Of a stretch of 64,000 nucleotides of DNA, positions 1 through 64,000 are shown piece by piece (the stretch's first letter is position 1; the number at the start of each line of letters is the position of its first letter). The notes under the pieces are model-generated. The model was not told the DNA's origin. It was given only the letters and a program-made list of their open reading frames with translations, and did no database searches. Where the stretch lies: assembly GCF_900143015.1 (NCBI RefSeq), contig NZ_FSRT01000001.1, positions 1,426,001 through 1,490,000 of the forward strand, written 5' to 3'. The position numbers were made by a program, and so were the translations under genes. Origin of the DNA: Fibrobacter sp. UWB11. Lineage in GTDB: Bacteria > Fibrobacterota > Fibrobacteria > Fibrobacterales > Fibrobacteraceae.

Positions 1-650
1 TGTCCGAATTCATGGAGCAGCTTAACAACCACCGTACAGACATACACCCAACCGATATTCGACGGCGATAAAAATCCGTGTGTCTGATCCTTGAGCGTAT
101 CGAAATTTTCAATGCCATATTTTGTCGCAACGATAATCGCAGCAAGCCACACAAGCGCAAACGGCACACTCAACAAAATGTTGATGAGCCACTTGAGCTT
201 ACGCAATAGAAATTCAGGATCAAAAACAGGGACCTTCAAAAAGAAGATATTCAAAAGAGTCGCTTTCACCTTCTTGCGAACATTCTTCTTGTTACGGTCA
301 AACAACATCGTACCATCATCCACGCCCTCGTACAAGAGCATGTTCGACTGATACAACTGCGAAAGCATTTCGATGACCTCGCCCTGGCTAGGAACGCTCT
401 CGGCACCGCTATTCAAAAGTTCGTTCCAGACCTCGCCCACCGTTTTATGCGAACTCAGCTTAGAAATAAATTCGTACGCCCCTTGAGGCAAACGGTAATA
501 CTGATTTGTAAACGGTTCATAAAGAACGTACCACAGAACGCCACGATAAACTTGGCGATGAACGTGGACACTCGAACGCAAAGTAATTTTACTCTCTGCA
601 AGCCGGTACCACGATTCATGAAAAATCTTTCGCTGTTGGTCTAGAATCAT
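1..650 (-). CDS. M50-type membrane metallopeptidase with PqqD-like N-terminus (3' end outside window)
   Basis: The minus-strand reading frame opens at ATG 650 and stays open to the window edge (216 codons). An in-frame TAG lies directly upstream of the ATG, and AAGG sits 7 nt before it. Residues 35-105 look like a small winged-helix, PqqD-like domain. A hydrophobic segment follows at about 150-180. The last complete codons read HEFG and are followed by CA, which fits the HExxH zinc motif of site-2-protease (M50) peptidases. Proteins with this layout usually continue into a HlyD-type barrel-sandwich domain; that part is not visible here. It is the gene downstream of the giant LEPR-XLL protein on the same strand. 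I infer a role in that protein's export or processing. The family call rests on the domain order and the zinc motif. Confidence 0.8.
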   Translation of the reverse strand, partial: MILDQQRKIFHESWYRLAESKITLRSSVHVHRQVYRGVLWYVLYEPFTNQYYRLPQGAYEFISKLSSHKTVGEVWNELLNSGAESVPSQGEVIEMLSQLYQSNMLLYEGVDDGTMLFDRNKKNVRKKVKATLLNIFFLKVPVFDPEFLLRKLKWLINILLSVPFALVWLAAIIVATKYGIENFDTLKDQTHGFLSPSNIGWVYVCTVVVKLLHEFG

Positions 651-677
651 CTAAAAACCTTGCAAAGCAAGCTCATT

Positions 678-730
678 CCATTATTAAACATTGCAAGCAA
701 ATATAGCAAATTCGCCTCCATTATTAAACA
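678..730. repeat. 13-bp direct repeat pair
   Basis: The sequence CCATTATTAAACA occurs at 678-690 and again at 718-730, exactly 40 bp apart. The pair lies between the M50 gene start and the terminator of the giant gene. The 40-bp spacing could suit a protein binding two turns-phased sites near the M50 promoter, but this is speculative. Confidence 0.6.
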
Positions 731-767
731 AAAAAATCCTCACCTTTTTTTTGCAAAGGTGAGGATT
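731..767 (-). terminator. Rho-independent terminator of the giant gene
   Basis: There is a perfect 13-bp stem (735-747 with 755-767) and a 7-nt loop. On the minus strand a run of T follows. It sits 20 bp past the stop codon at 787, so the giant transcript probably ends here and the M50 gene needs its own promoter or read-through. Confidence 0.9.
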
Positions 768-786
768 ATTTTATTACAACATTTTA

Positions 787-3700
787 TTACTGATTAACAT
801 AGAGCGATGCTCGGCCCGAAGTCTTTGCAGTCACATAGATTACGTACATGCCGTTTTCTCCATTCGGATGATCCGGAATATCAACATACAAATCATTAGT
901 TGAATTCGTATGAGCCCTGAATTTGCCATCCCAGAACCAATCAAGTTCAGGAATCGGAGCATTTTCTGCGTTATTGCCCCTGATGCAAATATTCGGAGTC
1001 CAATATGGATTGCCCTGCGGATAATCCGTGCAAACAAGCTTAATCGTCTTGCCCGCTTCAAACACAATAACTTCAGGCAACGTACCAATAGTTTCTACAC
1101 GTTCATCTGTATTTGTGTTGTTAGAAGAACCCTGGTTGTTTTCGCCTTGGTTTGAATTACCCTGGTTGTTGCCAGTATTGTTCTCGCCTTGGTTTGTATT
1201 ACCCTGGTTGTTGGTGTTGTTCTCGCCTTGGTTCGTGTTACCCTGGTTATTGGTGTTGTTCTCGCCTTGGTTCGTATTACCCTGGTTGTTGGTATTGTTT
1301 GAAGATTGCTGTTGTTCCACATAAAGCGGAGCATCATTGTATTCACCTTCAAACACAAGGTCCTTACCAGATTCACCATCGATATCGTCACGACGACCAT
1401 TTTCAGTATTCTGCAAAGCAATACCAGAAAGTTTACCCTGATAGTACTTCTGTTCCATAGTCTGAACCTGCACACCATCATTATCGAGATATGCTTCGTT
1501 CGTTCCCTGGAAATACTGATTATCTTCGAGAACAATTTCCACATCCGGGCGGAACACACCAATCGGGTTATTATTTTCGAGTTTGAGCGAAGCATTGTCA
1601 CCCAAAACCACATCATCGCCATCGCCAGTTCTGATATAATCTTTACCATCACCGCCAACGACAACATCGCGGTCTATACCTGTATGAATTACATCATCAG
1701 TACGGACATTCCTTGCAGCATCAGCAGATACACTCATCGATGTTGCAGAAATCACGCGATTCTTGTAATCCGATAGATTTTCGTTACCCGCAAAAGGAAT
1801 ATCGAGATCGAAATCAAGCATGGCATCATCACCAAAGACAAGGTCCTTGTCATGATCGCCACCAACTGCGATATCGCCTGTACGTTTTGCACCAGAAACA
1901 ATCTGCACACCCGTAAACACCGGAATGTCATTGGGCTGCTGGTTGCCGACTCCAGTTTGTACGCAACGAATTTGTACAGTATATTCAGCAGTCTTGATTC
2001 CACGGAATACCACGTAGTTGCCAATCATCGAAACACTCGGCGTCACACCAGAAACAAGCATGTCCGGAGTATAGCTCGTGCACGTAATTTCCTTGAATTC
2101 GCCTTCAAAGCTATTGCCCGCCCAATCGTTCAAATAGAACTTCTTGTTATCGGAGCCCGTAATTTCGAAGACGTAATCATAAGCATCACCATGTTCAAGC
2201 TTACCGCCCACATAGACATATACATCACACGGGCTGTTTTCGGACCCAGGCAGATTATGCAAAGAAAGCGACAACGTTTCATACTTCTGGCCCATCACAA
2301 GAGTCTTCATCATCTTGTTGTTGCCAGTATCAGCATCCATCACAGGATCTTCCTGTTCATGTGCATTGTTGTTATTCCATTGAGCGATGGACGTGTAGTC
2401 GAATGTAATCGCGCCTTTTTTCGGGGCAACTTCATTGCCTGTAGCACGGTCACGCATTTCATGATTGCGCAGGTAAACGTTCTTCCAATGATTGTCAACA
2501 ACAACGCCAGCAGATTCACCATCATTGATGAGCATCGACTGATTTGTAGACTCTCTCACGAAGTTAAACGAAGTAACCGTTACGCCTTCAATCGTAGTCT
2601 GTGCCTTTTCGGTTGCACCAGTATTAATTACATCATGTCCAATACCGCCAACGACAACATCGTTACCGTCACCAGTATTGATAATATCGTCGTAATTTGC
2701 GGTAAAGTTCGTTGCAGCAATAGATTCCGCATGCGTCAGCGTCGAAGCCGTAGAATCCTTACTATCACGGTCAGTGAGCAAAATCTTGGCATTATCGCCA
2801 AACACGACATCGAAATCGTCAATTCCGTAGTACTCGTCGCCATAAGTCGTAATCTCATCGCCACCAGTACCGCCAACAACAATATCGTTACCGCCACTTG
2901 TTTTTATCGTGTCCTTGCTACCATAATCGATATCCGTAGAGGCAGCGATATCTTGCTTGTGGAGCTTACCACAAACTTGGATACCAGCAATACCTGCACG
3001 ATCCTTACCATTCGTACCATTCAGCGGGTCAGTAATTTCGACATGGAAACGGTCACCACTCAATGTATGCATAACGCCATTAGCATCAGTATACGACTTG
3101 AAGATAACACAGTTAGAAACAATCGCAGTCTCTACAGACTTACCCGTTGCAACAGTCCAAGAACCATTAAATGTATTATTGTCCGGATCGTTGACATAGA
3201 AGCGGTCAAATTCCTTGCTCACACAGTTACCATCTTCATCAAAAGTATCGATGAACAACGTAACCATACGAACACTATGTTCGGGCATGGAGTTTTCACG
3301 CACCATATCCAAATAGACAATCACATCGTATTCCGTGAAATACTGGTCAAGACCATCAATCTGCGTCAAGAGCGTATTGCGAGCGTTATTGCCGCTGATT
3401 TCAAGACCGCTCTTCATCAAGTTTACATCACCCGGATTCGAGCCAGTCACAAACTGAGACTGATCATAACCATGCAAGCGGATATTGGCACCATCAGAGG
3501 TCTTAACGCGGTGAGATTCAGAGGCACCGTAAGTCACGCTCACGGCACTTGCACGCGTACCATCGTCAAAGTAGACCAATTCCTTGTCATCATTGCCGTA
3601 TGTACCAGCTTCTTGGCCAGACTGAGTCTTGATATTGTTCCAATTGCCAACACGATGATTTTCACTTTCAGTTAGCACACCAGCCTGTTCGTTAGCACCA

Positions 3701-6700
3701 ATACCCCACTGGGCAGGGCCCTGGAAATTGAAGCTGAGTGTTGCAGAATCACGAACTTCAGGAGCATTTTCGAACGTAAACACATCCTTAAGATCAGTGA
3801 ACTTTTCGTGCAAATCATTTGCCAAGCCAGCATTTCCACGGAATGTCGCATAGCCGTTATCGCCAAACACGACATCTTCGCCATTGCCCGAATCAATCTT
3901 GTCTTCACCAAGACCACCGAAGATAACGTTGTCACCACCAGCTGTTATGATGATATCACCACCAGCAGACTTTGTTTCCTCATTTTCTTCGGCAACATTC
4001 TTGCCGGAGTTCGTCACAATGAGCGGGTTATGGTCATTGTCCATGATAACCAAGCCACCGTCACCGACGATAATGTCATTACCGTTTCCAGTAGTGATTT
4101 CGTCAACATCTGTACCGCCAAGAATCGTATTCTTGCCGTCACCCGTAGTGATGATGTCATGGCCACCAAACGGTTCACTCTTCGTTTCAACCGTCAAGCA
4201 ATTTTCACGAACAGTATAGACACCGGCATCACCAACGACAACGTTATCAGCACCATCAATGATAATCTTATCGGCATCGACACCACCCATGACGATATTG
4301 ATGTCACCATGAATATCAATATCATCGTTCAGGCGTACAGACTTTCCAGAAGGATTATCATCCTTCGGCATAACAACTTCAATTTCATCAGCCTGCGTTT
4401 CGACCTTGATAAGTCCGGCATTGACATTGGTATCACCCTTGACTACTTCAGGGCGCTTATCGTAGTTTGCCAAACCGCCATCACCAAGAACAACGTTATC
4501 ATTACCGAAGATATCAATATCGTCCTTCAGGAAACCACCCATAACAGTATTTTGGCCACCATGGATTTCAATGGTATCTTCACCACCAACTTTATCACTG
4601 GTAGTGCGGATTTCGAGAGAAACATTCTTCTTGAGATCGTACTTACCACCATCGCCAAGAACTACGTTGTTATCGCTTTCATAGCCAGTTTCGCCGATAT
4701 AAATCTTATCGCCTTCTGCACCACCCATAGCAACGTTGCTACCGCCATAGACATGGATTGTATCAACACCGCCAGTAGCATCATGCGTGGTATGAACATC
4801 ATACGGAGTCACCTTTTCAGGATCTTCTGCAGATTCATCCTTAGTAAACAGCGCAATACCGCCATCGCCAAGTACAACGTTATTGCATCCGCTATTAGGC
4901 TGACCAGCGATACCAATGGTTATCGTATCGCCCTTGTCACCACCCATAGCAACGTTATTATCACCCGTAATGTTGATGGTATCAACATCACCGATATTGT
5001 CTGCCATTGTAGCAACCGACTCTAGATACTTATGGAGATCTTTATTGTTGTGCCATGTGGTTGTTACAGTTTCATTAGTTGTATACTTAATTTCACCATT
5101 ATCACCAAGCACAACATTCTTGCCGCCGGTTACAGAAATTTCATCATTGGCAAAACCGCCAACAGCAATACTATCATGGCCACCAGCAGTGATTTTATCG
5201 TGAGCACCAACATCCAAACCAACAGACTTTATAGAAGTTGCACCACGTGCGACACCGTCAGTCTGCTTTTCAAGTTTACCCTTATCGTCCTTGGAGATTT
5301 TCGTATGAATGGTTTCGTATTTCTTATCATCGCCTGAACCGACTTCCTTATATCCCAAGTTCGTAACAATTTCGCCCTTAGCATTCTTATACTGGATATT
5401 ACCCATATCACCGAACGCAATCACGCCCTGGTTTACATCGATAGTATCCCTACCCTTGCCACCGAAGACAATCATGCCATTCTTGGTAATATCTTCTGAT
5501 GTAGCATCAATCTTGTCACCACAACCTTCCTTATCTTCACCACCGTCTTCGGCGTTAATGACAAGCTGACCGTCCGAATCATTCTTATAGCTATGGATCT
5601 TAATCTGGTCTTCGCCATCACCGGTATTCACAACGGTAAAGGTCTGGAACGATGCTTCATCATCATTGCGATAATGGGTTTTGTAAATATCGACTTTATC
5701 TTCGCCAGAACCAAGGTTGTATTCGCCAAATTCGAAGTGGTTTGCAACAACTTTACCATTAAGTTCACTATGAGTAAACTCAACAGAATCAAGAATCTCC
5801 GTCTGTTCTCCAGTAGCACTTTGAGCAAAATGCTTATCAAATTTGCTACTTGCGTTTTCATCGGACCCCTGATTGTTCACGAAGATTCGGTCTGTATTAT
5901 CGTTTTCATCCTTGAACAAGTAATCCTTTGCATCCGAGAACAAGGCATACACATCACCATTTGCCGGGTCAAAATCTGTTACAGATGACAAAACTGTAAA
6001 CGAGTTGTGTAACTTGTCAGCCGAGTCAACATAAAGCCATTCCGTCTCAACATCACCCATGATAATCTTAACGGTGCAACCATCAACCAGTTTATCAGCA
6101 TTTTCGCCATCAAAAACAAATGTTGTCTTTTCATCCTTAACTTCAAATGACGAAACTTTACCCATTTTGTTTACGTCATAGGAATTCTTTTCATTATACC
6201 TCGATGCACTTTCAACGTTGCCATTGTTAGTCAACTTATGCTTATACTTGAGTAAGTCAGGATTGTCAAAGTCAGCAACAACACTGGTTCCTTGACCATA
6301 AGCATTGACATTGCCATCAACTTCATCAATTCGATAAGGCTTTTCACCTACAAGAACTTTACCATATTCTTCCTTATCATCATCGTGTTTTGCGAAAATG
6401 GTGATATTTGCAGTCAGGCTATCTTTTGTAAACTTCAGAATAATCGAAGAACCCTTCTTTTCAGCACCAATAATCTCAAGATGAGTATCTTCTTTATTCA
6501 AATCAGGATCGAAATCGCTTACAGAGACCTTGACATATACAGTTTTACCATTTTCAATACTGCCGTTGTACTTCACTGTAAATGTTGTAGAATTCAAAGC
6601 TGTCTTGGTATCATCAACAGCTTCAGCAAGCACCTGATGCATCGGAGTTGTCTCTACAATTTCGATAACACTGTTATCATCCCTCAAATCAGGATCACCG

Positions 6701-9700
6701 ATGCCAGCTTTTTCTTCAATACGAGCATATTTCGTACTTGAAATAGATACATTTCCATGCAACGAAGCTAGACGATTATTGGATTTATTGTAGAATACCA
6801 AGCTATCACCAAGCAGAGCGTAATATATCTCGGCATCACTATGTGTAGCCGCCTCATCCTTGGAGAACACGGTCATTTCAGATCCATCTTCGCATTTATA
6901 ATTGATATTGAATAAACTTTTCTTTGTACCGCCTTCCTCAATATCATATTCTTTAATATTATCATATACCAAGCGAAGCTTTGAACCATCCAAACGCATA
7001 TTATCAGCGCGATAATTAACAACAAGCGTTTGTCCCTTGCACTGATTCAATTCAGAATCAGTAAGTGTAAATGTACCCGCATTAGAATCAAAATGCCCCT
7101 CAGATACAAACACTATATCCTTATTTTTAATATAAGCAGATACAACGCCGTTGAAGCCCTTAGCAAACTCTCCTAAATAAATAGTATTGGTCGATATATT
7201 GAATTCGTCAGAACGAGTAAACAGATTCTTGTATTCATCTTCTGCAGCAATTGTTTCAGCGCCAACATTTACAGAAATAACATTTACAGAGCGTTCTAGT
7301 TTTTCATCCTTACCAGCATTTTTCCAATAGCTCTTAGCTGTAATAGAATATGAGCAAGATTCTTCAAACAAACTATCTTCAAGAACCTTTACAGAGATTT
7401 TTGCAATTTTATTGTCTTTATCGAACGTCAATCTTACTTCATCCGAATACTCTGTAGTCTTACCATCAACAACTTCCTTAATAACAATGCCCCTATCGCC
7501 ATGCTGTACAGCAGTCGACGAAAGCATAGGAACATTCAAAACTACATCAATTGTGCTGTCTTTAATATCTCCAGTATATCCAATATAGAAGGTCGCGTCA
7601 CCATTTGCAGACACAACGATATTGCTAAGGTCAATATAATTTTCATTCGCTGAGTAGAACACAACAGGTTGTTTACTCGTATCCATCACTATAAACTTGT
7701 CGCTACGAACAACACCTTTTTTCTTATCAGACAAATCACTTACATTCTTACGTTCTTCTTCAGAAAGATCTCCACTATCCTTTTCGAGGACTTCATAAGT
7801 TACATAATTTGTCTGTCCATCAGAATCAGAACTACGGAGTATTTTTTCTTCATCAAGACCACCAACAGAGACCGTATCATTACCAAAGCCCCCATTAATA
7901 TTGGTAGTTTCGCCTTCATTATTCGAGATGACATAGAACATATCATCACCAGCGCCAGCATCGAAATTAGTCGTTTCAACACCAGCAACCTTAACACCAA
8001 CCGAGTCACTCAGCATACCTTCTTTTGTAATAAGAACGGTATCATCGCCCACGGTTCCAGCAACATTAAGTGTATCAACGCCAGCACCACCATCAACCGA
8101 CATCACCCCACTTTCAACAGGTTCACCGATAAACTTAGGTACATCAGAACCTTCAGTCCAATTGGGGTTTGGAATACGCTTGCGGAAGGTATGAATGGAG
8201 AAGGTGTCATCACCCCTACCACCAGCCATACTCACAGTACCAACATTATGCAACAATGTAAAGCTATCTTCGCCTACACCGCCTTCAACATTCAAGACCG
8301 TGTCTCTAGTAACACCATCACTGAGATACTTTTCATTGGCATTTTCTTGAACTGTGTTAAATTCGTCATCCTTCTTGATGCTCTGATTACCACTAGACAA
8401 ACGTTCAGAATTATAAAGCTGTCCAATCTGGAACGAATCCTTACCAGCACCGCCATCTACATTAGTTATCTTCGCGGTACCATCAATGGCAATCTTGTCA
8501 TCACCACCATTACCATTCAGATTTACGACATCAATTCCTCTTGTAAAGTTAACACGTTCAATATTATCGTTAGTAACTTCACTCGGATCTGTCTTTTGCT
8601 GAGGCAGCAAAGCTACAAAGCCCAGTGTTCCTTCGACATCCTTATCATCTTCCTTCGTTTTTTCCTTGTTCATACGCATGAGCAAGGTGTCATTATATTC
8701 CGTACCTTCAATAGTAAGCGTATCCGTATCAAACTTATCTGTTCCAGAATCGGTAATATTTGCATAGTTCGTTTCGCTTTCACCCATCAAGGTTACAATT
8801 ACTTGGTCGCTACCGCCTTGACCATCAACAAAGTCCATACCCGGACCCGTCATAATCTTATCGTTGCCACCCTTTGTACTGCCATCTTCTTTACTTACGG
8901 CATTCTTATAGACATTTTTAGACAAACCAAGATTTTCGCCGAATGTAATTTGATCATTTTCAAACGATGCAAAATTACCCTTGTACTGACGAATGCCATT
9001 GTCACCATACAAGCTGTCATTACCGGCACCGCCATCAATGGTATCATTACCTAAGCCACCGTAAATGATATCGTTATCAATGCCACCACTAATGGTATCA
9101 TTACCACCATTACCATCAATGATGTCATTTCCTATGCCGCCTTCAATATGGTCATCGTTACCATCGTTTGTACCGCTATCACCAAAGATTAGGTCGTCAC
9201 CTTCATCACCATAGATGTAGTCAATACCGGCAGCAGCAAGGTCATCACCACCAGAATATCCATCAACATTGAAGAATTTATCTCTAGAAATTGTCGGTTT
9301 GTCGGCGTTTCCAAACAAATCCTTATTGTTAAAATGAACGTCCTTAAATTCATCACTGAAGAATTCTTTATCAAACAGTGATGTTAGAATCAAATCACTC
9401 TTAAGAGAATCACCAAAGATGATATCATGTCCTGAGCCACCACGAATTTCATCATCACCAGAACCGCCAAGAATTACATCATGGCCACGTTCACCAAAGA
9501 TAGTGTCGTCGCCAGCACCACCATCAACACGATCGTTGCCAGCACCACCATAGATGAAGTCACTACCTGCACCGCCGAGAATTACATCGTTTCCGCCATC
9601 AAGGCTAATATCGGTACGGTCAATCGATGATATGTTACCCTTTTCATCGTAAACGACACGACCACCATCACCAAAGATATAGTCGTTGCCATCGCCACCA

Positions 9701-12700
9701 TAAATACTATCGTTACCAGCACCACCGAAAATAATATCGTTGCTAGATCCACCAACAATTGTATCATCGCCGGCAACATCCGCTTCTACGCGTCCTTCAA
9801 TATAATAACCATTGCCAGAAGCTAAAAGTTTTTGTTTTTCTTCATCAGTCGGTTTATATCCACCATCACCAAAAATAATATTCAAGCCCTTGGCACCATA
9901 AATTCGGTCATTTCCGGAACCACCCCAAATAACAACAGAATGGTCACCAACCATAGTCAGCCCAGACAAATCAATGACATCATCACCATCGCCGCCCATG
10001 ATTTCAATATCAAAGCTAGCGTTACCTTTCAAGGTAATGGTATCTATTCCGGCACCACCATCAATGATAAGCTTTTTACCACCATCAACAGTTTCCGATT
10101 TCTTTTTATCAGCCCAATATACAGTATTTCCACTCAAATCAAGTGTAATAGTTTCATCACCATCATTCAAAGTGGTATTCACGTTATCTGTAGAAATTCG
10201 ATCTCCAGCATTCGGCCCCACATGGCCGACAACATCGCCATTTTCATTGCGAGATGCCATCACAGGGATTGCGGAATGTTTATAGTCAAATTCAAATAGA
10301 GTTATTTCCTTAGTAATATTCCATTTCTTGGTGTAGAACAGCAAATCGACATAAGCATAAAGTTTTGCCGTAATCTTACCATTCACATCAAACAGGCCAA
10401 ATAAACCATCTTCCTTAATAATCTGGCCCATTTCGCTCAAACGAACCTTGCCATCATTATTCGGGTCATAAAGGTTGAAACCAACATTGATACCTACACC
10501 ACCACCAACACCGGCAGAAACGCCAACATTGACTTCAGCAGATGCAGTGAGACCACCATAGAACGAAAGTTCATTAACGTCATAACCAGATTCGTCCTTA
10601 TCGGCCACATAGAAGCCATTAAGCAAGCGGCTATAATCCTTGTAACCACCCTTAACCCACTGGCGAATACCAAGCGTATCGTAACCGAAGCCAAGTTGGA
10701 TAGAAGCGCTAAATGTCACACCTATACGAGCGCCAAGCGGTCCCCAAATTCGAATGAACTGGCTCCAATCGAAATTAAAGCAGAGTTTCGGCATCGTATA
10801 TTTGACAAGGTCAACATCTTCACCAAGAAGGAGTTTGAATATCTTTGAAGGATTACTCCAGATAAATTCCCATGATCCAGAGCCTTCCATGTGAAGACCT
10901 TGTTTTTGAAGTTCTTTATCAGCTTCTCCACCAATATCACTATTATTTTTCAATTTATCCGAGTATTTGCCAACATCAACAGAATCTGTTGAAGACTTGC
11001 CTTTAAGGAATTCTTCAGCTGAAGAATTATTTTGTTGCTTTTCCTTTTCTTTTTGTTTTTCTTCTTCTGGCAAATTAGGATCAACATTCTTTTTCTCCAC
11101 TAGTACAAAATCACCCAACTTAATCGACAAGCCCTTACCATTGATTGCCGAAATCGTCTTGGATACAGCAATCAAATCTTTGATAGCATAAACCATCCTA
11201 TCATCAAACTCACCCTTACTATATTTCTTAGCTAAGTCAAGTGGTGTCATCTTGATTCCCAAATCCTTTAACACAGGGAATGGGGTTGTCAAGAAATCAA
11301 TCAATGGTTCCAAAGGTTCAATCACCTTTTGGATTTTGGAGATTATTGGACCGAGAACTCCACTGATAAAGGAACCCATATCAAGTTCAAGACCATAGAA
11401 CCCAAGGTTTCCAACCCTAGACTCCTTTATGCCTGCACCATCAAAATCTTTATAATCCCATTCAAACTTAAAATTACCGGTAATATTTGGGAACTTCGGA
11501 GTATTTCGATCCAAATCCTTCGTAATACCAACGGTCATTTTTGCATCAATATGTACACTAGCATTATAGTCAAATGTTGGATTTGCAAAAGCTTCAGATA
11601 GTTCAACAATTCCATATCCCCTGCTTGAAACAATTTCTTTAGAAGCCGTTCCATCCTCGAAAGGTTTATTTAATTTTTTAATTTCCTCATCAGTTAATAG
11701 TCTTGGCGCAGCCCCTTCGTCAGCTTTCAAAGACGATGACAAACCTGTTTTAGCATTATAAAGTGAATTACTTGGATTATTCAAATCTACGCCAAAATCA
11801 AGTGAGACTTTGGTACCACCATCATTAACATCCAAAGCAAGTCCTAAACCAGCTAAAGAGCCTACAATTTTTCCATCTAAAGTTGCATTTGCAGTAACAT
11901 TTATTTCATTACCATCACCAAAAATAAAGTAGAAGCCTTTCTTTTGTGATATACCAAAACCAAATTCAAGAGACCACGCAAGCGAAAGATCTAGCCCAGC
12001 ATCCGAAGACAATCCAAGCCCAGGGAATCCCAAATCAAATTCAATAGATTTACCATAACTATAGGTTTGTCCTAAATTAAAGAACCATTCCGCAGACTCT
12101 CCATCGGTACGATACCAGGTTCCCTTGCCTCCTTCTCCAGACTGAGTCCATTTAGCATCATTCTGATTATTCCAACTAAAGTAATAGTTATCATTTGGAT
12201 CGTAATTTACATTAAGCAGATAATCCTTCAGCAAAGCATTCATCTTCTTTGCAACCATTTCGGCCGTGAGACCCGTAGATTCATAGACATACTTCGAGAA
12301 TGGATCAAGAATCTTATCTCTCAATACACTTAAGAAATCAACACCAGAACTTAACGCAGTACCCAATACAGGCACAGATTTCAATTTGCTACCCATGCCA
12401 CTGTTCATACCGCTTTCAAGCATTTCAAATAGGTTATTCAACCCTGCTACAGCAAGTTTTATCTTGCTAAACCAATCCAGATTAGCAAAATTCGCTAGAT
12501 CCGAAATTTTTTGATAGGCTTCTGAAAAATCGACAATAAACTTATCTTTTAAACCTACTGCATCTTCAGTTGTTTTTATATCGAATCCAAACGAAGAAGT
12601 TCCTTTATTCAATATATACAAAGATTCACAATTATTATGATCTGCCTTATAAGCATTCATTGCAGTTTCGACAGCATCCTTAGCATTTGTAAACGTTGAA

Positions 12701-15700
12701 TTTTCAACAAAAGCAACATTTTCGCCTATGCACTTACCCATATATACATTGCCAAGTGACATATTGCAAGCATAGACCGGAAGTTTACCATAAATTGCAA
12801 CAGGGAGAGTGTAGGTAAGAGACGAATCGGAAGTTAATGCAGAAAGTTTAAGTTCATCAGCATTAATATCTGCCTTTTTGGCCCCATAAGAGCCATTAAA
12901 ACAAGCCATACCATAAATAAATGCTTCATTTTCATCTGATCCAACAGAAATTAAATTGCTTAGGAGATTTTTCTGAGAATCATTCCCAGAATTGATGCCT
13001 AAATCAAAGCGCATTTTATCGCCAGCAATACTAATTTCTGCACCAAATTTTATCGCAATTTCATCACTATCTTTATTTTCTGAACAATCGACTAGCGCCA
13101 AATAAAAATCATTATTAACAGCATCTCTACATAATTTTGCAGAAAGCGAGAACCAAAAACCACCATCGACATCTAGATCAATATTACCATTAACTCCACT
13201 TGAACCATTACCAATGCTAAATCTATGGCGAGTCTTAAAATTCTTTTGAATATTAAAACTAAATTCCAAAGACTCAAAGTTACCATCAGCATCATAAACC
13301 GGCTTCAGTTCAAAAAGTTTCCCTTTCTTAGTTGGAGAAACAAGACCAAATTCGTCAAGGTATGTATTTAAAAGATTACCGAACTTTTGAATCGTCGTTA
13401 CCTTCTCTGCACGCAATCTAGTAATAATATCACGCAAGTCATTTGCCACATTTACCAAGTCTCGCACAGACTTGTTAATAACAGGAATTTTAACGCCATC
13501 AGAGTTCTTTGTAATTTGATCAACACGTTCAATTAATGTTTCAAGGATTGCAAAAAGTTTTTCTATTGAGAAATCCTTGAATTGATCGAAAATTTCATCA
13601 AAAGCATTCCCATTTACATCAAATTTTCCATCAAGTTTATAACCATCTTTATCATTTTTAATAACGCCAATAGAACCGTCCGTTAATTTTATTCCTTCAC
13701 CAAAGACATCTGCATAAGATTTTAATGTAAATCCATCACCTTTAACATCAAATGAAGGATCAACTTCAAAATCAAAGAAATCAAATTTATTACTTTCTGC
13801 ATCTGTTACAACTTGAGTATTTCCTGCATTACTAGAATTTGATTTATTTTGATTCTTCTTTGTAAGAGTAAATGATGTTTCTAATTTCGCATTACCTTCC
13901 GCAATAACATCAACACCAAGGAAATCAACAGAAGCCGATGCACTTGCTACATAGAAGGCATTCTCCCAGGTTTTAAGGTTTGAAACATTCTGCAATTTTC
14001 GTTTATCTTCTTCCAAGCTCTTATCGGCATTAATCGGCATCAAAGATACTTCAATAGACTCTATTTTGGCCGTTTCATCTATATCAACAACATTAACCTT
14101 TAAGATTCTATAATACTTTGCAGTATCCTTATCCCCTAGTCTCAAAAATCCATCAACCTTGTAAGCATTTTTATCATTATCTCCAATAGCAAGTGTTACG
14201 CTATCATCCTTTACTTCAATCACATTCGAAACAACTACATTTCCACCCATTCCAAAAGAAACATCGGCACTTAAAACAACACCATCAAGTTTAATCGCCT
14301 TAGCCCAATCAAAATTGATTACAGATGTGCCAACAATTTTCATTTCACCGCTAACAAGCTTTGCTTCTTGTCCAGAAACAAAACCAAGCCATTCAAGGAC
14401 ATTACTTGCACCAACAGAAGTCAGCGTAAACGATTTTTTAGAATCTCCCGTTCTAACAATTTCAAAATGATCACCAACAAATTCTTTTTGTTGTTCATCC
14501 TTTTTACCATCACCAAGTCTTATTTCAAGATTTTCCGAAGATAGATATGTATTTATCTGATTCAAAAGATTCTTAATAGTCACATCCTTTATGGTTTTAT
14601 CTGAATCAGTCGGATTTGCTTTTTTCAATTCATCTAAAGCCTTTGTCAAACAATCCTGGAATTCAACATTACTCTCACCAATTTTAAAATCATTATTATC
14701 AAATACACCAGGTTTACCGCTAACGTTTATTTTAACACTAGATGTTGCAACAAAAACAATTTTTCCGTCAACTACACGAACAGAAGAAATATTCTTAAAA
14801 TCCGATCCCTGATTATTCTTTACATGAATATTTATCGCATTTTCAACGGACTTGGCTAGATTCGAAACAGTCAAGCAATTATCAACATTAACGAAAATGG
14901 AATTCGAACCAGCATCAACCTTAAGAACACTTTCTGACAATTTAATTCTGTAATTTTCATTTATGCTTACTAATGAAATCACCCAATATTTTTTAGAATT
15001 TTTTTCTATTTCATCAGCCTTAAACTCAATTATACTAGTCAAAGAACTATCAAGTTTATCATTAAGTTGCGTTACAATATCTTGTATTTTTGATTCGTCA
15101 TACTTTTCATATTCATATTCTTTCAGTCGATCTTGGATATAACTATCAAATTCCACAAAAATAATATTCTTTATAGCTTTTTCATCATTGATATTTTCAC
15201 CCTTATCTATATTGTAAACAAAAGCACCCTTCAATTTTGGCGTATTCATTGATGGTGTAATTTCGGTAGAAATACGCATATAGGTAATTTCAGAACCAAC
15301 ATTCTTATCAAGCAACAGATATCGGTTTTTATCATCAGATTGAATCAATCTAGAATCACAACCAAAGACAACATCAAATAAATCACCAGACGTTTTTATA
15401 ATATCCACCACGTACAAGCCATAGCTATTCATGATGGAGCGACCTTCTTTAAGTTCCGTCGGAAGCTTTACAAGGTCATTATCCGAATCTTTTAACAAAC
15501 ATAGATACTCATTAATCTGCTTTTTTCTATCGTTTTTTTCAAGAATGATACCTTTGTCTACAAGTTTTTCTATTTCACCAAATTCTATTTCAATTGATAC
15601 ATCTTCTTTAATTTTTGCATTCGTTTTTAACGAACCATTTTCATTCAAATATTTTGACTTTTCATCAAAGAAATCAATCGTCCATTTTACGTCACTTAAT

Positions 15701-18700
15701 TTTGAGCCACTGGATTTTGCAGTATAAGTAGTCTGCAAATTAGAACCCGTAAGTTTTAATTCAGCAAAAGCATCGCCACCAGAAGCTAAATCCGCGGAAC
15801 GAAGCGGCGCTCCATTTTCAACATCAAACTTTTCTTTTGCAGTGATATATAGGCACTTATCCGAAGTATATTTTACATTAACATTCTTACTAGAATCAAT
15901 CGGTTTAAACCAATCTGAACCTGTTGTATCTAAATTTTCATCAGCATTAATTTCAATCGTAGTTAATTCAGATTTATCACTCTTGGTAAGACGAATATAC
16001 AACTTATCATCAAATTTTTTCTGTTCAAATCCAAAAGCTGTATAATACTCGTCTTCCTTAACTGCTTTAATTTTTTCTTCTTCTGGCATATCTTCAGAAC
16101 CATGATCAAACAATCCTATAGCATTCAAATCTGAAGATTCACTTAACGAGCTTTGAGACTCGAAATCAATTATCATGTTAAAATAGATACCAGCATCAGC
16201 AGTCACATGAATATTCCCGCACGTCGAAATATTCGCTAATTGATTACCTAAAGCTTTTGCAAAATCAAGGCCCCATTGTTTATCGTAATTAAAGCCCAAT
16301 TTGAAAGAAAGCTTTATAAAAGAAAGTTTTTCATCTTCACCAACATTTTTATTGTTTTTAGAGTGCTCTATTTCTTTTCCATTCTTATCCTTATATATAT
16401 AAACCGCACTACAATAATCAAGAGTATCCTTAACCTTATCTAAATCCGTTCCTTCACGAACAAATACATACCAAGCCCTATTAAATTCATCAACAAAGCC
16501 TTCTACATCACTAAATCTCGGTTCATAAGAGTTCTTCGTTTCATTTTTCTTAAATAGACCATATTTATTTTTTTCATCACCATAAGCAACTCGTTCAACC
16601 TTTTCAACGATATCAACAACCCTTTCAATGGAACCATCCAAGAAATCAAGCTTAGTTTTACTTTCCACCAAGCTACGCAAAGCAGTCTGTGTCGTATTCA
16701 AAACAGTGTGAACTTGAGTAATCAAGTTATCCCCAGAGAACGATGCAAAGCGTTGAATCGTTTCAGGAAGATGCCATTCTCCAGTTGAAAAATTATAACT
16801 GAAGGGTCCATCATTTTGACCATCAAGAGACACTGCGGTCATACCGCAAACGCTTAAGTCTAATTTTTCATAACCTAATACAATACTTGTATCACCAACA
16901 ATATCACTCAAATTTTCAACATTTGGATCAATATTTATTTTAAATTCAAGACATCCTTTTTTATCATTTCCTTTCGCATCTTTAAAATCAGCCTTAAACA
17001 ATCCACCAAGTTTAATATCATCAACATCAGCACTCAACTTCAAATCAATTGCATCTAAATAACAATCATTAAAAACAGTCCAACCATCTAATATGTCAAA
17101 AACGATTTTAATATAAGCATCAAACCCAACACCAAAATTTTCTACATTTAACAAACTCAAATCAATATTTTTAGTAAACTTAATCGAATCTGGTGATATT
17201 TTAAGAATTAATACATTTTCACCTTCATTGAGTTGAACAAAATCACCATCAGTCGTAACTCCTGATCCTAACAATTTCTTAAATGCATTTTTATCATAAA
17301 AAGCGCCTTGATCATCTAACGAATCTTTATAAATAGAGATACTGTCTAAAGGAATTTTTTTATCAACATATTGATTTATTAGCGCTTTTATTTTATCAAG
17401 ATTGACTTTTCCACCTTCTACACCGTCTTCAAATTCAGAAGCCTCATCAACAACATACTGAACAAACCTATTGTACTCACTCACTACATCTACGATATCC
17501 TTAATACCAAAAGGAATCCCATTAACAGAAAAAGATGGGTTTTCCAAAAAAGGAATATTTACAAAATCCAAAACATCAAAATCAGTACTTAACGGATCAT
17601 AATTTTCTTCAATATAATCATCCAACTTTACATTAGACTGAGCACCAGTTTCCGTTATGGATACTTCCAATTGACCATTTTCAAGATCGAACGCTGAGCC
17701 AGCACTCGTTATTTGAGGCATTTCCAATTTAAACGAGTTGAATTTCGAAGTCAAACCAATTTGGTTACCAGTCTTTCCTATTTCAACAACAACAACAATA
17801 GACAAATCTACATCTGTCTCTTGCTGAGTCCCTTCCGAAGTCAACTTCACTTTTTGCTTATCAACATGAGAACAGAACTCAATAGTCAGCGAATTACCAG
17901 TAATAGTAGCAGCCTTTAAAGAACTTTCATCATCATTCAAAATATCAACTATCATATCTCCATCTGCAGAATCTACGTACTTAATTTTTATTGCAGTAAA
18001 GAAATCCTTTACGCCAACACTATTTAAAGACACTACAGAAGCATTCAAGGCATCGACAACAGCTTTAACACTAGGCAAATTTAACTGACAAGATCCACTA
18101 GTATCTGTTATATTACTAGACAAAGCAAGCATTACATTCGTTCTAACATCATCAACAATATTAAGAATTTGCGTTGCACTATAATTTCCCTGACCAATCT
18201 TCAAATTTTTTCCAATTTCATACGGGAATTTAAAATCATCAGCCAATTTAACAGCATTTTGCAAAGAGAACTTATCAGCCTTAACAATAGATACAAGTTC
18301 ATCAAGGTCATGAGAATATTTCCATGTACCATCAGTAAAGTTCAAAGAATCCTTTTGACCATCGGTAACAAGAGATGTATCTCCACATTTTACGTCAAGG
18401 GAACCGTATTCTAGGCTACCAATTTCGATTTTTCCTTCATCACTATTTATGGAAACCTTCAAATTTAATTTTGCATTTTTCAAGTCAGCTTGAACTTTAT
18501 CCACGTTCAGTTTGACTGTTTTATCAATTCCCAAATCATGCGCAACATTCAATTCAAAGCTGTCAAACGCAGCCTTTTTCAAGGATACATTTTTACCATC
18601 AACAAATGCATCCACATTTAAATGGAATACACCATTAGCAATCACACCATCAAAATCAATACCATCAACACTCAATTTTCCCAATGTAAAATCATTCGTG

Positions 18701-21700
18701 CCAATTACGAAATTCAAAACATTATCTGCTTGATTTAACGTAATTATCGTATCATCAGCAGCAGTACCCAACAAATCATGAGAAACTTCTGTATCCTGTC
18801 CACCAACGTTTTTCAATTCAATCAATTGAACGGTAGAATTACCAATACTAATTTTATTTGTAGTCAAAACACTCTTAAATGCAGTTTTCAAATCACTCAC
18901 TTTCAACTGAGCTCTATTAGCAACATTCCCAGCAAACACACTATGCAATGCTTCTGTCAAACAATTCCAATAAACTTCGGCTTCTGATGAAGCTTTGGAA
19001 AGAGAACTCAGTTTGCCAATTTTCGGAATATCCGTATTTTCAAGAACCGCAAGAGAATTTTTAAGAGAAAGGTCATCCTTTAAAGTAATTTCTGGAATAT
19101 TTTCATTCCATACAGTTCCATTCCAAGACACCTCCATATGATCACTGCTAATAGAATACGGAAGCTCATCTGACATTGCATTTTTCAAATCAACATCAAA
19201 CAACACAGAAGCTAGATTAATATTATCATAAACAATCTGTTCAGCCGATCCCTCAACTTGTTTTTTCGAGATACTAACATCGACATCAATAGACGTTTTC
19301 ACACCAAGATTTTTCAGAGACTGAGTATGGATATCCAACTTATCCATATACGCAGTCTGCAATGTAAATACAACAGAATAAACTTTATCAGCACCACCAT
19401 TTACATTTTTCTCAACAACTTTTACATCAGAGAGCCACGTAATCACATCATTTTTCTTATCTGCAAGCAAAGAGTCAAGCGTATTCTTCAAAGCATCAAC
19501 ATTAACATCCAGCGAATCCGTGTTTAACGCCGATGTAAATGCCTTGGATACTTCAGTCCATACACCATCAATTTTTTTAACTAAACTAGAAGCCCCGATG
19601 CTAGTACCACCTATTTGGAACAGGCCATTCTTTAAAGTCGTGGAATTTGTCAATGAATCCTCGAACTTTTTAAAAGATATTTTAGGAAGTTCGCTAAAAT
19701 CAACACCAGATTCATTCCATTTACCAGAATCAAACGAAATCACTATGCCATTTGAATCAATTGCATACGGAAGGCCCGCAACATTCCCCACAGGTTTCAC
19801 CGTAAACTTGAAGCAATCCAAAGAAACACCGCCCAAGCTAACACCTTTATTCGTTGCTTGAACAACAAAGTTTACACCAATTTCAGTATCAACAGTCGCA
19901 CTTGACAAAGTCGAGCCATAAATATCTAAATTAGACAACGCAGACTGTTTGGGTTTAAACGTAATTTTGAATACATTCTGTCCATTTGATAAATTAAATA
20001 CAGATCCATCAACAGGCGTTTCAAGAAGATTGATAGATTGATTACCCAATTCAAGGTTAATAGAACTAAACAAGTTCTTTTTCGAAGGATCGATAAGTTT
20101 AGCTTCAGCAAATGTCATGAAATCAGACTGAAGTGATTTAGCATCAATGCTATACAAAGCTCCTGTTCCATCACTCACCTTGTTTAAACAATTCGCAATT
20201 GTTCGAGATAAATCGTTTCTAATAGAATCAACGTTAGAAACAAGTTGTTGAACAGAGAGACTCGTACTTTCAATCGGCAAATTCACATTTTGAAGGAATG
20301 GAACTGCACCAGCATTTTTAACAAGATTATTTATTGAGAAAGAATCATTCCCATAAAGAGCTGTCAATTTCGAAATAGATTCAGGCAAAATCCACTTATT
20401 TTCGGAATAGGAATAAGAGAAGTTCCCGGATTTTTCATTCAATAGAACAGTTGAATCAGCTGATTTAACCACAATTCCAGAATAAGCAAGATTTCCCGAA
20501 CACTTTTGAACCTTCAATCGGTCATTTGTATTAACAATTGATACTCCTAATTCAAATTCTCCTCCATCCAAAGTTGCGTCAAAGCCATTAAATTTTACAG
20601 AAGTAACGCTTTTCTTCGGTACAATTAGATTAAAATTCTGCAATGAGGCTCTAGTAAACGAAATTTTGCCATCCTTAACATTGAGTGCAACATCAATGTC
20701 GAAGGACGATTTCATATCAACATTTTCTAAATCAAAAAGACCTAAATCAAGCTTATTCATGCGCCCTGATTTTAGATCAATCTTTAAAGCAACACTATTA
20801 TCCCCCTCAACCAAAGTCAAAGCAGAAGAATTGCCAGCAATAGAAATTCCATCAAAAACATCCTTAAGTTCTGCACTTTCATTCTTGGATGAAGCCATAG
20901 AAGAATTGAAGTCAGTTACATTCAGCTTCATTTCTGCCAAGCTGTTAAGAATCGCACCCGGCACATAATTCCAAAGCACATTCATTTGGGATGCTACTTC
21001 AGAAACAGTAAATTCATTTGCACCAACAGGAATCTTCAAAAAATCTAAAATTGACAAATCTACTGACGAAAGGCCTTTAAGCACAGAATCCATCAAGAAA
21101 TTTTCTTTTATTTGGAATTTTGGTGCCTTAACATCAATATTTTCACCATTTTTTTTGATTTTCAAGAAATCATTATCGCCAACAGCAAACGGCAAACCTT
21201 CAGAATTTTCCAGTTTAAATTCCAAATCAACATTTGTAGAAACGTCCGAACCATCATAAGATAATTTCATATCAGGAGAATCATTCAGATTTTGTTCTAC
21301 AAAGTTTAAATTTTTGAATTTAGCCTTAAGACCAAGATTATTGATGACAGATTCGATTTTTTCAATAACCGGAGTTTCGACACTAAAGTCTTCACCGTCA
21401 TTAAGATAAATTCCATCACCATTCTTATCCAAGTCTACTGATACCTGAATTCGAGCAGAAGAAGAAAGCGAAGCATCCTCATTCGTTGTAATCTTGCCCG
21501 AATTTTCTATATCAAAATTGACATCACTTATGGTCTTTTGGTTGGAAACGTTTATTGTTACGACTATTTTATTGTCAACAGCCCCAAAACTAAAGTCTTT
21601 ATACAATTCTTTATTTGGTCCCTTAAGGACGCCTTCTATATAAGTGCCAACAAACTGGGACAAAGTAATACTTTCGTCGGCATCAGAAGCATTGTTTATA

Positions 21701-22068
21701 GCTTCTTTAAGAACAGCTGCAATTTTTTCCGAAATATCAGACTTAAACGAATCTTCCGAATTGTAAAATAAAGCTATAGGAGAATCAATTTTATCGTAAA
21801 TTCCTAACTTAGATACATCAAATTCCGTAAAAGAACCAATAGAAGATACCGCATTTTCTGCAACAGAGTTCGCAATTACATCAAACTGACTTTCATATTC
21901 TTCAATTTTTTCAGCATCAAAACCCGCAGAAGCATCCATCATCAAACGAGGTTCGAGATTTTCGATTTTAAAGTTCTTTTTGGAACTATTCCTCGAACGA
22001 ATTGCTTTTTTTGCTGCATTTTTGGAAATTTTGGAGTTTTTACGAGAGTTGTTGTTCTTTTTGGACAT
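787..22068 (-). CDS. Giant LEPR-XLL / RTX-repeat surface or secreted protein, 7093 aa
   Basis: The start is ATG 22068 (MSKKNNN), with AAAGG 8 nt upstream; the ATG ten codons earlier lies inside a hairpin and is less likely. Residues 1-36 are basic and Asn/Ser-rich. LEPRLMMDA at 38-46 matches the LEPR-XLL motif known at the N-terminus of very large repeat proteins. There is no hydrophobic signal peptide. Residues 50 to about 3100 carry diverged beta-rich modules of roughly 250-300 residues. EF-hand-like loops appear near 212, 3820 and 3870. A classic RTX block (GGxGNDxIxGG) lies at about 4010-4365, then Calx-beta-like segments. A second RTX-like block of about eleven NVVLGDGG modules spans 5390-6840 and includes two beta-sandwich insertions. 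An Asn/Gln/Gly linker (about 6919-6979) leads to a 110-residue C-terminal domain. The protein is probably a calcium-stabilised adhesin. Its exporter is inferred to be the M50/HlyD/TolC set in this window. Confidence 0.93.
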   Translation of the reverse strand: MSKKNNNSRKNSKISKNAAKKAIRSRNSSKKNFKIENLEPRLMMDASAGFDAEKIEEYESQFDVIANSVAENAVSSIGSFTEFDVSKLGIYDKIDSPIALFYNSEDSFKSDISEKIAAVLKEAINNASDADESITLSQFVGTYIEGVLKGPNKELYKDFSFGAVDNKIVVTINVSNQKTISDVNFDIENSGKITTNEDASLSSSARIQVSVDLDKNGDGIYLNDGEDFSVETPVIEKIESVINNLGLKAKFKNLNFVEQNLNDSPDMKLSYDGSDVSTNVDLEFKLENSEGLPFAVGDNDFLKIKKNGENIDVKAPKFQIKENFLMDSVLKGLSSVDLSILDFLKIPVGANEFTVSEVASQMNVLWNYVPGAILNSLAEMKLNVTDFNSSMASSKNESAELKDVFDGISIAGNSSALTLVEGDNSVALKIDLKSGRMNKLDLGLFDLENVDMKSSFDIDVALNVKDGKISFTRASLQNFNLIVPKKSVTSVKFNGFDATLDGGEFELGVSIVNTNDRLKVQKCSGNLAYSGIVVKSADSTVLLNEKSGNFSYSYSENKWILPESISKLTALYGNDSFSINNLVKNAGAVPFLQNVNLPIESTSLSVQQLVSNVDSIRNDLSRTIANCLNKVSDGTGALYSIDAKSLQSDFMTFAEAKLIDPSKKNLFSSINLELGNQSINLLETPVDGSVFNLSNGQNVFKITFKPKQSALSNLDIYGSTLSSATVDTEIGVNFVVQATNKGVSLGGVSLDCFKFTVKPVGNVAGLPYAIDSNGIVISFDSGKWNESGVDFSELPKISFKKFEDSLTNSTTLKNGLFQIGGTSIGASSLVKKIDGVWTEVSKAFTSALNTDSLDVNVDALKNTLDSLLADKKNDVITWLSDVKVVEKNVNGGADKVYSVVFTLQTAYMDKLDIHTQSLKNLGVKTSIDVDVSISKKQVEGSAEQIVYDNINLASVLFDVDLKNAMSDELPYSISSDHMEVSWNGTVWNENIPEITLKDDLSLKNSLAVLENTDIPKIGKLSSLSKASSEAEVYWNCLTEALHSVFAGNVANRAQLKVSDLKTAFKSVLTTNKISIGNSTVQLIELKNVGGQDTEVSHDLLGTAADDTIITLNQADNVLNFVIGTNDFTLGKLSVDGIDFDGVIANGVFHLNVDAFVDGKNVSLKKAAFDSFELNVAHDLGIDKTVKLNVDKVQADLKNAKLNLKVSINSDEGKIEIGSLEYGSLDVKCGDTSLVTDGQKDSLNFTDGTWKYSHDLDELVSIVKADKFSLQNAVKLADDFKFPYEIGKNLKIGQGNYSATQILNIVDDVRTNVMLALSSNITDTSGSCQLNLPSVKAVVDALNASVVSLNSVGVKDFFTAIKIKYVDSADGDMIVDILNDDESSLKAATITGNSLTIEFCSHVDKQKVKLTSEGTQQETDVDLSIVVVVEIGKTGNQIGLTSKFNSFKLEMPQITSAGSAFDLENGQLEVSITETGAQSNVKLDDYIEENYDPLSTDFDVLDFVNIPFLENPSFSVNGIPFGIKDIVDVVSEYNRFVQYVVDEASEFEDGVEGGKVNLDKIKALINQYVDKKIPLDSISIYKDSLDDQGAFYDKNAFKKLLGSGVTTDGDFVQLNEGENVLILKISPDSIKFTKNIDLSLLNVENFGVGFDAYIKIVFDILDGWTVFNDCYLDAIDLKLSADVDDIKLGGLFKADFKDAKGNDKKGCLEFKINIDPNVENLSDIVGDTSIVLGYEKLDLSVCGMTAVSLDGQNDGPFSYNFSTGEWHLPETIQRFASFSGDNLITQVHTVLNTTQTALRSLVESKTKLDFLDGSIERVVDIVEKVERVAYGDEKNKYGLFKKNETKNSYEPRFSDVEGFVDEFNRAWYVFVREGTDLDKVKDTLDYCSAVYIYKDKNGKEIEHSKNNKNVGEDEKLSFIKLSFKLGFNYDKQWGLDFAKALGNQLANISTCGNIHVTADAGIYFNMIIDFESQSSLSESSDLNAIGLFDHGSEDMPEEEKIKAVKEDEYYTAFGFEQKKFDDKLYIRLTKSDKSELTTIEINADENLDTTGSDWFKPIDSSKNVNVKYTSDKCLYITAKEKFDVENGAPLRSADLASGGDAFAELKLTGSNLQTTYTAKSSGSKLSDVKWTIDFFDEKSKYLNENGSLKTNAKIKEDVSIEIEFGEIEKLVDKGIILEKNDRKKQINEYLCLLKDSDNDLVKLPTELKEGRSIMNSYGLYVVDIIKTSGDLFDVVFGCDSRLIQSDDKNRYLLLDKNVGSEITYMRISTEITPSMNTPKLKGAFVYNIDKGENINDEKAIKNIIFVEFDSYIQDRLKEYEYEKYDESKIQDIVTQLNDKLDSSLTSIIEFKADEIEKNSKKYWVISLVSINENYRIKLSESVLKVDAGSNSIFVNVDNCLTVSNLAKSVENAINIHVKNNQGSDFKNISSVRVVDGKIVFVATSSVKINVSGKPGVFDNNDFKIGESNVEFQDCLTKALDELKKANPTDSDKTIKDVTIKNLLNQINTYLSSENLEIRLGDGKKDEQQKEFVGDHFEIVRTGDSKKSFTLTSVGASNVLEWLGFVSGQEAKLVSGEMKIVGTSVINFDWAKAIKLDGVVLSADVSFGMGGNVVVSNVIEVKDDSVTLAIGDNDKNAYKVDGFLRLGDKDTAKYYRILKVNVVDIDETAKIESIEVSLMPINADKSLEEDKRKLQNVSNLKTWENAFYVASASASVDFLGVDVIAEGNAKLETSFTLTKKNQNKSNSSNAGNTQVVTDAESNKFDFFDFEVDPSFDVKGDGFTLKSYADVFGEGIKLTDGSIGVIKNDKDGYKLDGKFDVNGNAFDEIFDQFKDFSIEKLFAILETLIERVDQITKNSDGVKIPVINKSVRDLVNVANDLRDIITRLRAEKVTTIQKFGNLLNTYLDEFGLVSPTKKGKLFELKPVYDADGNFESLEFSFNIQKNFKTRHRFSIGNGSSGVNGNIDLDVDGGFWFSLSAKLCRDAVNNDFYLALVDCSENKDSDEIAIKFGAEISIAGDKMRFDLGINSGNDSQKNLLSNLISVGSDENEAFIYGMACFNGSYGAKKADINADELKLSALTSDSSLTYTLPVAIYGKLPVYACNMSLGNVYMGKCIGENVAFVENSTFTNAKDAVETAMNAYKADHNNCESLYILNKGTSSFGFDIKTTEDAVGLKDKFIVDFSEAYQKISDLANFANLDWFSKIKLAVAGLNNLFEMLESGMNSGMGSKLKSVPVLGTALSSGVDFLSVLRDKILDPFSKYVYESTGLTAEMVAKKMNALLKDYLLNVNYDPNDNYYFSWNNQNDAKWTQSGEGGKGTWYRTDGESAEWFFNLGQTYSYGKSIEFDLGFPGLGLSSDAGLDLSLAWSLEFGFGISQKKGFYFIFGDGNEINVTANATLDGKIVGSLAGLGLALDVNDGGTKVSLDFGVDLNNPSNSLYNAKTGLSSSLKADEGAAPRLLTDEEIKKLNKPFEDGTASKEIVSSRGYGIVELSEAFANPTFDYNASVHIDAKMTVGITKDLDRNTPKFPNITGNFKFEWDYKDFDGAGIKESRVGNLGFYGLELDMGSFISGVLGPIISKIQKVIEPLEPLIDFLTTPFPVLKDLGIKMTPLDLAKKYSKGEFDDRMVYAIKDLIAVSKTISAINGKGLSIKLGDFVLVEKKNVDPNLPEEEKQKEKEKQQNNSSAEEFLKGKSSTDSVDVGKYSDKLKNNSDIGGEADKELQKQGLHMEGSGSWEFIWSNPSKIFKLLLGEDVDLVKYTMPKLCFNFDWSQFIRIWGPLGARIGVTFSASIQLGFGYDTLGIRQWVKGGYKDYSRLLNGFYVADKDESGYDVNELSFYGGLTASAEVNVGVSAGVGGGVGINVGFNLYDPNNDGKVRLSEMGQIIKEDGLFGLFDVNGKITAKLYAYVDLLFYTKKWNITKEITLFEFDYKHSAIPVMASRNENGDVVGHVGPNAGDRISTDNVNTTLNDGDETITLDLSGNTVYWADKKKSETVDGGKKLIIDGGAGIDTITLKGNASFDIEIMGGDGDDVIDLSGLTMVGDHSVVIWGGSGNDRIYGAKGLNIIFGDGGYKPTDEEKQKLLASGNGYYIEGRVEADVAGDDTIVGGSSNDIIFGGAGNDSIYGGDGNDYIFGDGGRVVYDEKGNISSIDRTDISLDGGNDVILGGAGSDFIYGGAGNDRVDGGAGDDTIFGERGHDVILGGSGDDEIRGGSGHDIIFGDSLKSDLILTSLFDKEFFSDEFKDVHFNNKDLFGNADKPTISRDKFFNVDGYSGGDDLAAAGIDYIYGDEGDDLIFGDSGTNDGNDDHIEGGIGNDIIDGNGGNDTISGGIDNDIIYGGLGNDTIDGGAGNDSLYGDNGIRQYKGNFASFENDQITFGENLGLSKNVYKNAVSKEDGSTKGGNDKIMTGPGMDFVDGQGGSDQVIVTLMGESETNYANITDSGTDKFDTDTLTIEGTEYNDTLLMRMNKEKTKEDDKDVEGTLGFVALLPQQKTDPSEVTNDNIERVNFTRGIDVVNLNGNGGDDKIAIDGTAKITNVDGGAGKDSFQIGQLYNSERLSSGNQSIKKDDEFNTVQENANEKYLSDGVTRDTVLNVEGGVGEDSFTLLHNVGTVSMAGGRGDDTFSIHTFRKRIPNPNWTEGSDVPKFIGEPVESGVMSVDGGAGVDTLNVAGTVGDDTVLITKEGMLSDSVGVKVAGVETTNFDAGAGDDMFYVISNNEGETTNINGGFGNDTVSVGGLDEEKILRSSDSDGQTNYVTYEVLEKDSGDLSEEERKNVSDLSDKKKGVVRSDKFIVMDTSKQPVVFYSANENYIDLSNIVVSANGDATFYIGYTGDIKDSTIDVVLNVPMLSSTAVQHGDRGIVIKEVVDGKTTEYSDEVRLTFDKDNKIAKISVKVLEDSLFEESCSYSITAKSYWKNAGKDEKLERSVNVISVNVGAETIAAEDEYKNLFTRSDEFNISTNTIYLGEFAKGFNGVVSAYIKNKDIVFVSEGHFDSNAGTFTLTDSELNQCKGQTLVVNYRADNMRLDGSKLRLVYDNIKEYDIEEGGTKKSLFNINYKCEDGSEMTVFSKDEAATHSDAEIYYALLGDSLVFYNKSNNRLASLHGNVSISSTKYARIEEKAGIGDPDLRDDNSVIEIVETTPMHQVLAEAVDDTKTALNSTTFTVKYNGSIENGKTVYVKVSVSDFDPDLNKEDTHLEIIGAEKKGSSIILKFTKDSLTANITIFAKHDDDKEEYGKVLVGEKPYRIDEVDGNVNAYGQGTSVVADFDNPDLLKYKHKLTNNGNVESASRYNEKNSYDVNKMGKVSSFEVKDEKTTFVFDGENADKLVDGCTVKIIMGDVETEWLYVDSADKLHNSFTVLSSVTDFDPANGDVYALFSDAKDYLFKDENDNTDRIFVNNQGSDENASSKFDKHFAQSATGEQTEILDSVEFTHSELNGKVVANHFEFGEYNLGSGEDKVDIYKTHYRNDDEASFQTFTVVNTGDGEDQIKIHSYKNDSDGQLVINAEDGGEDKEGCGDKIDATSEDITKNGMIVFGGKGRDTIDVNQGVIAFGDMGNIQYKNAKGEIVTNLGYKEVGSGDDKKYETIHTKISKDDKGKLEKQTDGVARGATSIKSVGLDVGAHDKITAGGHDSIAVGGFANDEISVTGGKNVVLGDNGEIKYTTNETVTTTWHNNKDLHKYLESVATMADNIGDVDTINITGDNNVAMGGDKGDTITIGIAGQPNSGCNNVVLGDGGIALFTKDESAEDPEKVTPYDVHTTHDATGGVDTIHVYGGSNVAMGGAEGDKIYIGETGYESDNNVVLGDGGKYDLKKNVSLEIRTTSDKVGGEDTIEIHGGQNTVMGGFLKDDIDIFGNDNVVLGDGGLANYDKRPEVVKGDTNVNAGLIKVETQADEIEVVMPKDDNPSGKSVRLNDDIDIHGDINIVMGGVDADKIIIDGADNVVVGDAGVYTVRENCLTVETKSEPFGGHDIITTGDGKNTILGGTDVDEITTGNGNDIIVGDGGLVIMDNDHNPLIVTNSGKNVAEENEETKSAGGDIIITAGGDNVIFGGLGEDKIDSGNGEDVVFGDNGYATFRGNAGLANDLHEKFTDLKDVFTFENAPEVRDSATLSFNFQGPAQWGIGANEQAGVLTESENHRVGNWNNIKTQSGQEAGTYGNDDKELVYFDDGTRASAVSVTYGASESHRVKTSDGANIRLHGYDQSQFVTGSNPGDVNLMKSGLEISGNNARNTLLTQIDGLDQYFTEYDVIVYLDMVRENSMPEHSVRMVTLFIDTFDEDGNCVSKEFDRFYVNDPDNNTFNGSWTVATGKSVETAIVSNCVIFKSYTDANGVMHTLSGDRFHVEITDPLNGTNGKDRAGIAGIQVCGKLHKQDIAASTDIDYGSKDTIKTSGGNDIVVGGTGGDEITTYGDEYYGIDDFDVVFGDNAKILLTDRDSKDSTASTLTHAESIAATNFTANYDDIINTGDGNDVVVGGIGHDVINTGATEKAQTTIEGVTVTSFNFVRESTNQSMLINDGESAGVVVDNHWKNVYLRNHEMRDRATGNEVAPKKGAITFDYTSIAQWNNNNAHEQEDPVMDADTGNNKMMKTLVMGQKYETLSLSLHNLPGSENSPCDVYVYVGGKLEHGDAYDYVFEITGSDNKKFYLNDWAGNSFEGEFKEITCTSYTPDMLVSGVTPSVSMIGNYVVFRGIKTAEYTVQIRCVQTGVGNQQPNDIPVFTGVQIVSGAKRTGDIAVGGDHDKDLVFGDDAMLDFDLDIPFAGNENLSDYKNRVISATSMSVSADAARNVRTDDVIHTGIDRDVVVGGDGKDYIRTGDGDDVVLGDNASLKLENNNPIGVFRPDVEIVLEDNQYFQGTNEAYLDNDGVQVQTMEQKYYQGKLSGIALQNTENGRRDDIDGESGKDLVFEGEYNDAPLYVEQQQSSNNTNNQGNTNQGENNTNNQGNTNQGENNTNNQGNTNQGENNTGNNQGNSNQGENNQGSSNNTNTDERVETIGTLPEVIVFEAGKTIKLVCTDYPQGNPYWTPNICIRGNNAENAPIPELDWFWDGKFRAHTNSTNDLYVDIPDHPNGENGMYVIYVTAKTSGRASLYVNQ
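1137..1299. repeat. 39-bp tandem repeat, about 4 copies, coding an Asn/Gln/Gly linker
   Basis: A 39-bp unit is repeated head to tail, encoding a 13-residue unit rich in Asn, Gln, Gly and Thr. The copy nearest 1170 has one extra codon. It lies inside the giant gene, just before the C-terminal domain. The unit length is a multiple of three, so gain or loss of copies would keep the frame. Confidence 0.9.
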
Positions 22069-22081
22069 AAGGATTACCTTT

Positions 22082-22099
22082 GGTGTATCATCATACACC
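22082..22099 (-). promoter_or_regulatory. Hairpin directly before the ribosome binding site of the giant gene
   Basis: There is a 7-bp perfect stem (22082-22088 with 22093-22099) and a 4-nt loop. In the transcript it ends immediately before AAAGG, the presumed Shine-Dalgarno sequence for ATG 22068. It could affect initiation or mRNA stability. Confidence 0.6.
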
Positions 22100-22127
22100 G
22101 ATTTTTAATTAAACTTTTTGTTAGGAT

Positions 22128-22148
22128 ATTCCGACACCATGTCGGAAT
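22128..22148. promoter_or_regulatory. 9-bp perfect inverted repeat in the giant gene leader
   Basis: ATTCCGACA and TGTCGGAAT flank a 3-nt centre. It may be an operator or an RNA hairpin. No T-run follows on the minus strand, so it is not a terminator. Confidence 0.55.
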
Positions 22149-22153
22149 AACGC

Positions 22154-22176
22154 AAGAAAGGCGGATACAATCCGCC
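22154..22176 (-). terminator. Terminator-like hairpin after the FISUMP lipoprotein gene
   Basis: A GGCGGAT/ATCCGCC stem with a 3-nt loop (22160-22176) is followed on the minus strand by TTTCTT. It lies 20 bp past the stop at 22197. The T-run is weak, so read-through into the giant gene is possible. Confidence 0.65.
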
Positions 22177-22196
22177 TTAATATTTTTATAAGGAAA

Positions 22197-23393
22197 CTAT
22201 TCTAGCTTTACGCAACGAACAGATACGCCTTCCAATTTCGAGCCTGCTGAATTTTTAGCAGGAGATTCTTCACCCAACTTCGAAACAAGTGCTGAATTAA
22301 CAATTGTCAATGAGGTGCCGCCATATTCTTGCGGATAATTCCAAATAGCAAAATTTGCTAATGATTCAAATGCTCCTTTTTCAGTTCTATACCCCGCACC
22401 AATCAAAGAAAATCCACTTGTATTAGTTCCATTAAAACATTGAGAACGCAAACCGCTTATTCCCTCATCATATTTATCTTCGTATTGTCGAATAATTACA
22501 TAGTCATCCCATGTAAAAAGTCGCCAACCTTCAGGGCATATTCCTCGATGTTTTTCTTGTATTAAATCCGTGCAACTTTCGGTATTGCAACGACTCGGTA
22601 GTTGCATCATTTCCGCCCATTGGTAAAGCCCACCAAATCGATCACAATAGGTTGTGTCGTTGTTATAGCAATAGCGTTCAATTTTTGCATCATCATTTTG
22701 GTCATTTTCACCAGAAACCATTTCACCGATATTTAAATTTTCGGCCATAACAGTTACAGATTTTCCAGTTTTTGATGAAACTGCGGTATAGTAGTAATAA
22801 CTGCGACCATTACGCGTATCGGTAAAAGTCTTATAATCATTTTTATGAACGTTCCAGTTTCCTGCAAGGCATGTATCATGAGCATATGGTTTATACTCAA
22901 TACCACTAGATACGTCATTGTTTAGACTCGAAGATGAAGAAATCTTTTGACTAGAGCTAGACTCAACTTTTTTACTTGAGCTTGAGGCCGAGACAGAAGA
23001 AGAGGATGCAACCTTTGCAGACGATGACGAAACGTCATTGCGAGGAGTCGAAGATGACGAAGCAATCTTTTGACTAGAACTAGACTCTACTTTTTTACTT
23101 GAACTCGAAGCAGGAGCAACAGAAGAAGAGGATGATTCCTTCTTGACAGAAGAAGAAGAAACTGTCTTTTGATTGGAACTAGACTCGGCTTTTTTGCTAG
23201 AGCTAGAAGACTTAGACCCATTCGACTCCACTGACGTTCCACTCAGGGTGACACTACTTGAAGACGAATCATCATCATTTGCAGATGTTCCACTATCGTC
23301 GCCACAAGCGATGAGGGCTATGGACAAGAAAAGAGCTAGCAGGGATTGCTTCGCTATGCTCGCAATGACGCTATTCATTCCAAACTTTCTCAT
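22197..23393 (-). CDS. FISUMP-domain lipoprotein with serine linker, 398 aa
   Basis: ATG 23393 (MRKFGM) has AAGGAG 6 nt upstream, which favours it over the longer frame. The signal peptide ends in the lipobox LIAC. Residues about 45-165 are a Ser-rich linker of repeated SSSS/KKVESSSSQK units. The rest is the Fibrobacter major-paralog domain: motifs include MAENLN, YCYNNDTTYC, GGLYQWAEMM, GICPEGWRL and a C-terminal VSVRCVK. This family is lipid-anchored or secreted; no enzymatic role is established. Part of the signal peptide and of the linker is encoded by copies of an extragenic REP-like repeat. It lies 128 bp upstream of the giant gene on the same strand and may share its transcript. Confidence 0.92.
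   Translation of the reverse strand: MRKFGMNSVIASIAKQSLLALFLSIALIACGDDSGTSANDDDSSSSSVTLSGTSVESNGSKSSSSSKKAESSSNQKTVSSSSVKKESSSSSVAPASSSSKKVESSSSQKIASSSSTPRNDVSSSSAKVASSSSVSASSSSKKVESSSSQKISSSSSLNNDVSSGIEYKPYAHDTCLAGNWNVHKNDYKTFTDTRNGRSYYYYTAVSSKTGKSVTVMAENLNIGEMVSGENDQNDDAKIERYCYNNDTTYCDRFGGLYQWAEMMQLPSRCNTESCTDLIQEKHRGICPEGWRLFTWDDYVIIRQYEDKYDEGISGLRSQCFNGTNTSGFSLIGAGYRTEKGAFESLANFAIWNYPQEYGGTSLTIVNSALVSKLGEESPAKNSAGSKLEGVSVRCVKLE
23033..23067. repeat. REP-like extragenic element inside the serine-linker coding region
   Basis: The stretch begins CGTCATTGCGAGGAGTCG and ends GACGAAGCAATC, the pattern of a common bacterial intergenic repeat. Here it encodes STPRNDVSS within the FISUMP lipoprotein. 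A decayed copy seems present near 22911-22946. Confidence 0.7.
23343..23370. repeat. REP-like extragenic element inside the signal-peptide coding region
   Basis: It reads GGATTGCTTCGCTATGCTCG followed by CAATGACG and encodes SVIASIAKQS of the lipoprotein signal peptide on the minus strand. The same repeat type lies in the linker of the same gene. Confidence 0.75.
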
Positions 23394-23485
23394 TCTGTAC
23401 TCCTTTTTCAGCAGCAAGCGCAAAACAAGCACATGCCGCAGACCTCTTCCATATACCCAATAAATATTAGAAATTTATTATTAAG

Positions 23486-23533
23486 CACCTCAAGAGGTCC
23501 TGAGACCATAGGCCCCAAAACCCGTTTGAGGTG
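23486..23533. promoter_or_regulatory. Structured element between DUF3467 and FISUMP genes
   Basis: An outer 8-bp stem, CACCTCAA (23486-23493) with TTGAGGTG (23526-23533), encloses a small hairpin GGTC-CTGA-GACC. It starts 7 nt after the DUF3467 stop codon on the minus strand. No T-run follows, so it is more likely an RNA stability or regulatory structure than an intrinsic terminator. No known riboswitch was recognised. Confidence 0.5.
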
Positions 23534-23539
23534 TAAGAA

Positions 23540-23845
23540 TTAACCCTTATTAGCTTCCGGGATACCGATTTCGATTTTTCCGTACTTGGCTTCGTATGCC
23601 TTGAGGGTTGCACCAAGCATAATAGCGAGGCGTTTTGCAGTAAACGGAGTCATCACCACGCGTTCGGCGAGATCGACATCGACCTTTTCCTGATTCATTT
23701 TCCATGCGCGGTTTACGCCCAAAAGAACCATAACTTCTTCGCGACCGGCAACAACATTGGTCGCATTCACATAGAGGCTCTTCATGTTAGCGTCGTTCCA
23801 TACGACTTCTGGTTCATTTGAAGCAACTTTTTTTTCTTCGGACAT
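23540..23845 (-). CDS. DUF3467 family protein, 101 aa
   Basis: The start MSEEKK at 23845 is set by GGAG 6 nt upstream; the ATG 12 nt earlier overlaps that ribosome binding site. The sequence YVNATNVVAGREEVMVLLGV followed by a hydrophilic stretch and a C-terminal helix (AKRLAIMLGATLKAYEAKYG) fits DUF3467, a small cytosolic family of unknown function. There is no signal peptide. It is divergent from the beta-helix operon and upstream of the FISUMP gene on the same strand. Confidence 0.85.
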   Translation of the reverse strand: MSEEKKVASNEPEVVWNDANMKSLYVNATNVVAGREEVMVLLGVNRAWKMNQEKVDVDLAERVVMTPFTAKRLAIMLGATLKAYEAKYGKIEIGIPEANKG

Positions 23846-24278
23846 TTTAATCTCCAAATTTTAATACATTACAACTCGTTTATGTAAGTCGTTTACAGTC
23901 AACAAAATACGTTATTTTAAAGCTACAAAATTCCTTCATTTTTGTGGAATTTCAGCCAAAATAAGCAATATTGCCAACTTTTTCACGCTTCACACAAACG
24001 ATAGAATATAGTATAAATTATCAAAAATCAAGTATAGACAAGACAAATAACTTATTACAATTAACATACATAAGCAATTTTCAAACCGACACTCATTACT
24101 TTTTTCTTACCAAACAACATTTTCCTTGACAACAGAATAACGCTATTCTATTTTCGCCTCGTTTTAGGATAAAATCACAACTTGGAGATTCATACAAACT
24201 TTATACGTAAAAAGTTTACCAAATTATTTCCCAAACAAATCAATCAACATAAAATACCAAACATATCCACACATAATC
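23846..24278. other. AT-rich intergenic region between divergent genes
   Basis: This 433-bp region holds the promoter of the beta-helix operon (24126-24175), described separately. The remainder is AT-rich with no plausible reading frame and no recognised RNA. Confidence 0.7.
24096..24186 (+). promoter_or_regulatory. Promoter/leader shared with the HlyD-TolC operon, copy 1
   Basis: TTGACA (24126-24131), a 17-bp spacer and TATTTT (24149-24154) make a good sigma-70-type promoter. ATTTT (24150-24154) and AAAAT (24171-24175) form an inverted repeat over the likely transcription start. The preceding TTACTTTTTTCTTACC and the following leader through GGAG are nearly identical to those at 32390-32480. 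Confidence 0.8.
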
Positions 24279-26972
24279 ATGGTTTCTAAGTTTTACTCCA
24301 TATTGTTATTAGCTTTCGCAATAATGATAAGCGAAGCTTTTGCGGCAAATACAGCCAATACAAATTGGTCATTTACACCATACAACGAATCGTTAAATAC
24401 ACTCAATAAAAATAATTCCGAAAGCAAAGACCTTTTAAATAACCGAAAAACATCAGATTTTCTCGTTATCGCAGATACGATCGACATCTCCGACAATTCA
24501 ATGATTCTAGGAGATATTTTCGGCACAAAATTCCAATTGGGCGCCGATTCTAAGATTTACGGCAATGTGGACGCATCAAAAGGATGCTCATTACGAGCAA
24601 AATCTCACATCGCTGGGAATTTACGCTACAGCGAACCTTGTAATTCAGAAATCGGCGCGACAGCGGCATCGACAAAACAAGTTTCCCCGGAAAAACCGAC
24701 CCTAGCCACCCCCACTTTCGCATTCAGCGATTCCGCAAAGGCCGTAAACATCAGCAAATCCGAGACGCTCCTACCGGGCGAATACGGCGCACTTAATGCA
24801 AAAAAACGAGCCAAGATAAAACTCTCGTCCGGTTCATACAAATTCCAAAGCATTCATACAGATCCAAATGTCGAATTATCTTTTGATCTAACATCTGGCC
24901 CCATTACAATCGATGTCGCAAACGATGTTGATTTCGGCAATAAAAGCCAATTCGCTATAAACGGCGGAAATCCGAGCGAAATCACATGGAATATCGCTGG
25001 TAAATCCATTAAAATAGGCAACGATGGGCTTTATTTCGGAACAATCATTGCCCCGAACGCATCCGTCAGCATCGAATCACGAACACACTTGGTCGGTAGC
25101 GTTTACGTAAACAAGCTCACCATAGCCCCAAAATCAACCATTTCACGCGAACCCCGCGCAGAAGAAATTTCGCACAGCGAAGGACATTTCGGACCGTTCT
25201 TCGAATCCAATACATTCCATTACCGTTCCGTACTACCGACAACAGCAAAATCTGTTGAAATGTACGTTTACGCCAAAGATTCCAAAGTAAAAGTAAACGG
25301 AAAACAATCTACAAAGGTTGCTCTCGATGCATCATCGACAATAGTAAAAATCGAAATTTCCCGCGACAAAATCACAGGATTCCCCGCCGAAGCATTCAGC
25401 AGTAATTACGTCTTCAGCTTCGAGAAAAACGATAACTACCGCATTTATTGGAACCCGCAATCGCCCTGTTCGCAAGGATGCGAAGGAACAACCCCGGCAA
25501 CAGCCATCGGTGATTTCAACGCAGTCCTAGAAACAGCACAAAAGACCGGCCGAGAAATCAACATCACCAGCGGAACATGGAACGTCGCCGACAACTTCAG
25601 CGATGGAGTTGTCCCTTGGAAAGTCGGCTTTGAGCTAGTCGGCTACACCGGCGACATTTGGCATCTCAAGTCAGAAAACGACATGCCGCTCATCGACCTT
25701 GGGAAATCCTCCCACATCGAAATCCAAGGACGTTCTCCCCGTAGTTTAAAAGGCCTACGAATCGCCAACGGATTCAATGCAAAAGATGGCGGCGCCATCC
25801 ACGCCAGCAATCAAAAACTCACCATCAAAAACGCAGTCATTACCGATTCAAAATCCAACGCCGAAGGCGGTGCAATATTTGCCACGGATTCATTAAACCT
25901 TGAAAACATCCGATTCTCCGGAAACTCGGCCCTTGGCGATGGCGGTGCCGTAGCCGCCAACGGCGAAACAAAGATGCTCAACATCGTCTATACAGGCAAC
26001 AAATCCGCAAAGAATGGAGGCGCTGTAAAACTCACTGGTAACGGGACCTACATCGGCAACGCCGTTTTCCACGACAACCGGACCGTTATAAAAGGCGGAG
26101 CCATAAACAACGAAAGCAACAAGCTCGACATTTGGAACTCCACATTCTTCGCCAACATCGCCAAAGCAGCAAACCCAGCCATTAGCGGTAAAGCAAACGG
26201 ATCCATCGGCAACAGCATTTTCTGGAAAAACTTCACCCCAAGCTGCGAACCCGGCAAATGCGCCAATGAAGTTATTGAGGGATTTTCAGCAACACATTCA
26301 TCATTCTCAAGACCGTACGGCGGCAACCACAATTATACAGGCGATCCGAAGTTTATGGACGAGAAGAATCCTGCAGGGAATTCCGCATTTATGGACTTTG
26401 ATGCAGGAGTCAATCTATCCGACGAATCGCCTTTACGAAAAGCCGGAAAAATAGACGAACTCATACCTAAAACAGATATTACAGGAAGCGAACGCAGTAA
26501 AAAAGAAACATCATTAGGTGCATACGCCTACAGCACAATTGCCAGCGAATTCTTTTACGGCAACCTTCAAGAAGACGGAACTATAGGCATAGCCACCCCA
26601 ACTTTTCCACTATTCGACACAATACCAAGCCCTTGGTTTAGATCATATTTAGCAGACAGCAAACTAGCAAGAGCTATAAAGGTCAAAATTTCAAAGCACC
26701 CCAAAACCGAAACAAATTCACTAAAAATTCGATTTTCCTTGACAAAAAAAGATAAAACACCCTACAACATTAAACCAGTCGATATACTCTTTTTCAAAAG
26801 CGGAGAAGAGGATGGGAAATACGTATTCCAAACAATGACAGAAACACAGGGAAAACCCGTTTTATTTACACGAAATAAAAAGAATATCGGAAACTTTGAA
26901 GAAGCCATTGTTTTATTCATCAATGACGGTTCAGACAGGTTTCATTATCAAATACTTGATTTTAACAAATAA
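24279..26972 (+). CDS. Secreted beta-helix protein with Pmp-like GGA(I/V)/FxxN repeats, 897 aa
   Basis: The N-terminus MVSKFYSILLLAFAIMISEA is a signal peptide ending near AFA-AN. Residues about 60-120 and 180-300 have bactofilin-like, strand-repeat sequence (LGDIFGTKFQLGADSKIYG). Residues about 505-660 carry the repeat signature GGAI...FSGNSALGDGGAV...YTGNKSAKNGGAV, as in chlamydial polymorphic outer-membrane proteins and related parallel beta-helices. There is no autotransporter barrel; the C-terminal 130 residues are unassigned. No clear Shine-Dalgarno sequence precedes ATG 24279: the leader GGAG at 24183 is about 95 nt away. It is the first gene of a three-gene operon with the protease and the SUMF-like protein. 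It is likely surface-exposed. Confidence 0.8.
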   Translation: MVSKFYSILLLAFAIMISEAFAANTANTNWSFTPYNESLNTLNKNNSESKDLLNNRKTSDFLVIADTIDISDNSMILGDIFGTKFQLGADSKIYGNVDASKGCSLRAKSHIAGNLRYSEPCNSEIGATAASTKQVSPEKPTLATPTFAFSDSAKAVNISKSETLLPGEYGALNAKKRAKIKLSSGSYKFQSIHTDPNVELSFDLTSGPITIDVANDVDFGNKSQFAINGGNPSEITWNIAGKSIKIGNDGLYFGTIIAPNASVSIESRTHLVGSVYVNKLTIAPKSTISREPRAEEISHSEGHFGPFFESNTFHYRSVLPTTAKSVEMYVYAKDSKVKVNGKQSTKVALDASSTIVKIEISRDKITGFPAEAFSSNYVFSFEKNDNYRIYWNPQSPCSQGCEGTTPATAIGDFNAVLETAQKTGREINITSGTWNVADNFSDGVVPWKVGFELVGYTGDIWHLKSENDMPLIDLGKSSHIEIQGRSPRSLKGLRIANGFNAKDGGAIHASNQKLTIKNAVITDSKSNAEGGAIFATDSLNLENIRFSGNSALGDGGAVAANGETKMLNIVYTGNKSAKNGGAVKLTGNGTYIGNAVFHDNRTVIKGGAINNESNKLDIWNSTFFANIAKAANPAISGKANGSIGNSIFWKNFTPSCEPGKCANEVIEGFSATHSSFSRPYGGNHNYTGDPKFMDEKNPAGNSAFMDFDAGVNLSDESPLRKAGKIDELIPKTDITGSERSKKETSLGAYAYSTIASEFFYGNLQEDGTIGIATPTFPLFDTIPSPWFRSYLADSKLARAIKVKISKHPKTETNSLKIRFSLTKKDKTPYNIKPVDILFFKSGEEDGKYVFQTMTETQGKPVLFTRNKKNIGNFEEAIVLFINDGSDRFHYQILDFNK

Positions 26973-26984
26973 CATAGGATTAAA

Positions 26985-29519
26985 ATGAAAAAGCTATTCA
27001 TAACTTTATCGTTTTTCTTCGTAGCAGCTTATGCCAACAACAGCATGAGTGGTTATACGGAATCAATTGTAGAAAATGCAAATTTATCTTCTAATGAATC
27101 AACAATATTAGAAGAAAATCATTCTTTAAGCACACAAACATCTACACAAAAACCACAACGATTGGCTATTCAACCGGCAGGTTACCTCGACGGCACTTAT
27201 GAAACTCCACATAATCCATATTCTGGAAAAATAAAGGAGTATTCGTGGCAAAATGAATTACCTAAATTTACAGAAACAGATGGTCACCCGTATGGTTTTG
27301 ATCAAACCCCAGAACACTGCCTTAAAACAAACAGAACTGTAGAGTATTGCGTTAAAAATATGCAAAAGATTTGCGAATCAGATGATCCTGATGACCAAAT
27401 GGAATGTTATTATTTAAAAAAAGAATGTCTCTGTTATGAAAGGCTTCCAACAATATGCAATACAGAAAGTCCAGCTGATGAATGCAAAGATTTATTTAAA
27501 GATGCCAAAATTCCCACGATATATATTTCAGCAGAAAAAGGAAAAGAAGTTTCCTTTGATTATGATTTGTCAACAAACATAAATGACAAATACTGTTTAG
27601 TTCGATATGATTATGTAAAAGATGGTGAAGGTAATTACATAAAAGAAAAAAATAAAAACTCCAGTGATGGATTCGGAGGAGAATTAAAAACAGAGCTTGT
27701 ATACGCAAAACCATTTAAAGCAAACCGAGGCGTTCATACAATTGAAGGGATATATACTCAAACAGAAGGATTATTTAAATTAATGAAAGCTGTGAATAAA
27801 AAATGCAAACCCACTAAAAATACAGTTTATAGCACAGCAATCAAAGTTATTCCTTATGAGATGGATACAAAAAAATTTGTTTACATTCAAATGGATGGAG
27901 GAGTAAAAGACATCGAAAAAAATTCTGATTATCCCAATGCATTCACAAAAGCAAAAGTAGATAAATTCGTTAATGAAGTATTTAAGCAAGCCGTACTTAA
28001 CACAAATAGTACAGATGGAACAAAAAAACTAAATGACGCAAAGGAAACTTTTCAAAATGAATTAATTCAAGTCGAAATGACAAATCCATCAGCGACTGAA
28101 GATGATTTTTATAAAAAATTAGATAAAATATACAAATTTTTCAATATATCATCATCACTTGACAAAAAAAACGAAGCATGGCATATTATCGTTGCAATAA
28201 ATAAAGTTCGAAAAAAATGGCATCTCGACAAATGTAGATCCAAAGTAGGGGCTCCAATTGAGTTAAGAGCTTGCGCAAGTAAATACAAATTCCAACCAGA
28301 ACAAGAAGGATCAAACACTCAATACTACATAAAAAGCGCCAAAGGGTGTAGAAAAGGAATCAATCCCGAAGACGAACGACCTGTTATTATTAGCGCAACC
28401 CCCAAAATATCAGATGGGTCGATAGATTATGACTATTACGGCCAAATAAAGAAAGATTACCATGTTATTGAAAATGGAGAAAAACAAGAGCTTAAAGATT
28501 GCGACACTTTGTTTACAGACAATGGCTATGCAGTAATACCAACAGCGGATGGTATTGATGCAGCCGGTATTAGCATTGATTTGGGACGTAATACAAAATT
28601 CGGAAATATCGCAAGCTACGAACATGACATATTTGATGATTATTTGGCATATGGAAGTATCATGATTGTACCTAGAAATATTGGAGACGAGTCATTCTAT
28701 ACAAGCGTTCACGAATTATTACATTCATTCGGTTTAACGGACATAGCCTCCGTATCTGATTTTGAAGTTCCCATAAAAGATCCAACCAGCCGAATAGAAA
28801 TTGAATACGATCCAAGTTCTTATAAAACAAATTGGGGCAGATATAAAAACGAATACGGAACTCAAGAATCAAACGTTATGGAATATAAAGGTCCTGGAGG
28901 TAATCGAATAAGGCATAGAGAAAACATAATCACATGTACTGGAGGACAAACGTACTACGCTTCATTAATAAAAGAAACCGCAATGGGTCCATTAGTATGG
29001 GATCCTATAGAAATAGGATTAGGACCTCTTGTTATTGATGGAATTGGAGAAAACCAATGGGACTGTCTTAGAGATTGTCTTAACAAACCTGATTTTTCTA
29101 CAAAAAGTCGAAAAATTTATTGGAACAATTCAGACAAATGCGCTTTGGAAGACAAAGAAATAACATTACCTCAACAAAAATATATTGATGCATACCAAGA
29201 CAATCCAAAATATCTTGCAAAAATATTTCCTATTAGAAGGTTTATGGCAAGTCTTACAGAAACAGAAAAAAAATCACCTGAAAATTATAGATATTACTCA
29301 CTTGAAGAGGTGTCTAAAAATACAACTTTTTCAATAGAACAATTAAGACCGTATTTTGAGTTTGTCGATTTTGCACAATGTTATGATTACGTTAAATCGG
29401 AATACTGCTTTAAATTAGATGATTTACGTAATTGTACTTACTTAGATGGAAAAAATCGAAAGCCTTGTTTTGAATCTAGTAAAATAGAAGACTATTTAAA
29501 AAACAATCCACGAAATTAA
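26985..29519 (+). CDS. Secreted metzincin-type metalloprotease, 844 aa
   Basis: AGGA lies 5 nt before ATG 26985, and the start follows the previous stop by 12 bp. MKKLFITLSFFFVAAYA is a signal peptide. The zinc site HELLHSFGLTD begins at His576 and fits HExxHxxGxxH/D. NVMEY about 60 residues later can serve as the Met-turn. Many Cys residues before and after the catalytic domain suggest disulfides and an extracytoplasmic location. The subfamily is not recognised. The gene is notably AT-rich, with many Lys/Asn/Ile codons, compared with the housekeeping half. It may process its operon partners or host/plant proteins; this is inference. Confidence 0.8.
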   Translation: MKKLFITLSFFFVAAYANNSMSGYTESIVENANLSSNESTILEENHSLSTQTSTQKPQRLAIQPAGYLDGTYETPHNPYSGKIKEYSWQNELPKFTETDGHPYGFDQTPEHCLKTNRTVEYCVKNMQKICESDDPDDQMECYYLKKECLCYERLPTICNTESPADECKDLFKDAKIPTIYISAEKGKEVSFDYDLSTNINDKYCLVRYDYVKDGEGNYIKEKNKNSSDGFGGELKTELVYAKPFKANRGVHTIEGIYTQTEGLFKLMKAVNKKCKPTKNTVYSTAIKVIPYEMDTKKFVYIQMDGGVKDIEKNSDYPNAFTKAKVDKFVNEVFKQAVLNTNSTDGTKKLNDAKETFQNELIQVEMTNPSATEDDFYKKLDKIYKFFNISSSLDKKNEAWHIIVAINKVRKKWHLDKCRSKVGAPIELRACASKYKFQPEQEGSNTQYYIKSAKGCRKGINPEDERPVIISATPKISDGSIDYDYYGQIKKDYHVIENGEKQELKDCDTLFTDNGYAVIPTADGIDAAGISIDLGRNTKFGNIASYEHDIFDDYLAYGSIMIVPRNIGDESFYTSVHELLHSFGLTDIASVSDFEVPIKDPTSRIEIEYDPSSYKTNWGRYKNEYGTQESNVMEYKGPGGNRIRHRENIITCTGGQTYYASLIKETAMGPLVWDPIEIGLGPLVIDGIGENQWDCLRDCLNKPDFSTKSRKIYWNNSDKCALEDKEITLPQQKYIDAYQDNPKYLAKIFPIRRFMASLTETEKKSPENYRYYSLEEVSKNTTFSIEQLRPYFEFVDFAQCYDYVKSEYCFKLDDLRNCTYLDGKNRKPCFESSKIEDYLKNNPRN

Positions 29520-29528
29520 GGAGGTATC

Positions 29529-30914
29529 ATGAAAAAAATTTTTTTATTAGTCTCTTTACTTTTTGCCATAGCAAATGCATATCAATATAACATTTACGAC
29601 ATTAATGGAAAAAAAATAGGTACGTACAAAGAAAAAATAAATAAAGCACAGTTAAAAAATTTCGTTAAACAGTACCACAGCTCTATATTAGTAAAAAAAG
29701 GAACTAGCCAGGAATTCAAAACATTAGAAAATAAAAATTTGGCACAAGTAAAACAGGTAGATAAAAATTTTGAACTAAACAGTTTTTTTTCTGATAATGA
29801 AGATTGGATTGAAGTAGAAAAAAATGAAATCATAAAAATATGCCTAGATAACCTAATATCTGTTTGGGAAACTCCATTAAATTCATCCATCATAAATGAT
29901 TCTTGCATAACAATTCAAATGCCAATGTTTGTTGGAGTCGAATCACTCAATGTATATTCACCTAATGTGGATAGTTCTCGAAAGATCAATTTTGCAATAA
30001 GTTTAAAATACCTTGATTTAAAAAATGAGGAAGTCCTTCTAGGCTATAATACAGGAAATAAAGGAATCAGAGTAACAACAAAGAAAAGATCATATATAGC
30101 CAAGGAACCTGATCCAGAAAGAACTCTATCCATTACAGCCAAATATTTAGTTGATAAATATCCCATAACGAATTGCGAAATTTTGCAATTGATGTGGGAC
30201 AGCATTCCCAACAATCCAACAATAAAAGATTCTTCCTATTATAACAATGAAGTCATAAAAAAATGGTCCAATAGAAAAAAAACAAACTTGCACAACGGAT
30301 TTTGTCCAGTTCATGATACAGCAGCAAATACATTTTCTCTATATCAAGCAATGAGATATGCCAATGCACGCAGTATCCGTGAAGGGCTAAAACCTTATTA
30401 CACTTTTTCAGACACACAAACTGATTCTGTACAAATAATCTCAAAAGGTCAATACATTATAAGCTATTATGACCATTCAAAACATAATAATGGATTCATT
30501 CAAGTTTCAGTTGATTCTTCATCTGATGGTTATCGACTTCCATATTACGATGAATGGATGATGTTTGCTCGTGGTGGAGACTTGACTAAACACGCCCCAT
30601 GGGGTAATTTTTCAGATTCTTTTGAAGAAGTTTCTAAACATGCCAAATTTGATAACAAAAAAAATTATGGAGAATCTGAGCTAGTAGGTCAGTTGCAACC
30701 AAATCGATATGGTTTATATGATTTTTTAGGACTAGTAGAAGAACACGTTCTTTTTGAGCAGACCAATCCATTTAATTATTACAACGGAAGTCCATCTTGT
30801 TTTAAGGGAGGATCAATTCATAGCAACTGGAAAAAAGTCAACTATGGTTATACATCTGCTAACTATTACAGCGCTAATCTAGGTGGATTTCGTTTAATCC
30901 GAAAACTAAAGTAA
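29529..30914 (+). CDS. Secreted FGE/SUMF-like domain protein, 461 aa
   Basis: It has a perfect AAGGAGGT ribosome binding site and starts 9 bp after the protease stop. The signal peptide is MKKIFLLVSLLFAIANA. Residues about 200-461 follow the formylglycine-generating-enzyme fold: VDKYPITNCE, DGYRLPYYDEWMMFARGG, APWG, NRYGLYDFLGLVEEH and a terminal GGFRLIR. The usual GNVWEW becomes GLVEEH, and no catalytic cysteine pair was recognised. It is therefore probably a binding or structural member of the family. Its N-terminal 190 residues are unassigned. A strong terminator follows, and a tandem paralog lies beyond it. Confidence 0.82.
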   Translation: MKKIFLLVSLLFAIANAYQYNIYDINGKKIGTYKEKINKAQLKNFVKQYHSSILVKKGTSQEFKTLENKNLAQVKQVDKNFELNSFFSDNEDWIEVEKNEIIKICLDNLISVWETPLNSSIINDSCITIQMPMFVGVESLNVYSPNVDSSRKINFAISLKYLDLKNEEVLLGYNTGNKGIRVTTKKRSYIAKEPDPERTLSITAKYLVDKYPITNCEILQLMWDSIPNNPTIKDSSYYNNEVIKKWSNRKKTNLHNGFCPVHDTAANTFSLYQAMRYANARSIREGLKPYYTFSDTQTDSVQIISKGQYIISYYDHSKHNNGFIQVSVDSSSDGYRLPYYDEWMMFARGGDLTKHAPWGNFSDSFEEVSKHAKFDNKKNYGESELVGQLQPNRYGLYDFLGLVEEHVLFEQTNPFNYYNGSPSCFKGGSIHSNWKKVNYGYTSANYYSANLGGFRLIRKLK

Positions 30915-30932
30915 AAATGTCTCAACACGTTC

Positions 30933-30966
30933 AAAAGACCAATATAAATATTGGTCTTTTTCTATA
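30933..30966 (+). terminator. Rho-independent terminator of the beta-helix/protease/SUMF operon
   Basis: A perfect 12-bp stem (30933-30944 with 30949-30960) with a TAAA loop runs into TTTTTC. It ends only about 10 bp before the start codon of the next gene. Confidence 0.92.
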
Positions 30967-30975
30967 TTCTGATAT

Positions 30976-32223
30976 ATGAAATTTTTTTCTTTTTTTACAG
31001 CAATCGGCATTATAATTTTTTTTGTAGCCATTTACTTGATACACACTCAAAATTTAAGAAAAATTACGATAAAGCAAACCTCTTTAAACACGGAAACTTG
31101 GCTAGAAGTTGAAAAGAACGAGGCAATCAAAATTTGCATAGATTCCAAAGTCCTAGAATGGAAAACTTCGCTGAACACTAAAAAAACAAACGATTATTGT
31201 CTGAAATTTCAGACCCCGATGATTATCGGGACAAGTGTAATTAATGTTAAATTTCCGGATTCAGATAGTTTACACAAAATCAATTTAGCTGTCGGAATGA
31301 AGTATCTTGATTTCAAAAAAGAGGAAGTACTGCTTGGGTTTCGCATTCCTCAAGGAGACTACGTTGATGAAGAAAAACTCGTATCGGTGACGGCAACATA
31401 TTTAGTTGATAAATATCCTGTTACTAATTGCGAAATGGCATATTTTTTTCGGGAAGAACTTTCTTCGAGCTCGGTAATGAATGATGAAAAAAGAAAACAA
31501 AAAAACGAACATACCGAAAGCGATTGGAAATGTAATGCTCATGATTATGCAACAAGAGCTTATTTATACCAAGCTTTGAAATATGCAAATGCACGCAGCA
31601 TTCGTGATGGTTTAAAGCCATATTATGTGTTTTCTCAAACAGACAAAAGAAAGGCTCAAATATTATCAGAAGGTCATTATATTATAGAGTATGAAAATTT
31701 GGATTATCCTAAAGAAACTCGAGCTGAGGTTTCGATTGATTCCTCTTCGGATGGCTACCGACTTCCCTATTATGATGAATGGATGATGTTTGCTAGGGCC
31801 GGCGATAAAACGAAAGATGCTCCTTGGGGGGATTCGGCAACGCTTGAAGATGTTTTGAAGTACGCAAAATTTGAAGTAAAGGAAGTTTATGAAAAAAACG
31901 AACGTTTAAAAACAGGGAATGTGGGCTTACGGCTTGCAAATGAATATGGCTTGTATGATATGTTTGGCTTGGTTGAAGAACATGTCCTTTTGGAACGCCC
32001 AGAAAAGTTCAAACGTAAATGGAGGATGGTACGTGACCGCCCCTTAACTGTCGGTTGCAAAGCAACATGTCCATCTTATTTGAAAGGAGGAGACATTCGT
32101 GATAGGTGGCAAGATGTTAATTATGGGTCTTATTCACGAGAAGGTATTGGCGGTTTCCGTCTCATCCGCAACATCGGCAATAACGCCAAGTGGACCGAAG
32201 TCAAATCCAATTCAAACGAATAA
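30976..32223 (+). CDS. FGE/SUMF-like domain protein, tandem paralog, 415 aa
   Basis: From ETWLEVEKNEAIKIC onward it aligns by eye along its whole length with the preceding protein: VDKYPVTNCE, YANARSIRDGLKPYY, DGYRLPYYDEWMMFARAGD, NEYGLYDMFGLVEEH, GGFRLIRN. The N-terminus differs: a single hydrophobic anchor (residues 5-22) replaces the signal peptide, and about 60 residues after it are missing. No Shine-Dalgarno sequence is visible. The ATG lies 15 bp after a terminator stem, so it may be leaderless or expressed by read-through. It is a recent-looking duplication that has diverged in base composition (less AT-rich than its sister). Confidence 0.8.
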   Translation: MKFFSFFTAIGIIIFFVAIYLIHTQNLRKITIKQTSLNTETWLEVEKNEAIKICIDSKVLEWKTSLNTKKTNDYCLKFQTPMIIGTSVINVKFPDSDSLHKINLAVGMKYLDFKKEEVLLGFRIPQGDYVDEEKLVSVTATYLVDKYPVTNCEMAYFFREELSSSSVMNDEKRKQKNEHTESDWKCNAHDYATRAYLYQALKYANARSIRDGLKPYYVFSQTDKRKAQILSEGHYIIEYENLDYPKETRAEVSIDSSSDGYRLPYYDEWMMFARAGDKTKDAPWGDSATLEDVLKYAKFEVKEVYEKNERLKTGNVGLRLANEYGLYDMFGLVEEHVLLERPEKFKRKWRMVRDRPLTVGCKATCPSYLKGGDIRDRWQDVNYGSYSREGIGGFRLIRNIGNNAKWTEVKSNSNE

Positions 32224-32253
32224 CCCTTTTATACTACTATCACCGCACAAAAA

Positions 32254-32279
32254 GAGGCCCCACAGGCCTCATTTTTTTT
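32254..32279 (+). terminator. Rho-independent terminator after the SUMF paralog
   Basis: A GAGGCC/GGCCTC stem (32254-32259 with 32265-32270) is followed by a run of eight T. Confidence 0.85.
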
Positions 32280-32280
32280 G

Positions 32281-32332
32281 CATCATCCGAGATCTTTCGA
32301 TTTCGCCCTTGCGGGCTACACTCAAGATGACA
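32281..32332. repeat. REP-like extragenic element
   Basis: It starts CATCATCCGAGATCTTTCGA and ends ACTCAAGATGAC, with an internal GCCC/GGGC hairpin. It has the same architecture as the other TC(A)T..GA..ATGAC elements in this window. Confidence 0.65.
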
Positions 32333-32383
32333 CTATGGCATACAATCAGCAAAAATGACAAATAACAGATTTCACCAAACCCC

Positions 32384-32480
32384 GCATTACTTTACTTTTT
32401 TCTTACCGCACAAAATAACCTTGACAAGTGATTAATCCAATTCTATTTTGGCTCCGTTTTGGGATAAAATAGCCGTGGAG
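32384..32480 (+). promoter_or_regulatory. Promoter/leader shared with the beta-helix operon, copy 2
   Basis: TTGACA (32421-32426), a 17-bp spacer and TATTTT (32444-32449). CTATTTT (32443-32449) and AAAATAG (32466-32472) form a perfect 7-bp inverted repeat spanning the expected transcription start. Upstream TTACTTTTTTCTTACC is identical to copy 1 at about 24096. Confidence 0.82.
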
Positions 32481-32487
32481 GTACATG

Positions 32488-33948
32488 ATGAGCATATCTC
32501 GTTCATTCATCAACAACCATTTATTCTTATTCTTCTCGTCCTGTGTTATTTTAGGATGTTCTGTAACCGATTCCACAGATAACGCTTATTCTAAATGGGA
32601 TTTTTCAGGCTCTGTCGTTGATGCTACAGACAACAAGGGTCTCAACAAGGCTACTATAACATACCAAGACGCATCCGGCAATATCACCGAAACGGAGACC
32701 GATAAGAACGGCTATTTTTATATTGAAGAGCTCCCCTACGGCACTCGTTCATTCACATTCAGCTACAAAAAAATATCCGGAAAAGACACGCTTTACTATT
32801 CTCCCAAATCGGTAAGCATAACCTCTACAAGCGAATCCTCGCACATGGAAGGGGTCGTCGCCGGAAATTCATCGATCGTACGCCTGACACCTATAAATGC
32901 TTCGTTCAAAGGCGAATTATACATCTACGACGAAGATGCGGACAAAAAAATACCGGTTTCTGGCGCCAAATTGAACATAATTCACCAGAATGCCGACTTT
33001 ATCAACATTTTCCCCGAAAGTTTTTCTTCAAAAACCGATTCTACCGGAAAATTTACGTTTAAAAAGATTCCTGCCGATACCGGTTTCATTCTACAAGTAA
33101 GCCCTTATACCTATAATAACTTGCGCTACACCATAGGCGATATCGTACTCCCTAAGCTCAGGGCCAACTCCGAAATCGACCTGGGCCGTAATGTTCTCGA
33201 ACGCGACACATCTATCGAACAGAAAAGTATTATCAAATCTTCAAACGTCATAGACGTAAATATGAACGGTTACAGCGGCGTATCCACGCTTGCAACGCCT
33301 TACTATGTTTTCAGCGAAAGCATTACCGATAAAAATTTATCCGTATCCGTAAAGGCGGACACAGCAACATTCTATGTAAAGCCTACTCTTTCTGGCGACA
33401 CGTTGTTTTTAAAGCACGATCTCGCCTTCCCTGCCGAGACAAAGATTCTCGTCAACATAACAGCTTACAAGAAAAAGTCCGGAAACCGCATAGCTCTTGA
33501 GCTTGCTGGCGATTCCGCATTCACAACCGATCGCGGTTTGTACGCGGTTACAAGCAACGCATGGCCGAGCAACAAAAATTTCAAGTCTACGTTCGGAACA
33601 AAAGATACCATCTGGGTAAAGTTCAGCGAAAAACTCGACGAAAACACCGAACGTATCCAGTGGAGTTATGTCAACGGCATGGCCCGTTCCATTTACGCAA
33701 ACGGCTACTATGCCAATGCAAAATCTTGGATTAAGCAAGATACGTTGTTCGTCCAGATGTTAGAAAAGATTCTCGATTCCCGAGTCCAGGGCGACTCTGT
33801 AGGCATGAACGTGACCGTTTACGCCAAGAACGAGATGTATCTCAAGGGATTCACTTTGCGCACAGAGCTCAAAGTTCCGCCCAGTTCATCTTCTAGCGCT
33901 GTTTCTTCTAGCTCTGCCGCAAATTCTAGCTCTAGCACGTCTAACTAA
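32488..33948 (+). CDS. Lipoprotein with CnaB/carboxypeptidase-regulatory-like repeats, 486 aa
   Basis: Two tandem ATGs (32485, 32488) follow GGAGGT; the second gives the better spacing. The signal peptide ends in lipobox VILGC. Residues about 38-110 (GSVVDATDNKGLNKATITY...DKNGYFYIEELPYG) and 145-215 are two beta-sandwich repeats of the carboxypeptidase-regulatory/CnaB kind. An Ig-like region follows, and the C-terminus is a Ser-rich tail (about 20 residues). Its stop overlaps the next start by 1 nt (TAATG), so it is translationally coupled to the HlyD adaptor. I infer an envelope-anchored accessory part of the export operon. Confidence 0.8.
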   Translation: MSISRSFINNHLFLFFSSCVILGCSVTDSTDNAYSKWDFSGSVVDATDNKGLNKATITYQDASGNITETETDKNGYFYIEELPYGTRSFTFSYKKISGKDTLYYSPKSVSITSTSESSHMEGVVAGNSSIVRLTPINASFKGELYIYDEDADKKIPVSGAKLNIIHQNADFINIFPESFSSKTDSTGKFTFKKIPADTGFILQVSPYTYNNLRYTIGDIVLPKLRANSEIDLGRNVLERDTSIEQKSIIKSSNVIDVNMNGYSGVSTLATPYYVFSESITDKNLSVSVKADTATFYVKPTLSGDTLFLKHDLAFPAETKILVNITAYKKKSGNRIALELAGDSAFTTDRGLYAVTSNAWPSNKNFKSTFGTKDTIWVKFSEKLDENTERIQWSYVNGMARSIYANGYYANAKSWIKQDTLFVQMLEKILDSRVQGDSVGMNVTVYAKNEMYLKGFTLRTELKVPPSSSSSAVSSSSAANSSSSTSN

Positions 33949-34736
33949 TGATTCGCAAAGTCTTCACAAGTTTTTTGTTTGCGGCTACGGCATACGCCGC
34001 TACTTTTGACGGTGTCACAGAACCCATCGCCCAGGCAAAAATCGGATTCACCGTATCCGGTAAAGTCGACAGTATTTGGGTAAAAGAAGGCGCAATCGTC
34101 CACAAGGGCGACACGCTGATGAACCTCGTAAAAACCGAAGAGGAATTACGCGTAAGCATCACGAAAATTGCGGCAGAAGACAATTCCAACGTAGCGTCCG
34201 CCAAAGCAAAGATGGACACCTACGAAAAGGATATGCAGGTCACCAAAAAGCTTTTTGAAACATCTACTTCTATCAGTGCCGAACAGGTCTGGGAAAAAGA
34301 GATGAACTACAAGGTCACAAAAGCCGAATGGGAAGCCGCAAGGATTGCCAAAGCGAAGGATTCTCTCGAATACAGCATGGCACGCGCTCAGTTGCAAAAG
34401 CAATACCTTATAGCGCCCTTTGATGGCGAAATCGTAGCCATTTCTAAGAATCCAAGCGAAAGTGTCGAAGCGCTGGAGCCTATCATCGAGATAGCCGATG
34501 TGCGCACCTGCCGCATGACGGCCTACATCATTGTAAGCAAGGCCAGTTCGCTCAAGGTCGGGCAAGATGTAAGTCTGCAGCTCAACAGCGGCAAAATTCG
34601 CAACAAGAAAGGCAAAATCGAATTTATCTCCCCCGTTGTTGATAAAGCAAGCCTTTTGCGTACCATAAAAGTCGTTTTCGAAAACTCCGACAAATCTGTC
34701 GAGCCGGGTGTAACCGGAAAGATTTTTGTTAAATGA
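33948..34736 (+). CDS. HlyD-type periplasmic adaptor, 262 aa
   Basis: A signal peptide (MIRKVFTSFLFAATAYA) leads into a barrel-sandwich (biotinyl-lipoyl-like) half at residues 25-60 with VSGKVDSIWVKEGAIVHKGD. A short helical hairpin (about 65-140) and the second half with YLIAPFDGEIVAISKNPSE follow, then a beta-barrel. It is short for the family. It lacks a membrane anchor in the mature form, so it is likely soluble or attached through partners in the periplasm. The start overlaps the lipoprotein stop and the stop overlaps the TolC start (ATGA). No RND or ABC pump gene accompanies it. Confidence 0.9.
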   Translation: MIRKVFTSFLFAATAYAATFDGVTEPIAQAKIGFTVSGKVDSIWVKEGAIVHKGDTLMNLVKTEEELRVSITKIAAEDNSNVASAKAKMDTYEKDMQVTKKLFETSTSISAEQVWEKEMNYKVTKAEWEAARIAKAKDSLEYSMARAQLQKQYLIAPFDGEIVAISKNPSESVEALEPIIEIADVRTCRMTAYIIVSKASSLKVGQDVSLQLNSGKIRNKKGKIEFISPVVDKASLLRTIKVVFENSDKSVEPGVTGKIFVK

Positions 34737-36463
34737 TCGAGGCTCGCACCACATTGTTTTCGCAATCAGTAAGGCCGTTTTTCGCCATACTGTTCTTTGT
34801 GTTTTTTACCGTTTTTGCGCAAGCACAAGATTCAACGGAAATTCTGGATTCGATACAACAAACCCAGATGCCGCAGGTTTTGGACTCTATCGATCAAATT
34901 CCAGATTCGATTGCGCAACCACCGCAAGAGCCAATAGCACAGGCAGAAGAGACCTTGGAATCGCAGCCATTACAGCAACAGGATTCCGAGCAAATTGAAG
35001 AAACTTTACAGCAAGAAAATGCGGCCCTTTTGTCGAACGATTCGCTTTTCATCGACTTTAGCGAAGCCATCGACATCATCATCGCCAACAACATCGACAT
35101 TCAAGAAGCAAAATACAATTGGATTGCCCAAAGCGAAGCTGCCACCGGAAGCTACGGCGAATTCGAGCCGCACTTGACTGCACGCGCTTTCAGCGAAAAA
35201 GGCGACGCCCCCAACACGCTATTTTCTGAAACCCGCAATGAATACAAGGTTGGCGTTCAAGGCAAAGCCCCAACCGGAACCGAATACAACATCGGTTTTA
35301 ACCAGACGAGTTACACGCACAGCGAGTACACTTCGGAACTTTATTTTGGCGGAGAACTCAGGCAGCATGTGCTGAAGGGCGGCCCATTATTTTATGCATC
35401 GTTCAACAATCAACGTGCTGCAAAAATTCAAAAGGAGCTAGCGCTCCAGAAATACCGCGAAACTTTAAGCGGGATTCTTGAAAAGTTCTGCGAAACATAC
35501 TGGGAATTTTATTTTTCGCAACAGACATTGCTCTTTGCAGAAAAATCTTCGGCTGTCGCCAAAGAAATTGTAGAAGATGCCCGCAAACGCTATGAATTGG
35601 GAATGCTTTCTCAGCTTGATTACCAAAAAGCCGTTGCAGAATATTCCGACCGCGAAAGCGCTCGCCTTGATGCTTTGGACAAATTGCGCAATGCAAGGCT
35701 CGCTTTGTTATTGATTTTATCTTCACAAGAATTGGTAAGGGACCCACGCCCCATCGCCATTACGCCAAATCTAGAGCTGGATTCAACAGCCATTCTCGAT
35801 TCTTTGACGTTTATCGATTCCATCAGCATTCTACACCCCTCTTACCTTGCACAACACGCCGAAGTCGATTTACGCACAACAGCGTTGGACAAAAGCAAGA
35901 ATAACTTTTTACCCTCTGTCGACCTCATCGGAAATTACGGCATCCGCAGCCGCGACAAAAATGCAGAAGTCGCCCGCAGCAAGTTCAAAAACAAGAACAA
36001 CAGGCAAAGCGTATTTGCATACGGCATCGAAATTGACGTGCCCTTATTTGCAAATCTTGATGAGCGCCACCAAATCGCATCGAACAAAGCAAGCGTTCGC
36101 GCTGCACGTTCTAGGCTAGCACTCATACAGAACCAACTTTACGAAGAATACCGCATACTACAGCAAAGAGCAACAGAGCTCCGTAACCAATGGCAACTGA
36201 GCAAAACAGCAGTCGCCTACCATGAAAAGGAACTCAAAGAAGAGTTCAAAAAAATGGAACTCGGCAAAAGTAACTATCACCTTATTTTCGACATGGAAGA
36301 CGATCTCCGTCAGGCACAACAGCGCCACCTTGAATGTATGAAACTTTTACGAGTCATAGACATCCGTCTTGTCCGCGCTACAGGCAAACTACTGATGCAA
36401 AACGGTTTTGAATCTTGGAAAGACGGGAAAATTACGCTTCGCAAGGAACTGCTCCATGACTAA
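34733..36463 (+). CDS. TolC-family outer membrane channel, 576 aa
   Basis: ATG overlaps the adaptor stop. A hydrophobic signal (residues 12-32, ending AQAQ) is followed by an unusual acidic/Gln-rich low-complexity stretch (about 33-100, repeated LDSI and QPxQ units). Then comes the OEP fold: FSEAIDIIIANNIDIQEAKY, a barrel segment ELRQHVLKGGP, and long coiled coils (KYRETLSGILEKF, ARKRYELGMLSQLDYQKAVAE) in two similar halves. It would form the outer membrane exit duct for the HlyD-type proteins. The 70-residue N-terminal extension is longer than in typical TolC. Confidence 0.9.
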   Translation: MIEARTTLFSQSVRPFFAILFFVFFTVFAQAQDSTEILDSIQQTQMPQVLDSIDQIPDSIAQPPQEPIAQAEETLESQPLQQQDSEQIEETLQQENAALLSNDSLFIDFSEAIDIIIANNIDIQEAKYNWIAQSEAATGSYGEFEPHLTARAFSEKGDAPNTLFSETRNEYKVGVQGKAPTGTEYNIGFNQTSYTHSEYTSELYFGGELRQHVLKGGPLFYASFNNQRAAKIQKELALQKYRETLSGILEKFCETYWEFYFSQQTLLFAEKSSAVAKEIVEDARKRYELGMLSQLDYQKAVAEYSDRESARLDALDKLRNARLALLLILSSQELVRDPRPIAITPNLELDSTAILDSLTFIDSISILHPSYLAQHAEVDLRTTALDKSKNNFLPSVDLIGNYGIRSRDKNAEVARSKFKNKNNRQSVFAYGIEIDVPLFANLDERHQIASNKASVRAARSRLALIQNQLYEEYRILQQRATELRNQWQLSKTAVAYHEKELKEEFKKMELGKSNYHLIFDMEDDLRQAQQRHLECMKLLRVIDIRLVRATGKLLMQNGFESWKDGKITLRKELLHD

Positions 36464-37895
36464 CGCTAAATTTAAAATGGATCCGAGCGAAATCGTTACC
36501 GCTCTGCAATACGCGCTAAAGTCGTCAAACACAAAAAACGACCAGTTGACGACTGTATTTGACATAGTCCAAAAAGTTTTAGAAAAAGATAAATTCAAGC
36601 AAGCTGCACTCACACTCGTCAGCGAAATTGCCGACCGCAATAGAGCAGAACGAGTAAGCATCGGTTGGCTAAAGCACGATTACATTGTCCTCAAGGCAAT
36701 AAGCCACACAGACCATTTCGAGAAAAAGATGCAAATCGTGCGCGACCTCGAAGGCGCCATGGAAGAAGCCTACGAGCAAGACGCATCGATACTCTACCCG
36801 CCCCCCGAAAACAACCTGCTTGCCACGCGCATGCACGAAGCATACAGCCAGACATACAATGCCCCCTATATGCTTTCTGTACCGGTTCGCCACGGTGACG
36901 ATATTATTGGTATTATTACTTGCGAACGAAAAGGCGTCCCATTTACCGATGATAATGCAACGCAGATTCATTTGGCAGCAAGCCTCTGTAGCGCAAGGCT
37001 TATGGAGCTTTATAGCAAAAGCAGCTGGTTTGGTGCAAGAATGGCACGCAGCATGCGAAAGGGGCTCGGCAAACTTTTAGGGTACGAACATACATGGGCA
37101 AAATTTTTCTCGATTATCGGGATTGCCTTTGTTCTTTTCGCTACACTATACCCGCTCGAATACAAAGTAAGCTCCCCTGCTATTTTAAAAACCGATAAAA
37201 TAATTTACTTGACAGCCCCATTCGATGGTTACATCGACAGCGTCTACGTAAAGCCGGGTGATGTCGTATACAAAGGTCAAGAAATTCTCCGACTTGATCA
37301 AGAAGAGCTCAAGCTCGAAGAAGCCGACTTGCTCGCCCAAGAGCAAGACAATCGTCGAGAAATCCAAAAGGCCCAGGCAAGCCGCGAACTCGCCGAGATG
37401 CGCATCCAACAGGCAAGACTCGCACAGACTCTTGCAAAACTCAAAACTGTTCGTTACAAACTTTCCAAGGCAATTGTCCGCGCCACCGCCGATAGCGCCA
37501 TCATTGTCGAAGGCGACTTGCAAAAGAAAATAGGTGCTCCGGTCAATCAAGGTGCAGAACTGTTCCAGATGGCATCCATCGAAAACATCTACGTAGAATC
37601 GGACGTAAGTGAACTTGAAATCGGAAATATTCCAAGCGATGGCGAAGGCCTGCTAGCCATCAAGAGCCGCCCGGATTTCGTTTACCGATTCAAAACGGAG
37701 CGAATCAGCCCGACCGCAACCGTCAAGGATCAAGAAAACACCTTCCCCGTGCGCGGAGAATTTGTAAACAAGGTTCCAAGTTGGTTCCGCCCTGGCATGA
37801 CAGGCATTTCTAAAATCTACGCCGGCAAAAAAACACTTTGGTGGATTCTATCGCACCAAGCAATCGACTATTTGCGACTCAAGCTTTGGTGGTAA
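36456..37895 (+). CDS. GAF-TM-HlyD fusion adaptor, 479 aa
   Basis: The start MTNAKFKMD at 36456 has AAGGA upstream and overlaps the TolC stop by 8 bp; the longer frame begins deeper in tolC and is rejected. Residues about 30-200 form a GAF-like cytosolic domain (LVSEIADRNRAERVSIGWLK, SVPVRHGDDIIGIITCERKG). One transmembrane helix lies near 228-245 (FFSIIGIAFVLFATLYPL). A HlyD part follows: LTAPFDGYIDSVYVKPGDVV, a coiled-coil hairpin, and a barrel ending VPSWFRPGMTGISKIYAG. Such proteins accompany M50-HlyD peptidases in other Gram-negative bacteria. Here it would couple a cytosolic signal or cargo recognition to the periplasmic channel. It converges on the amidohydrolase gene with only 5 bp between stops. 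Confidence 0.88.
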   Translation: MTNAKFKMDPSEIVTALQYALKSSNTKNDQLTTVFDIVQKVLEKDKFKQAALTLVSEIADRNRAERVSIGWLKHDYIVLKAISHTDHFEKKMQIVRDLEGAMEEAYEQDASILYPPPENNLLATRMHEAYSQTYNAPYMLSVPVRHGDDIIGIITCERKGVPFTDDNATQIHLAASLCSARLMELYSKSSWFGARMARSMRKGLGKLLGYEHTWAKFFSIIGIAFVLFATLYPLEYKVSSPAILKTDKIIYLTAPFDGYIDSVYVKPGDVVYKGQEILRLDQEELKLEEADLLAQEQDNRREIQKAQASRELAEMRIQQARLAQTLAKLKTVRYKLSKAIVRATADSAIIVEGDLQKKIGAPVNQGAELFQMASIENIYVESDVSELEIGNIPSDGEGLLAIKSRPDFVYRFKTERISPTATVKDQENTFPVRGEFVNKVPSWFRPGMTGISKIYAGKKTLWWILSHQAIDYLRLKLWW

Positions 37896-37900
37896 GAAAT

Positions 37901-39157
37901 TTACGCTTTCGCTAGTCGTGCCGTACATTCGCGGGCATCGCGGAGGATTTCTTCTTCCCCATTCACATGGCGGCCACGCATCACGAACTTGCCGTTGCAC
38001 ATCACAGAATCGATAGCGCTTGAATTTGCGGAATAGACCCAGTTGCTATATACATTGTAGCACGGCACCATGCGCTCGTTGTTCAAGTCAATCAGCAAGC
38101 AATCCGCGAGATAGCCTTCAGCAATGCGGCCTGCATTGATTCCAAAGAACTGCGCGACATTGCAGGTAGCCATCTTGAGAGCTTCTTCGGCAGGGAGCGT
38201 TTCTGCAGTTCCAAGATACTTCGCGAGGAGTGCAATGGTCTTCATTTCTTCTTGCATGTCGAGATTGTTGTTCGACGAATCGCCATCCGTGCCAAGACCA
38301 AGCTTCATGCCGTCTTTGAGCATTTCGGCAACCTGCGGAATGCCGCTATTCAACTTCATGTTGGAACACGGATTCAGAATTGCGGTTGCACCTGATTCCG
38401 CAAAAATCTTGCGGTCAGAAGCCGTGAAATGCGTGCAGTGAGCCGCCGAGAAATTCGAATTCAAGCCGCCCAAGCGCTTCCAAAATTCCACAGGAGTACA
38501 GCCGAACTGTTCCATGCAATTCTTAATTTCGGTCATCGTTTCGGACAAATGCGTATGGATCTTGTAATTCTCGGCATGAGCAAGTTCAATGAGTTCCGCA
38601 GTTTTCTCCTCGCCCACCGTGTAAATTGCATGCGGCATTACCACAAGCTGCACACGTTCCGATTCGCCCGTGTGATTCTTCAAGAAATTGACATTCGCCG
38701 CCCAAGCTTCTGGCGACATCAGCGGTTCCGCAAACGTAACGCCAATAGCCGCACGGATTCCCATTTCTTCGACAACACGGACCGTTTGTTCGCGATGCCA
38801 ATACATGTCCGCAAAGAAAACCGTTCCCGACTTGATCATTTCGAGAATCGCCAAGCGGCTACCAATTGCAATATCCTCATCCGTGAGTTTCGCTTCTGTC
38901 GGCCAAATGTATTCGTTGAGCCACTTGCCGAGTTCCATGTCGTCAGCAAAACCGCGCAACAAGCTCATCGCCGCATGCGTATGGCCGTTATAGAACGCGG
39001 GCATAATTGCAAAATGCGAACAATCAACAATTTCAGCGTCTTCGTAATCAGCAGGTTCCAGCGGACGCGTGACCTTTTCAAAGAGATTACCGACAATCAA
39101 GATGTCGCGCTTTGCGCCATCAAAAAAAACATTTTTTAAAACAGTCTTTTTGTCCAT
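37901..39157 (-). CDS. Amidohydrolase, S-adenosylhomocysteine/5'-methylthioadenosine deaminase type, 418 aa
   Basis: AGGGGA lies 8 nt before ATG 39157. It has the metal-binding HTH at 59-61 within FYNGHTHAAMSLLRGFADDM, the downstream HTHLSE, an HCTHF site and the Asp in LGLGTDGDSSNNNLDM. This is the cytosolic TrzA/MtaD/SsnA group of the amidohydrolase superfamily. The likely reaction is deamination of SAH, methylthioadenosine or adenosine. Substrate cannot be fixed from sequence alone; chlorohydrolase or guanine-deaminase-like activities are alternatives. It stands alone, with a REP-like element upstream. Confidence 0.88.
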   Translation of the reverse strand: MDKKTVLKNVFFDGAKRDILIVGNLFEKVTRPLEPADYEDAEIVDCSHFAIMPAFYNGHTHAAMSLLRGFADDMELGKWLNEYIWPTEAKLTDEDIAIGSRLAILEMIKSGTVFFADMYWHREQTVRVVEEMGIRAAIGVTFAEPLMSPEAWAANVNFLKNHTGESERVQLVVMPHAIYTVGEEKTAELIELAHAENYKIHTHLSETMTEIKNCMEQFGCTPVEFWKRLGGLNSNFSAAHCTHFTASDRKIFAESGATAILNPCSNMKLNSGIPQVAEMLKDGMKLGLGTDGDSSNNNLDMQEEMKTIALLAKYLGTAETLPAEEALKMATCNVAQFFGINAGRIAEGYLADCLLIDLNNERMVPCYNVYSNWVYSANSSAIDSVMCNGKFVMRGRHVNGEEEILRDARECTARLAKA

Positions 39158-39194
39158 TACAATTTTCCCCTAATTTTACAATTTGCCACGCCCT

Positions 39195-39227
39195 GTCATT
39201 CTGGAGGCACGAAGTGCCGATAGAAAC
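39195..39227. repeat. REP-like extragenic element
   Basis: GTCATTCTGGA is followed by a GGCAC-GAA-GTGCC hairpin and CGATAGAAACC. It belongs to the same family as the element at 40754. Confidence 0.7.
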
Positions 39228-39278
39228 CATTATTTTTCGTTATACAATTGCGACGGGATCCATACTAACAAAGTTTAC

Positions 39279-40706
39279 TTAGCGTTCTTCGAGAAGTTTT
39301 TTCACAGATTTTGCGAAATCCTGCAAGCTCGGGTCTCTTGCCCCCATCAGCAAAATCGTGTCACCCGGCTCTGCATATTCTAGCATTTTCTTGGCACACT
39401 CGTTGCGGTCAGCAATGTAAATAGCCTCACAACCCTTGAGAATCAAGTCATCCGCGAGGTCGCCTGCGCTAATGTCACGCGTGACCGTTCCGCCAGCATA
39501 ATAGATTTCGCTGAAGAACATCACATCGTTCTTGCGGTCAAAATCCATGTCCATCGGGCGAAGCGTATTTGCAATAAAGTCAACCAAGTCCTTGCGCAAG
39601 AATCGCGTCGGACCAAAGCCGTGCGGCTGGAACCAAGCAATCACGCGGCCTACGGTAAAGTCTTGGGCGCTCTTGATGCTTGCGGCAATTTTTGCCGGAT
39701 TGTGAGCAAAGTCATCGACAAGCGTTACGCCATTGAACGTTCCAAGAATTTGGTGACGGCGGAACACGCCCGGGAAAGTCGAAAGCGCATCGGCACATGT
39801 GTGGAGCGAAACGCCCGCACGGAGCGCAGCGGCAGTAGCCGCCAAAGCATTTTCCATATTGTGCTTGCCCGGCAGCGGAATTTCGAACTTCACAAGTTCA
39901 TTGCCATGGCGCACGCGGAACTGGATATGCGTTCCAACCGACTTAAAATCAATTCCCTGAACGCTTACATAGCTTTCATAGCCAAAATCAAATTCACGGC
40001 CTGCGCTGAACTTCTTTGCAAGCGGATGCGCATCGTTCACAATCAGGATGTGCCCTGCGCTCAAAACGTTCTGGCTGAACTTGAGGAAAATTTGTTCGAG
40101 TTCAGAGATTTCCTTATGGTCTTTGTCGATATTCAAAATGACACCGATTTCCGGTTCATAGCGAACAAGTGTTCCATCACTTTCATCGACTTCGGCAACA
40201 AGCCATTCACCCTTGCCACTCACAGCGTTACCAATCTTGCCCTGAGCTTGCAAATTCACGAGACCAGCCCCCGTCATCACAGACGGTTGGAGACCAGCGT
40301 ATTCCAAAATGTGGTAAACCATTGCGGTCACCGTCGACTTTCCGCTTGTGCCGCTAATGGCAATCGTGCGCGCTTCCTTGGAAATCTTTGCGAGCATTTC
40401 ACTGCGGTGCATCACCGGAACGCCAAGTTCCTTGGCTCGCTTCAAATCGGGATTCGTATCTTCGATAGCGGTGCTCACCACGACTGCGGTAAGACCTTCG
40501 ACAACGCCGGAACCATCCTGCGCAAAGCACTTGATTCCGCAATCTTCGAGTTGGCTCATGACAAGCGGTTTCTCGGCATTTCCGTTCAGGAACTCGCCGA
40601 ACTGACGGTCGCTACCGCTTACAGCAACGCCCTTGCCCACCAAATACTGCGCGATGGCACTCATGCCCACGCCCGCAACACCGATAAAGAAGTAAGAATT
40701 AGTCAT
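39279..40706 (-). CDS. murC: MurC-like Mur ligase, 475 aa
   Basis: The N-terminal FIGVAGVGMSAIAQYLVGKG, a central NTP-binding loop GTSGKST (119-125) and the MurC-style ILNIDKDHKE and HNMENALAATAA are all present. It would join L-alanine (or a peptide) to UDP-MurNAc in the cytosol. The P-loop is GTSGKST where MurC normally has GTHGKTT, and GFGPTRF replaces the usual end motif. It is also outside any cell-division cluster. It could be a paralog such as an Mpl-type recycling ligase. The ATG lies inside a heptad array, with no Shine-Dalgarno sequence. Confidence 0.8.
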   Translation of the reverse strand: MTNSYFFIGVAGVGMSAIAQYLVGKGVAVSGSDRQFGEFLNGNAEKPLVMSQLEDCGIKCFAQDGSGVVEGLTAVVVSTAIEDTNPDLKRAKELGVPVMHRSEMLAKISKEARTIAISGTSGKSTVTAMVYHILEYAGLQPSVMTGAGLVNLQAQGKIGNAVSGKGEWLVAEVDESDGTLVRYEPEIGVILNIDKDHKEISELEQIFLKFSQNVLSAGHILIVNDAHPLAKKFSAGREFDFGYESYVSVQGIDFKSVGTHIQFRVRHGNELVKFEIPLPGKHNMENALAATAAALRAGVSLHTCADALSTFPGVFRRHQILGTFNGVTLVDDFAHNPAKIAASIKSAQDFTVGRVIAWFQPHGFGPTRFLRKDLVDFIANTLRPMDMDFDRKNDVMFFSEIYYAGGTVTRDISAGDLADDLILKGCEAIYIADRNECAKKMLEYAEPGDTILLMGARDPSLQDFAKSVKKLLEER

Positions 40707-40740
40707 TGGTCAATAGTTATTAGTCATTGGTTTTTAGTCA
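40698..40740. repeat. Heptad array a (TTAGTCA type), six units
   Basis: Units ATTAGTC, ATTGGTC, AATAGTT, ATTAGTC, ATTGGTT, TTTAGTC follow without interruption at a strict 7-bp period. The murC start codon (40704-40706 reversed) lies in the first units. Confidence 0.88.
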
Positions 40741-40753
40741 TACATCAAAAGCC

Positions 40754-40838
40754 GTCACTCTGGAGCATCGAAGATGCGATAGAGTCCATACACATTTTCA
40801 TAGATTCTTCGACTCCGCTACGCTCCGCTCAGAATGAC
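40754..40838. repeat. 85-bp paired REP-like element
   Basis: It begins GTCACTCTGGAGCATC and ends CTCAGAATGAC, so its ends are inverted copies. Inside are a GCATC-GAA-GATGC hairpin and a GACTCCGC/CTCCGCTC-rich half. It lies between rluD and murC, in the manner of a two-REP unit. Confidence 0.75.
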
Positions 40839-40849
40839 ACGTTTTTCAT

Positions 40850-42127
40850 TTATTCCAACAGTTCCGGATCGATTGTAGGTTCGTAACCAGGTTCCACGAA
40901 ATCTTCCGGGGCGATTCCCTTGCGGCGTGCAGCCTTCATCTGCTTGATGAGCTTGCGTTCGGCAGCAACGGCACGGCGCTTTGCAGCTGTCTGAGCCTTT
41001 TCAGCAAGGCGCTGGGCGCGTGTCTTGCGCTCCTTCACCGGAGCGGCTTCATCCGGAGAGATTTCAAGCGGTTCTGCGTATTCGTCAAATTCTTCATCTT
41101 CGTCAAAGCGAATCTGCGCATCGAAATCGCGGAAGCCTTCTTCTTCGTCATACACAGGCGCCGATGCCGGACATTCCTTCTTCAAGAGCTTGAGCACATT
41201 TGCAAACGGTTCTTCCATCGGAACCTTGAACGTGAGCTTCTTGTTCGTGCGCGGATGGATGAGTTCAATTTTCACGGCCTGCAAAAGCTGCGCCGGAGCA
41301 ATTTCAAGTACTTTCTCAGCCACCGGCTTCATCAGAGGCGGCACGCGGTTCAAGCTTTCGTCGCGACCATCGTAAAGCGGATCGCCTACAACCGGATGGC
41401 CCGTGTAACGGCTATGCACGCGAATCTGGTGCGTACGGCCAGATTCCAGCTGCAATTCCAATAGCGTTGCAATCGCAAAGAACTGCTTCGCCACATAATG
41501 CGTACGGCTTTCCTTACCGCCCTTCACCACCGCCATCTTGAGACGGTTCTTCGGGTTGCGGCCAATCGGAGCGTCAATCGTTCCTTCGAGGTCACGCGGG
41601 CAACCCCATACAAGCGCATTATACGTGCGATGGAGCGTGCGCGTTTCAAGCTGGTGCGCCAAATGCCTATGAGCGGCATCGTTTTTCGCGACCACCATAA
41701 GCCCCGGCGTATCCTTATCCAAACGGTGGACAATCCCCGGACGGAGCGGACCGTTCACGGTCGAAAGATTTTCCTTGAAGTGGTACAAGAGAGCTGCAGC
41801 AAGCGTTCCCTTGCTCACGCCATTACCCGGATGCACCACCAAATTGCGCGGCTTGTTGATGACCACGATATCATCATCTTCGTAAACGATGTTCAGCGGA
41901 ATATCTTCGGGTTCAAGCGTCGAAGATTCCTTCTCGATCATCTTTTCAACGACAACCGCCATCCCCGTTTCTACGCGGAAGTTCTTGGATACTTTACCAC
42001 CGCCGACCTTGACTTCGCCCGCTTCAATCAGCTTCTGCACGTCTGTGCGGGAGACATTTTCCATAACGCCGACAAGGAACTTGTCGATACGTTCACCATT
42101 ATGCTTTTCTTCTACGATGTAATTCAT
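40850..42127 (-). CDS. rluD: RluD-type 23S rRNA pseudouridine synthase with C-terminal extension, 425 aa
   Basis: An S4 RNA-binding domain (residues 1-75, KLIEAGEVKVGGGKVSKNFR) precedes the RluA-family catalytic domain with HRLDKDTPGL (catalytic Asp) and SGRTHQIRVH. It converts uridine to pseudouridine in large-subunit rRNA. Residues about 310-425 are an extra tail: an acidic stretch (DEDEEFDEYAEP), then a Lys/Arg/Ala-rich helix (TRAQRLAEKAQTAAKRR). This is absent from ordinary RluD. There is no Shine-Dalgarno sequence: the ATG abuts heptad array b, whose transcript here contains almost no G. Confidence 0.9.
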   Translation of the reverse strand: MNYIVEEKHNGERIDKFLVGVMENVSRTDVQKLIEAGEVKVGGGKVSKNFRVETGMAVVVEKMIEKESSTLEPEDIPLNIVYEDDDIVVINKPRNLVVHPGNGVSKGTLAAALLYHFKENLSTVNGPLRPGIVHRLDKDTPGLMVVAKNDAAHRHLAHQLETRTLHRTYNALVWGCPRDLEGTIDAPIGRNPKNRLKMAVVKGGKESRTHYVAKQFFAIATLLELQLESGRTHQIRVHSRYTGHPVVGDPLYDGRDESLNRVPPLMKPVAEKVLEIAPAQLLQAVKIELIHPRTNKKLTFKVPMEEPFANVLKLLKKECPASAPVYDEEEGFRDFDAQIRFDEDEEFDEYAEPLEISPDEAAPVKERKTRAQRLAEKAQTAAKRRAVAAERKLIKQMKAARRKGIAPEDFVEPGYEPTIDPELLE

Positions 42128-42170
42128 TGGTAGGGTTTAGGGGTTGGGTTATAGGGGTTAGGGATTGGCG
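42126..42170. repeat. Heptad array b (GGGTTAG type)
   Basis: Units such as GGTAGGG, TTTAGGG, GTTGGGT, TATAGGG, GTTAGGG repeat every 7 bp. It abuts the rluD start codon (42125-42127). Confidence 0.85.
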
Positions 42171-42201
42171 ATTAAATTTTGAGATATACCGCGTTTTAAA
42201 A

Positions 42202-42236
42202 GGTCATTAGTAGTTAGTCATTAGTTATTAGTTGAA
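42202..42236. repeat. Heptad array c1 (TTAGTCA type)
   Basis: Units GGTCATT, AGTAGTT, AGTCATT, AGTTATT, AGTTGAA. It faces array c2 in inverted orientation 16 bp away; AGTCATTAGTT in c1 could pair with AACTAATGACC in c2. Confidence 0.83.
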
Positions 42237-42252
42237 TAATCAAGCTTAAAAA

Positions 42253-42287
42253 ACTAATGACCATTGACCAATAACTATTGACTAAGT
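42253..42287. repeat. Heptad array c2, inverted TTAGTCA type
   Basis: Units ACTAATG, ACCATTG, ACCAATA, ACTATTG, ACTAAGT. The lspA stop codon (42282-42284) lies in the last unit. Confidence 0.85.
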
Positions 42288-42866
42288 CTTAGCTTCCTTC
42301 TCCGCGTCTTTTTCTTCCTTAATTTGCTTATGCAGCTTACGCAAGATCACGGGAGACAAAATCACAAGAGCAACGCCAACAGTCACGAACGAGTCCGCCA
42401 CGTTGAACGTCGGGAATCGCACCATGTTAAAGTCCATGATATGAATATCCGGAATATCGCAGTCGATAAAGTCCACAACCATCTGCATACGCATGCGGTC
42501 AATGAAGTTTCCGACAGCACCGCCGAGAATCATCACCACGCCCAAACGGCTCAAATAATCGCGCTTGTCGATGGACTTGTAGAACCAAACCAGCGCCACA
42601 GCTGCAATAATCGAAATCAACAAAAAGAACAGCCAAGGCGGCAAGAACGGCATCAAGTCTTGCGGACGGCTACTGAACGCAGCGCCATTGTTGTACACAA
42701 GCTGGAAACGCACCAAGTTACCAATCACAGGAATTTTCTCGTACGTAAAATTCCCAGCTTCGTCGGTAAAACGCGACACCGCCCACAACTTCGTCAACTG
42801 GTCTGCAACAATGCTAAAAACAATCACCGCTACATGGAACGGCCACTTATTATAAAACTTTTCCAT
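42282..42866 (-). CDS. lspA: Lipoprotein signal peptidase (signal peptidase II), 194 aa
   Basis: The start MEKFYNKW at 42866 follows AAAGGA and the upstream stop by 1 nt; longer starts lie inside the neighbour gene. It has four hydrophobic segments, the conserved NNGAAF (59-64), GNFIDR...VVDF with catalytic Asp132, and FNVAD with Asp158. It cleaves lipobox precursors in the inner membrane; the window encodes at least five such lipoproteins. It is coupled to the squalene synthase-like gene. The stop codon is in heptad array c2. Confidence 0.95.
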   Translation of the reverse strand: MEKFYNKWPFHVAVIVFSIVADQLTKLWAVSRFTDEAGNFTYEKIPVIGNLVRFQLVYNNGAAFSSRPQDLMPFLPPWLFFLLISIIAAVALVWFYKSIDKRDYLSRLGVVMILGGAVGNFIDRMRMQMVVDFIDCDIPDIHIMDFNMVRFPTFNVADSFVTVGVALVILSPVILRKLHKQIKEEKDAEKEAKT

Positions 42867-42867
42867 A

Positions 42868-43950
42868 TTATCCTTTGATTTTCTTATAAGCTTCATCAAT
42901 CCACTTGTCCGAATAGAAGTGCATCGACGTTTCCTTCACAATCCGCTTCACGGTATCGCGAGTGATTTTTACCTTCTTGTCCGAAGAGAACACCGACACA
43001 CCATCCCCAATCAAACTCAAGTTCTCTGCAGCCATAAAGAGCGGCCAAAGGCAGAAGAGCCTCGTGCGCATTTTGATGTTCGGGATGAGTTTCGTGTAGG
43101 CAATTGCATCGTCCAAATGATGCCAAGCCTTTTCGACAAGTTCCGCAAGCACCGCGCCGCATTTTTGAGCGTCAGCACCTGTAGCAAACAGTTCACTCGG
43201 GTGAGCAAAGCCATGACGCTTGCAAATTTCTTCAGGAATAAAGCACACGCGGCGTCCAGAATCTTCGACGCAGTCCTTCACGATGTTCGTAACTTGCAAA
43301 GCAAGCCCAAAGCTCACATCAAGCTTCGAAAGTTCCGCCTCGCGTTCCGCATTGATAAAGCACGTGTCCGCCGAGAATAGCTTGGTCAAAAGCTTACCGA
43401 CAATGCCTGCAACATAGTAGCAGTATTCGTCAAGTTCGCCCACGTTCGCAAGCGTGAACCAGCCCGCCGAAAGCGCAGCTTCCTGACGGAGCGCAAACTT
43501 CGCCATGCCACCGCACATTTCAATCACAACATCGCAAACCGGCTTCTGGTAGTTCTTAGGAAGCGACTTCAAAAGCGGCACCACAACTTCGGACTTCGAG
43601 CAAAGATCCTTGTTCGGGTCTTCGGAGCCATGCCAGGATTCCGGAAGCGCAGCTACGAACGTACGGATTTTTTCGGTCTCGAGTTCGCCCGTCTTGAACA
43701 CATCGGCAAACAGCGCAAGCACGCGATCCTTTTCAGTCGCCTTCATGTCCGGGTCATCTTCGACCGTATCGGCAATGCGCAAATAAAGGTACGCAAGCAA
43801 AATACTGCGGTGCAACTTGCCGCGCAAAACCTGGATGTTCAACGCAAACGTACGCGACACCAACTGCAAGACATCCTCGGCAAACTTCCACGCCGCCTTG
43901 CCTTCGAGAACCTTCTCGCCCACATCTAAAGAATCCAATTTATCAATCAC
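42868..43950 (-). CDS. Squalene/phytoene synthase family protein, 360 aa
   Basis: GTG start at 43950, preceded by AGTAGG in heptad array d1. SRTFALNI, the first Asp-rich site YLRIADTVEDD, YCYYVAGIVGKLLTKLF and the second site QVTNIVKDCVEDSGRR all fit head-to-head prenyl synthases, closest in feel to squalene synthases. The expected reaction is condensation of two farnesyl diphosphates. A hydrophobic C-terminal anchor, typical of eukaryotic squalene synthase, is not obvious. No hopanoid cyclase or carotenoid genes are in the window, so the end product is unknown. Confidence 0.88.
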   Translation of the reverse strand: MIDKLDSLDVGEKVLEGKAAWKFAEDVLQLVSRTFALNIQVLRGKLHRSILLAYLYLRIADTVEDDPDMKATEKDRVLALFADVFKTGELETEKIRTFVAALPESWHGSEDPNKDLCSKSEVVVPLLKSLPKNYQKPVCDVVIEMCGGMAKFALRQEAALSAGWFTLANVGELDEYCYYVAGIVGKLLTKLFSADTCFINAEREAELSKLDVSFGLALQVTNIVKDCVEDSGRRVCFIPEEICKRHGFAHPSELFATGADAQKCGAVLAELVEKAWHHLDDAIAYTKLIPNIKMRTRLFCLWPLFMAAENLSLIGDGVSVFSSDKKVKITRDTVKRIVKETSMHFYSDKWIDEAYKKIKG

Positions 43951-43952
43951 AG

Positions 43953-43966
43953 CCTACTACCTACTA
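43953..43966. repeat. Heptad array d1 (CCTACTA), two perfect units
   Basis: CCTACTA is repeated twice directly before the GTG start of the squalene synthase-like gene, then decays. Confidence 0.6.
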
Positions 43967-43986
43967 ATATCTCATCTAACTTCACT

Positions 43987-44022
43987 GGATCCTATCGGTC
44001 GCGACGCTTCCTCCAGGATGAC
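43987..44022. repeat. REP-like element (GGATCCTATCG type)
   Basis: It runs from GGATCCTATCGGTCGCGA to CTCCAGGATGAC. A close relative is embedded in a FISUMP gene at 53590-53623. Confidence 0.72.
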
Positions 44023-44026
44023 ACAG

Positions 44027-44047
44027 CTTACAACCTATTACCTAGTA
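44027..44047. repeat. Heptad array d2 (CCTACTA type)
   Basis: Units CTTACAA, CCTATTA, CCTAGTA. The stop codon of the membrane protein gene (44042-44044) lies within it. Confidence 0.65.
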
Positions 44048-44617
44048 CACCTCAAACATTTCCGGGGGAACTTTCTTGGACACAGCCATCGCCTTGACAT
44101 ACCGCCAAAAACGGTGATGATCCTCAGCATTGCGGAGCTTATGCGCAAAGCTTAAACCAGCGCGATCCCGCACATTTTCTTCCGACATCGGAATTCCCTT
44201 GCGCTGAATTTCGTAGTTCACCCAGCGATACTCCAAATAAAACGCCGACTGGAACAAGTCCGTAACCTTAACTTCAGTCCTGCGTTTCATCAAATGCGCA
44301 GCCCAAACAAAAAGAATCAACGACAAAAATCCATAATAAGAATTGCGTCCAAGTCCAAACTTTTGCAAAGACCACACGACAGCCACAGCCGTCGCCACCG
44401 AGGCCACAAGAGTAAAGACCACATCAAAAAAACGCAAAAAATTCACACGTCCCGGATGCTTGACATAACCTTCCAAAACGTATGCCCATTTTTCACCCCG
44501 ATTCAACTGTTTTTTCATAAATACAGTGTACGAGACATTCCTAAACCAAAAATGGAGCCCAACCCAAAGAAAAACGGGGGTCCAAAAGCAATAATCCACA
44601 AGAGTATTCAATTCCAT
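44042..44617 (-). CDS. Membrane protein of unknown function, 191 aa
   Basis: ATG 44617 (MELNTL) is chosen over a TTG eleven codons upstream; neither has a clear ribosome binding site. Hydrophobic segments lie near residues 7-25 (YCFWTPVFLWVGLHFWF), 62-82 and 92-105. The C-terminal half is soluble and basic (YRWVNYEIQRKG, HKLRNAEDHHRFWRYVKAM). No family is recognised. It is divergent from dnaA. Confidence 0.7.
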   Translation of the reverse strand: MELNTLVDYCFWTPVFLWVGLHFWFRNVSYTVFMKKQLNRGEKWAYVLEGYVKHPGRVNFLRFFDVVFTLVASVATAVAVVWSLQKFGLGRNSYYGFLSLILFVWAAHLMKRRTEVKVTDLFQSAFYLEYRWVNYEIQRKGIPMSEENVRDRAGLSFAHKLRNAEDHHRFWRYVKAMAVSKKVPPEMFEVY

Positions 44618-44742
44618 CGTAGAAAAAATAGAAATTTTGCGAATTTTCAAGGCTTTGCGTAAGGCCTTAAAAGCCCGATACTCTACGTTAATTTTCGTTT
44701 ACAAATAAGTAAGAAAATTTTTAGGTTTATTTCTCAATCTAT

Positions 44743-44793
44743 CTATCAACATCCCGAAGAATTAGCTAAATTATTACGCCTAGTTGTTGATAG
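44743..44793. promoter_or_regulatory. Inverted 9-mers upstream of dnaA, possible DnaA boxes
   Basis: CTATCAACA (44743-44751) and TGTTGATAG (44785-44793) are exact inverted copies 33 bp apart. Each differs from the standard DnaA box at two positions. They may mediate autoregulation of dnaA. Confidence 0.4.
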
Positions 44794-44823
44794 ATTATTT
44801 ATTAATCGGATGAGGATTGAAGA

Positions 44824-46149
44824 ATGCAGGTTGAATGGGAAAGATGCTTGAACTACCTCCATGGAATGCTGTCGGATACGGTATTCAAGACATATTTTGC
44901 ACAGACCAAGCTCGTAAGCCAGACCCCAGGGCACGCCGTCATCGCTGTGCCTCCCGGACTTGATGTCAAAGTCTATGCCGCTTACAAGGATCTCATCCGT
45001 CTCGCATGGAAAGATGTTTCGCACGACGAAGCTCCTGTAGAATTCGAATTCCAGCCGCAAGACGTGTACCAGCCGCAAGTTAGCGCTTCGGAAAATTCTT
45101 TCCGCGAATTTATCAAGCCGAGCGTTCCGCTTTCGGGCAGTTTCCGTTTCGAAAATTTCGTCCCGGGCGACAAAGCCCAACTTGCATTCAACGCAGCACT
45201 CGCTGTAGCAAGGAATCCGGACGGAACGCAATACAACCCGCTATTTATCTATGGTTCGTCAGGCCTTGGAAAAACGCACTTGCTCCAGTCCATCGGTAAC
45301 TACATTCTCGAAGAAGATCCGACCAAGCGCGTCATTTACCTCACGTCCGAAGATTTTTCGCAGCAGTACATGAAGTGCCTGCAAGAAAAGCGCATCACGG
45401 AAATGTCCGACTTCTACCGCAACGAAGTGGACATTCTCTTGATTGATGATATCCAGAACTGGACAGGCAAGTACGAAACGCAAAACGAATTTTTCTTGAT
45501 TTTTAACGCGCTGCATCAGGCTGGCAAGCAGATTGTGCTCACCTCTGACGCCCCCGCTGCCGAAGTCAAGAACCTCTCCGACCGCCTCGTGAGCCGTTTC
45601 TCCTGGGGTTTAACGGTCGACATCCAGCCGCCTGACGTCGAAACGCGCGAAGCAATTCTCCACAAGAAGGCCGAAGAACGTCACCTTGAAATCAGCGACG
45701 AAGTCATCCGTTACCTCGCTGAAAACATCGCAAGCAATGTGCGCTGCCTCGAAAGCGCCATCATCAAACTCACGCTCCAGTCGAGCCTCATGAGCCACGA
45801 TATCGACATGAACATCGCACAGAAGGTCGTCACCGAAATCGCCCCGACACTCCGCCGCCGCGTAAGCCTTGACGCCGTGCTCCACGCCGTATCGCAGCAC
45901 TACGAAGTTCCCGAAACCAAGCTCATCGAACCTGGCCGCGGCACCAAGGAAATTTCGAAGGCACGTCAAGTCGCCATGTTCCTCATGCGCGAGCTCTCCC
46001 CCATCAGCTTGCAGAGCATCGGTTCCCGCTTTGGCGGCAAGGACCACTCCACCGTCGTGCACGCCATCAAGAGCGTCAAGAAAGAGATGGAAACCGATCC
46101 GAGTTTTGCACGCTTGATCGAAAGCCTCAAGAACACCATCCACGACTAG
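44824..46149 (+). CDS. dnaA: Chromosomal replication initiator DnaA, 441 aa
   Basis: GAGG lies 8 nt before ATG. The N-terminal domain I (WERCLNYLHGMLSDTVFKTYF) and a short linker precede the AAA+ domain with Walker A GSSGLGKTHLL (about 143-153) and Walker B LLIDDIQ. The C-terminal helix-turn-helix ends in the signature FGGKDHSTVVHAIKSV. It binds DnaA boxes and opens the origin. dnaN and recF do not follow, so this is not the standard dnaA-dnaN arrangement, and an origin cannot be assigned here. Confidence 0.97.
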   Translation: MQVEWERCLNYLHGMLSDTVFKTYFAQTKLVSQTPGHAVIAVPPGLDVKVYAAYKDLIRLAWKDVSHDEAPVEFEFQPQDVYQPQVSASENSFREFIKPSVPLSGSFRFENFVPGDKAQLAFNAALAVARNPDGTQYNPLFIYGSSGLGKTHLLQSIGNYILEEDPTKRVIYLTSEDFSQQYMKCLQEKRITEMSDFYRNEVDILLIDDIQNWTGKYETQNEFFLIFNALHQAGKQIVLTSDAPAAEVKNLSDRLVSRFSWGLTVDIQPPDVETREAILHKKAEERHLEISDEVIRYLAENIASNVRCLESAIIKLTLQSSLMSHDIDMNIAQKVVTEIAPTLRRRVSLDAVLHAVSQHYEVPETKLIEPGRGTKEISKARQVAMFLMRELSPISLQSIGSRFGGKDHSTVVHAIKSVKKEMETDPSFARLIESLKNTIHD

Positions 46150-46176
46150 GATCTAGAATGTAAAGGCGAGGGCGCA

Positions 46177-47325
46177 GTGCGACATTTTACAGCAATCGTT
46201 TTCTGCGCACTGTTTTTAATCGCCTGTTGCGAGCCGAATCCGGCTTTTTTCGCAGAAGAAAATTCTGGACTTCACACCACCATTTTAAGCGATAGCACAG
46301 GTCGAATCATATCCACCGACCTTTATCTCGATTATCCGGCAGATTCCTTCTTGACCGAATTCGAAATTGGCGATATCGTAACTGTAGCAATTATCGGCTA
46401 CGACACCCTTGAAATGCCTGTCGTAGAATCAACCAACGATGTGCCCATCGCAGGCTTTTCGCTTTCAGCCGTAAGCGGTTCACAGTACCTAGTTCTAGCA
46501 ATCCATTACGGCGAACCCGCAGACGTCCTTAAAATAACCGATGCAAAAACACCCATAGAAGTCATCGTGACTCTTAAAGACAAAGGCGGTTATCTATTCG
46601 GCCTTGATATCATGCGCCATGCACAATACATGTCCGCCTACGTAGAAAGCTACCCGGATCTTTCAATTGAAGAATTTGCAAATTTCCGCGAAGTCCGCAC
46701 CACAGGCATGGGAACAAACAAACTCTACCGTTCATCAAGTCCCATCAATTTATCGCTCGGTCGCTACCTCTATGTCGATTCACTTGCGAAAGAAGCTGGC
46801 ATCGCCACATTTATCAATTTAACAGACACCGAAAATGGCGCCAAATCTTACAAGGGCTTTGAGAGCACCTATTACTCGACGCAAGACGCCGTCTTTTTAT
46901 CGATGCCCGTAAGATTCTTTTCCACACCATTCAAGGAAGGGCTTGCAACAGGGTTCCGCTACATGATTGAACATGAAGCACCCTATTTAGTGCATTGCAC
47001 CTACGGCATGGACCGCACAGGTTTTACGATTGCAGTTCTGGAAGCGCTGATGGGCGCCACCGCCGAAGAAATTCAGGCTGACTATGCAAAGACATTTACC
47101 AATTACTTCAGTGTCTTCGATAGCAAGCAAGTCGCCTTGAACGAAGATCAAGTCAATTTTTTCAAGGATGTTGTTCTAAGAAATCTGCGAGCGGTCTATC
47201 ACGCCGAAGGCATTGACGTTCCCGACACAGGCAATGCGGACTGGGCTTTCGCTACAGAAAAATACTTGCAAAGACTTGGAATGACGGCAGAAGAAATTTC
47301 AGCGTTAAAAGAAAAGTTAAAGTAA
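46177..47325 (+). CDS. Lipoprotein tyrosine-phosphatase-like enzyme, 382 aa
   Basis: GTG start with GAGGG just upstream. The signal peptide ends in lipobox LIAC followed by Cys. Residues about 1-160 are a beta-rich domain. The catalytic P-loop HCTYGMDRTG begins near residue 272 and fits HCxxGxxRT of the Tyr/dual-specificity phosphatases, of the bacterial protein-tyrosine/lipid phosphatase kind. An extracytoplasmic location follows from the lipobox. The substrate is unknown. It follows dnaA by 27 bp but a functional link is unlikely. Confidence 0.85.
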   Translation: MRHFTAIVFCALFLIACCEPNPAFFAEENSGLHTTILSDSTGRIISTDLYLDYPADSFLTEFEIGDIVTVAIIGYDTLEMPVVESTNDVPIAGFSLSAVSGSQYLVLAIHYGEPADVLKITDAKTPIEVIVTLKDKGGYLFGLDIMRHAQYMSAYVESYPDLSIEEFANFREVRTTGMGTNKLYRSSSPINLSLGRYLYVDSLAKEAGIATFINLTDTENGAKSYKGFESTYYSTQDAVFLSMPVRFFSTPFKEGLATGFRYMIEHEAPYLVHCTYGMDRTGFTIAVLEALMGATAEEIQADYAKTFTNYFSVFDSKQVALNEDQVNFFKDVVLRNLRAVYHAEGIDVPDTGNADWAFATEKYLQRLGMTAEEISALKEKLK

Positions 47326-47342
47326 ATTAATCCAAATAAAGT

Positions 47343-48107
47343 CTATTTCCAAGCAATTGTAACGGCCGCACCGATATGCTTACCGTTTAGCGTGATATCA
47401 TCATCGTTTTGTTCACGGTTAGCATCAACACGGAATCCATCGACCTCATCTGTACCACCAGCAAAGCCACCCGCCACCTTTATTGAAAAGCCAACCCAAA
47501 AGCATTCTGAAGCCTTCCAGAGTTTTCCAACATCAAATTCGACAAACGTTTCTGAATCCCCGTAATTCATCCCATATTTGTTCCAAGCTTTCTTATTGCC
47601 AAACAGAGGAACTCCTTTTAATGTCGCCCCAATAAAAATGCCATTAAAAGGATTCTGTTCGTTTATAATGGGATACCACTTGAGACCAAATCCCCAATAA
47701 GCTCTAAACCTTATATCACTCTCAGAAAATTCTTCACTATCACGCGAATAAATCTTATAACGATGTTCACCGGCAGACCAAAAACAGCCAAAGTTCAAAT
47801 ACAAGGCAACCCGTCTTGCAAAACCGATACCAATTTTAGAATCAAGCAGAGGACCGCCCCCTTCAAAAGAATAGATATCGTAATAAAGGTCCTTGTCATA
47901 AACCATTTCATCACGTTCTAAGTCATGATAATAGTTTGTCTTTGATTTGGTCTTGTAATCCATTACCGAATACATTCCACCAACGGAAAGTTCAAAATAC
48001 GGATGAAGAATCTGGAGGAATTTTCGGTCTTGCAGCGAAACTTCAAATAAACCCGCTGCAGAATACGCCACTAAGCAAAAAATCAGTACGGCAATGCGCT
48101 TCATCAT
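47343..48107 (-). CDS. Outer membrane beta-barrel-like protein, 254 aa
   Basis: Signal peptide MMKRIAVLIFCLVAYSAAG. The mature protein alternates aromatic and polar residues in strands (KIGIGFARRVALYLNFGCFW, FRAYWGFGLKWYPI, FWVGFSIKVAGGF) and ends in an aromatic-Lys strand (AAVTIAWK), as in small porin-like barrels. No family is recognised. Its start overlaps the stop of the upstream lipoprotein by 4 nt (ATGA), so the two are coupled. Confidence 0.7.
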   Translation of the reverse strand: MMKRIAVLIFCLVAYSAAGLFEVSLQDRKFLQILHPYFELSVGGMYSVMDYKTKSKTNYYHDLERDEMVYDKDLYYDIYSFEGGGPLLDSKIGIGFARRVALYLNFGCFWSAGEHRYKIYSRDSEEFSESDIRFRAYWGFGLKWYPIINEQNPFNGIFIGATLKGVPLFGNKKAWNKYGMNYGDSETFVEFDVGKLWKASECFWVGFSIKVAGGFAGGTDEVDGFRVDANREQNDDDITLNGKHIGAAVTIAWK

Positions 48108-48613
48108 TCCTCCTTGACATTGAGGACGGCATAGTCCACGAACTTACCGCAAGCAGTATCTTCAGGAGCAAGGAAAGTCTCAAGCGAATAATCGCCGCTG
48201 ACCTTTCTTTCATCAAATTCAGCTATGTAGAACTTTACTTCATCCGCAAATCCACTGGAATCGGTCTTTGTTTTAACCTTGTATGTGGGCAGATCAACTT
48301 TCTTGTCACCGCAGAAAAAACTAATAGCAATAGTAAAATCAAAGCTTTTGCCAGCATGCTCCTTACCATAGCAATAATCAGCGAAAAAGAAACTGGCTTC
48401 CCCGCCATTTTCAGAGGTACGGCTATATTTGGTAGCAATCAGCGAATCATTGCTGTAGACTCGCATTTCTAACGAATCCACGCTAGAAGGCTTAAGTGCT
48501 TTAACATACCCAGGATTGTAATCATAATCATACGCAGGATCACAAGCCATGTAGCAGCAACAAAGCCACACGTAAGTAAGCAAACACAATTTTATAGACA
48601 CTCTCATACTCAT
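48104..48613 (-). CDS. Small lipoprotein of unknown function, 169 aa
   Basis: A hydrophobic N-terminus with several Cys leads to a lipobox-like YMAC. The mature part is beta-rich, with Cys near DYCYGKEH, SFFCGD and TACGKF. No family is recognised. It forms a two-gene operon with the barrel-like protein downstream. Confidence 0.7.
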   Translation of the reverse strand: MSMRVSIKLCLLTYVWLCCCYMACDPAYDYDYNPGYVKALKPSSVDSLEMRVYSNDSLIATKYSRTSENGGEASFFFADYCYGKEHAGKSFDFTIAISFFCGDKKVDLPTYKVKTKTDSSGFADEVKFYIAEFDERKVSGDYSLETFLAPEDTACGKFVDYAVLNVKEE

Positions 48614-48632
48614 AAATATAAACTATAAAAAG

Positions 48633-48670
48633 AAAAAAGCCCACCGAAAATTTTAACGGTAGACTTTTTA
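48633..48670 (-). terminator. Rho-independent terminator after the TolB/CsgG-like lipoprotein gene
   Basis: An 8-bp stem (48639-48646 with 48657-48664, two G-U pairs in RNA) is followed on the minus strand by six T. Confidence 0.8.
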
Positions 48671-48708
48671 CAATCGCAACTCAAGCGATTTCAAGGTTGC
48701 ATTAAATA

Positions 48709-49560
48709 TTACTTTTCAGTTTCTTCACGAATAACTTCATAGAACATATCCGCCGCCTTTGCACGAATATCTTCTTCAAGCGCATCAATATCGCGAGCCT
48801 TCGAATTAAAACTTGCAATCAACTTGTTATTGGAAGTTCGATAAAGTTCAACAGAGATTGTCAAATTTTTGCCAAACGTTCCGATTCTCGCCTGCGAGAC
48901 ATAATCGGCACTGATATTTTTTCCAGTTTCAACAATGCAAGACCCTTCGCACTCCTCAAGAGATTTATCCGGCGGGAGCATTTCAATAATGTTCTCACGG
49001 GTCATAATGGTAACATTCAGTTTCGAATACAAAGCCCTAACCGCTTCTTCTCTCAACACGTTTGTTATAAACTGGGCTTCATTATATTTAAGGACACCAC
49101 CAGAAGCCGATTCAAGAACGGCAACAAAAATCGGACGAGTTGATATTTTCTTTTTTGGCTGCGGTGTTACAGTCTGCTCAATTTTTTTGTTTGCACTTTT
49201 TTCAGACTTAACGTTACTGGCAACATCAGCAGGTTCGCCCCAAGGATCAACCGTCGGTTTTGTATCATCAAACGTTGGGGCCGGGCAATAGGTTGGCTCA
49301 TAAGAATAATATGTATAATAACCACCAATAGCATCTACAAGAACAAACGGCCAGAACATAATATCCAATGCCAACATACCGCCTCTAAATCGCGATGCAT
49401 AGCACTGGGCCAATTTAGGATTGCTCACCCGCAAAAAATTATACTCGGATTTCGTAAGATTCGGTGAGCTTACGGAAAAGACCATTGCGCAAGATTCGAA
49501 AATCGAACAACTTATAAACAGCACAACAATTGTGATGAAACTTTTCAAAAATCTACGCAA
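48709..49560 (-). CDS. Lipoprotein with TolB-N/CsgG/FlgO-like domain, 283 aa
   Basis: A TTG start at 49560 has AGGAG 9 nt upstream; no better ATG is present. The signal ends in lipobox FESC. A low-complexity Lys/Pro stretch (about 115-140) leads to RPIFVAVLESASGGVLKYNE followed by VRALYSKLNVTIMTRENI and GADY-like SADYVSQARIGTFGK. This resembles the nucleotide-free alpha/beta domain of CsgG/FlgO/TolB-N proteins. It is periplasmic or outer-membrane anchored. Its exact role is unknown. Confidence 0.72.
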   Translation of the reverse strand: MRRFLKSFITIVVLFISCSIFESCAMVFSVSSPNLTKSEYNFLRVSNPKLAQCYASRFRGGMLALDIMFWPFVLVDAIGGYYTYYSYEPTYCPAPTFDDTKPTVDPWGEPADVASNVKSEKSANKKIEQTVTPQPKKKISTRPIFVAVLESASGGVLKYNEAQFITNVLREEAVRALYSKLNVTIMTRENIIEMLPPDKSLEECEGSCIVETGKNISADYVSQARIGTFGKNLTISVELYRTSNNKLIASFNSKARDIDALEEDIRAKAADMFYEVIREETEK

Positions 49561-49605
49561 AATTTTCTTCTCCTGTTAGCGTCAAAAAAGAACACACTTC
49601 GTAAA

Positions 49606-49643
49606 ATAAAAAAAGTTCCCCTTTGCTTAACACAAAGAGGAAC
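49606..49643 (-). terminator. Rho-independent terminator of ddh
   Basis: An 11-bp stem (49615-49625 with 49633-49643, one mismatch) precedes a T-run on the minus strand, 12 bp past the ddh stop. Confidence 0.88.
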
Positions 49644-49655
49644 AAATCCTACCAA

Positions 49656-50639
49656 TTACAAGCAATGAGCTCTCAAATCTTCGTCGCTCAAGGTGCTGAG
49701 GTATGCAGGCGGAACGTCGAGAACAGTCTTGCAACCGATCTGGCCGTTAGCCTTCATACGCAGCGCTGCGCGGGCGTAAGCCACAAGAACGCTCGTCGTG
49801 AATTCCGGGTTGGAATCGAGCTTGAGGCTGTATTCGATCACGTGCGTGTGTTCCTTGTTCATGCCGGTCTTGCCGGTACGGATCACGAAACCACCGTGAG
49901 CGAGGCCGCTGTGGTTCTTGTTGAATTCTTCTTCGCTGATGAAGTTGACCGTGGTGTCGTATTCATCGAAGTAGTTAGGCATCGTCTTGATGGCATTTTC
50001 GATGTAAGCCTTGTCAGCACCTTCTTCGGCAACCACGTAAACGAGACGGGTGTGCTTCTGGCGAGTGGTGAGTTCCGGCATGGAACCGCTACGCACGGCT
50101 TCGAGAGCAGATTCCACCGGGCAGGTGTACTGCTTAGCATTCTTCACACCCTTGATGCGGCGGACAGCGTCGCTGTGGCCCTGAGAAACGCCCTTGCCCC
50201 AGAACGTGTAGTCCTTGCCTTCCGGAAGGATAGACTGAGCATACACGCGGTTCAAGCTGAACATACCCGGGTCCCAACCGACGGAGATCATAGCAATCTT
50301 GTTTGCACCCTTGGCAGCAGCGTCAACAGCAGCGAAGTGCTGCGGGATCTTGGCGTGCGTGTCGAAGGAGTCGATCACGTTGAACATAGAAGCATACTTC
50401 GGGGTGAGCACCGGCAGGTCCGTAGCAGAGCCACCGCAAATGATGAGCACGTCAACCTTGTCCTTCCATGCTTCCATTTCAGAGACGTTCAACACCGGAA
50501 CGCCAGCCGTCTGGATCTTGACCGTCGACGGATCGCGACGAGTGAAAACAGCGACGAGTTCCATATCCGGAGCCTGCTTCACAGCGCATTCCACACCGCG
50601 ACCGAGGTTACCGTAACCGAGAATAGCAATCTTTGCCAT
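49656..50639 (-). CDS. ddh: meso-Diaminopimelate D-dehydrogenase, 327 aa
   Basis: The start MAKIAILGYGNLG at 50639 has AAGGA 7 nt upstream; 62 extra upstream codons are intergenic. The dinucleotide-binding GYGNLGRGVE, VFTRRDP, CGGSATDLP, SFDTHAKIPQH and ISVGWDPGMFSLNRVYAQ are typical of Ddh. Length matches the family. It performs the NADPH-dependent one-step route from tetrahydrodipicolinate to meso-DAP for lysine and peptidoglycan. It is monocistronic, with its own terminator. Confidence 0.95.
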   Translation of the reverse strand: MAKIAILGYGNLGRGVECAVKQAPDMELVAVFTRRDPSTVKIQTAGVPVLNVSEMEAWKDKVDVLIICGGSATDLPVLTPKYASMFNVIDSFDTHAKIPQHFAAVDAAAKGANKIAMISVGWDPGMFSLNRVYAQSILPEGKDYTFWGKGVSQGHSDAVRRIKGVKNAKQYTCPVESALEAVRSGSMPELTTRQKHTRLVYVVAEEGADKAYIENAIKTMPNYFDEYDTTVNFISEEEFNKNHSGLAHGGFVIRTGKTGMNKEHTHVIEYSLKLDSNPEFTTSVLVAYARAALRMKANGQIGCKTVLDVPPAYLSTLSDEDLRAHCL

Positions 50640-50672
50640 AAAATAATCCTTGTTAAAAATTTTTGCGTGGAA

Positions 50673-50714
50673 AATATAGGAAAGTAGGAAGTATGAAGTA
50701 GACTGTAAACAGTG
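50673..50714. repeat. Heptad array e (GGAAGTA type)
   Basis: Units GAAAGTA, GGAAGTA, TGAAGTA, GACTGTA, AACAGTG continue at a 7-bp period between the ddh start and the next terminator. Confidence 0.75.
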
Positions 50715-50736
50715 AAATTCATGTAAAATTAGTAGG

Positions 50737-50765
50737 TAAAAAAAAGCGCACCCGAGCCGGGTGCG
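50737..50765 (-). terminator. Rho-independent terminator of the DUF2062-DUF1015 gene
   Basis: A perfect GCACCCG/CGGGTGC stem (50748-50754 with 50758-50764) is followed by a run of eight T on the minus strand. Confidence 0.9.
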
Positions 50766-50853
50766 TTCTCCAATTTTCGTGTTAGAAAGTCCGCGCATTT
50801 CGTACAGCAATGCAGCAATTTTCATGCAACAATGCCGCGCGGCCTACAAACAA

Positions 50854-52683
50854 TTAGTCGAGCGTGTGGACCAAGAGACCGTCGCGGAGCTTCGGTTCAA
50901 ACCAAGTGCTCTTCGGCGGCATGATTTCGCCAGCGTCGGCAATGCTCATGAGCTGATCGAGCGTGGTCGGGTACATTGCAAATGCGCAAGCGCATTCACC
51001 GCTATCGACGCGCTTTACAAGTTCGCCGAGACCACGGATACCACCGACAAAGTCGATGCGCTTGGAAGTACGCGGATCGTCAATATCGAAGAGCGGCTTC
51101 AAGATAAGCTTCTGGAGGAGAGCCACATCGAGGCTGTCGACCGGGCCAAGGTTCTTGAGGAACTTGTCCTTGAACGTGCAAGCATACCACTTGCCGCCCA
51201 TGTAGAAGTTCACCTGATTCTGCTTGCTCGGGCTCTGCATGCTCGGCAATTCTTCGATGTCGAACACAAGCTTCATTTCTTCCATGAGCTGTTCCGGCGT
51301 GCGGCCGTTCAAGTCCTTAAGCACGCGATTGTAGTCCAAAATCTTGAGCTGAGTGCTCGGGAAGAGGATAGCGAGGTAACGGTTGTATTCTTCGTTGCCC
51401 GTGTTCTTCGGATTCTGTTCGGCGCGGTAGCTGGCAGCGCGAGCACCAGCAGCACTGCGGTGGTGACCGTCAGCAATGTAGCTTACCGGAATTTCTTCGA
51501 AGGACTTGCGGATAGCTTCGATTTCAGCATCATCGTCGATGACCCAAACCGTGTGGCCAAAGCCGTCGCCCTTGCTCACGAAGTCGTAAACAGGCTTGCG
51601 CTTGGTCACTGCACCGAAGATATCGAACTGGCCGTTGTCGCGGTAAGTGAGGAACACCGGACCCGTATTGGCGTTCGTGGCGAGCACATGGCGCAAACGG
51701 TCTTCTTCCTTGTCAGCGCGGGTAAGTTCGTGCTTCTTGATGGTGCCGTTGAAGTAGTCGGCAGCCGGAACGCAGCACACAAGACCGTACTGTTCGCGAC
51801 CGTTCATCGTCTGGCGATAAACGTAGAGGCACGGCTTCGGGTCGAAAGCGATCACGCCGTCTTCGATCATCTTGTCGAGATTTTCACGAGCGTGGGCATA
51901 AACCTTCGGATCGTAAGCATCGACAGAATCCGGAAGTTCAAGTTCGGCACGTGTCACGCGCAAGTAGGAGTGCGGAAGGCCCTCAGCCATAGCCTTGGCT
52001 TCGGCGCGATTCATCACGTCGTAAGGGAGCGCAGAGATAGTCTCAGCTTCAGCCGGGTTCACCGGACGCAAAGCCTTGAACGGATAAATGTGCATCATAG
52101 GTTTCTTTCCTTTGTGTGCTTCTTTGATTAAAACTTCATCTTCGGCAATCAAGTTATGGATATAACCCGTCTTTGCCGCAATCCATTTTTTCTTCCTGTA
52201 ACTTACGATGAAATAAGCTAGAAAAAAGAAGATGGCGCCGCCAATAGCCGCGACAATTGTAATGCCAATCATGAACGCCAACAGGTGGTCTGCAGCATCA
52301 TTCCACAAATGTCCAATCACTGTCGTAAAATTCTTGAACGAAAGCCCCTGGAATTCTTCAAGAAAATCAAACTTAATCGCCTCGGGATGGACAATCTTGC
52401 ACCCGAGCATATAACCCGTCGGGTAGAAAAATCCGAACTGAGTCAGCGGGTTTGCCACAAACGACGAGACAATCCCCGGCACCTTCGGAAGACGGAACAA
52501 GGCACAGAACGCAACCGTCAAAATAATGGCGACACCAATCGTCGGCCAAATGCCAATAAAGACACCCGCCGCGACAGACCATGCTACCTGAATCGCATCT
52601 TGCCTGCGAGGGAACATCCTGTTATAGTAGATGCGGCTCAATCGCTTGTATTTGGGTTCTGTCGTCCTCTTTCTTTTTACCAT
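50854..52683 (-). CDS. DUF2062-DUF1015 fusion protein, 609 aa
   Basis: Residues about 20-165 are a DUF2062 membrane domain: PRRQDAIQVAWSVAAGVFIG, PLTQFGFFYPTGY and three or four hydrophobic helices. From about 196, MMHIYPFKALRPVNPAEAET opens a complete DUF1015 domain containing ALPYDVM, YIADGHHRSAAGARAA and a terminal ALAFAMYPTT-like segment. The two parts are normally separate proteins. AAAGGA lies 9 nt before the internal ATG at 52098, so the soluble part may also be made on its own. Function of either domain is unknown, though the GHHR site suggests a nucleotide or kinase-like role. Confidence 0.88.
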   Translation of the reverse strand: MVKRKRTTEPKYKRLSRIYYNRMFPRRQDAIQVAWSVAAGVFIGIWPTIGVAIILTVAFCALFRLPKVPGIVSSFVANPLTQFGFFYPTGYMLGCKIVHPEAIKFDFLEEFQGLSFKNFTTVIGHLWNDAADHLLAFMIGITIVAAIGGAIFFFLAYFIVSYRKKKWIAAKTGYIHNLIAEDEVLIKEAHKGKKPMMHIYPFKALRPVNPAEAETISALPYDVMNRAEAKAMAEGLPHSYLRVTRAELELPDSVDAYDPKVYAHARENLDKMIEDGVIAFDPKPCLYVYRQTMNGREQYGLVCCVPAADYFNGTIKKHELTRADKEEDRLRHVLATNANTGPVFLTYRDNGQFDIFGAVTKRKPVYDFVSKGDGFGHTVWVIDDDAEIEAIRKSFEEIPVSYIADGHHRSAAGARAASYRAEQNPKNTGNEEYNRYLAILFPSTQLKILDYNRVLKDLNGRTPEQLMEEMKLVFDIEELPSMQSPSKQNQVNFYMGGKWYACTFKDKFLKNLGPVDSLDVALLQKLILKPLFDIDDPRTSKRIDFVGGIRGLGELVKRVDSGECACAFAMYPTTLDQLMSIADAGEIMPPKSTWFEPKLRDGLLVHTLD

Positions 52684-52720
52684 ATCACCTCTTAAATAAC
52701 CGAGCCAAAGATAGTAAATA

Positions 52721-52755
52721 TAGACGAGAGACTAAAGACTAGAGACGAGAGTAAA
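52721..52755. repeat. Heptad array f (GAGACTA type), five units
   Basis: Units TAGACGA, GAGACTA, AAGACTA, GAGACGA, GAGTAAA at a 7-bp period, between the second FISUMP gene and the DUF2062-DUF1015 gene. Confidence 0.82.
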
Positions 52756-52803
52756 GCCTTTGTTCTACAAAAGGGGGAAGACTCCCCCTGATTGCAGCCC
52801 CGG

Positions 52804-53862
52804 CTAATCCTTCAGACAACGCACAGAAAACCCGTTGTTCGGGTGGTCGTAGCTCAGGGTCGCATAATCGCTACCGTAGCTCAAGTACATGCGGTAGGCG
52901 ACGTTGGCAGCGAGCTGCGAGGCACTCCAGAATCCGGCGTAGCCACCATCGTTTAAGAATTCGACGTTGTCGCCATCGACTTTCCTGCTGCCGACAGGAA
53001 GCGCAGAAAAGCCATACGCATCTGTTCCATTACCACGATTATACCAACCAGTCTGCGACTTGAGGAACTTGCCAGCAGTTGATTCTTCACCCACTGCTGT
53101 AAACAAAGTGTTCCATTCAGCACGCGTCGGCAGGTGCCAGCCTTCAGGGCAAATACCCTGAACTAAGATCGTTGTGCCGCGCAAAGCGAGGCCGCATTCC
53201 TTGCCATAACCGCAGTCCTGTGGGTTGTCGGCATCAGTTGCAAGTTTCACCGAATCAATGGCCGCCGCCCAAGAATAAAGACGCCCCGCCACGGCACAGT
53301 TTTTAGGTTCATCATTGTAGCACCAGGACCAATCATATTTAGTATCGCCAGAACCACCCTGCCCTGGATCAAAGTTCAAGTTTTCGGCCATCCAGGTCTG
53401 GTCACCTATCTTTACGGTCTTGTAGGTTTGTCCGTCGCGGGAGTCAATCATGGTGCCATAGGCAATATCCGGATTGAAGCGACATTCTTTAGGAACATTC
53501 CAACTCCAGCCCGTTTCGCCTTCCAAAAGAGCCGAACAGTTCAATTCTACTGATGAACTGCTAGAAGGCTCTTTTTCACTGGAACTACAGGATCCTATCG
53601 TTCCTTCGGAACTCCAGGATGACGACGAAAGGGCGCTGCTGGATTCTTCGAGGCTATCGCCATTCAGAATGACGCTGGACGATGATTCAACTTTTGGGCT
53701 ACTAGAAGAACTCTGAATATCTTCGGAATCAGATAATCCATTGTCACTTGGAGCGCTAGTACCGCCACAAGCCGCAAGCAAGAGCGCACTAGAGATTGCA
53801 GCAACAGCAACGCTTCCTCGCAACGACTTTTTTCCATCACACAAAGTTTTCATCAACGACAT
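52804..53862 (-). CDS. FISUMP-domain lipoprotein, 352 aa
   Basis: AGGGGAG precedes ATG 53862. The lipobox is LLAAC. Residues about 45-110 are a Ser/Glu-rich linker. The FISUMP domain follows (about 130-352): DSRDGQTYKTVKIGDQTWMA, AENLNFD, CYNDEPKNC, GRLYSWAAA, GICPEGWHLPTRAEWNTLF, DAYGFSALPVGSR, FWSAS and NGFSVRCLKD. This is a canonical member, better conserved than the one at 22197. It is surface- or periplasm-facing and of unknown activity. Two stretches of the linker are encoded by REP-like elements. Confidence 0.93.
   Translation of the reverse strand: MSLMKTLCDGKKSLRGSVAVAAISSALLLAACGGTSAPSDNGLSDSEDIQSSSSSPKVESSSSVILNGDSLEESSSALSSSSWSSEGTIGSCSSSEKEPSSSSSVELNCSALLEGETGWSWNVPKECRFNPDIAYGTMIDSRDGQTYKTVKIGDQTWMAENLNFDPGQGGSGDTKYDWSWCYNDEPKNCAVAGRLYSWAAAIDSVKLATDADNPQDCGYGKECGLALRGTTILVQGICPEGWHLPTRAEWNTLFTAVGEESTAGKFLKSQTGWYNRGNGTDAYGFSALPVGSRKVDGDNVEFLNDGGYAGFWSASQLAANVAYRMYLSYGSDYATLSYDHPNNGFSVRCLKD
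53590..53623. repeat. REP-like element inside the FISUMP linker (GGATCCTATCG type)
   Basis: It shares both ends with the intergenic element at 43987-44022 and encodes SSWSSEGTIGS on the minus strand. Confidence 0.7.
53642..53674. repeat. REP-like element inside the FISUMP linker (ATTCTTCGA...AGAATGAC type)
   Basis: It resembles the right half of the intergenic element at 40754-40838 and encodes SVILNGDSLEESS on the minus strand. Confidence 0.68.
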
Positions 53863-53973
53863 AGGCTCCCCTTATGCAAAAGATCTTTTCTTTCAAATAT
53901 AATTTATTTGATTCTATTAGAGTAGCCTTGTTCCGGTGTCATCAGCATCCGTTAAATTTCTAAATTTCATTCC

Positions 53974-54441
53974 ATGAAACACTTGATTTCGAAAGAAGGC
54001 TTTGAAAAATTCAAGGCAGAATGGGAACATCTCAAATACGTTGAACGCCCGGCAATGATCAACCAGGTGCAAGCCGCCGCTGCCGAAGGCGACCGCAGCG
54101 AAAACGCCGCCTACACGTACGGGCGTATGCGCGTGCGCGAAATTGACCGCCGCTTGCGTGAACTCGACCGCATTTTGGATGGCGCACAGATTGTCGAAAA
54201 CGCCGCCACCAAGGACGGTTCCATCCGCTTTGGCGCCACAGTCAAGATGATTGACAAGAAGACCAAGCGCGAAAAGGTTTACAGCATCGTCGGAGACAAG
54301 GAAATCGACCCGCTCCAGGGCCGCATCAGCATGAAGTCCCCCATCGGCGAAGCCCTGCAAGGCAAAAAAGCCGGCGACACCGTCGAAGTCCAAGCCCCCC
54401 GCGGAAAGATCGTTTACGAGATATTAGAGGTTAGTTACTAG
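53974..54441 (+). CDS. greB: Transcription elongation factor GreB-type, 155 aa
   Basis: The N-terminal coiled coil contains EGDRSENAAYTYGRMRVREI, whose YxYGxxRxREID form is GreB-like rather than GreA-like. The C-terminal FKBP-like part ends PIGEALQGKKAGDTVEVQAP. It rescues backtracked RNA polymerase by stimulating transcript cleavage. No Shine-Dalgarno sequence is visible before ATG 53974. The stop codon lies in heptad array g. Confidence 0.93.
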   Translation: MKHLISKEGFEKFKAEWEHLKYVERPAMINQVQAAAAEGDRSENAAYTYGRMRVREIDRRLRELDRILDGAQIVENAATKDGSIRFGATVKMIDKKTKREKVYSIVGDKEIDPLQGRISMKSPIGEALQGKKAGDTVEVQAPRGKIVYEILEVSY

Positions 54442-54470
54442 TTATTAGTCATTGGTCAATAGTTTAAGTT
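54429..54470. repeat. Heptad array g (TTAGTCA type)
   Basis: Units GGTTAGT, TACTAGT, TATTAGT, CATTGGT, CAATAGT, TTAAGTT. The greB stop (54439-54441) is inside it, so the last codons of greB are repeat sequence. Confidence 0.83.
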
Positions 54471-54558
54471 AGGCACCAAAGGTGCGTTTTCTAATCCAAA
54501 ACAAATAGCGATTGACCATAATCTAAATATTTAAGCCAGCTAATTTTCAAAATAATTC

Positions 54559-54593
54559 AACTAAAGACTATTGACTAACAACCAATGACCAAC
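54559..54593. repeat. Heptad array h, inverted TTAGTCA type
   Basis: Units AACTAAA, GACTATT, GACTAAC, AACCAAT, GACCAAC. The tatD start codon (54585-54587) and codons 2-3 are inside it. It is oriented opposite to array g. Confidence 0.83.
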
Positions 54594-55424
54594 TTCATCG
54601 ATACTCATTGTCATATTGATTCTTACGAGCGCCATGCGGGCGAATCCTTTGACGCACTTTTAGAGCGTTTCCAAACTGCCAGTTTCACAACCGAACGCAG
54701 TTCCGCTAAAGAAAAAGCGGCCGCATCCAAAATAGCACAGCCAGAAGCATTCATTCACGTTGCCTGCGACCCAGCAGACTTCGACCGCGCCCGCGAACTC
54801 AGCGAAAAATATCCATTCGTCTACACCGCTTACGGCATCCATCCCGAATACGTCGAAACAGAGACCACCGAAGACGAAGCACGAATGATGGAATTTTTGC
54901 AGCACCCCAAATGTGTTGCCTGCGGAGAATTCGGTCTCGATTACCATTACGGCGCCGAGACAAAGGCCGCACAAGTCAAACTCTTTGAACGCCATTTGCA
55001 ACTTGGTATCGAAAGCGGCAAGCCTCTAGTACTCCACCTCCGCGAAGCCGATGAAGACGCCCTCGCCGTGCTCCACACCGCGAGCCTCCACAACCGCAAC
55101 GTTCACGTTCATTGCTTTACAGGCACGCCCGAATTCGTCGAACAGCTCCTTCAGCTAGACGCAAACATCTTCGTCGGATTCACGGGAATCGTCACGTTCA
55201 ACAACGCGCAAAATGTCCGAGACGCAGCAGCGCTCGTACCGCTCGACCAGATGCTTTTGGAGACCGACGCCCCTTACATGGCGCCCGTCCCCTTCCGCGG
55301 CAAGCCCTGCCACTCCGGCTACATCCCCTTTATCGCCGACAAGCTCGCCGAAATAAAAAACGTGACGGTAGAAGAACTCTACCATCACAGTCGTGAAAAC
55401 ACGAAAAAATGCTATGGAATTTAA
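54585..55424 (+). CDS. tatD: TatD-family metal-dependent nuclease, 279 aa
   Basis: FIDTHCHID (metal-binding HxH), GIHPEYV, CGEFGLDYHY, QVKLFERHLQLGIESGKPLV, HVHCFTG and LETDAPYM...PCHSGYI are the classic TatD motifs. It is a cytosolic 3'-5' DNase/RNase-type hydrolase. An insertion of about 35 residues after the first motif (ERFQTASFTTERSSAKEKAA) is longer than usual. The start is inside heptad array h and has no Shine-Dalgarno sequence. Confidence 0.93.
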   Translation: MTNFIDTHCHIDSYERHAGESFDALLERFQTASFTTERSSAKEKAAASKIAQPEAFIHVACDPADFDRARELSEKYPFVYTAYGIHPEYVETETTEDEARMMEFLQHPKCVACGEFGLDYHYGAETKAAQVKLFERHLQLGIESGKPLVLHLREADEDALAVLHTASLHNRNVHVHCFTGTPEFVEQLLQLDANIFVGFTGIVTFNNAQNVRDAAALVPLDQMLLETDAPYMAPVPFRGKPCHSGYIPFIADKLAEIKNVTVEELYHHSRENTKKCYGI

Positions 55425-55445
55425 ATAGCCTTTAACAAGAAGGCG

Positions 55446-55467
55446 ATGCCGGCTCGGTGGCCGGCAT
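55446..55467. repeat. Intergenic hairpin repeat between tatD and the GGDEF-EAL gene
   Basis: ATGCCGGC (55446-55453) and GCCGGCAT (55460-55467) form a perfect 8-bp stem. It lies between two convergent genes and could act as a bidirectional transcription stop, though no T-run follows. Confidence 0.65.
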
Positions 55468-55481
55468 GACATGATTAGCAC

Positions 55482-57491
55482 TTAGGCCTTAACGCCTTTA
55501 GCTTCTGTTTCAGTTTCGAACGTCGAGCCCATAATCGGGGCATTGTAATGTTCATGCATATACTCTAGCGCCATATCCGTATTAAGCGGCTTACTAAAGT
55601 AAAATCCCTGAATCAAGTGGCATCCTTCACGATAAAGGAAGTCCAACTGTTCCTTGGTTTCAACACCTTCTGCAATGAGGTCCAAGTTCAAGGACTTTGC
55701 AATACCAATCACCATGCGAGCAAACGATGCATCTTCTTCGTTATCAGCCACATGATCCACAAAGTACTTGTCCATCTTGAGCGTATGCACCGGATAACGC
55801 TTCAAGTACGAAAGTGAACTGTAACCCGTTCCAAAGTCGTCAATCGAAATCTGGATGCCCATATTCGAAAGGGCTCGCATAATTTCAATCGTCTTGTCCG
55901 CTTCGCACATCGCCGTATATTCAGTAATTTCAAGCTTCAAGTTGCGCGGATTCAAGTTCGTCTCCGTCAGCACACGGCGCACATCATCAACCATGGAGTC
56001 CATCGAGAACTGCTTTGCCGAGAAGTTCACCGCCACTTGAATATCCTTGAATCCCATATCGACCCATTGCTTTGTCTGGCGGCAAGCCATGCGCAAAATA
56101 AGGGCACCCATCGGCACAATAAGGCCTGTTTCTTCGGCAATCGGGATAAATTCAGCAGGAGAAATAATACCACGTTCGGACTGGTTCCAACGCACAAGGG
56201 CTTCGAATCCCACGATCCTGTTACCCGCCTGAATATCAACAATCGGCTGGTACATAAGAACAAATTCTTGAGCCTGAATAGCTCTGCGAATTTCGAATTC
56301 GAGCTTATAAAGCTTCATCGCCTTTTCGCGAATACCACCGCTAAAGAACTGGATTCCGCCGTGGTTAATGCCTTTCTTCATATCGCGAAGGCTTGCATTT
56401 GCATTAGCGAGGATATCTTCGACACAATCAACATCCTGATTTATAACGATTGACATCGAAACGCTAATATAAAGATCCTTGCCTTCCAAAAGAATTGGAG
56501 ACTTTACTTTATTATGAATATTACGAACAAGAGGTATCAAATCGTCATTCGGGTCGCGGCTCTGGATATTGTGCAAGATAACCGCAAAAACGTCCGGTCC
56601 AATACGTGCAACGCAATCATCCGGGCGTGCAATAGATTTTAGGCGATCTGCAATCGTACGGAGCACATTATCGCCAATATTGATGGAATAAGATGCATTG
56701 ATGGCACCAAAGCTATCGATATCCAAAAGCGCAACTGCAAAAACATAGTCCGGACGCTTGGCCGCAATATCGACATCCATCTTTAACTTTTCAAGGAAAT
56801 ACTTGCGGTTGAAAACGCCAGTAAGCGCATCTTGGTACACGTAATTATAACGTTCGCGTTCTGCAGACTTGCTATCCACGGCTTCCTTCAAAGAACCAAT
56901 AACGCGAATCGGGCGACCCAAGTCACTGCACTGGACACGTCCGCTAATCACAAGTTTTGCATTTTTCTTAGATGCATCAAGCAAAGTCAAATTGCAAGAG
57001 AATGTTCCAGAGTTCTGTAAAGCGGCATTCAGCTGTTCGCGGAAAGCGTTCCAATCACTTTCAATCACGCGCTTCTTCAACGGTTCAAAAGAATCTTCGA
57101 GTGTCGTACTTTCGGAAGCAAGCAACTTTGCGATGCGATTCGACCAGTAGACCTTCCCCGACGCCACATCAAACGTCCAAAAACCATCCGACGACACATC
57201 AATCATCATCTGGAACATTTCATCTTTTTCAAGAAGATCCTTTTTAAGATCGCGAATCGGTTCCACAACCTTAGGTTCTGGAATATCGACATCATTTCGC
57301 ATTTTGTTGCTATCTACTGGGAATTTGTAAAATAGGGCGACATACGCTAAAAAAACAATCGCCAAGAAGTATGGTATAAAATTATACGCGTGTTCAGCAA
57401 AATTCAGAATATCCGGGATAGATTCTGCAAACAGGAAACACGCCAACAACAGCGCAAAGCGCAATACCACATGTTCATCAAATAATCTCAT
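55482..57491 (-). CDS. Membrane PAS-GGDEF(degenerate)-EAL protein, 669 aa
   Basis: Two N-terminal membrane helices (about 10-28, 38-58) are followed by a PAS domain (about 93-200, DVSSDGFWTFDVASGKVYWS), then a GGDEF domain (about 210-390) whose active site reads GPDVF instead of GGDEF, so cyclase activity is unlikely. The EAL domain (about 405-655) is intact: GFEALVRW, EETGLIVPMG, DDFGTGYSSLSYLKRYPV and AEGVETKEQL. It probably degrades cyclic di-GMP, with the PAS or the degenerate GGDEF domain as a sensor. It is monocistronic. Confidence 0.93.
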   Translation of the reverse strand: MRLFDEHVVLRFALLLACFLFAESIPDILNFAEHAYNFIPYFLAIVFLAYVALFYKFPVDSNKMRNDVDIPEPKVVEPIRDLKKDLLEKDEMFQMMIDVSSDGFWTFDVASGKVYWSNRIAKLLASESTTLEDSFEPLKKRVIESDWNAFREQLNAALQNSGTFSCNLTLLDASKKNAKLVISGRVQCSDLGRPIRVIGSLKEAVDSKSAERERYNYVYQDALTGVFNRKYFLEKLKMDVDIAAKRPDYVFAVALLDIDSFGAINASYSINIGDNVLRTIADRLKSIARPDDCVARIGPDVFAVILHNIQSRDPNDDLIPLVRNIHNKVKSPILLEGKDLYISVSMSIVINQDVDCVEDILANANASLRDMKKGINHGGIQFFSGGIREKAMKLYKLEFEIRRAIQAQEFVLMYQPIVDIQAGNRIVGFEALVRWNQSERGIISPAEFIPIAEETGLIVPMGALILRMACRQTKQWVDMGFKDIQVAVNFSAKQFSMDSMVDDVRRVLTETNLNPRNLKLEITEYTAMCEADKTIEIMRALSNMGIQISIDDFGTGYSSLSYLKRYPVHTLKMDKYFVDHVADNEEDASFARMVIGIAKSLNLDLIAEGVETKEQLDFLYREGCHLIQGFYFSKPLNTDMALEYMHEHYNAPIMGSTFETETEAKGVKA

Positions 57492-57590
57492 GTCAACCCA
57501 ATCTTTTATTTACACCTAAAATAAGTAGAATATTTACAAATAGAACAATGCGAAAGAATTTAGTAATGATTTGTTTACTCCAATTTCTAG

Positions 57591-57607
57591 TATTCCAAGT
57601 TGGAATA
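57591..57607. promoter_or_regulatory. Palindrome upstream of the GGDEF-EAL gene
   Basis: TATTCCAA-G-TTGGAATA has perfect 8-bp arms, 100 bp upstream of the start at 57491. Its size suits a dimeric repressor. Confidence 0.5.
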
Positions 57608-57627
57608 GGTAGTGTGTTAAACGACAA

Positions 57628-57659
57628 GGACACTTGCATAGCCAATATCGCAAGTGCCC
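57628..57659. other. Hairpin of unknown role
   Basis: CACTTGC (57631-57637) and GCAAGTG (57650-57656) pair perfectly, with partial extension by GG/CC outside. Confidence 0.45.
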
Positions 57660-57827
57660 CCAATTCCTGTATTTGAATATAGTCTAAAAAAAACAGAAAG
57701 TAAAAATTTTTTAGAAATTGATATTTTTGTGTTGTAAAAATCTAAATAAAATAACAACAAAATACGTTTAGAACCAATAACTACGCGGATTTGTGATTCA
57801 CGTCACAAAATTTACATATGTAAAAAA

Positions 57828-57866
57828 GTTTCAGAGGCTCACCACTCCGAGACACTTTTTTTCACT
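57828..57866 (+). terminator. Possible orphan terminator
   Basis: GTTTCAGAG and CTCCGAGAC can pair over 9 bp with one mismatch and one G-U pair. A T-rich run follows. No gene precedes it on the plus strand, so a small transcript is possible. Confidence 0.4.
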
Positions 57867-58092
57867 TTTTAAAATTTCCACACTCTTTTTTCCGTCTGAT
57901 TTCCAGTCGAAGCAATACCAGAACATAATCAAAGAAAAACTCAAGTGGAACACATTGTTTCGTAAATTTCAGTTTTCATTAAACTAATCGTTACATTTTT
58001 ATTATAAAAAAATGTTCACATTGTAACAAGCAGAATGCCAAAAAAGATATAATCCATCCTTACCTTTTTTACAGAAAGCAACAGCCTGTTTC

Positions 58093-58121
58093 TTGATTTC
58101 ACGATAGCGCGTTGGTATATT
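58093..58121 (+). promoter_or_regulatory. Sigma-70-type promoter of the XRE gene
   Basis: TTGATT (58093-58098), a 17-bp spacer and TATATT (58116-58121), 30 bp before the start codon. Confidence 0.65.
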
Positions 58122-58150
58122 TGACTCCGTAATCGAACAAAGGAGAATCA

Positions 58151-58594
58151 ATGACGACTCAAGATATTTTGAAGAATATTCGCGAAAAACACAACCTCAC
58201 GCAAGATCAGATGGCAGAACGCATTCACGTGACTCGTCAGGCCGTTAGCCGCTGGGAAACCGGCGAAACGCAGCCGAACACCGAAATGCTCAAGGTTTTA
58301 TCGAAGGAATTCAACGTTTCAATCAACACGTTGCTCGGTGCACCACGCCAGCTCTTTTGCCAATGCTGCGGTATGCCGCTCGGTGATGATGCGATGATTA
58401 GCCGCGAAACGGACGGCAGTTTCAACGAAGATTACTGCAAATGGTGCTATGATGGAGGCAAATTCGCTTACACCAGCAAAGATTCACTGCTCGATTTTCT
58501 ACTATCGCACATGCCGAACCCCGAAAACACACCCGATGCAGAACGCCGAAAATTCTTCGATTCGCACCTTTCGCAACTGAAGCATTGGAGATAA
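58151..58594 (+). CDS. XRE helix-turn-helix protein with zinc-ribbon domain, 147 aa
   Basis: AAAGGAG precedes ATG. Residues 5-62 are a Cro/C1-type helix-turn-helix (IREKHNLTQDQMAERIHVTR, QAVSRWETG). Residues about 70-105 hold FCQCCGMPLG and YCKWCYDGG, the two Cys pairs of a putative zinc ribbon found fused to such domains in many bacteria. It is probably a transcription regulator with a metal or redox-sensitive module. Targets are unknown. A terminator follows. Confidence 0.88.
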   Translation: MTTQDILKNIREKHNLTQDQMAERIHVTRQAVSRWETGETQPNTEMLKVLSKEFNVSINTLLGAPRQLFCQCCGMPLGDDAMISRETDGSFNEDYCKWCYDGGKFAYTSKDSLLDFLLSHMPNPENTPDAERRKFFDSHLSQLKHWR

Positions 58595-58617
58595 TTACAG
58601 TTTCTTTTTTGCTCAAG

Positions 58618-58643
58618 CCATCTCATTTTGAGATGGTTTTGTT
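58618..58643 (+). terminator. Rho-independent terminator after the XRE gene
   Basis: CCATCTC (58618-58624) pairs with GAGATGG (58630-58636), followed by TTTT. It lies only 12 bp before the next start codon. Confidence 0.8.
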
Positions 58644-58654
58644 ATATTAAGGAC

Positions 58655-59083
58655 ATGGAATGGAACGAAGAACAGCTTAAAAAACCGCGTTTAATTGATA
58701 TCCCCATCGCCCACGACCAACGTGGCAACTTGAGCGTTGTCGAAGGCGGCGAGCTGATTCCTTTTGATATCAAGCGGTTGTATTACCTGTACGACGTTCC
58801 GGGGGGAACAACCCGCGGGGGCCACGCCCACCGTAAACTCCGCCAGCTAATAATTGCCGCAAGTGGCAGTTTTGACGTGATTCTAGACGATGGCAAGACG
58901 CGTTCCAAGTATTCGCTAAATCGTTCATACCACGGACTTTACATTCCAACAATGCACTGGCGCGAAATCGAGAATTTCTCTTCGGGTGCAGTTTGCATGG
59001 TACTCGCTTCCGAGCACTACGACAAATCCGATTACATCTATGAGTATGAGGATTTTGTGAAAGAAGCTACTTCTCGTATCTAG
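58655..59083 (+). CDS. FdtA/QdtA-type sugar 3,4-ketoisomerase, 142 aa
   Basis: ATG 58655 is the first plausible start; the AAGGA just before it is only 1 nt away, which is unusually close. The cupin signature RGGHAHRKLRQLIIAASGSF (His57, His59), LNRSYHGLYIPTMHWREIEN and FSSGAVCMVLAS matches dTDP-4-keto-6-deoxyglucose 3,4-ketoisomerases. These act in making Fuc3NAc/Qui3NAc-type sugars of surface polysaccharide. No aminotransferase is beside it; the facing acyltransferase may be a partner. Its end overlaps that gene by 17 bp, tail to tail. Confidence 0.9.
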   Translation: MEWNEEQLKKPRLIDIPIAHDQRGNLSVVEGGELIPFDIKRLYYLYDVPGGTTRGGHAHRKLRQLIIAASGSFDVILDDGKTRSKYSLNRSYHGLYIPTMHWREIENFSSGAVCMVLASEHYDKSDYIYEYEDFVKEATSRI

Positions 59084-60050
59084 CGTTCACGCAAGCGGTT
59101 GCGCCGAAAGATTCCTTGTAATGGAGCAAATCTTCGTTCAAGAAGTTTCCTCCATTTTCGGTCGAAATACCCCATGAAAAATGTTCAAAGCCTTCTTCAG
59201 CCGCTTCGCGCAAAGCAAAGAGGTTCATGGGCGTGGTATGATGGAACTCGCTGAAACTTTCATCCGGTGAAATGTATTGATCATGCAAGACATGAGTTCT
59301 ATCGAAAATGAATTGCATCATGCCGCAAACATAACGGCCTTTGAAGAACAAGCCTCTAAAGCGCAAATTTTGCGGAATTCGCTTTTTAAGGTCAATGAGT
59401 TCTTCAGCGGAATGCACCGGTTTGGTATTATGCTTTTCTTTTGAAATCACAAGGAACTTGTGGAACGTCCTTATGTCTTCGTCACTTTCGATAGCGCGAT
59501 ATTCCCACTTTTCAGATTCCGGGAGCGCATCGATAAACTTTTGCGCGTAATTCCAAAGACGTCTTTGGTTGCGGTTGCAATTTTCAAACGGATCGACACC
59601 TTTCGAAAGCGAAGTTTGGCTACTGAGCTCTGTATGGCGCGTGTAGCCTAAATGTTCCAAAACGTATTCGAGCAAGTCCGGGCTTTCTTCGGCAAAAAGC
59701 GGCGGCGTTATCTTTAACGTGACGTGCTTAAAATTGGCCGTTAGGTACTGATCCGCTTCTTGAAGGATTTCAAAAAGCCTCGCGCCCGTGTAATACGATT
59801 TTGAAATAATGGGGCCGCCAAATGTCGAGCCCGCATGCGAAACAAACGTGCCGTCCTTGACAACGCCCGGAAAATACGCAACTATAGTTCCACTTTTTTG
59901 AAGTGCAAAACTGGCATCGTCAAAACGGCCAGCGGGATGATAGTTCAAAAAACGCCTTGTCTGCAAAAAGGTGCCATTCACCGATTCCGATTCCACGAAA
60001 TGGTCAAATCGCTGGTCTAGTTCAGGGCTATAAGGCAAAATTTCGTACAT
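59067..60050 (-). CDS. GNAT/FemAB-like acyltransferase, 327 aa
   Basis: GGAGGTG sits directly before ATG 60050. There is no signal peptide. FLQTRRFLNYHPAGRF at the start, then GGPIISKSYYTGARLFEIL, NRNQRRLWNYAQK and the C-terminal YISPDESFSEFHHTTPMNLF with FEHFSWGISTENGG resemble the double-GNAT (FemAB/CelD-type) acyltransferases. It may acylate an amino sugar or peptidoglycan precursor; the neighbouring FdtA-type gene favours sugar. The substrate is not established. Confidence 0.75.
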   Translation of the reverse strand: MYEILPYSPELDQRFDHFVESESVNGTFLQTRRFLNYHPAGRFDDASFALQKSGTIVAYFPGVVKDGTFVSHAGSTFGGPIISKSYYTGARLFEILQEADQYLTANFKHVTLKITPPLFAEESPDLLEYVLEHLGYTRHTELSSQTSLSKGVDPFENCNRNQRRLWNYAQKFIDALPESEKWEYRAIESDEDIRTFHKFLVISKEKHNTKPVHSAEELIDLKKRIPQNLRFRGLFFKGRYVCGMMQFIFDRTHVLHDQYISPDESFSEFHHTTPMNLFALREAAEEGFEHFSWGISTENGGNFLNEDLLHYKESFGATACVNARYEK

Positions 60051-60068
60051 ATCACCTCCGGCGTAGTA

Positions 60069-60878
60069 CTACTTGGACTTCTTAGAGTTTTCAGCTTTCG
60101 GCGCATCAGCCTGTTCTGCATTCTGCGCGGCCTGCTTTGCAGCCTTTTCAGCAGCATGTTCCAAGCGAGCGGGCTTGCCTGCCAAATTGCGGAGCAAGCC
60201 GAACAATGCAGAAAGTTCGTTACGCGTCGGGTGCAAGCGCTGCAAGAGCGTGTTGAGGAAGCTATCGCGCCAAGCCTGATCATGATACTGGCCCGTGAGA
60301 TAGCGGTCGAGGAACTTCTTGAAGCCGTCAATCTGCTGAATGGTTGCAGGACCCGTTTCGGCAACGCCTCGCGTTGTGCGCTTCGCGCGGCCCTCGCCGT
60401 TCGCGAGTGCCCCGGAACGGCAAAGCTCGTACAAGCTAATCGAGACCGCCTGTCCAAGATTCAAACTCATGAGTCCCGGCACCGGAATTTCGCACTGGTA
60501 CGTGCAAGCATTCACTTCTTCAAGCGCAAGCCCGCAAGATTCACGACCGAACACGAGTGCAATCGTTCCATCTTCCGGAAGCATATCAGACAAGTTCTGC
60601 ACCATCGTATGCTTGATGGAGCTTGCAAAAATGCGGCGGCTATAAGCAACAGCGCAAGAGCAATCGCCAATGGCATCTTCGAACTTGTGGACTACTTTTG
60701 CGTTATCCAGAATATCATGGCTATTGGCGGCCGTATGGTAAGATTTGTCCAAGACTTTGTCGCGCTTCGGATAGACAATATAAAGTTCCGGCAATGCATA
60801 GCAATGCATGGCTCGTGCGACAAAACCCACATTGTGCGGGTGTTCCGGTTCAACAAGTACTACTCTAAATTTACGCAT
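60069..60878 (-). CDS. TrmJ-like SpoU-family RNA methyltransferase, 269 aa
   Basis: VVLVEPEHPHNVGFVARAMH, the GxExxGL element FGRESCGL and the knotted IPVPGLMSLNLGQAVSISLY are the three SPOUT motifs. This subgroup 2'-O-methylates tRNA position 32 or rRNA using SAM. The C-terminal 35 residues are Ala/Lys-rich low complexity. The ATG abuts heptad array i and no Shine-Dalgarno sequence is visible. Confidence 0.88.
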   Translation of the reverse strand: MRKFRVVLVEPEHPHNVGFVARAMHCYALPELYIVYPKRDKVLDKSYHTAANSHDILDNAKVVHKFEDAIGDCSCAVAYSRRIFASSIKHTMVQNLSDMLPEDGTIALVFGRESCGLALEEVNACTYQCEIPVPGLMSLNLGQAVSISLYELCRSGALANGEGRAKRTTRGVAETGPATIQQIDGFKKFLDRYLTGQYHDQAWRDSFLNTLLQRLHPTRNELSALFGLLRNLAGKPARLEHAAEKAAKQAAQNAEQADAPKAENSKKSK

Positions 60879-60912
60879 ATTAGTTATTAGTCATTAGTTA
60901 TTGGTCATTGGT
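60878..60912. repeat. Heptad array i (TTAGTCA type), five units
   Basis: Units TATTAGT, TATTAGT, CATTAGT, TATTGGT, CATTGGT. It abuts the TrmJ-like start codon and contains the stop codon of the IVP gene. Confidence 0.85.
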
Positions 60913-61254
60913 TATATTTTGTTTGAGCTTTGTAAGCATTTTGCCTATTGAATGAATTTTTTCAAGCAGCTCACTTAATTCGTCAACAATATAACCTAGC
61001 TTCTTAGATATAATCATTTGAGTCTCTAATTCCGCCAAAGATCCTTGAGCAATTGATAAAAAATGAGCAAATTGCTGGTGATACTTTCTAGCTTGACCCT
61101 CAGCTATATTACTAGGTACAGAAACAGCACATCGTCTTATCTGTGAAACTAGTCCATACATTTCTTCTTTAGGAAATGATTTTGTCAATGAATAAACATC
61201 TACTGTTAATTCAATAGCCTTTTGCCAAACAAGTAAATTTTTAAAGTTGCTCAT
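60898..61254 (-). CDS. Four-helix-bundle protein, 23S rRNA intervening-sequence (IVP) family, 118 aa
   Basis: AAGGAA lies 8 nt before ATG 61254 (MSNFKN). FKNLLVWQKAIELTVDVYSL, FPKEEMYGLVSQIRRCAVSV and PSNIAEGQAR are the IVP signature. These small proteins occur both inside 23S rRNA intervening sequences and as free genes; function is unclear. Here it is not in rRNA. The gene is lower in GC than its neighbours and is bracketed by inverted heptad arrays i and j. Its last residues (TNDQ and stop) are encoded by array i. Confidence 0.92.
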   Translation of the reverse strand: MSNFKNLLVWQKAIELTVDVYSLTKSFPKEEMYGLVSQIRRCAVSVPSNIAEGQARKYHQQFAHFLSIAQGSLAELETQMIISKKLGYIVDELSELLEKIHSIGKMLTKLKQNITNDQ

Positions 61255-61275
61255 AAAACTATTTCCTTGCAATTA

Positions 61276-61310
61276 TCTATTGACCAATGACTATTGACCA
61301 CTGACTACCC
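61276..61310. repeat. Heptad array j, inverted TTAGTCA type, five units
   Basis: Units TCTATTG, ACCAATG, ACTATTG, ACCACTG, ACTACCC. The nucleotidyltransferase C-terminus (VVSGQ and stop) is encoded within it. Confidence 0.85.
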
Positions 61311-62193
61311 ACTTAAATCCTTTTCCGCGGATTTCGTTTTCGATGGTCTCGCCAGGTTGAATTTCGGCACCTTTAAAAATCACAGAATGAGCGATTTTCA
61401 CACCGTCTGGAATTACAACTCCAGGTTCCACAACCGCTTCATTCTTGTCGCGGCCACATTCCGCCAAGCGCGCTTCCACAGCAGCCATGAGACCTTCGGG
61501 CGAACCCATATCAATCCACGTAGCATGCAACTGCGACATGTCGACAAACGGCGCACGGCCTGCAGCAATTTCCTGTTTCCAAAATTCACGGATATCGAAC
61601 TCGCCATCGCGAATCCGAGACAAAGCCTCATCGCTATACCACGAAATTCCAGAGAATGTCGCTGCCGTTCCTGTATCGGCACCGAAACGCCCGGCAACGC
61701 CTGCAAGGCAACCATCAGCACCCACGCGGAACGTATTCACCTTCGGAAAATCGACCGCCAGGAGCGCCGCCTCACAGTGGTTCGAGCCATCAGCCTTCCC
61801 CGCCTCGTATGCAGCTCGTGCATTCCGCACAAACGCACCCAAGTCAAAATTGCAGTACGCGTCGCCATTCATAATCAAGAGACCACCGCGATACCCCGCC
61901 GCATAAATCCGGCGCAACGGGCCTGCAGTCCCGAGGATTTCTGGCGTTTCGACCCAGACTTTTTCGAAGCCAAGGCGTTCGCCTTCACTTACAATCTGGT
62001 CGGCCAGATAATGCGCATTCGCGTGCAAGCGAACATCGCCAAGCGACTTCGCCCGCTCCATCTGGATTTCGAGAATGCTCTTGTCATAAACGCGAACCAA
62101 CGGCTTCGGGATTTCCGACGTCAAAGGTCTCAGCCTTGTGCCAAGCCCCGCCGCTAAAATCAACACATTCAATTTATCATCAGCTCGCGTCAT
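61291..62193 (-). CDS. Sugar-1-phosphate nucleotidyltransferase (NDP-sugar pyrophosphorylase family), 300 aa
   Basis: LNVLILAAGLGTRLRPLTSE and IPKPLV near the N-terminus, LGTAGPLRRI and LIMNGDAYCNFD give a Rossmann-type NTP transferase. The C-terminus has a few hexapeptide-like turns (VVEPGVVIPDGVKIAHSVIF). It should make an NDP-sugar from a sugar-1-phosphate; MurU-type or GDP-mannose-type enzymes are the closest in layout. It lies downstream of fabZ and may share its transcript. The last residues come from heptad array j. Confidence 0.87.
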   Translation of the reverse strand: MTRADDKLNVLILAAGLGTRLRPLTSEIPKPLVRVYDKSILEIQMERAKSLGDVRLHANAHYLADQIVSEGERLGFEKVWVETPEILGTAGPLRRIYAAGYRGGLLIMNGDAYCNFDLGAFVRNARAAYEAGKADGSNHCEAALLAVDFPKVNTFRVGADGCLAGVAGRFGADTGTAATFSGISWYSDEALSRIRDGEFDIREFWKQEIAAGRAPFVDMSQLHATWIDMGSPEGLMAAVEARLAECGRDKNEAVVEPGVVIPDGVKIAHSVIFKGAEIQPGETIENEIRGKGFKWVVSGQ

Positions 62194-62206
62194 AACACAG
62201 CCTTAA

Positions 62207-62644
62207 TTAGACCATTGCAGCGCTAAAGGAGGCGTTGCAGATAAGCGTTTCGCCCTGCCAGATTTCGCCAGTGTACTTGTAGATGCCATGACGAGCCATC
62301 ACAAGCGTAGCCTTGAGCGTCAAGTCCTGCGGCGGAATCACCGGAGCGCGGAAACGGCAGTTTTCGACACCCATGAATGCCGGGCGCTTGCCTTCGACAT
62401 CGGCCTTCTTCGCGATCATCGTCAAAAGCGTTGCAGCCTGAGCCATGGATTCAATCTGAATCACGCCCGGAAGCACCGGATTGTTCGGGAAATGTCCATC
62501 AAAGAACTTTTCCTTGCCCGTCACGTGCCAAACAGCAACGATAGACGATTGGTCACCTTCGGTGATTTCCTGAATTTCGTCCACGAAAGCAAACGGAGCC
62601 TTCTGAGGGAGGAGGGCATGTACTTGTTCTTCATTGTAAAGCAT
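62207..62644 (-). CDS. fabZ: 3-hydroxyacyl-ACP dehydratase FabZ, 145 aa
   Basis: The hotdog-fold core FDGHFPNNPVLPGVIQIESM carries catalytic His51 and Glu65, and FMGVENCRFRAPVIPPQDL follows. It dehydrates 3-hydroxyacyl-ACP in fatty acid elongation, competing with lipid A synthesis for the same substrate. AAAGG lies 9 nt before ATG, and the start overlaps lpxC by 14 bp, so the two are coupled. In Bacteroidetes the two activities are fused. Confidence 0.95.
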   Translation of the reverse strand: MLYNEEQVHALLPQKAPFAFVDEIQEITEGDQSSIVAVWHVTGKEKFFDGHFPNNPVLPGVIQIESMAQAATLLTMIAKKADVEGKRPAFMGVENCRFRAPVIPPQDLTLKATLVMARHGIYKYTGEIWQGETLICNASFSAAMV

Positions 62645-63548
62645 AGGGCAATACCTTTTCTAAGATTGTTCTGTGGCTCAAATGACCACCGTTAATGATT
62701 TCCAGACGAACTTTCGGGAGTGCGGGTTTTGCAAAGCAAAGGTCTCCCAACAAGTCGAGGATTTTATGACGAGCAGGTTCTTCGGCAACTCTAAACGAGG
62801 CATTCGCCGCCGCAGAATCGTCGAGCAAGAGCCCACAGGATTCATCCACCCCGCCAAGCAACCCTGCTTTGCGGGCTTCGTCAAATTCGTTTTTTAAAAT
62901 AAAAGTTCTCGCAGCAAAGACATTGTACAAATGCTCTGCTGAATAAATCGAAACGCTTGCCGCAGACGTAAAATTGCACACGCCATCGTTACGCTCTAAA
63001 ACGTATTCCACTTCGAACGTTTCGCTCGGTGTAATTTTCACGGAACCGTAAGGTTTGGAATCATGGCGATCCGTGCGGAACAAATCCCATTCAGCATGCA
63101 CCGGAGCATCGTAAAACGCAAGTTCTTCGGGAACGCCCACATTTCGGCGGAGCGCCAAAAAGAACGGAAGCGCACTACCATCCATCAAAGGAATTTCTGC
63201 CGCAAAACCGTTGTCACTTTTTTCATTGCAAGAGACATCCACCACAAAGCGGCGAGACGGCCACATCAAAAAAACAGGTGCAAGGTGTTCCGGAGACGCA
63301 AGTTTCAACGCATTTGTACTTTCGCCCGATTCATAAATTGCGGTACGGGCCACGCTGAACTTCAAATCAGCAAAGCACTTCACGCAATCGGTACTGTAAA
63401 AAGGATGACCGCCCACGCGCCATTCGACGCGAGGCTCCAGTTGCGGATTGTACTCCTGGACTTCAATTTTTACGTTCGCCTTGCCGTAAGACAGAGACGC
63501 AGAATTAAATTCGCATTCATGCGAAAATTTACGAGAATCTTTTTTCAT
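62631..63548 (-). CDS. lpxC: Divergent LpxC, UDP-3-O-acyl-N-acetylglucosamine deacetylase, 305 aa
   Basis: The catalytic SPEHLAPV (Glu87, His88), RHKILDLLGDL (His261, Asp265) and GGHLSHRTIL (His289) supply the expected zinc ligands and catalytic residues. The gene order lpxD-lpxC-fabZ supports the call. The usual N-terminal GxGLHSG motif is replaced by SASLSYGKANVKIE, and the protein is diverged throughout. It catalyses the committed step of lipid A synthesis in the cytosol. It starts 23 bp after lpxD. Confidence 0.88.
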   Translation of the reverse strand: MKKDSRKFSHECEFNSASLSYGKANVKIEVQEYNPQLEPRVEWRVGGHPFYSTDCVKCFADLKFSVARTAIYESGESTNALKLASPEHLAPVFLMWPSRRFVVDVSCNEKSDNGFAAEIPLMDGSALPFFLALRRNVGVPEELAFYDAPVHAEWDLFRTDRHDSKPYGSVKITPSETFEVEYVLERNDGVCNFTSAASVSIYSAEHLYNVFAARTFILKNEFDEARKAGLLGGVDESCGLLLDDSAAANASFRVAEEPARHKILDLLGDLCFAKPALPKVRLEIINGGHLSHRTILEKVLPYALQ

Positions 63549-63571
63549 TTAGATAACGGGAATTTATAAAA

Positions 63572-64000
63572 TTATTTCTTCCCCATCATTCGGAGTTTCA
63601 CGACAGAGCGGCGCCACACATCGATTTCTTCGGCCGGGTAGCCAGCGTAAACCTTGCCCGCCTTGAGGCTCTTGGTCACACCAGCCTTGGCTGCAACTTT
63701 CACGCCCTTTCCAATCGTCAGATGCCCTGCCGACTGCACGCCGCCAGCAAACTCCACATCATCTTCCATCACAACAGAACCAGCCACTCCAGACTGCGAA
63801 GCCATCATGATATTGTTACCGAGACGGCAGTTATGCGCCACTTGCACGAACGTATCAAAATGGCAATCATCACCAATTACTGTTGGCGAAATAAAACCAG
63901 CAGCAACAACATCGTTTGCACTGAAGCTACAGCGGTTTCCGATGCGGACCCCCGCCAAGTGCGGAACCATACGACGTTTACCTTGATACTCGTAAAATCC
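63572..64000 (-). CDS. lpxD: LpxD, UDP-3-O-acylglucosamine N-acyltransferase (5' end outside window)
   Basis: The frame is open from the window edge through ten codons before the first internal ATG (63970), so that ATG is not the start. The left-handed beta-helix hexapeptides PTVIGDDCHFDTFVQVAHNC contain the AHN catalytic His. AGHLTIGKGVKVAAKAGVTK and GYPAEEIDVWRR complete the LpxD C-terminal half. It transfers the second acyl chain in lipid A synthesis. It heads the visible part of the lpxD-lpxC-fabZ operon. Confidence 0.93.
   Translation of the reverse strand, partial: GFYEYQGKRRMVPHLAGVRIGNRCSFSANDVVAAGFISPTVIGDDCHFDTFVQVAHNCRLGNNIMMASQSGVAGSVVMEDDVEFAGGVQSAGHLTIGKGVKVAAKAGVTKSLKAGKVYAGYPAEEIDVWRRSVVKLRMMGKK

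Follow-up and report, generated by a model that had tools for sequence, protein, structure and literature searches.

Why do two neighbouring operons of the gut bacterium Fibrobacter sp. UWB11, one for secreted proteins and one of export type, begin with nearly the same stretch of DNA? The locus lies in a 64,000-nucleotide stretch of contig NZ_FSRT01000001.1 (the window, whose numbering is used throughout), and a first-pass annotation had read the resemblance as a sign that one regulator controls both secreted substrates and the machine that exports them. Analysis of the locus, its genome and 80 genomes of the genus favors another answer with some confidence: the leader of a resident operon was probably duplicated and a gene block inserted, followed by gene turnover behind the first copy, with both promoters probably keeping the same firing conditions.

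Two operons behind one type of leader

The first operon is composed of four plus-strand genes. Gene A (24279..26972) encodes a secreted beta-helix-type protein that matches DUF7305 above the cut-off, with additional weak matches to bactofilin and POMP repeats. Gene B (26985..29519) encodes a secreted, metalloprotease-like protein with the sequence HELLHSFGLTD (HExxHxxGxxD), at which its relatives have HELGHSLGLTD or HEMGHSFGLTD. Genes C (29529..30914) and D (30976..32223) each encode an FGE-sulfatase/SUMF-domain protein, and the counterpart of D is the last SUMF gene of the equivalent block in the near relative G008. The second operon, also on the plus strand, opens with gene E (32485..33948), for a lipoprotein with a carboxypeptidase-regulatory-like domain, and continues with an HlyD/RND-type periplasmic adaptor (gene F, 33948-34736), a TolC-type outer-membrane protein (gene G, 34733-36463) and, as its last gene, a protein with a GAF domain and an HlyD-type adaptor (gene H, 36408..37895). 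A terminator-like hairpin on the plus strand (32254..32270) lies between gene D and the second leader, and A-D and E-H are thus probably separate transcripts. Upstream of the first leader, on the minus strand, is a DUF3467 gene (23540..23857).

The leaders were delimited by direct reading, alignment and pattern search, and the first additionally by BLAST. Leader 1 (L1) occupies 24096..24187 and leader 2 (L2) 32392..32480, both on the plus strand, and the reported likeness of about 90 bp before both operons is borne out: from TTACTTTTTTCTTACC to GGAG, 71 of 92 alignment columns are identical (77%). The elements in common are TTACTTTTTTCTTACC (the T-block, identical at 16 of 16 positions), CCTTGACAA, a 17-bp spacer, ATTCTATTTT, CGTTTTnGGATAAAAT and TGGAG. 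In L1 the T-block is found at 24096-24111, the -35 box TTGACA at 24126-24131, the -10 box TATTTT at 24149-24154, the segment GTTTTAGGA at the predicted +1 at 24161-24169, and GGAG at 24184-24187; the corresponding features of L2 are at 32392-32407, 32421-32426, 32444-32449, 32456-32464 (here GTTTTGGGA) and 32477-32480. The hexamers, their spacing and the GGAG are therefore as first annotated. Each leader has 10 of 12 matches to the sigma-70 consensus with a 17-bp spacer, and by hexamers and spacing both are predicted to act as sigma-70-type promoters.

The leaders differ in what follows the GGAG. In L2 the ATG of gene E is situated 4 nt downstream, whereas in L1 a stretch of 91 nt (24188..24278, plus strand; about 95 nt had been claimed) precedes the ATG of gene A, and this stretch differs from that in G008. 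At the position of the old start codon of the export-operon leader, L1 reads ATA (24192). The start codon after L1 is likewise gone in G008, where the ATG of the first gene is also far downstream. Several genes of the region have no Shine-Dalgarno sequence, so gene A need not rely on the distant GGAG; its frame is open back to 24168, and these 29 open codons are of unremarkable length. A relic of gene E behind L1 was considered and rejected, as similarity stops at the old start-codon position.

The leader is confined to two copies in the genome

Genome-wide statements in this section rest on pattern and BLAST searches. With L1 as query over the whole 3.76-Mb genome, BLAST returned L2 (80% identity over 80 bp, E 6.6e-13) and no match beyond this and L1 itself. 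The T-block has no further copy in the genome at 0 or 1 mismatch. The composite TATTTT-N5-CGTTTTNGGA occurs exactly twice, in L1 and L2, with none added at 1 mismatch; at 2-3 mismatches it is not commoner than its reversed control. By comparison, TTGACA-N17-TATTTT alone has 8 exact occurrences and 99 in all with at most 1 mismatch, against 35 for the reversed control, and is an ordinary promoter type of this genome. L1 and L2 conform to this type and differ from it in having the T-block and the start-site element in common as well.

Across the 80 genus genomes, the promoter joined to CGTTTTNGGA was found in export-operon leaders, in the leader that precedes the block in this genome and in its G008 counterpart, and at three other sites, the last being no more than the reversed-control rate. 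The leader was thus not found before many unrelated genes, a finding that would have counted against a common control, and the scan for more copies proposed in the first-pass annotation yielded none in this genome. A genome-wide regulon was rejected, as no further copies of the T-block, start-site element or composite were found. The two-copy specificity makes shared control plausible, and two sigma-70-type leaders with the T-rich upstream block and GTTTTnGGA in common would probably fire under the same conditions. Judged from sequence, co-regulation of the two operons is plausible.

Gene order in relatives points to insertion between leader copies

The E-F-G genes, with or without H, are present in 20 of the 80 genomes; named relatives are rumen metagenome-assembled genomes of F. 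succinogenes and Fibrobacter sp. Among the regions fetched, 18 have no block, and in these the DUF3467 gene directly adjoins the divergent gene E and so marks the ancestral junction, and the operon consists of lipoprotein, HlyD, TolC and usually GAF-HlyD genes. This genome and G008 are the only ones in which the block is situated between DUF3467 and E, and both have it bounded on either side by a copy of the leader; L1 retains the DUF3467 flank and L2 the E flank. Taken together, the block-free order and the block bounded by leaders argue for leader duplication with gene insertion.

The segment containing the DUF3467 gene and L1 (23401-24211) is 92% identical here and in G008, and similarity then ends just behind the leader. 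The first gene behind L1 in G008 encodes a protease-like (B-type) lipoprotein rather than the beta-helix protein of gene A, and the block order there is B'-C'-A-B''-C'' against A-B-C-D here, so the genes behind L1 did change. The proposal that the original gene behind L1 was replaced agrees with this as far as a changed gene is concerned. Separately, the B and C genes are duplicated and shuffled differently in the two blocks (24279-32223 here, L127 in G008), a sign of fast turnover.

These observations may be ordered as follows. The ancestral locus would have had the divergent DUF3467 gene, a single promoter leader and the lipoprotein/HlyD/TolC/GAF-HlyD operon. Duplication of the leader would have followed in the lineage that gave rise to this genome and G008, with a beta-helix/metalloprotease/SUMF block, present elsewhere in other Fibrobacter genomes, placed between the two copies. 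L1 would have kept the DUF3467 flank and lost the following start codon, while L2 would still drive the export-type operon; later reshuffling behind L1 may then have left a B-type gene first in G008 and A first here.

Identities between leaders fit duplication within this lineage. When the 50 nt beginning at the -35 box are compared, L1 is 80-82% identical to the L2 of this genome, G008 and G075, 74-76% identical to the G069 leader and 68% to that of G018, and L2 of this genome is 76% identical to G069 and 74% to G018; sequences this short leave the order of events unfixed. G075 counts against the duplication reading, as the sequence just upstream of its L2 is unrelated to this genome and the contig ends there. 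The two genomes are alike no further upstream than the leader T-block. Just upstream of L2 in G075 (L128, 1-650), in the place that the block has in this genome, is a broken gene that by eye resembles Rpn/PD-(D/E)XK nuclease-transposase genes.

Units resembling A-B-C are found at other places in 13 other genomes, and where their upstream sequence is readable it is unrelated to the leader. Leader copying is not seen as a habit of the block: among 12 other units inspected, 10 have no direct repeat of ~70-100 bp (the one at L196 measures 26 bp), and at the remaining two (L192, L195) such repeats consist of other kinds of sequence.

The same data bear on a reading in which the leader pair is a mere by-product of insertion and carries no regulatory meaning: duplication or recombination would have left the direct repeats, and L1 would be an inert remnant or a plain constitutive promoter. 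The leaders do flank the block as direct repeats, and the sequence after L1 has lost its start codon and leads into different genes in the two strains. The identical columns of L1 and L2 are not significantly clustered either (permutation, p = 0.13 and 0.14), and selection on L1 after duplication is therefore not proven. Against this, L1 in this genome and in G008 alike retains the start-site element, perfect -35 and -10 boxes and the distance between them, and we regard the by-product reading as somewhat unlikely.

A start-site segment, not the inverted repeat, is conserved

Upstream of diverged E orthologs the promoter boxes are kept, though most other DNA no longer aligns, and so is GTTTTnGG(A), whose G stands 7-9 bases past the -10 box, at the expected start. 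GTTTTnGGA is kept in the close group and in G010 and G043; it takes the form GTTTTGGG in G076 and G077, and GTTTTGGG with one extra T in G039 and G017. Overall, GTTTT is at the predicted +1 in 13 of 15 aligned leaders, and the segment fails in G019 and G028.

The ATTTT...AAAAT inverted repeat that had been proposed as an operator is indeed present in both L1 and L2, one arm being the -10 box. As an operator it was rejected: among the leaders compared, both arms exist only in L1 and L2 of this genome, in the L2 of G008 (which matches L2 here in this part) and in G075, and they are lost in G069, G018, G010, G076, G039, G017 and even in the L1 of G008. A hairpin at the 5' end of the RNA was likewise rejected, with folds no better than shuffles in most leaders (z-scores near 0), no structure in common, and no Rfam match at the gathering threshold. 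Given that the repeat is not conserved and that neither a common fold nor an Rfam match was found, a control element, if there is one, would lie in the start-site segment or be the promoter as such.

A dedicated DNA-binding regulator that recognizes GTTTTnGGA, perhaps with the T-block, would make the copied leader a means of bringing the block into a two-operon regulon. The exact two-copy count of the element in the genome fits such a protein, as does its retention at the predicted +1 even where the remaining upstream DNA of diverged orthologs has ceased to align; the segment is not palindromic, however, the proposed operator repeat is not conserved, and no gene for a regulator was identified next to the operon (DUF3467 is a domain of unknown function). 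On balance this regulator is doubtful. More doubtful still is the idea that GTTTTnGGA is itself the control element, through nucleotide-sensing slippage or a start-site-bound regulator, and that copying of the whole leader put the secreted-protein block under it; if true, it would amount to a kind of insertion by which incoming genes obtain a neighbour's promoter.

UTP-sensitive promoters of E. coli that undergo reiterative transcription (carAB P1, pyrBI, codBA and upp) offer a lead for slippage, and only a lead. Such promoters use a T run (three T in carAB P1) behind the initiating nucleotide, in the initially transcribed region, and 7-8 bp separate the -10 box from the start (PMC6245113), reminiscent of the G and TTTT at the predicted +1 here. 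The present leaders differ in that two orthologs (G019 and G028) have a shortened or interrupted T run and the gene functions are unrelated to pyrimidines.

The block and the export-type operon occur independently

The link between secreted substrates and their exporter, as held in the first-pass annotation, was set against the distribution of block and operon. Among the 80 genomes, some of them incomplete drafts in which absences are approximate, 5 have both, 15 the export operon only, 10 the block only and 50 neither, which is no association (Fisher p = 0.51; p = 1 once the two linked genomes are left out). The block is located away from the operon in 13 further genomes, 10 of which have no export operon. 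By sequence inspection, A, B and C have Sec-type N-termini, unlike type I secretion substrates, which are without a Sec signal peptide. Likewise, in contrast to type I secretion systems and tripartite exporters, no inner-membrane pump is encoded here with the adaptor and TolC: no ABC, RND or MFS protein was found among E-H (lipoprotein, adaptor, TolC and GAF-adaptor). Independent occurrence, Sec-type N-termini and the missing pump together fail to support secreted proteins paired with their exporter. The adjacency of the operons and a leader that is specific and common to both are what the coupling model has in its favor, and against the counts, N-termini and pump search we consider it very improbable. 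Shared timing of the export operon and the block is possible.

Relation to known systems

The kind of event is already known as promoter capture or switched regulatory regions, and the locus is no new kind of system. In switched intergenic regions, a form of horizontal regulatory transfer, recombination puts an intergenic promoter region before a different gene (PMC5890482), and here too a promoter region would have come to control a different gene. The difference is that in the published cases strains differ in which intergenic region occupies a given locus, one having displaced the other, whereas here both copies are kept in a single genome and flank the inserted genes. The locus is a clean natural example of an acquired block behind a copy of a resident operon's promoter leader, with block-free and block-bearing orders both in hand, and if the copy works, accessory secreted proteins would have been wired into existing control by one rearrangement. 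It also draws attention to a short start-site element kept in diverged members of Fibrobacter, a group whose gene control is little known. A literature search found no paper joining Fibrobacter with HlyD and TolC, and the few on Fibrobacter promoters included none relevant as judged by title.

Three further features were observed. The DUF3467 gene also adjoins E-F-G in a second, more diverged operon copy that has neither gene H nor the leader motif (L142-L146). Gene H encodes a GAF-HlyD fusion and is kept in many Fibrobacter genomes; its operon has another adaptor and TolC besides, and no pump was found in it. Finally, positions 787-22098 of the window hold one uninterrupted open frame of 7103 codons on the minus strand.
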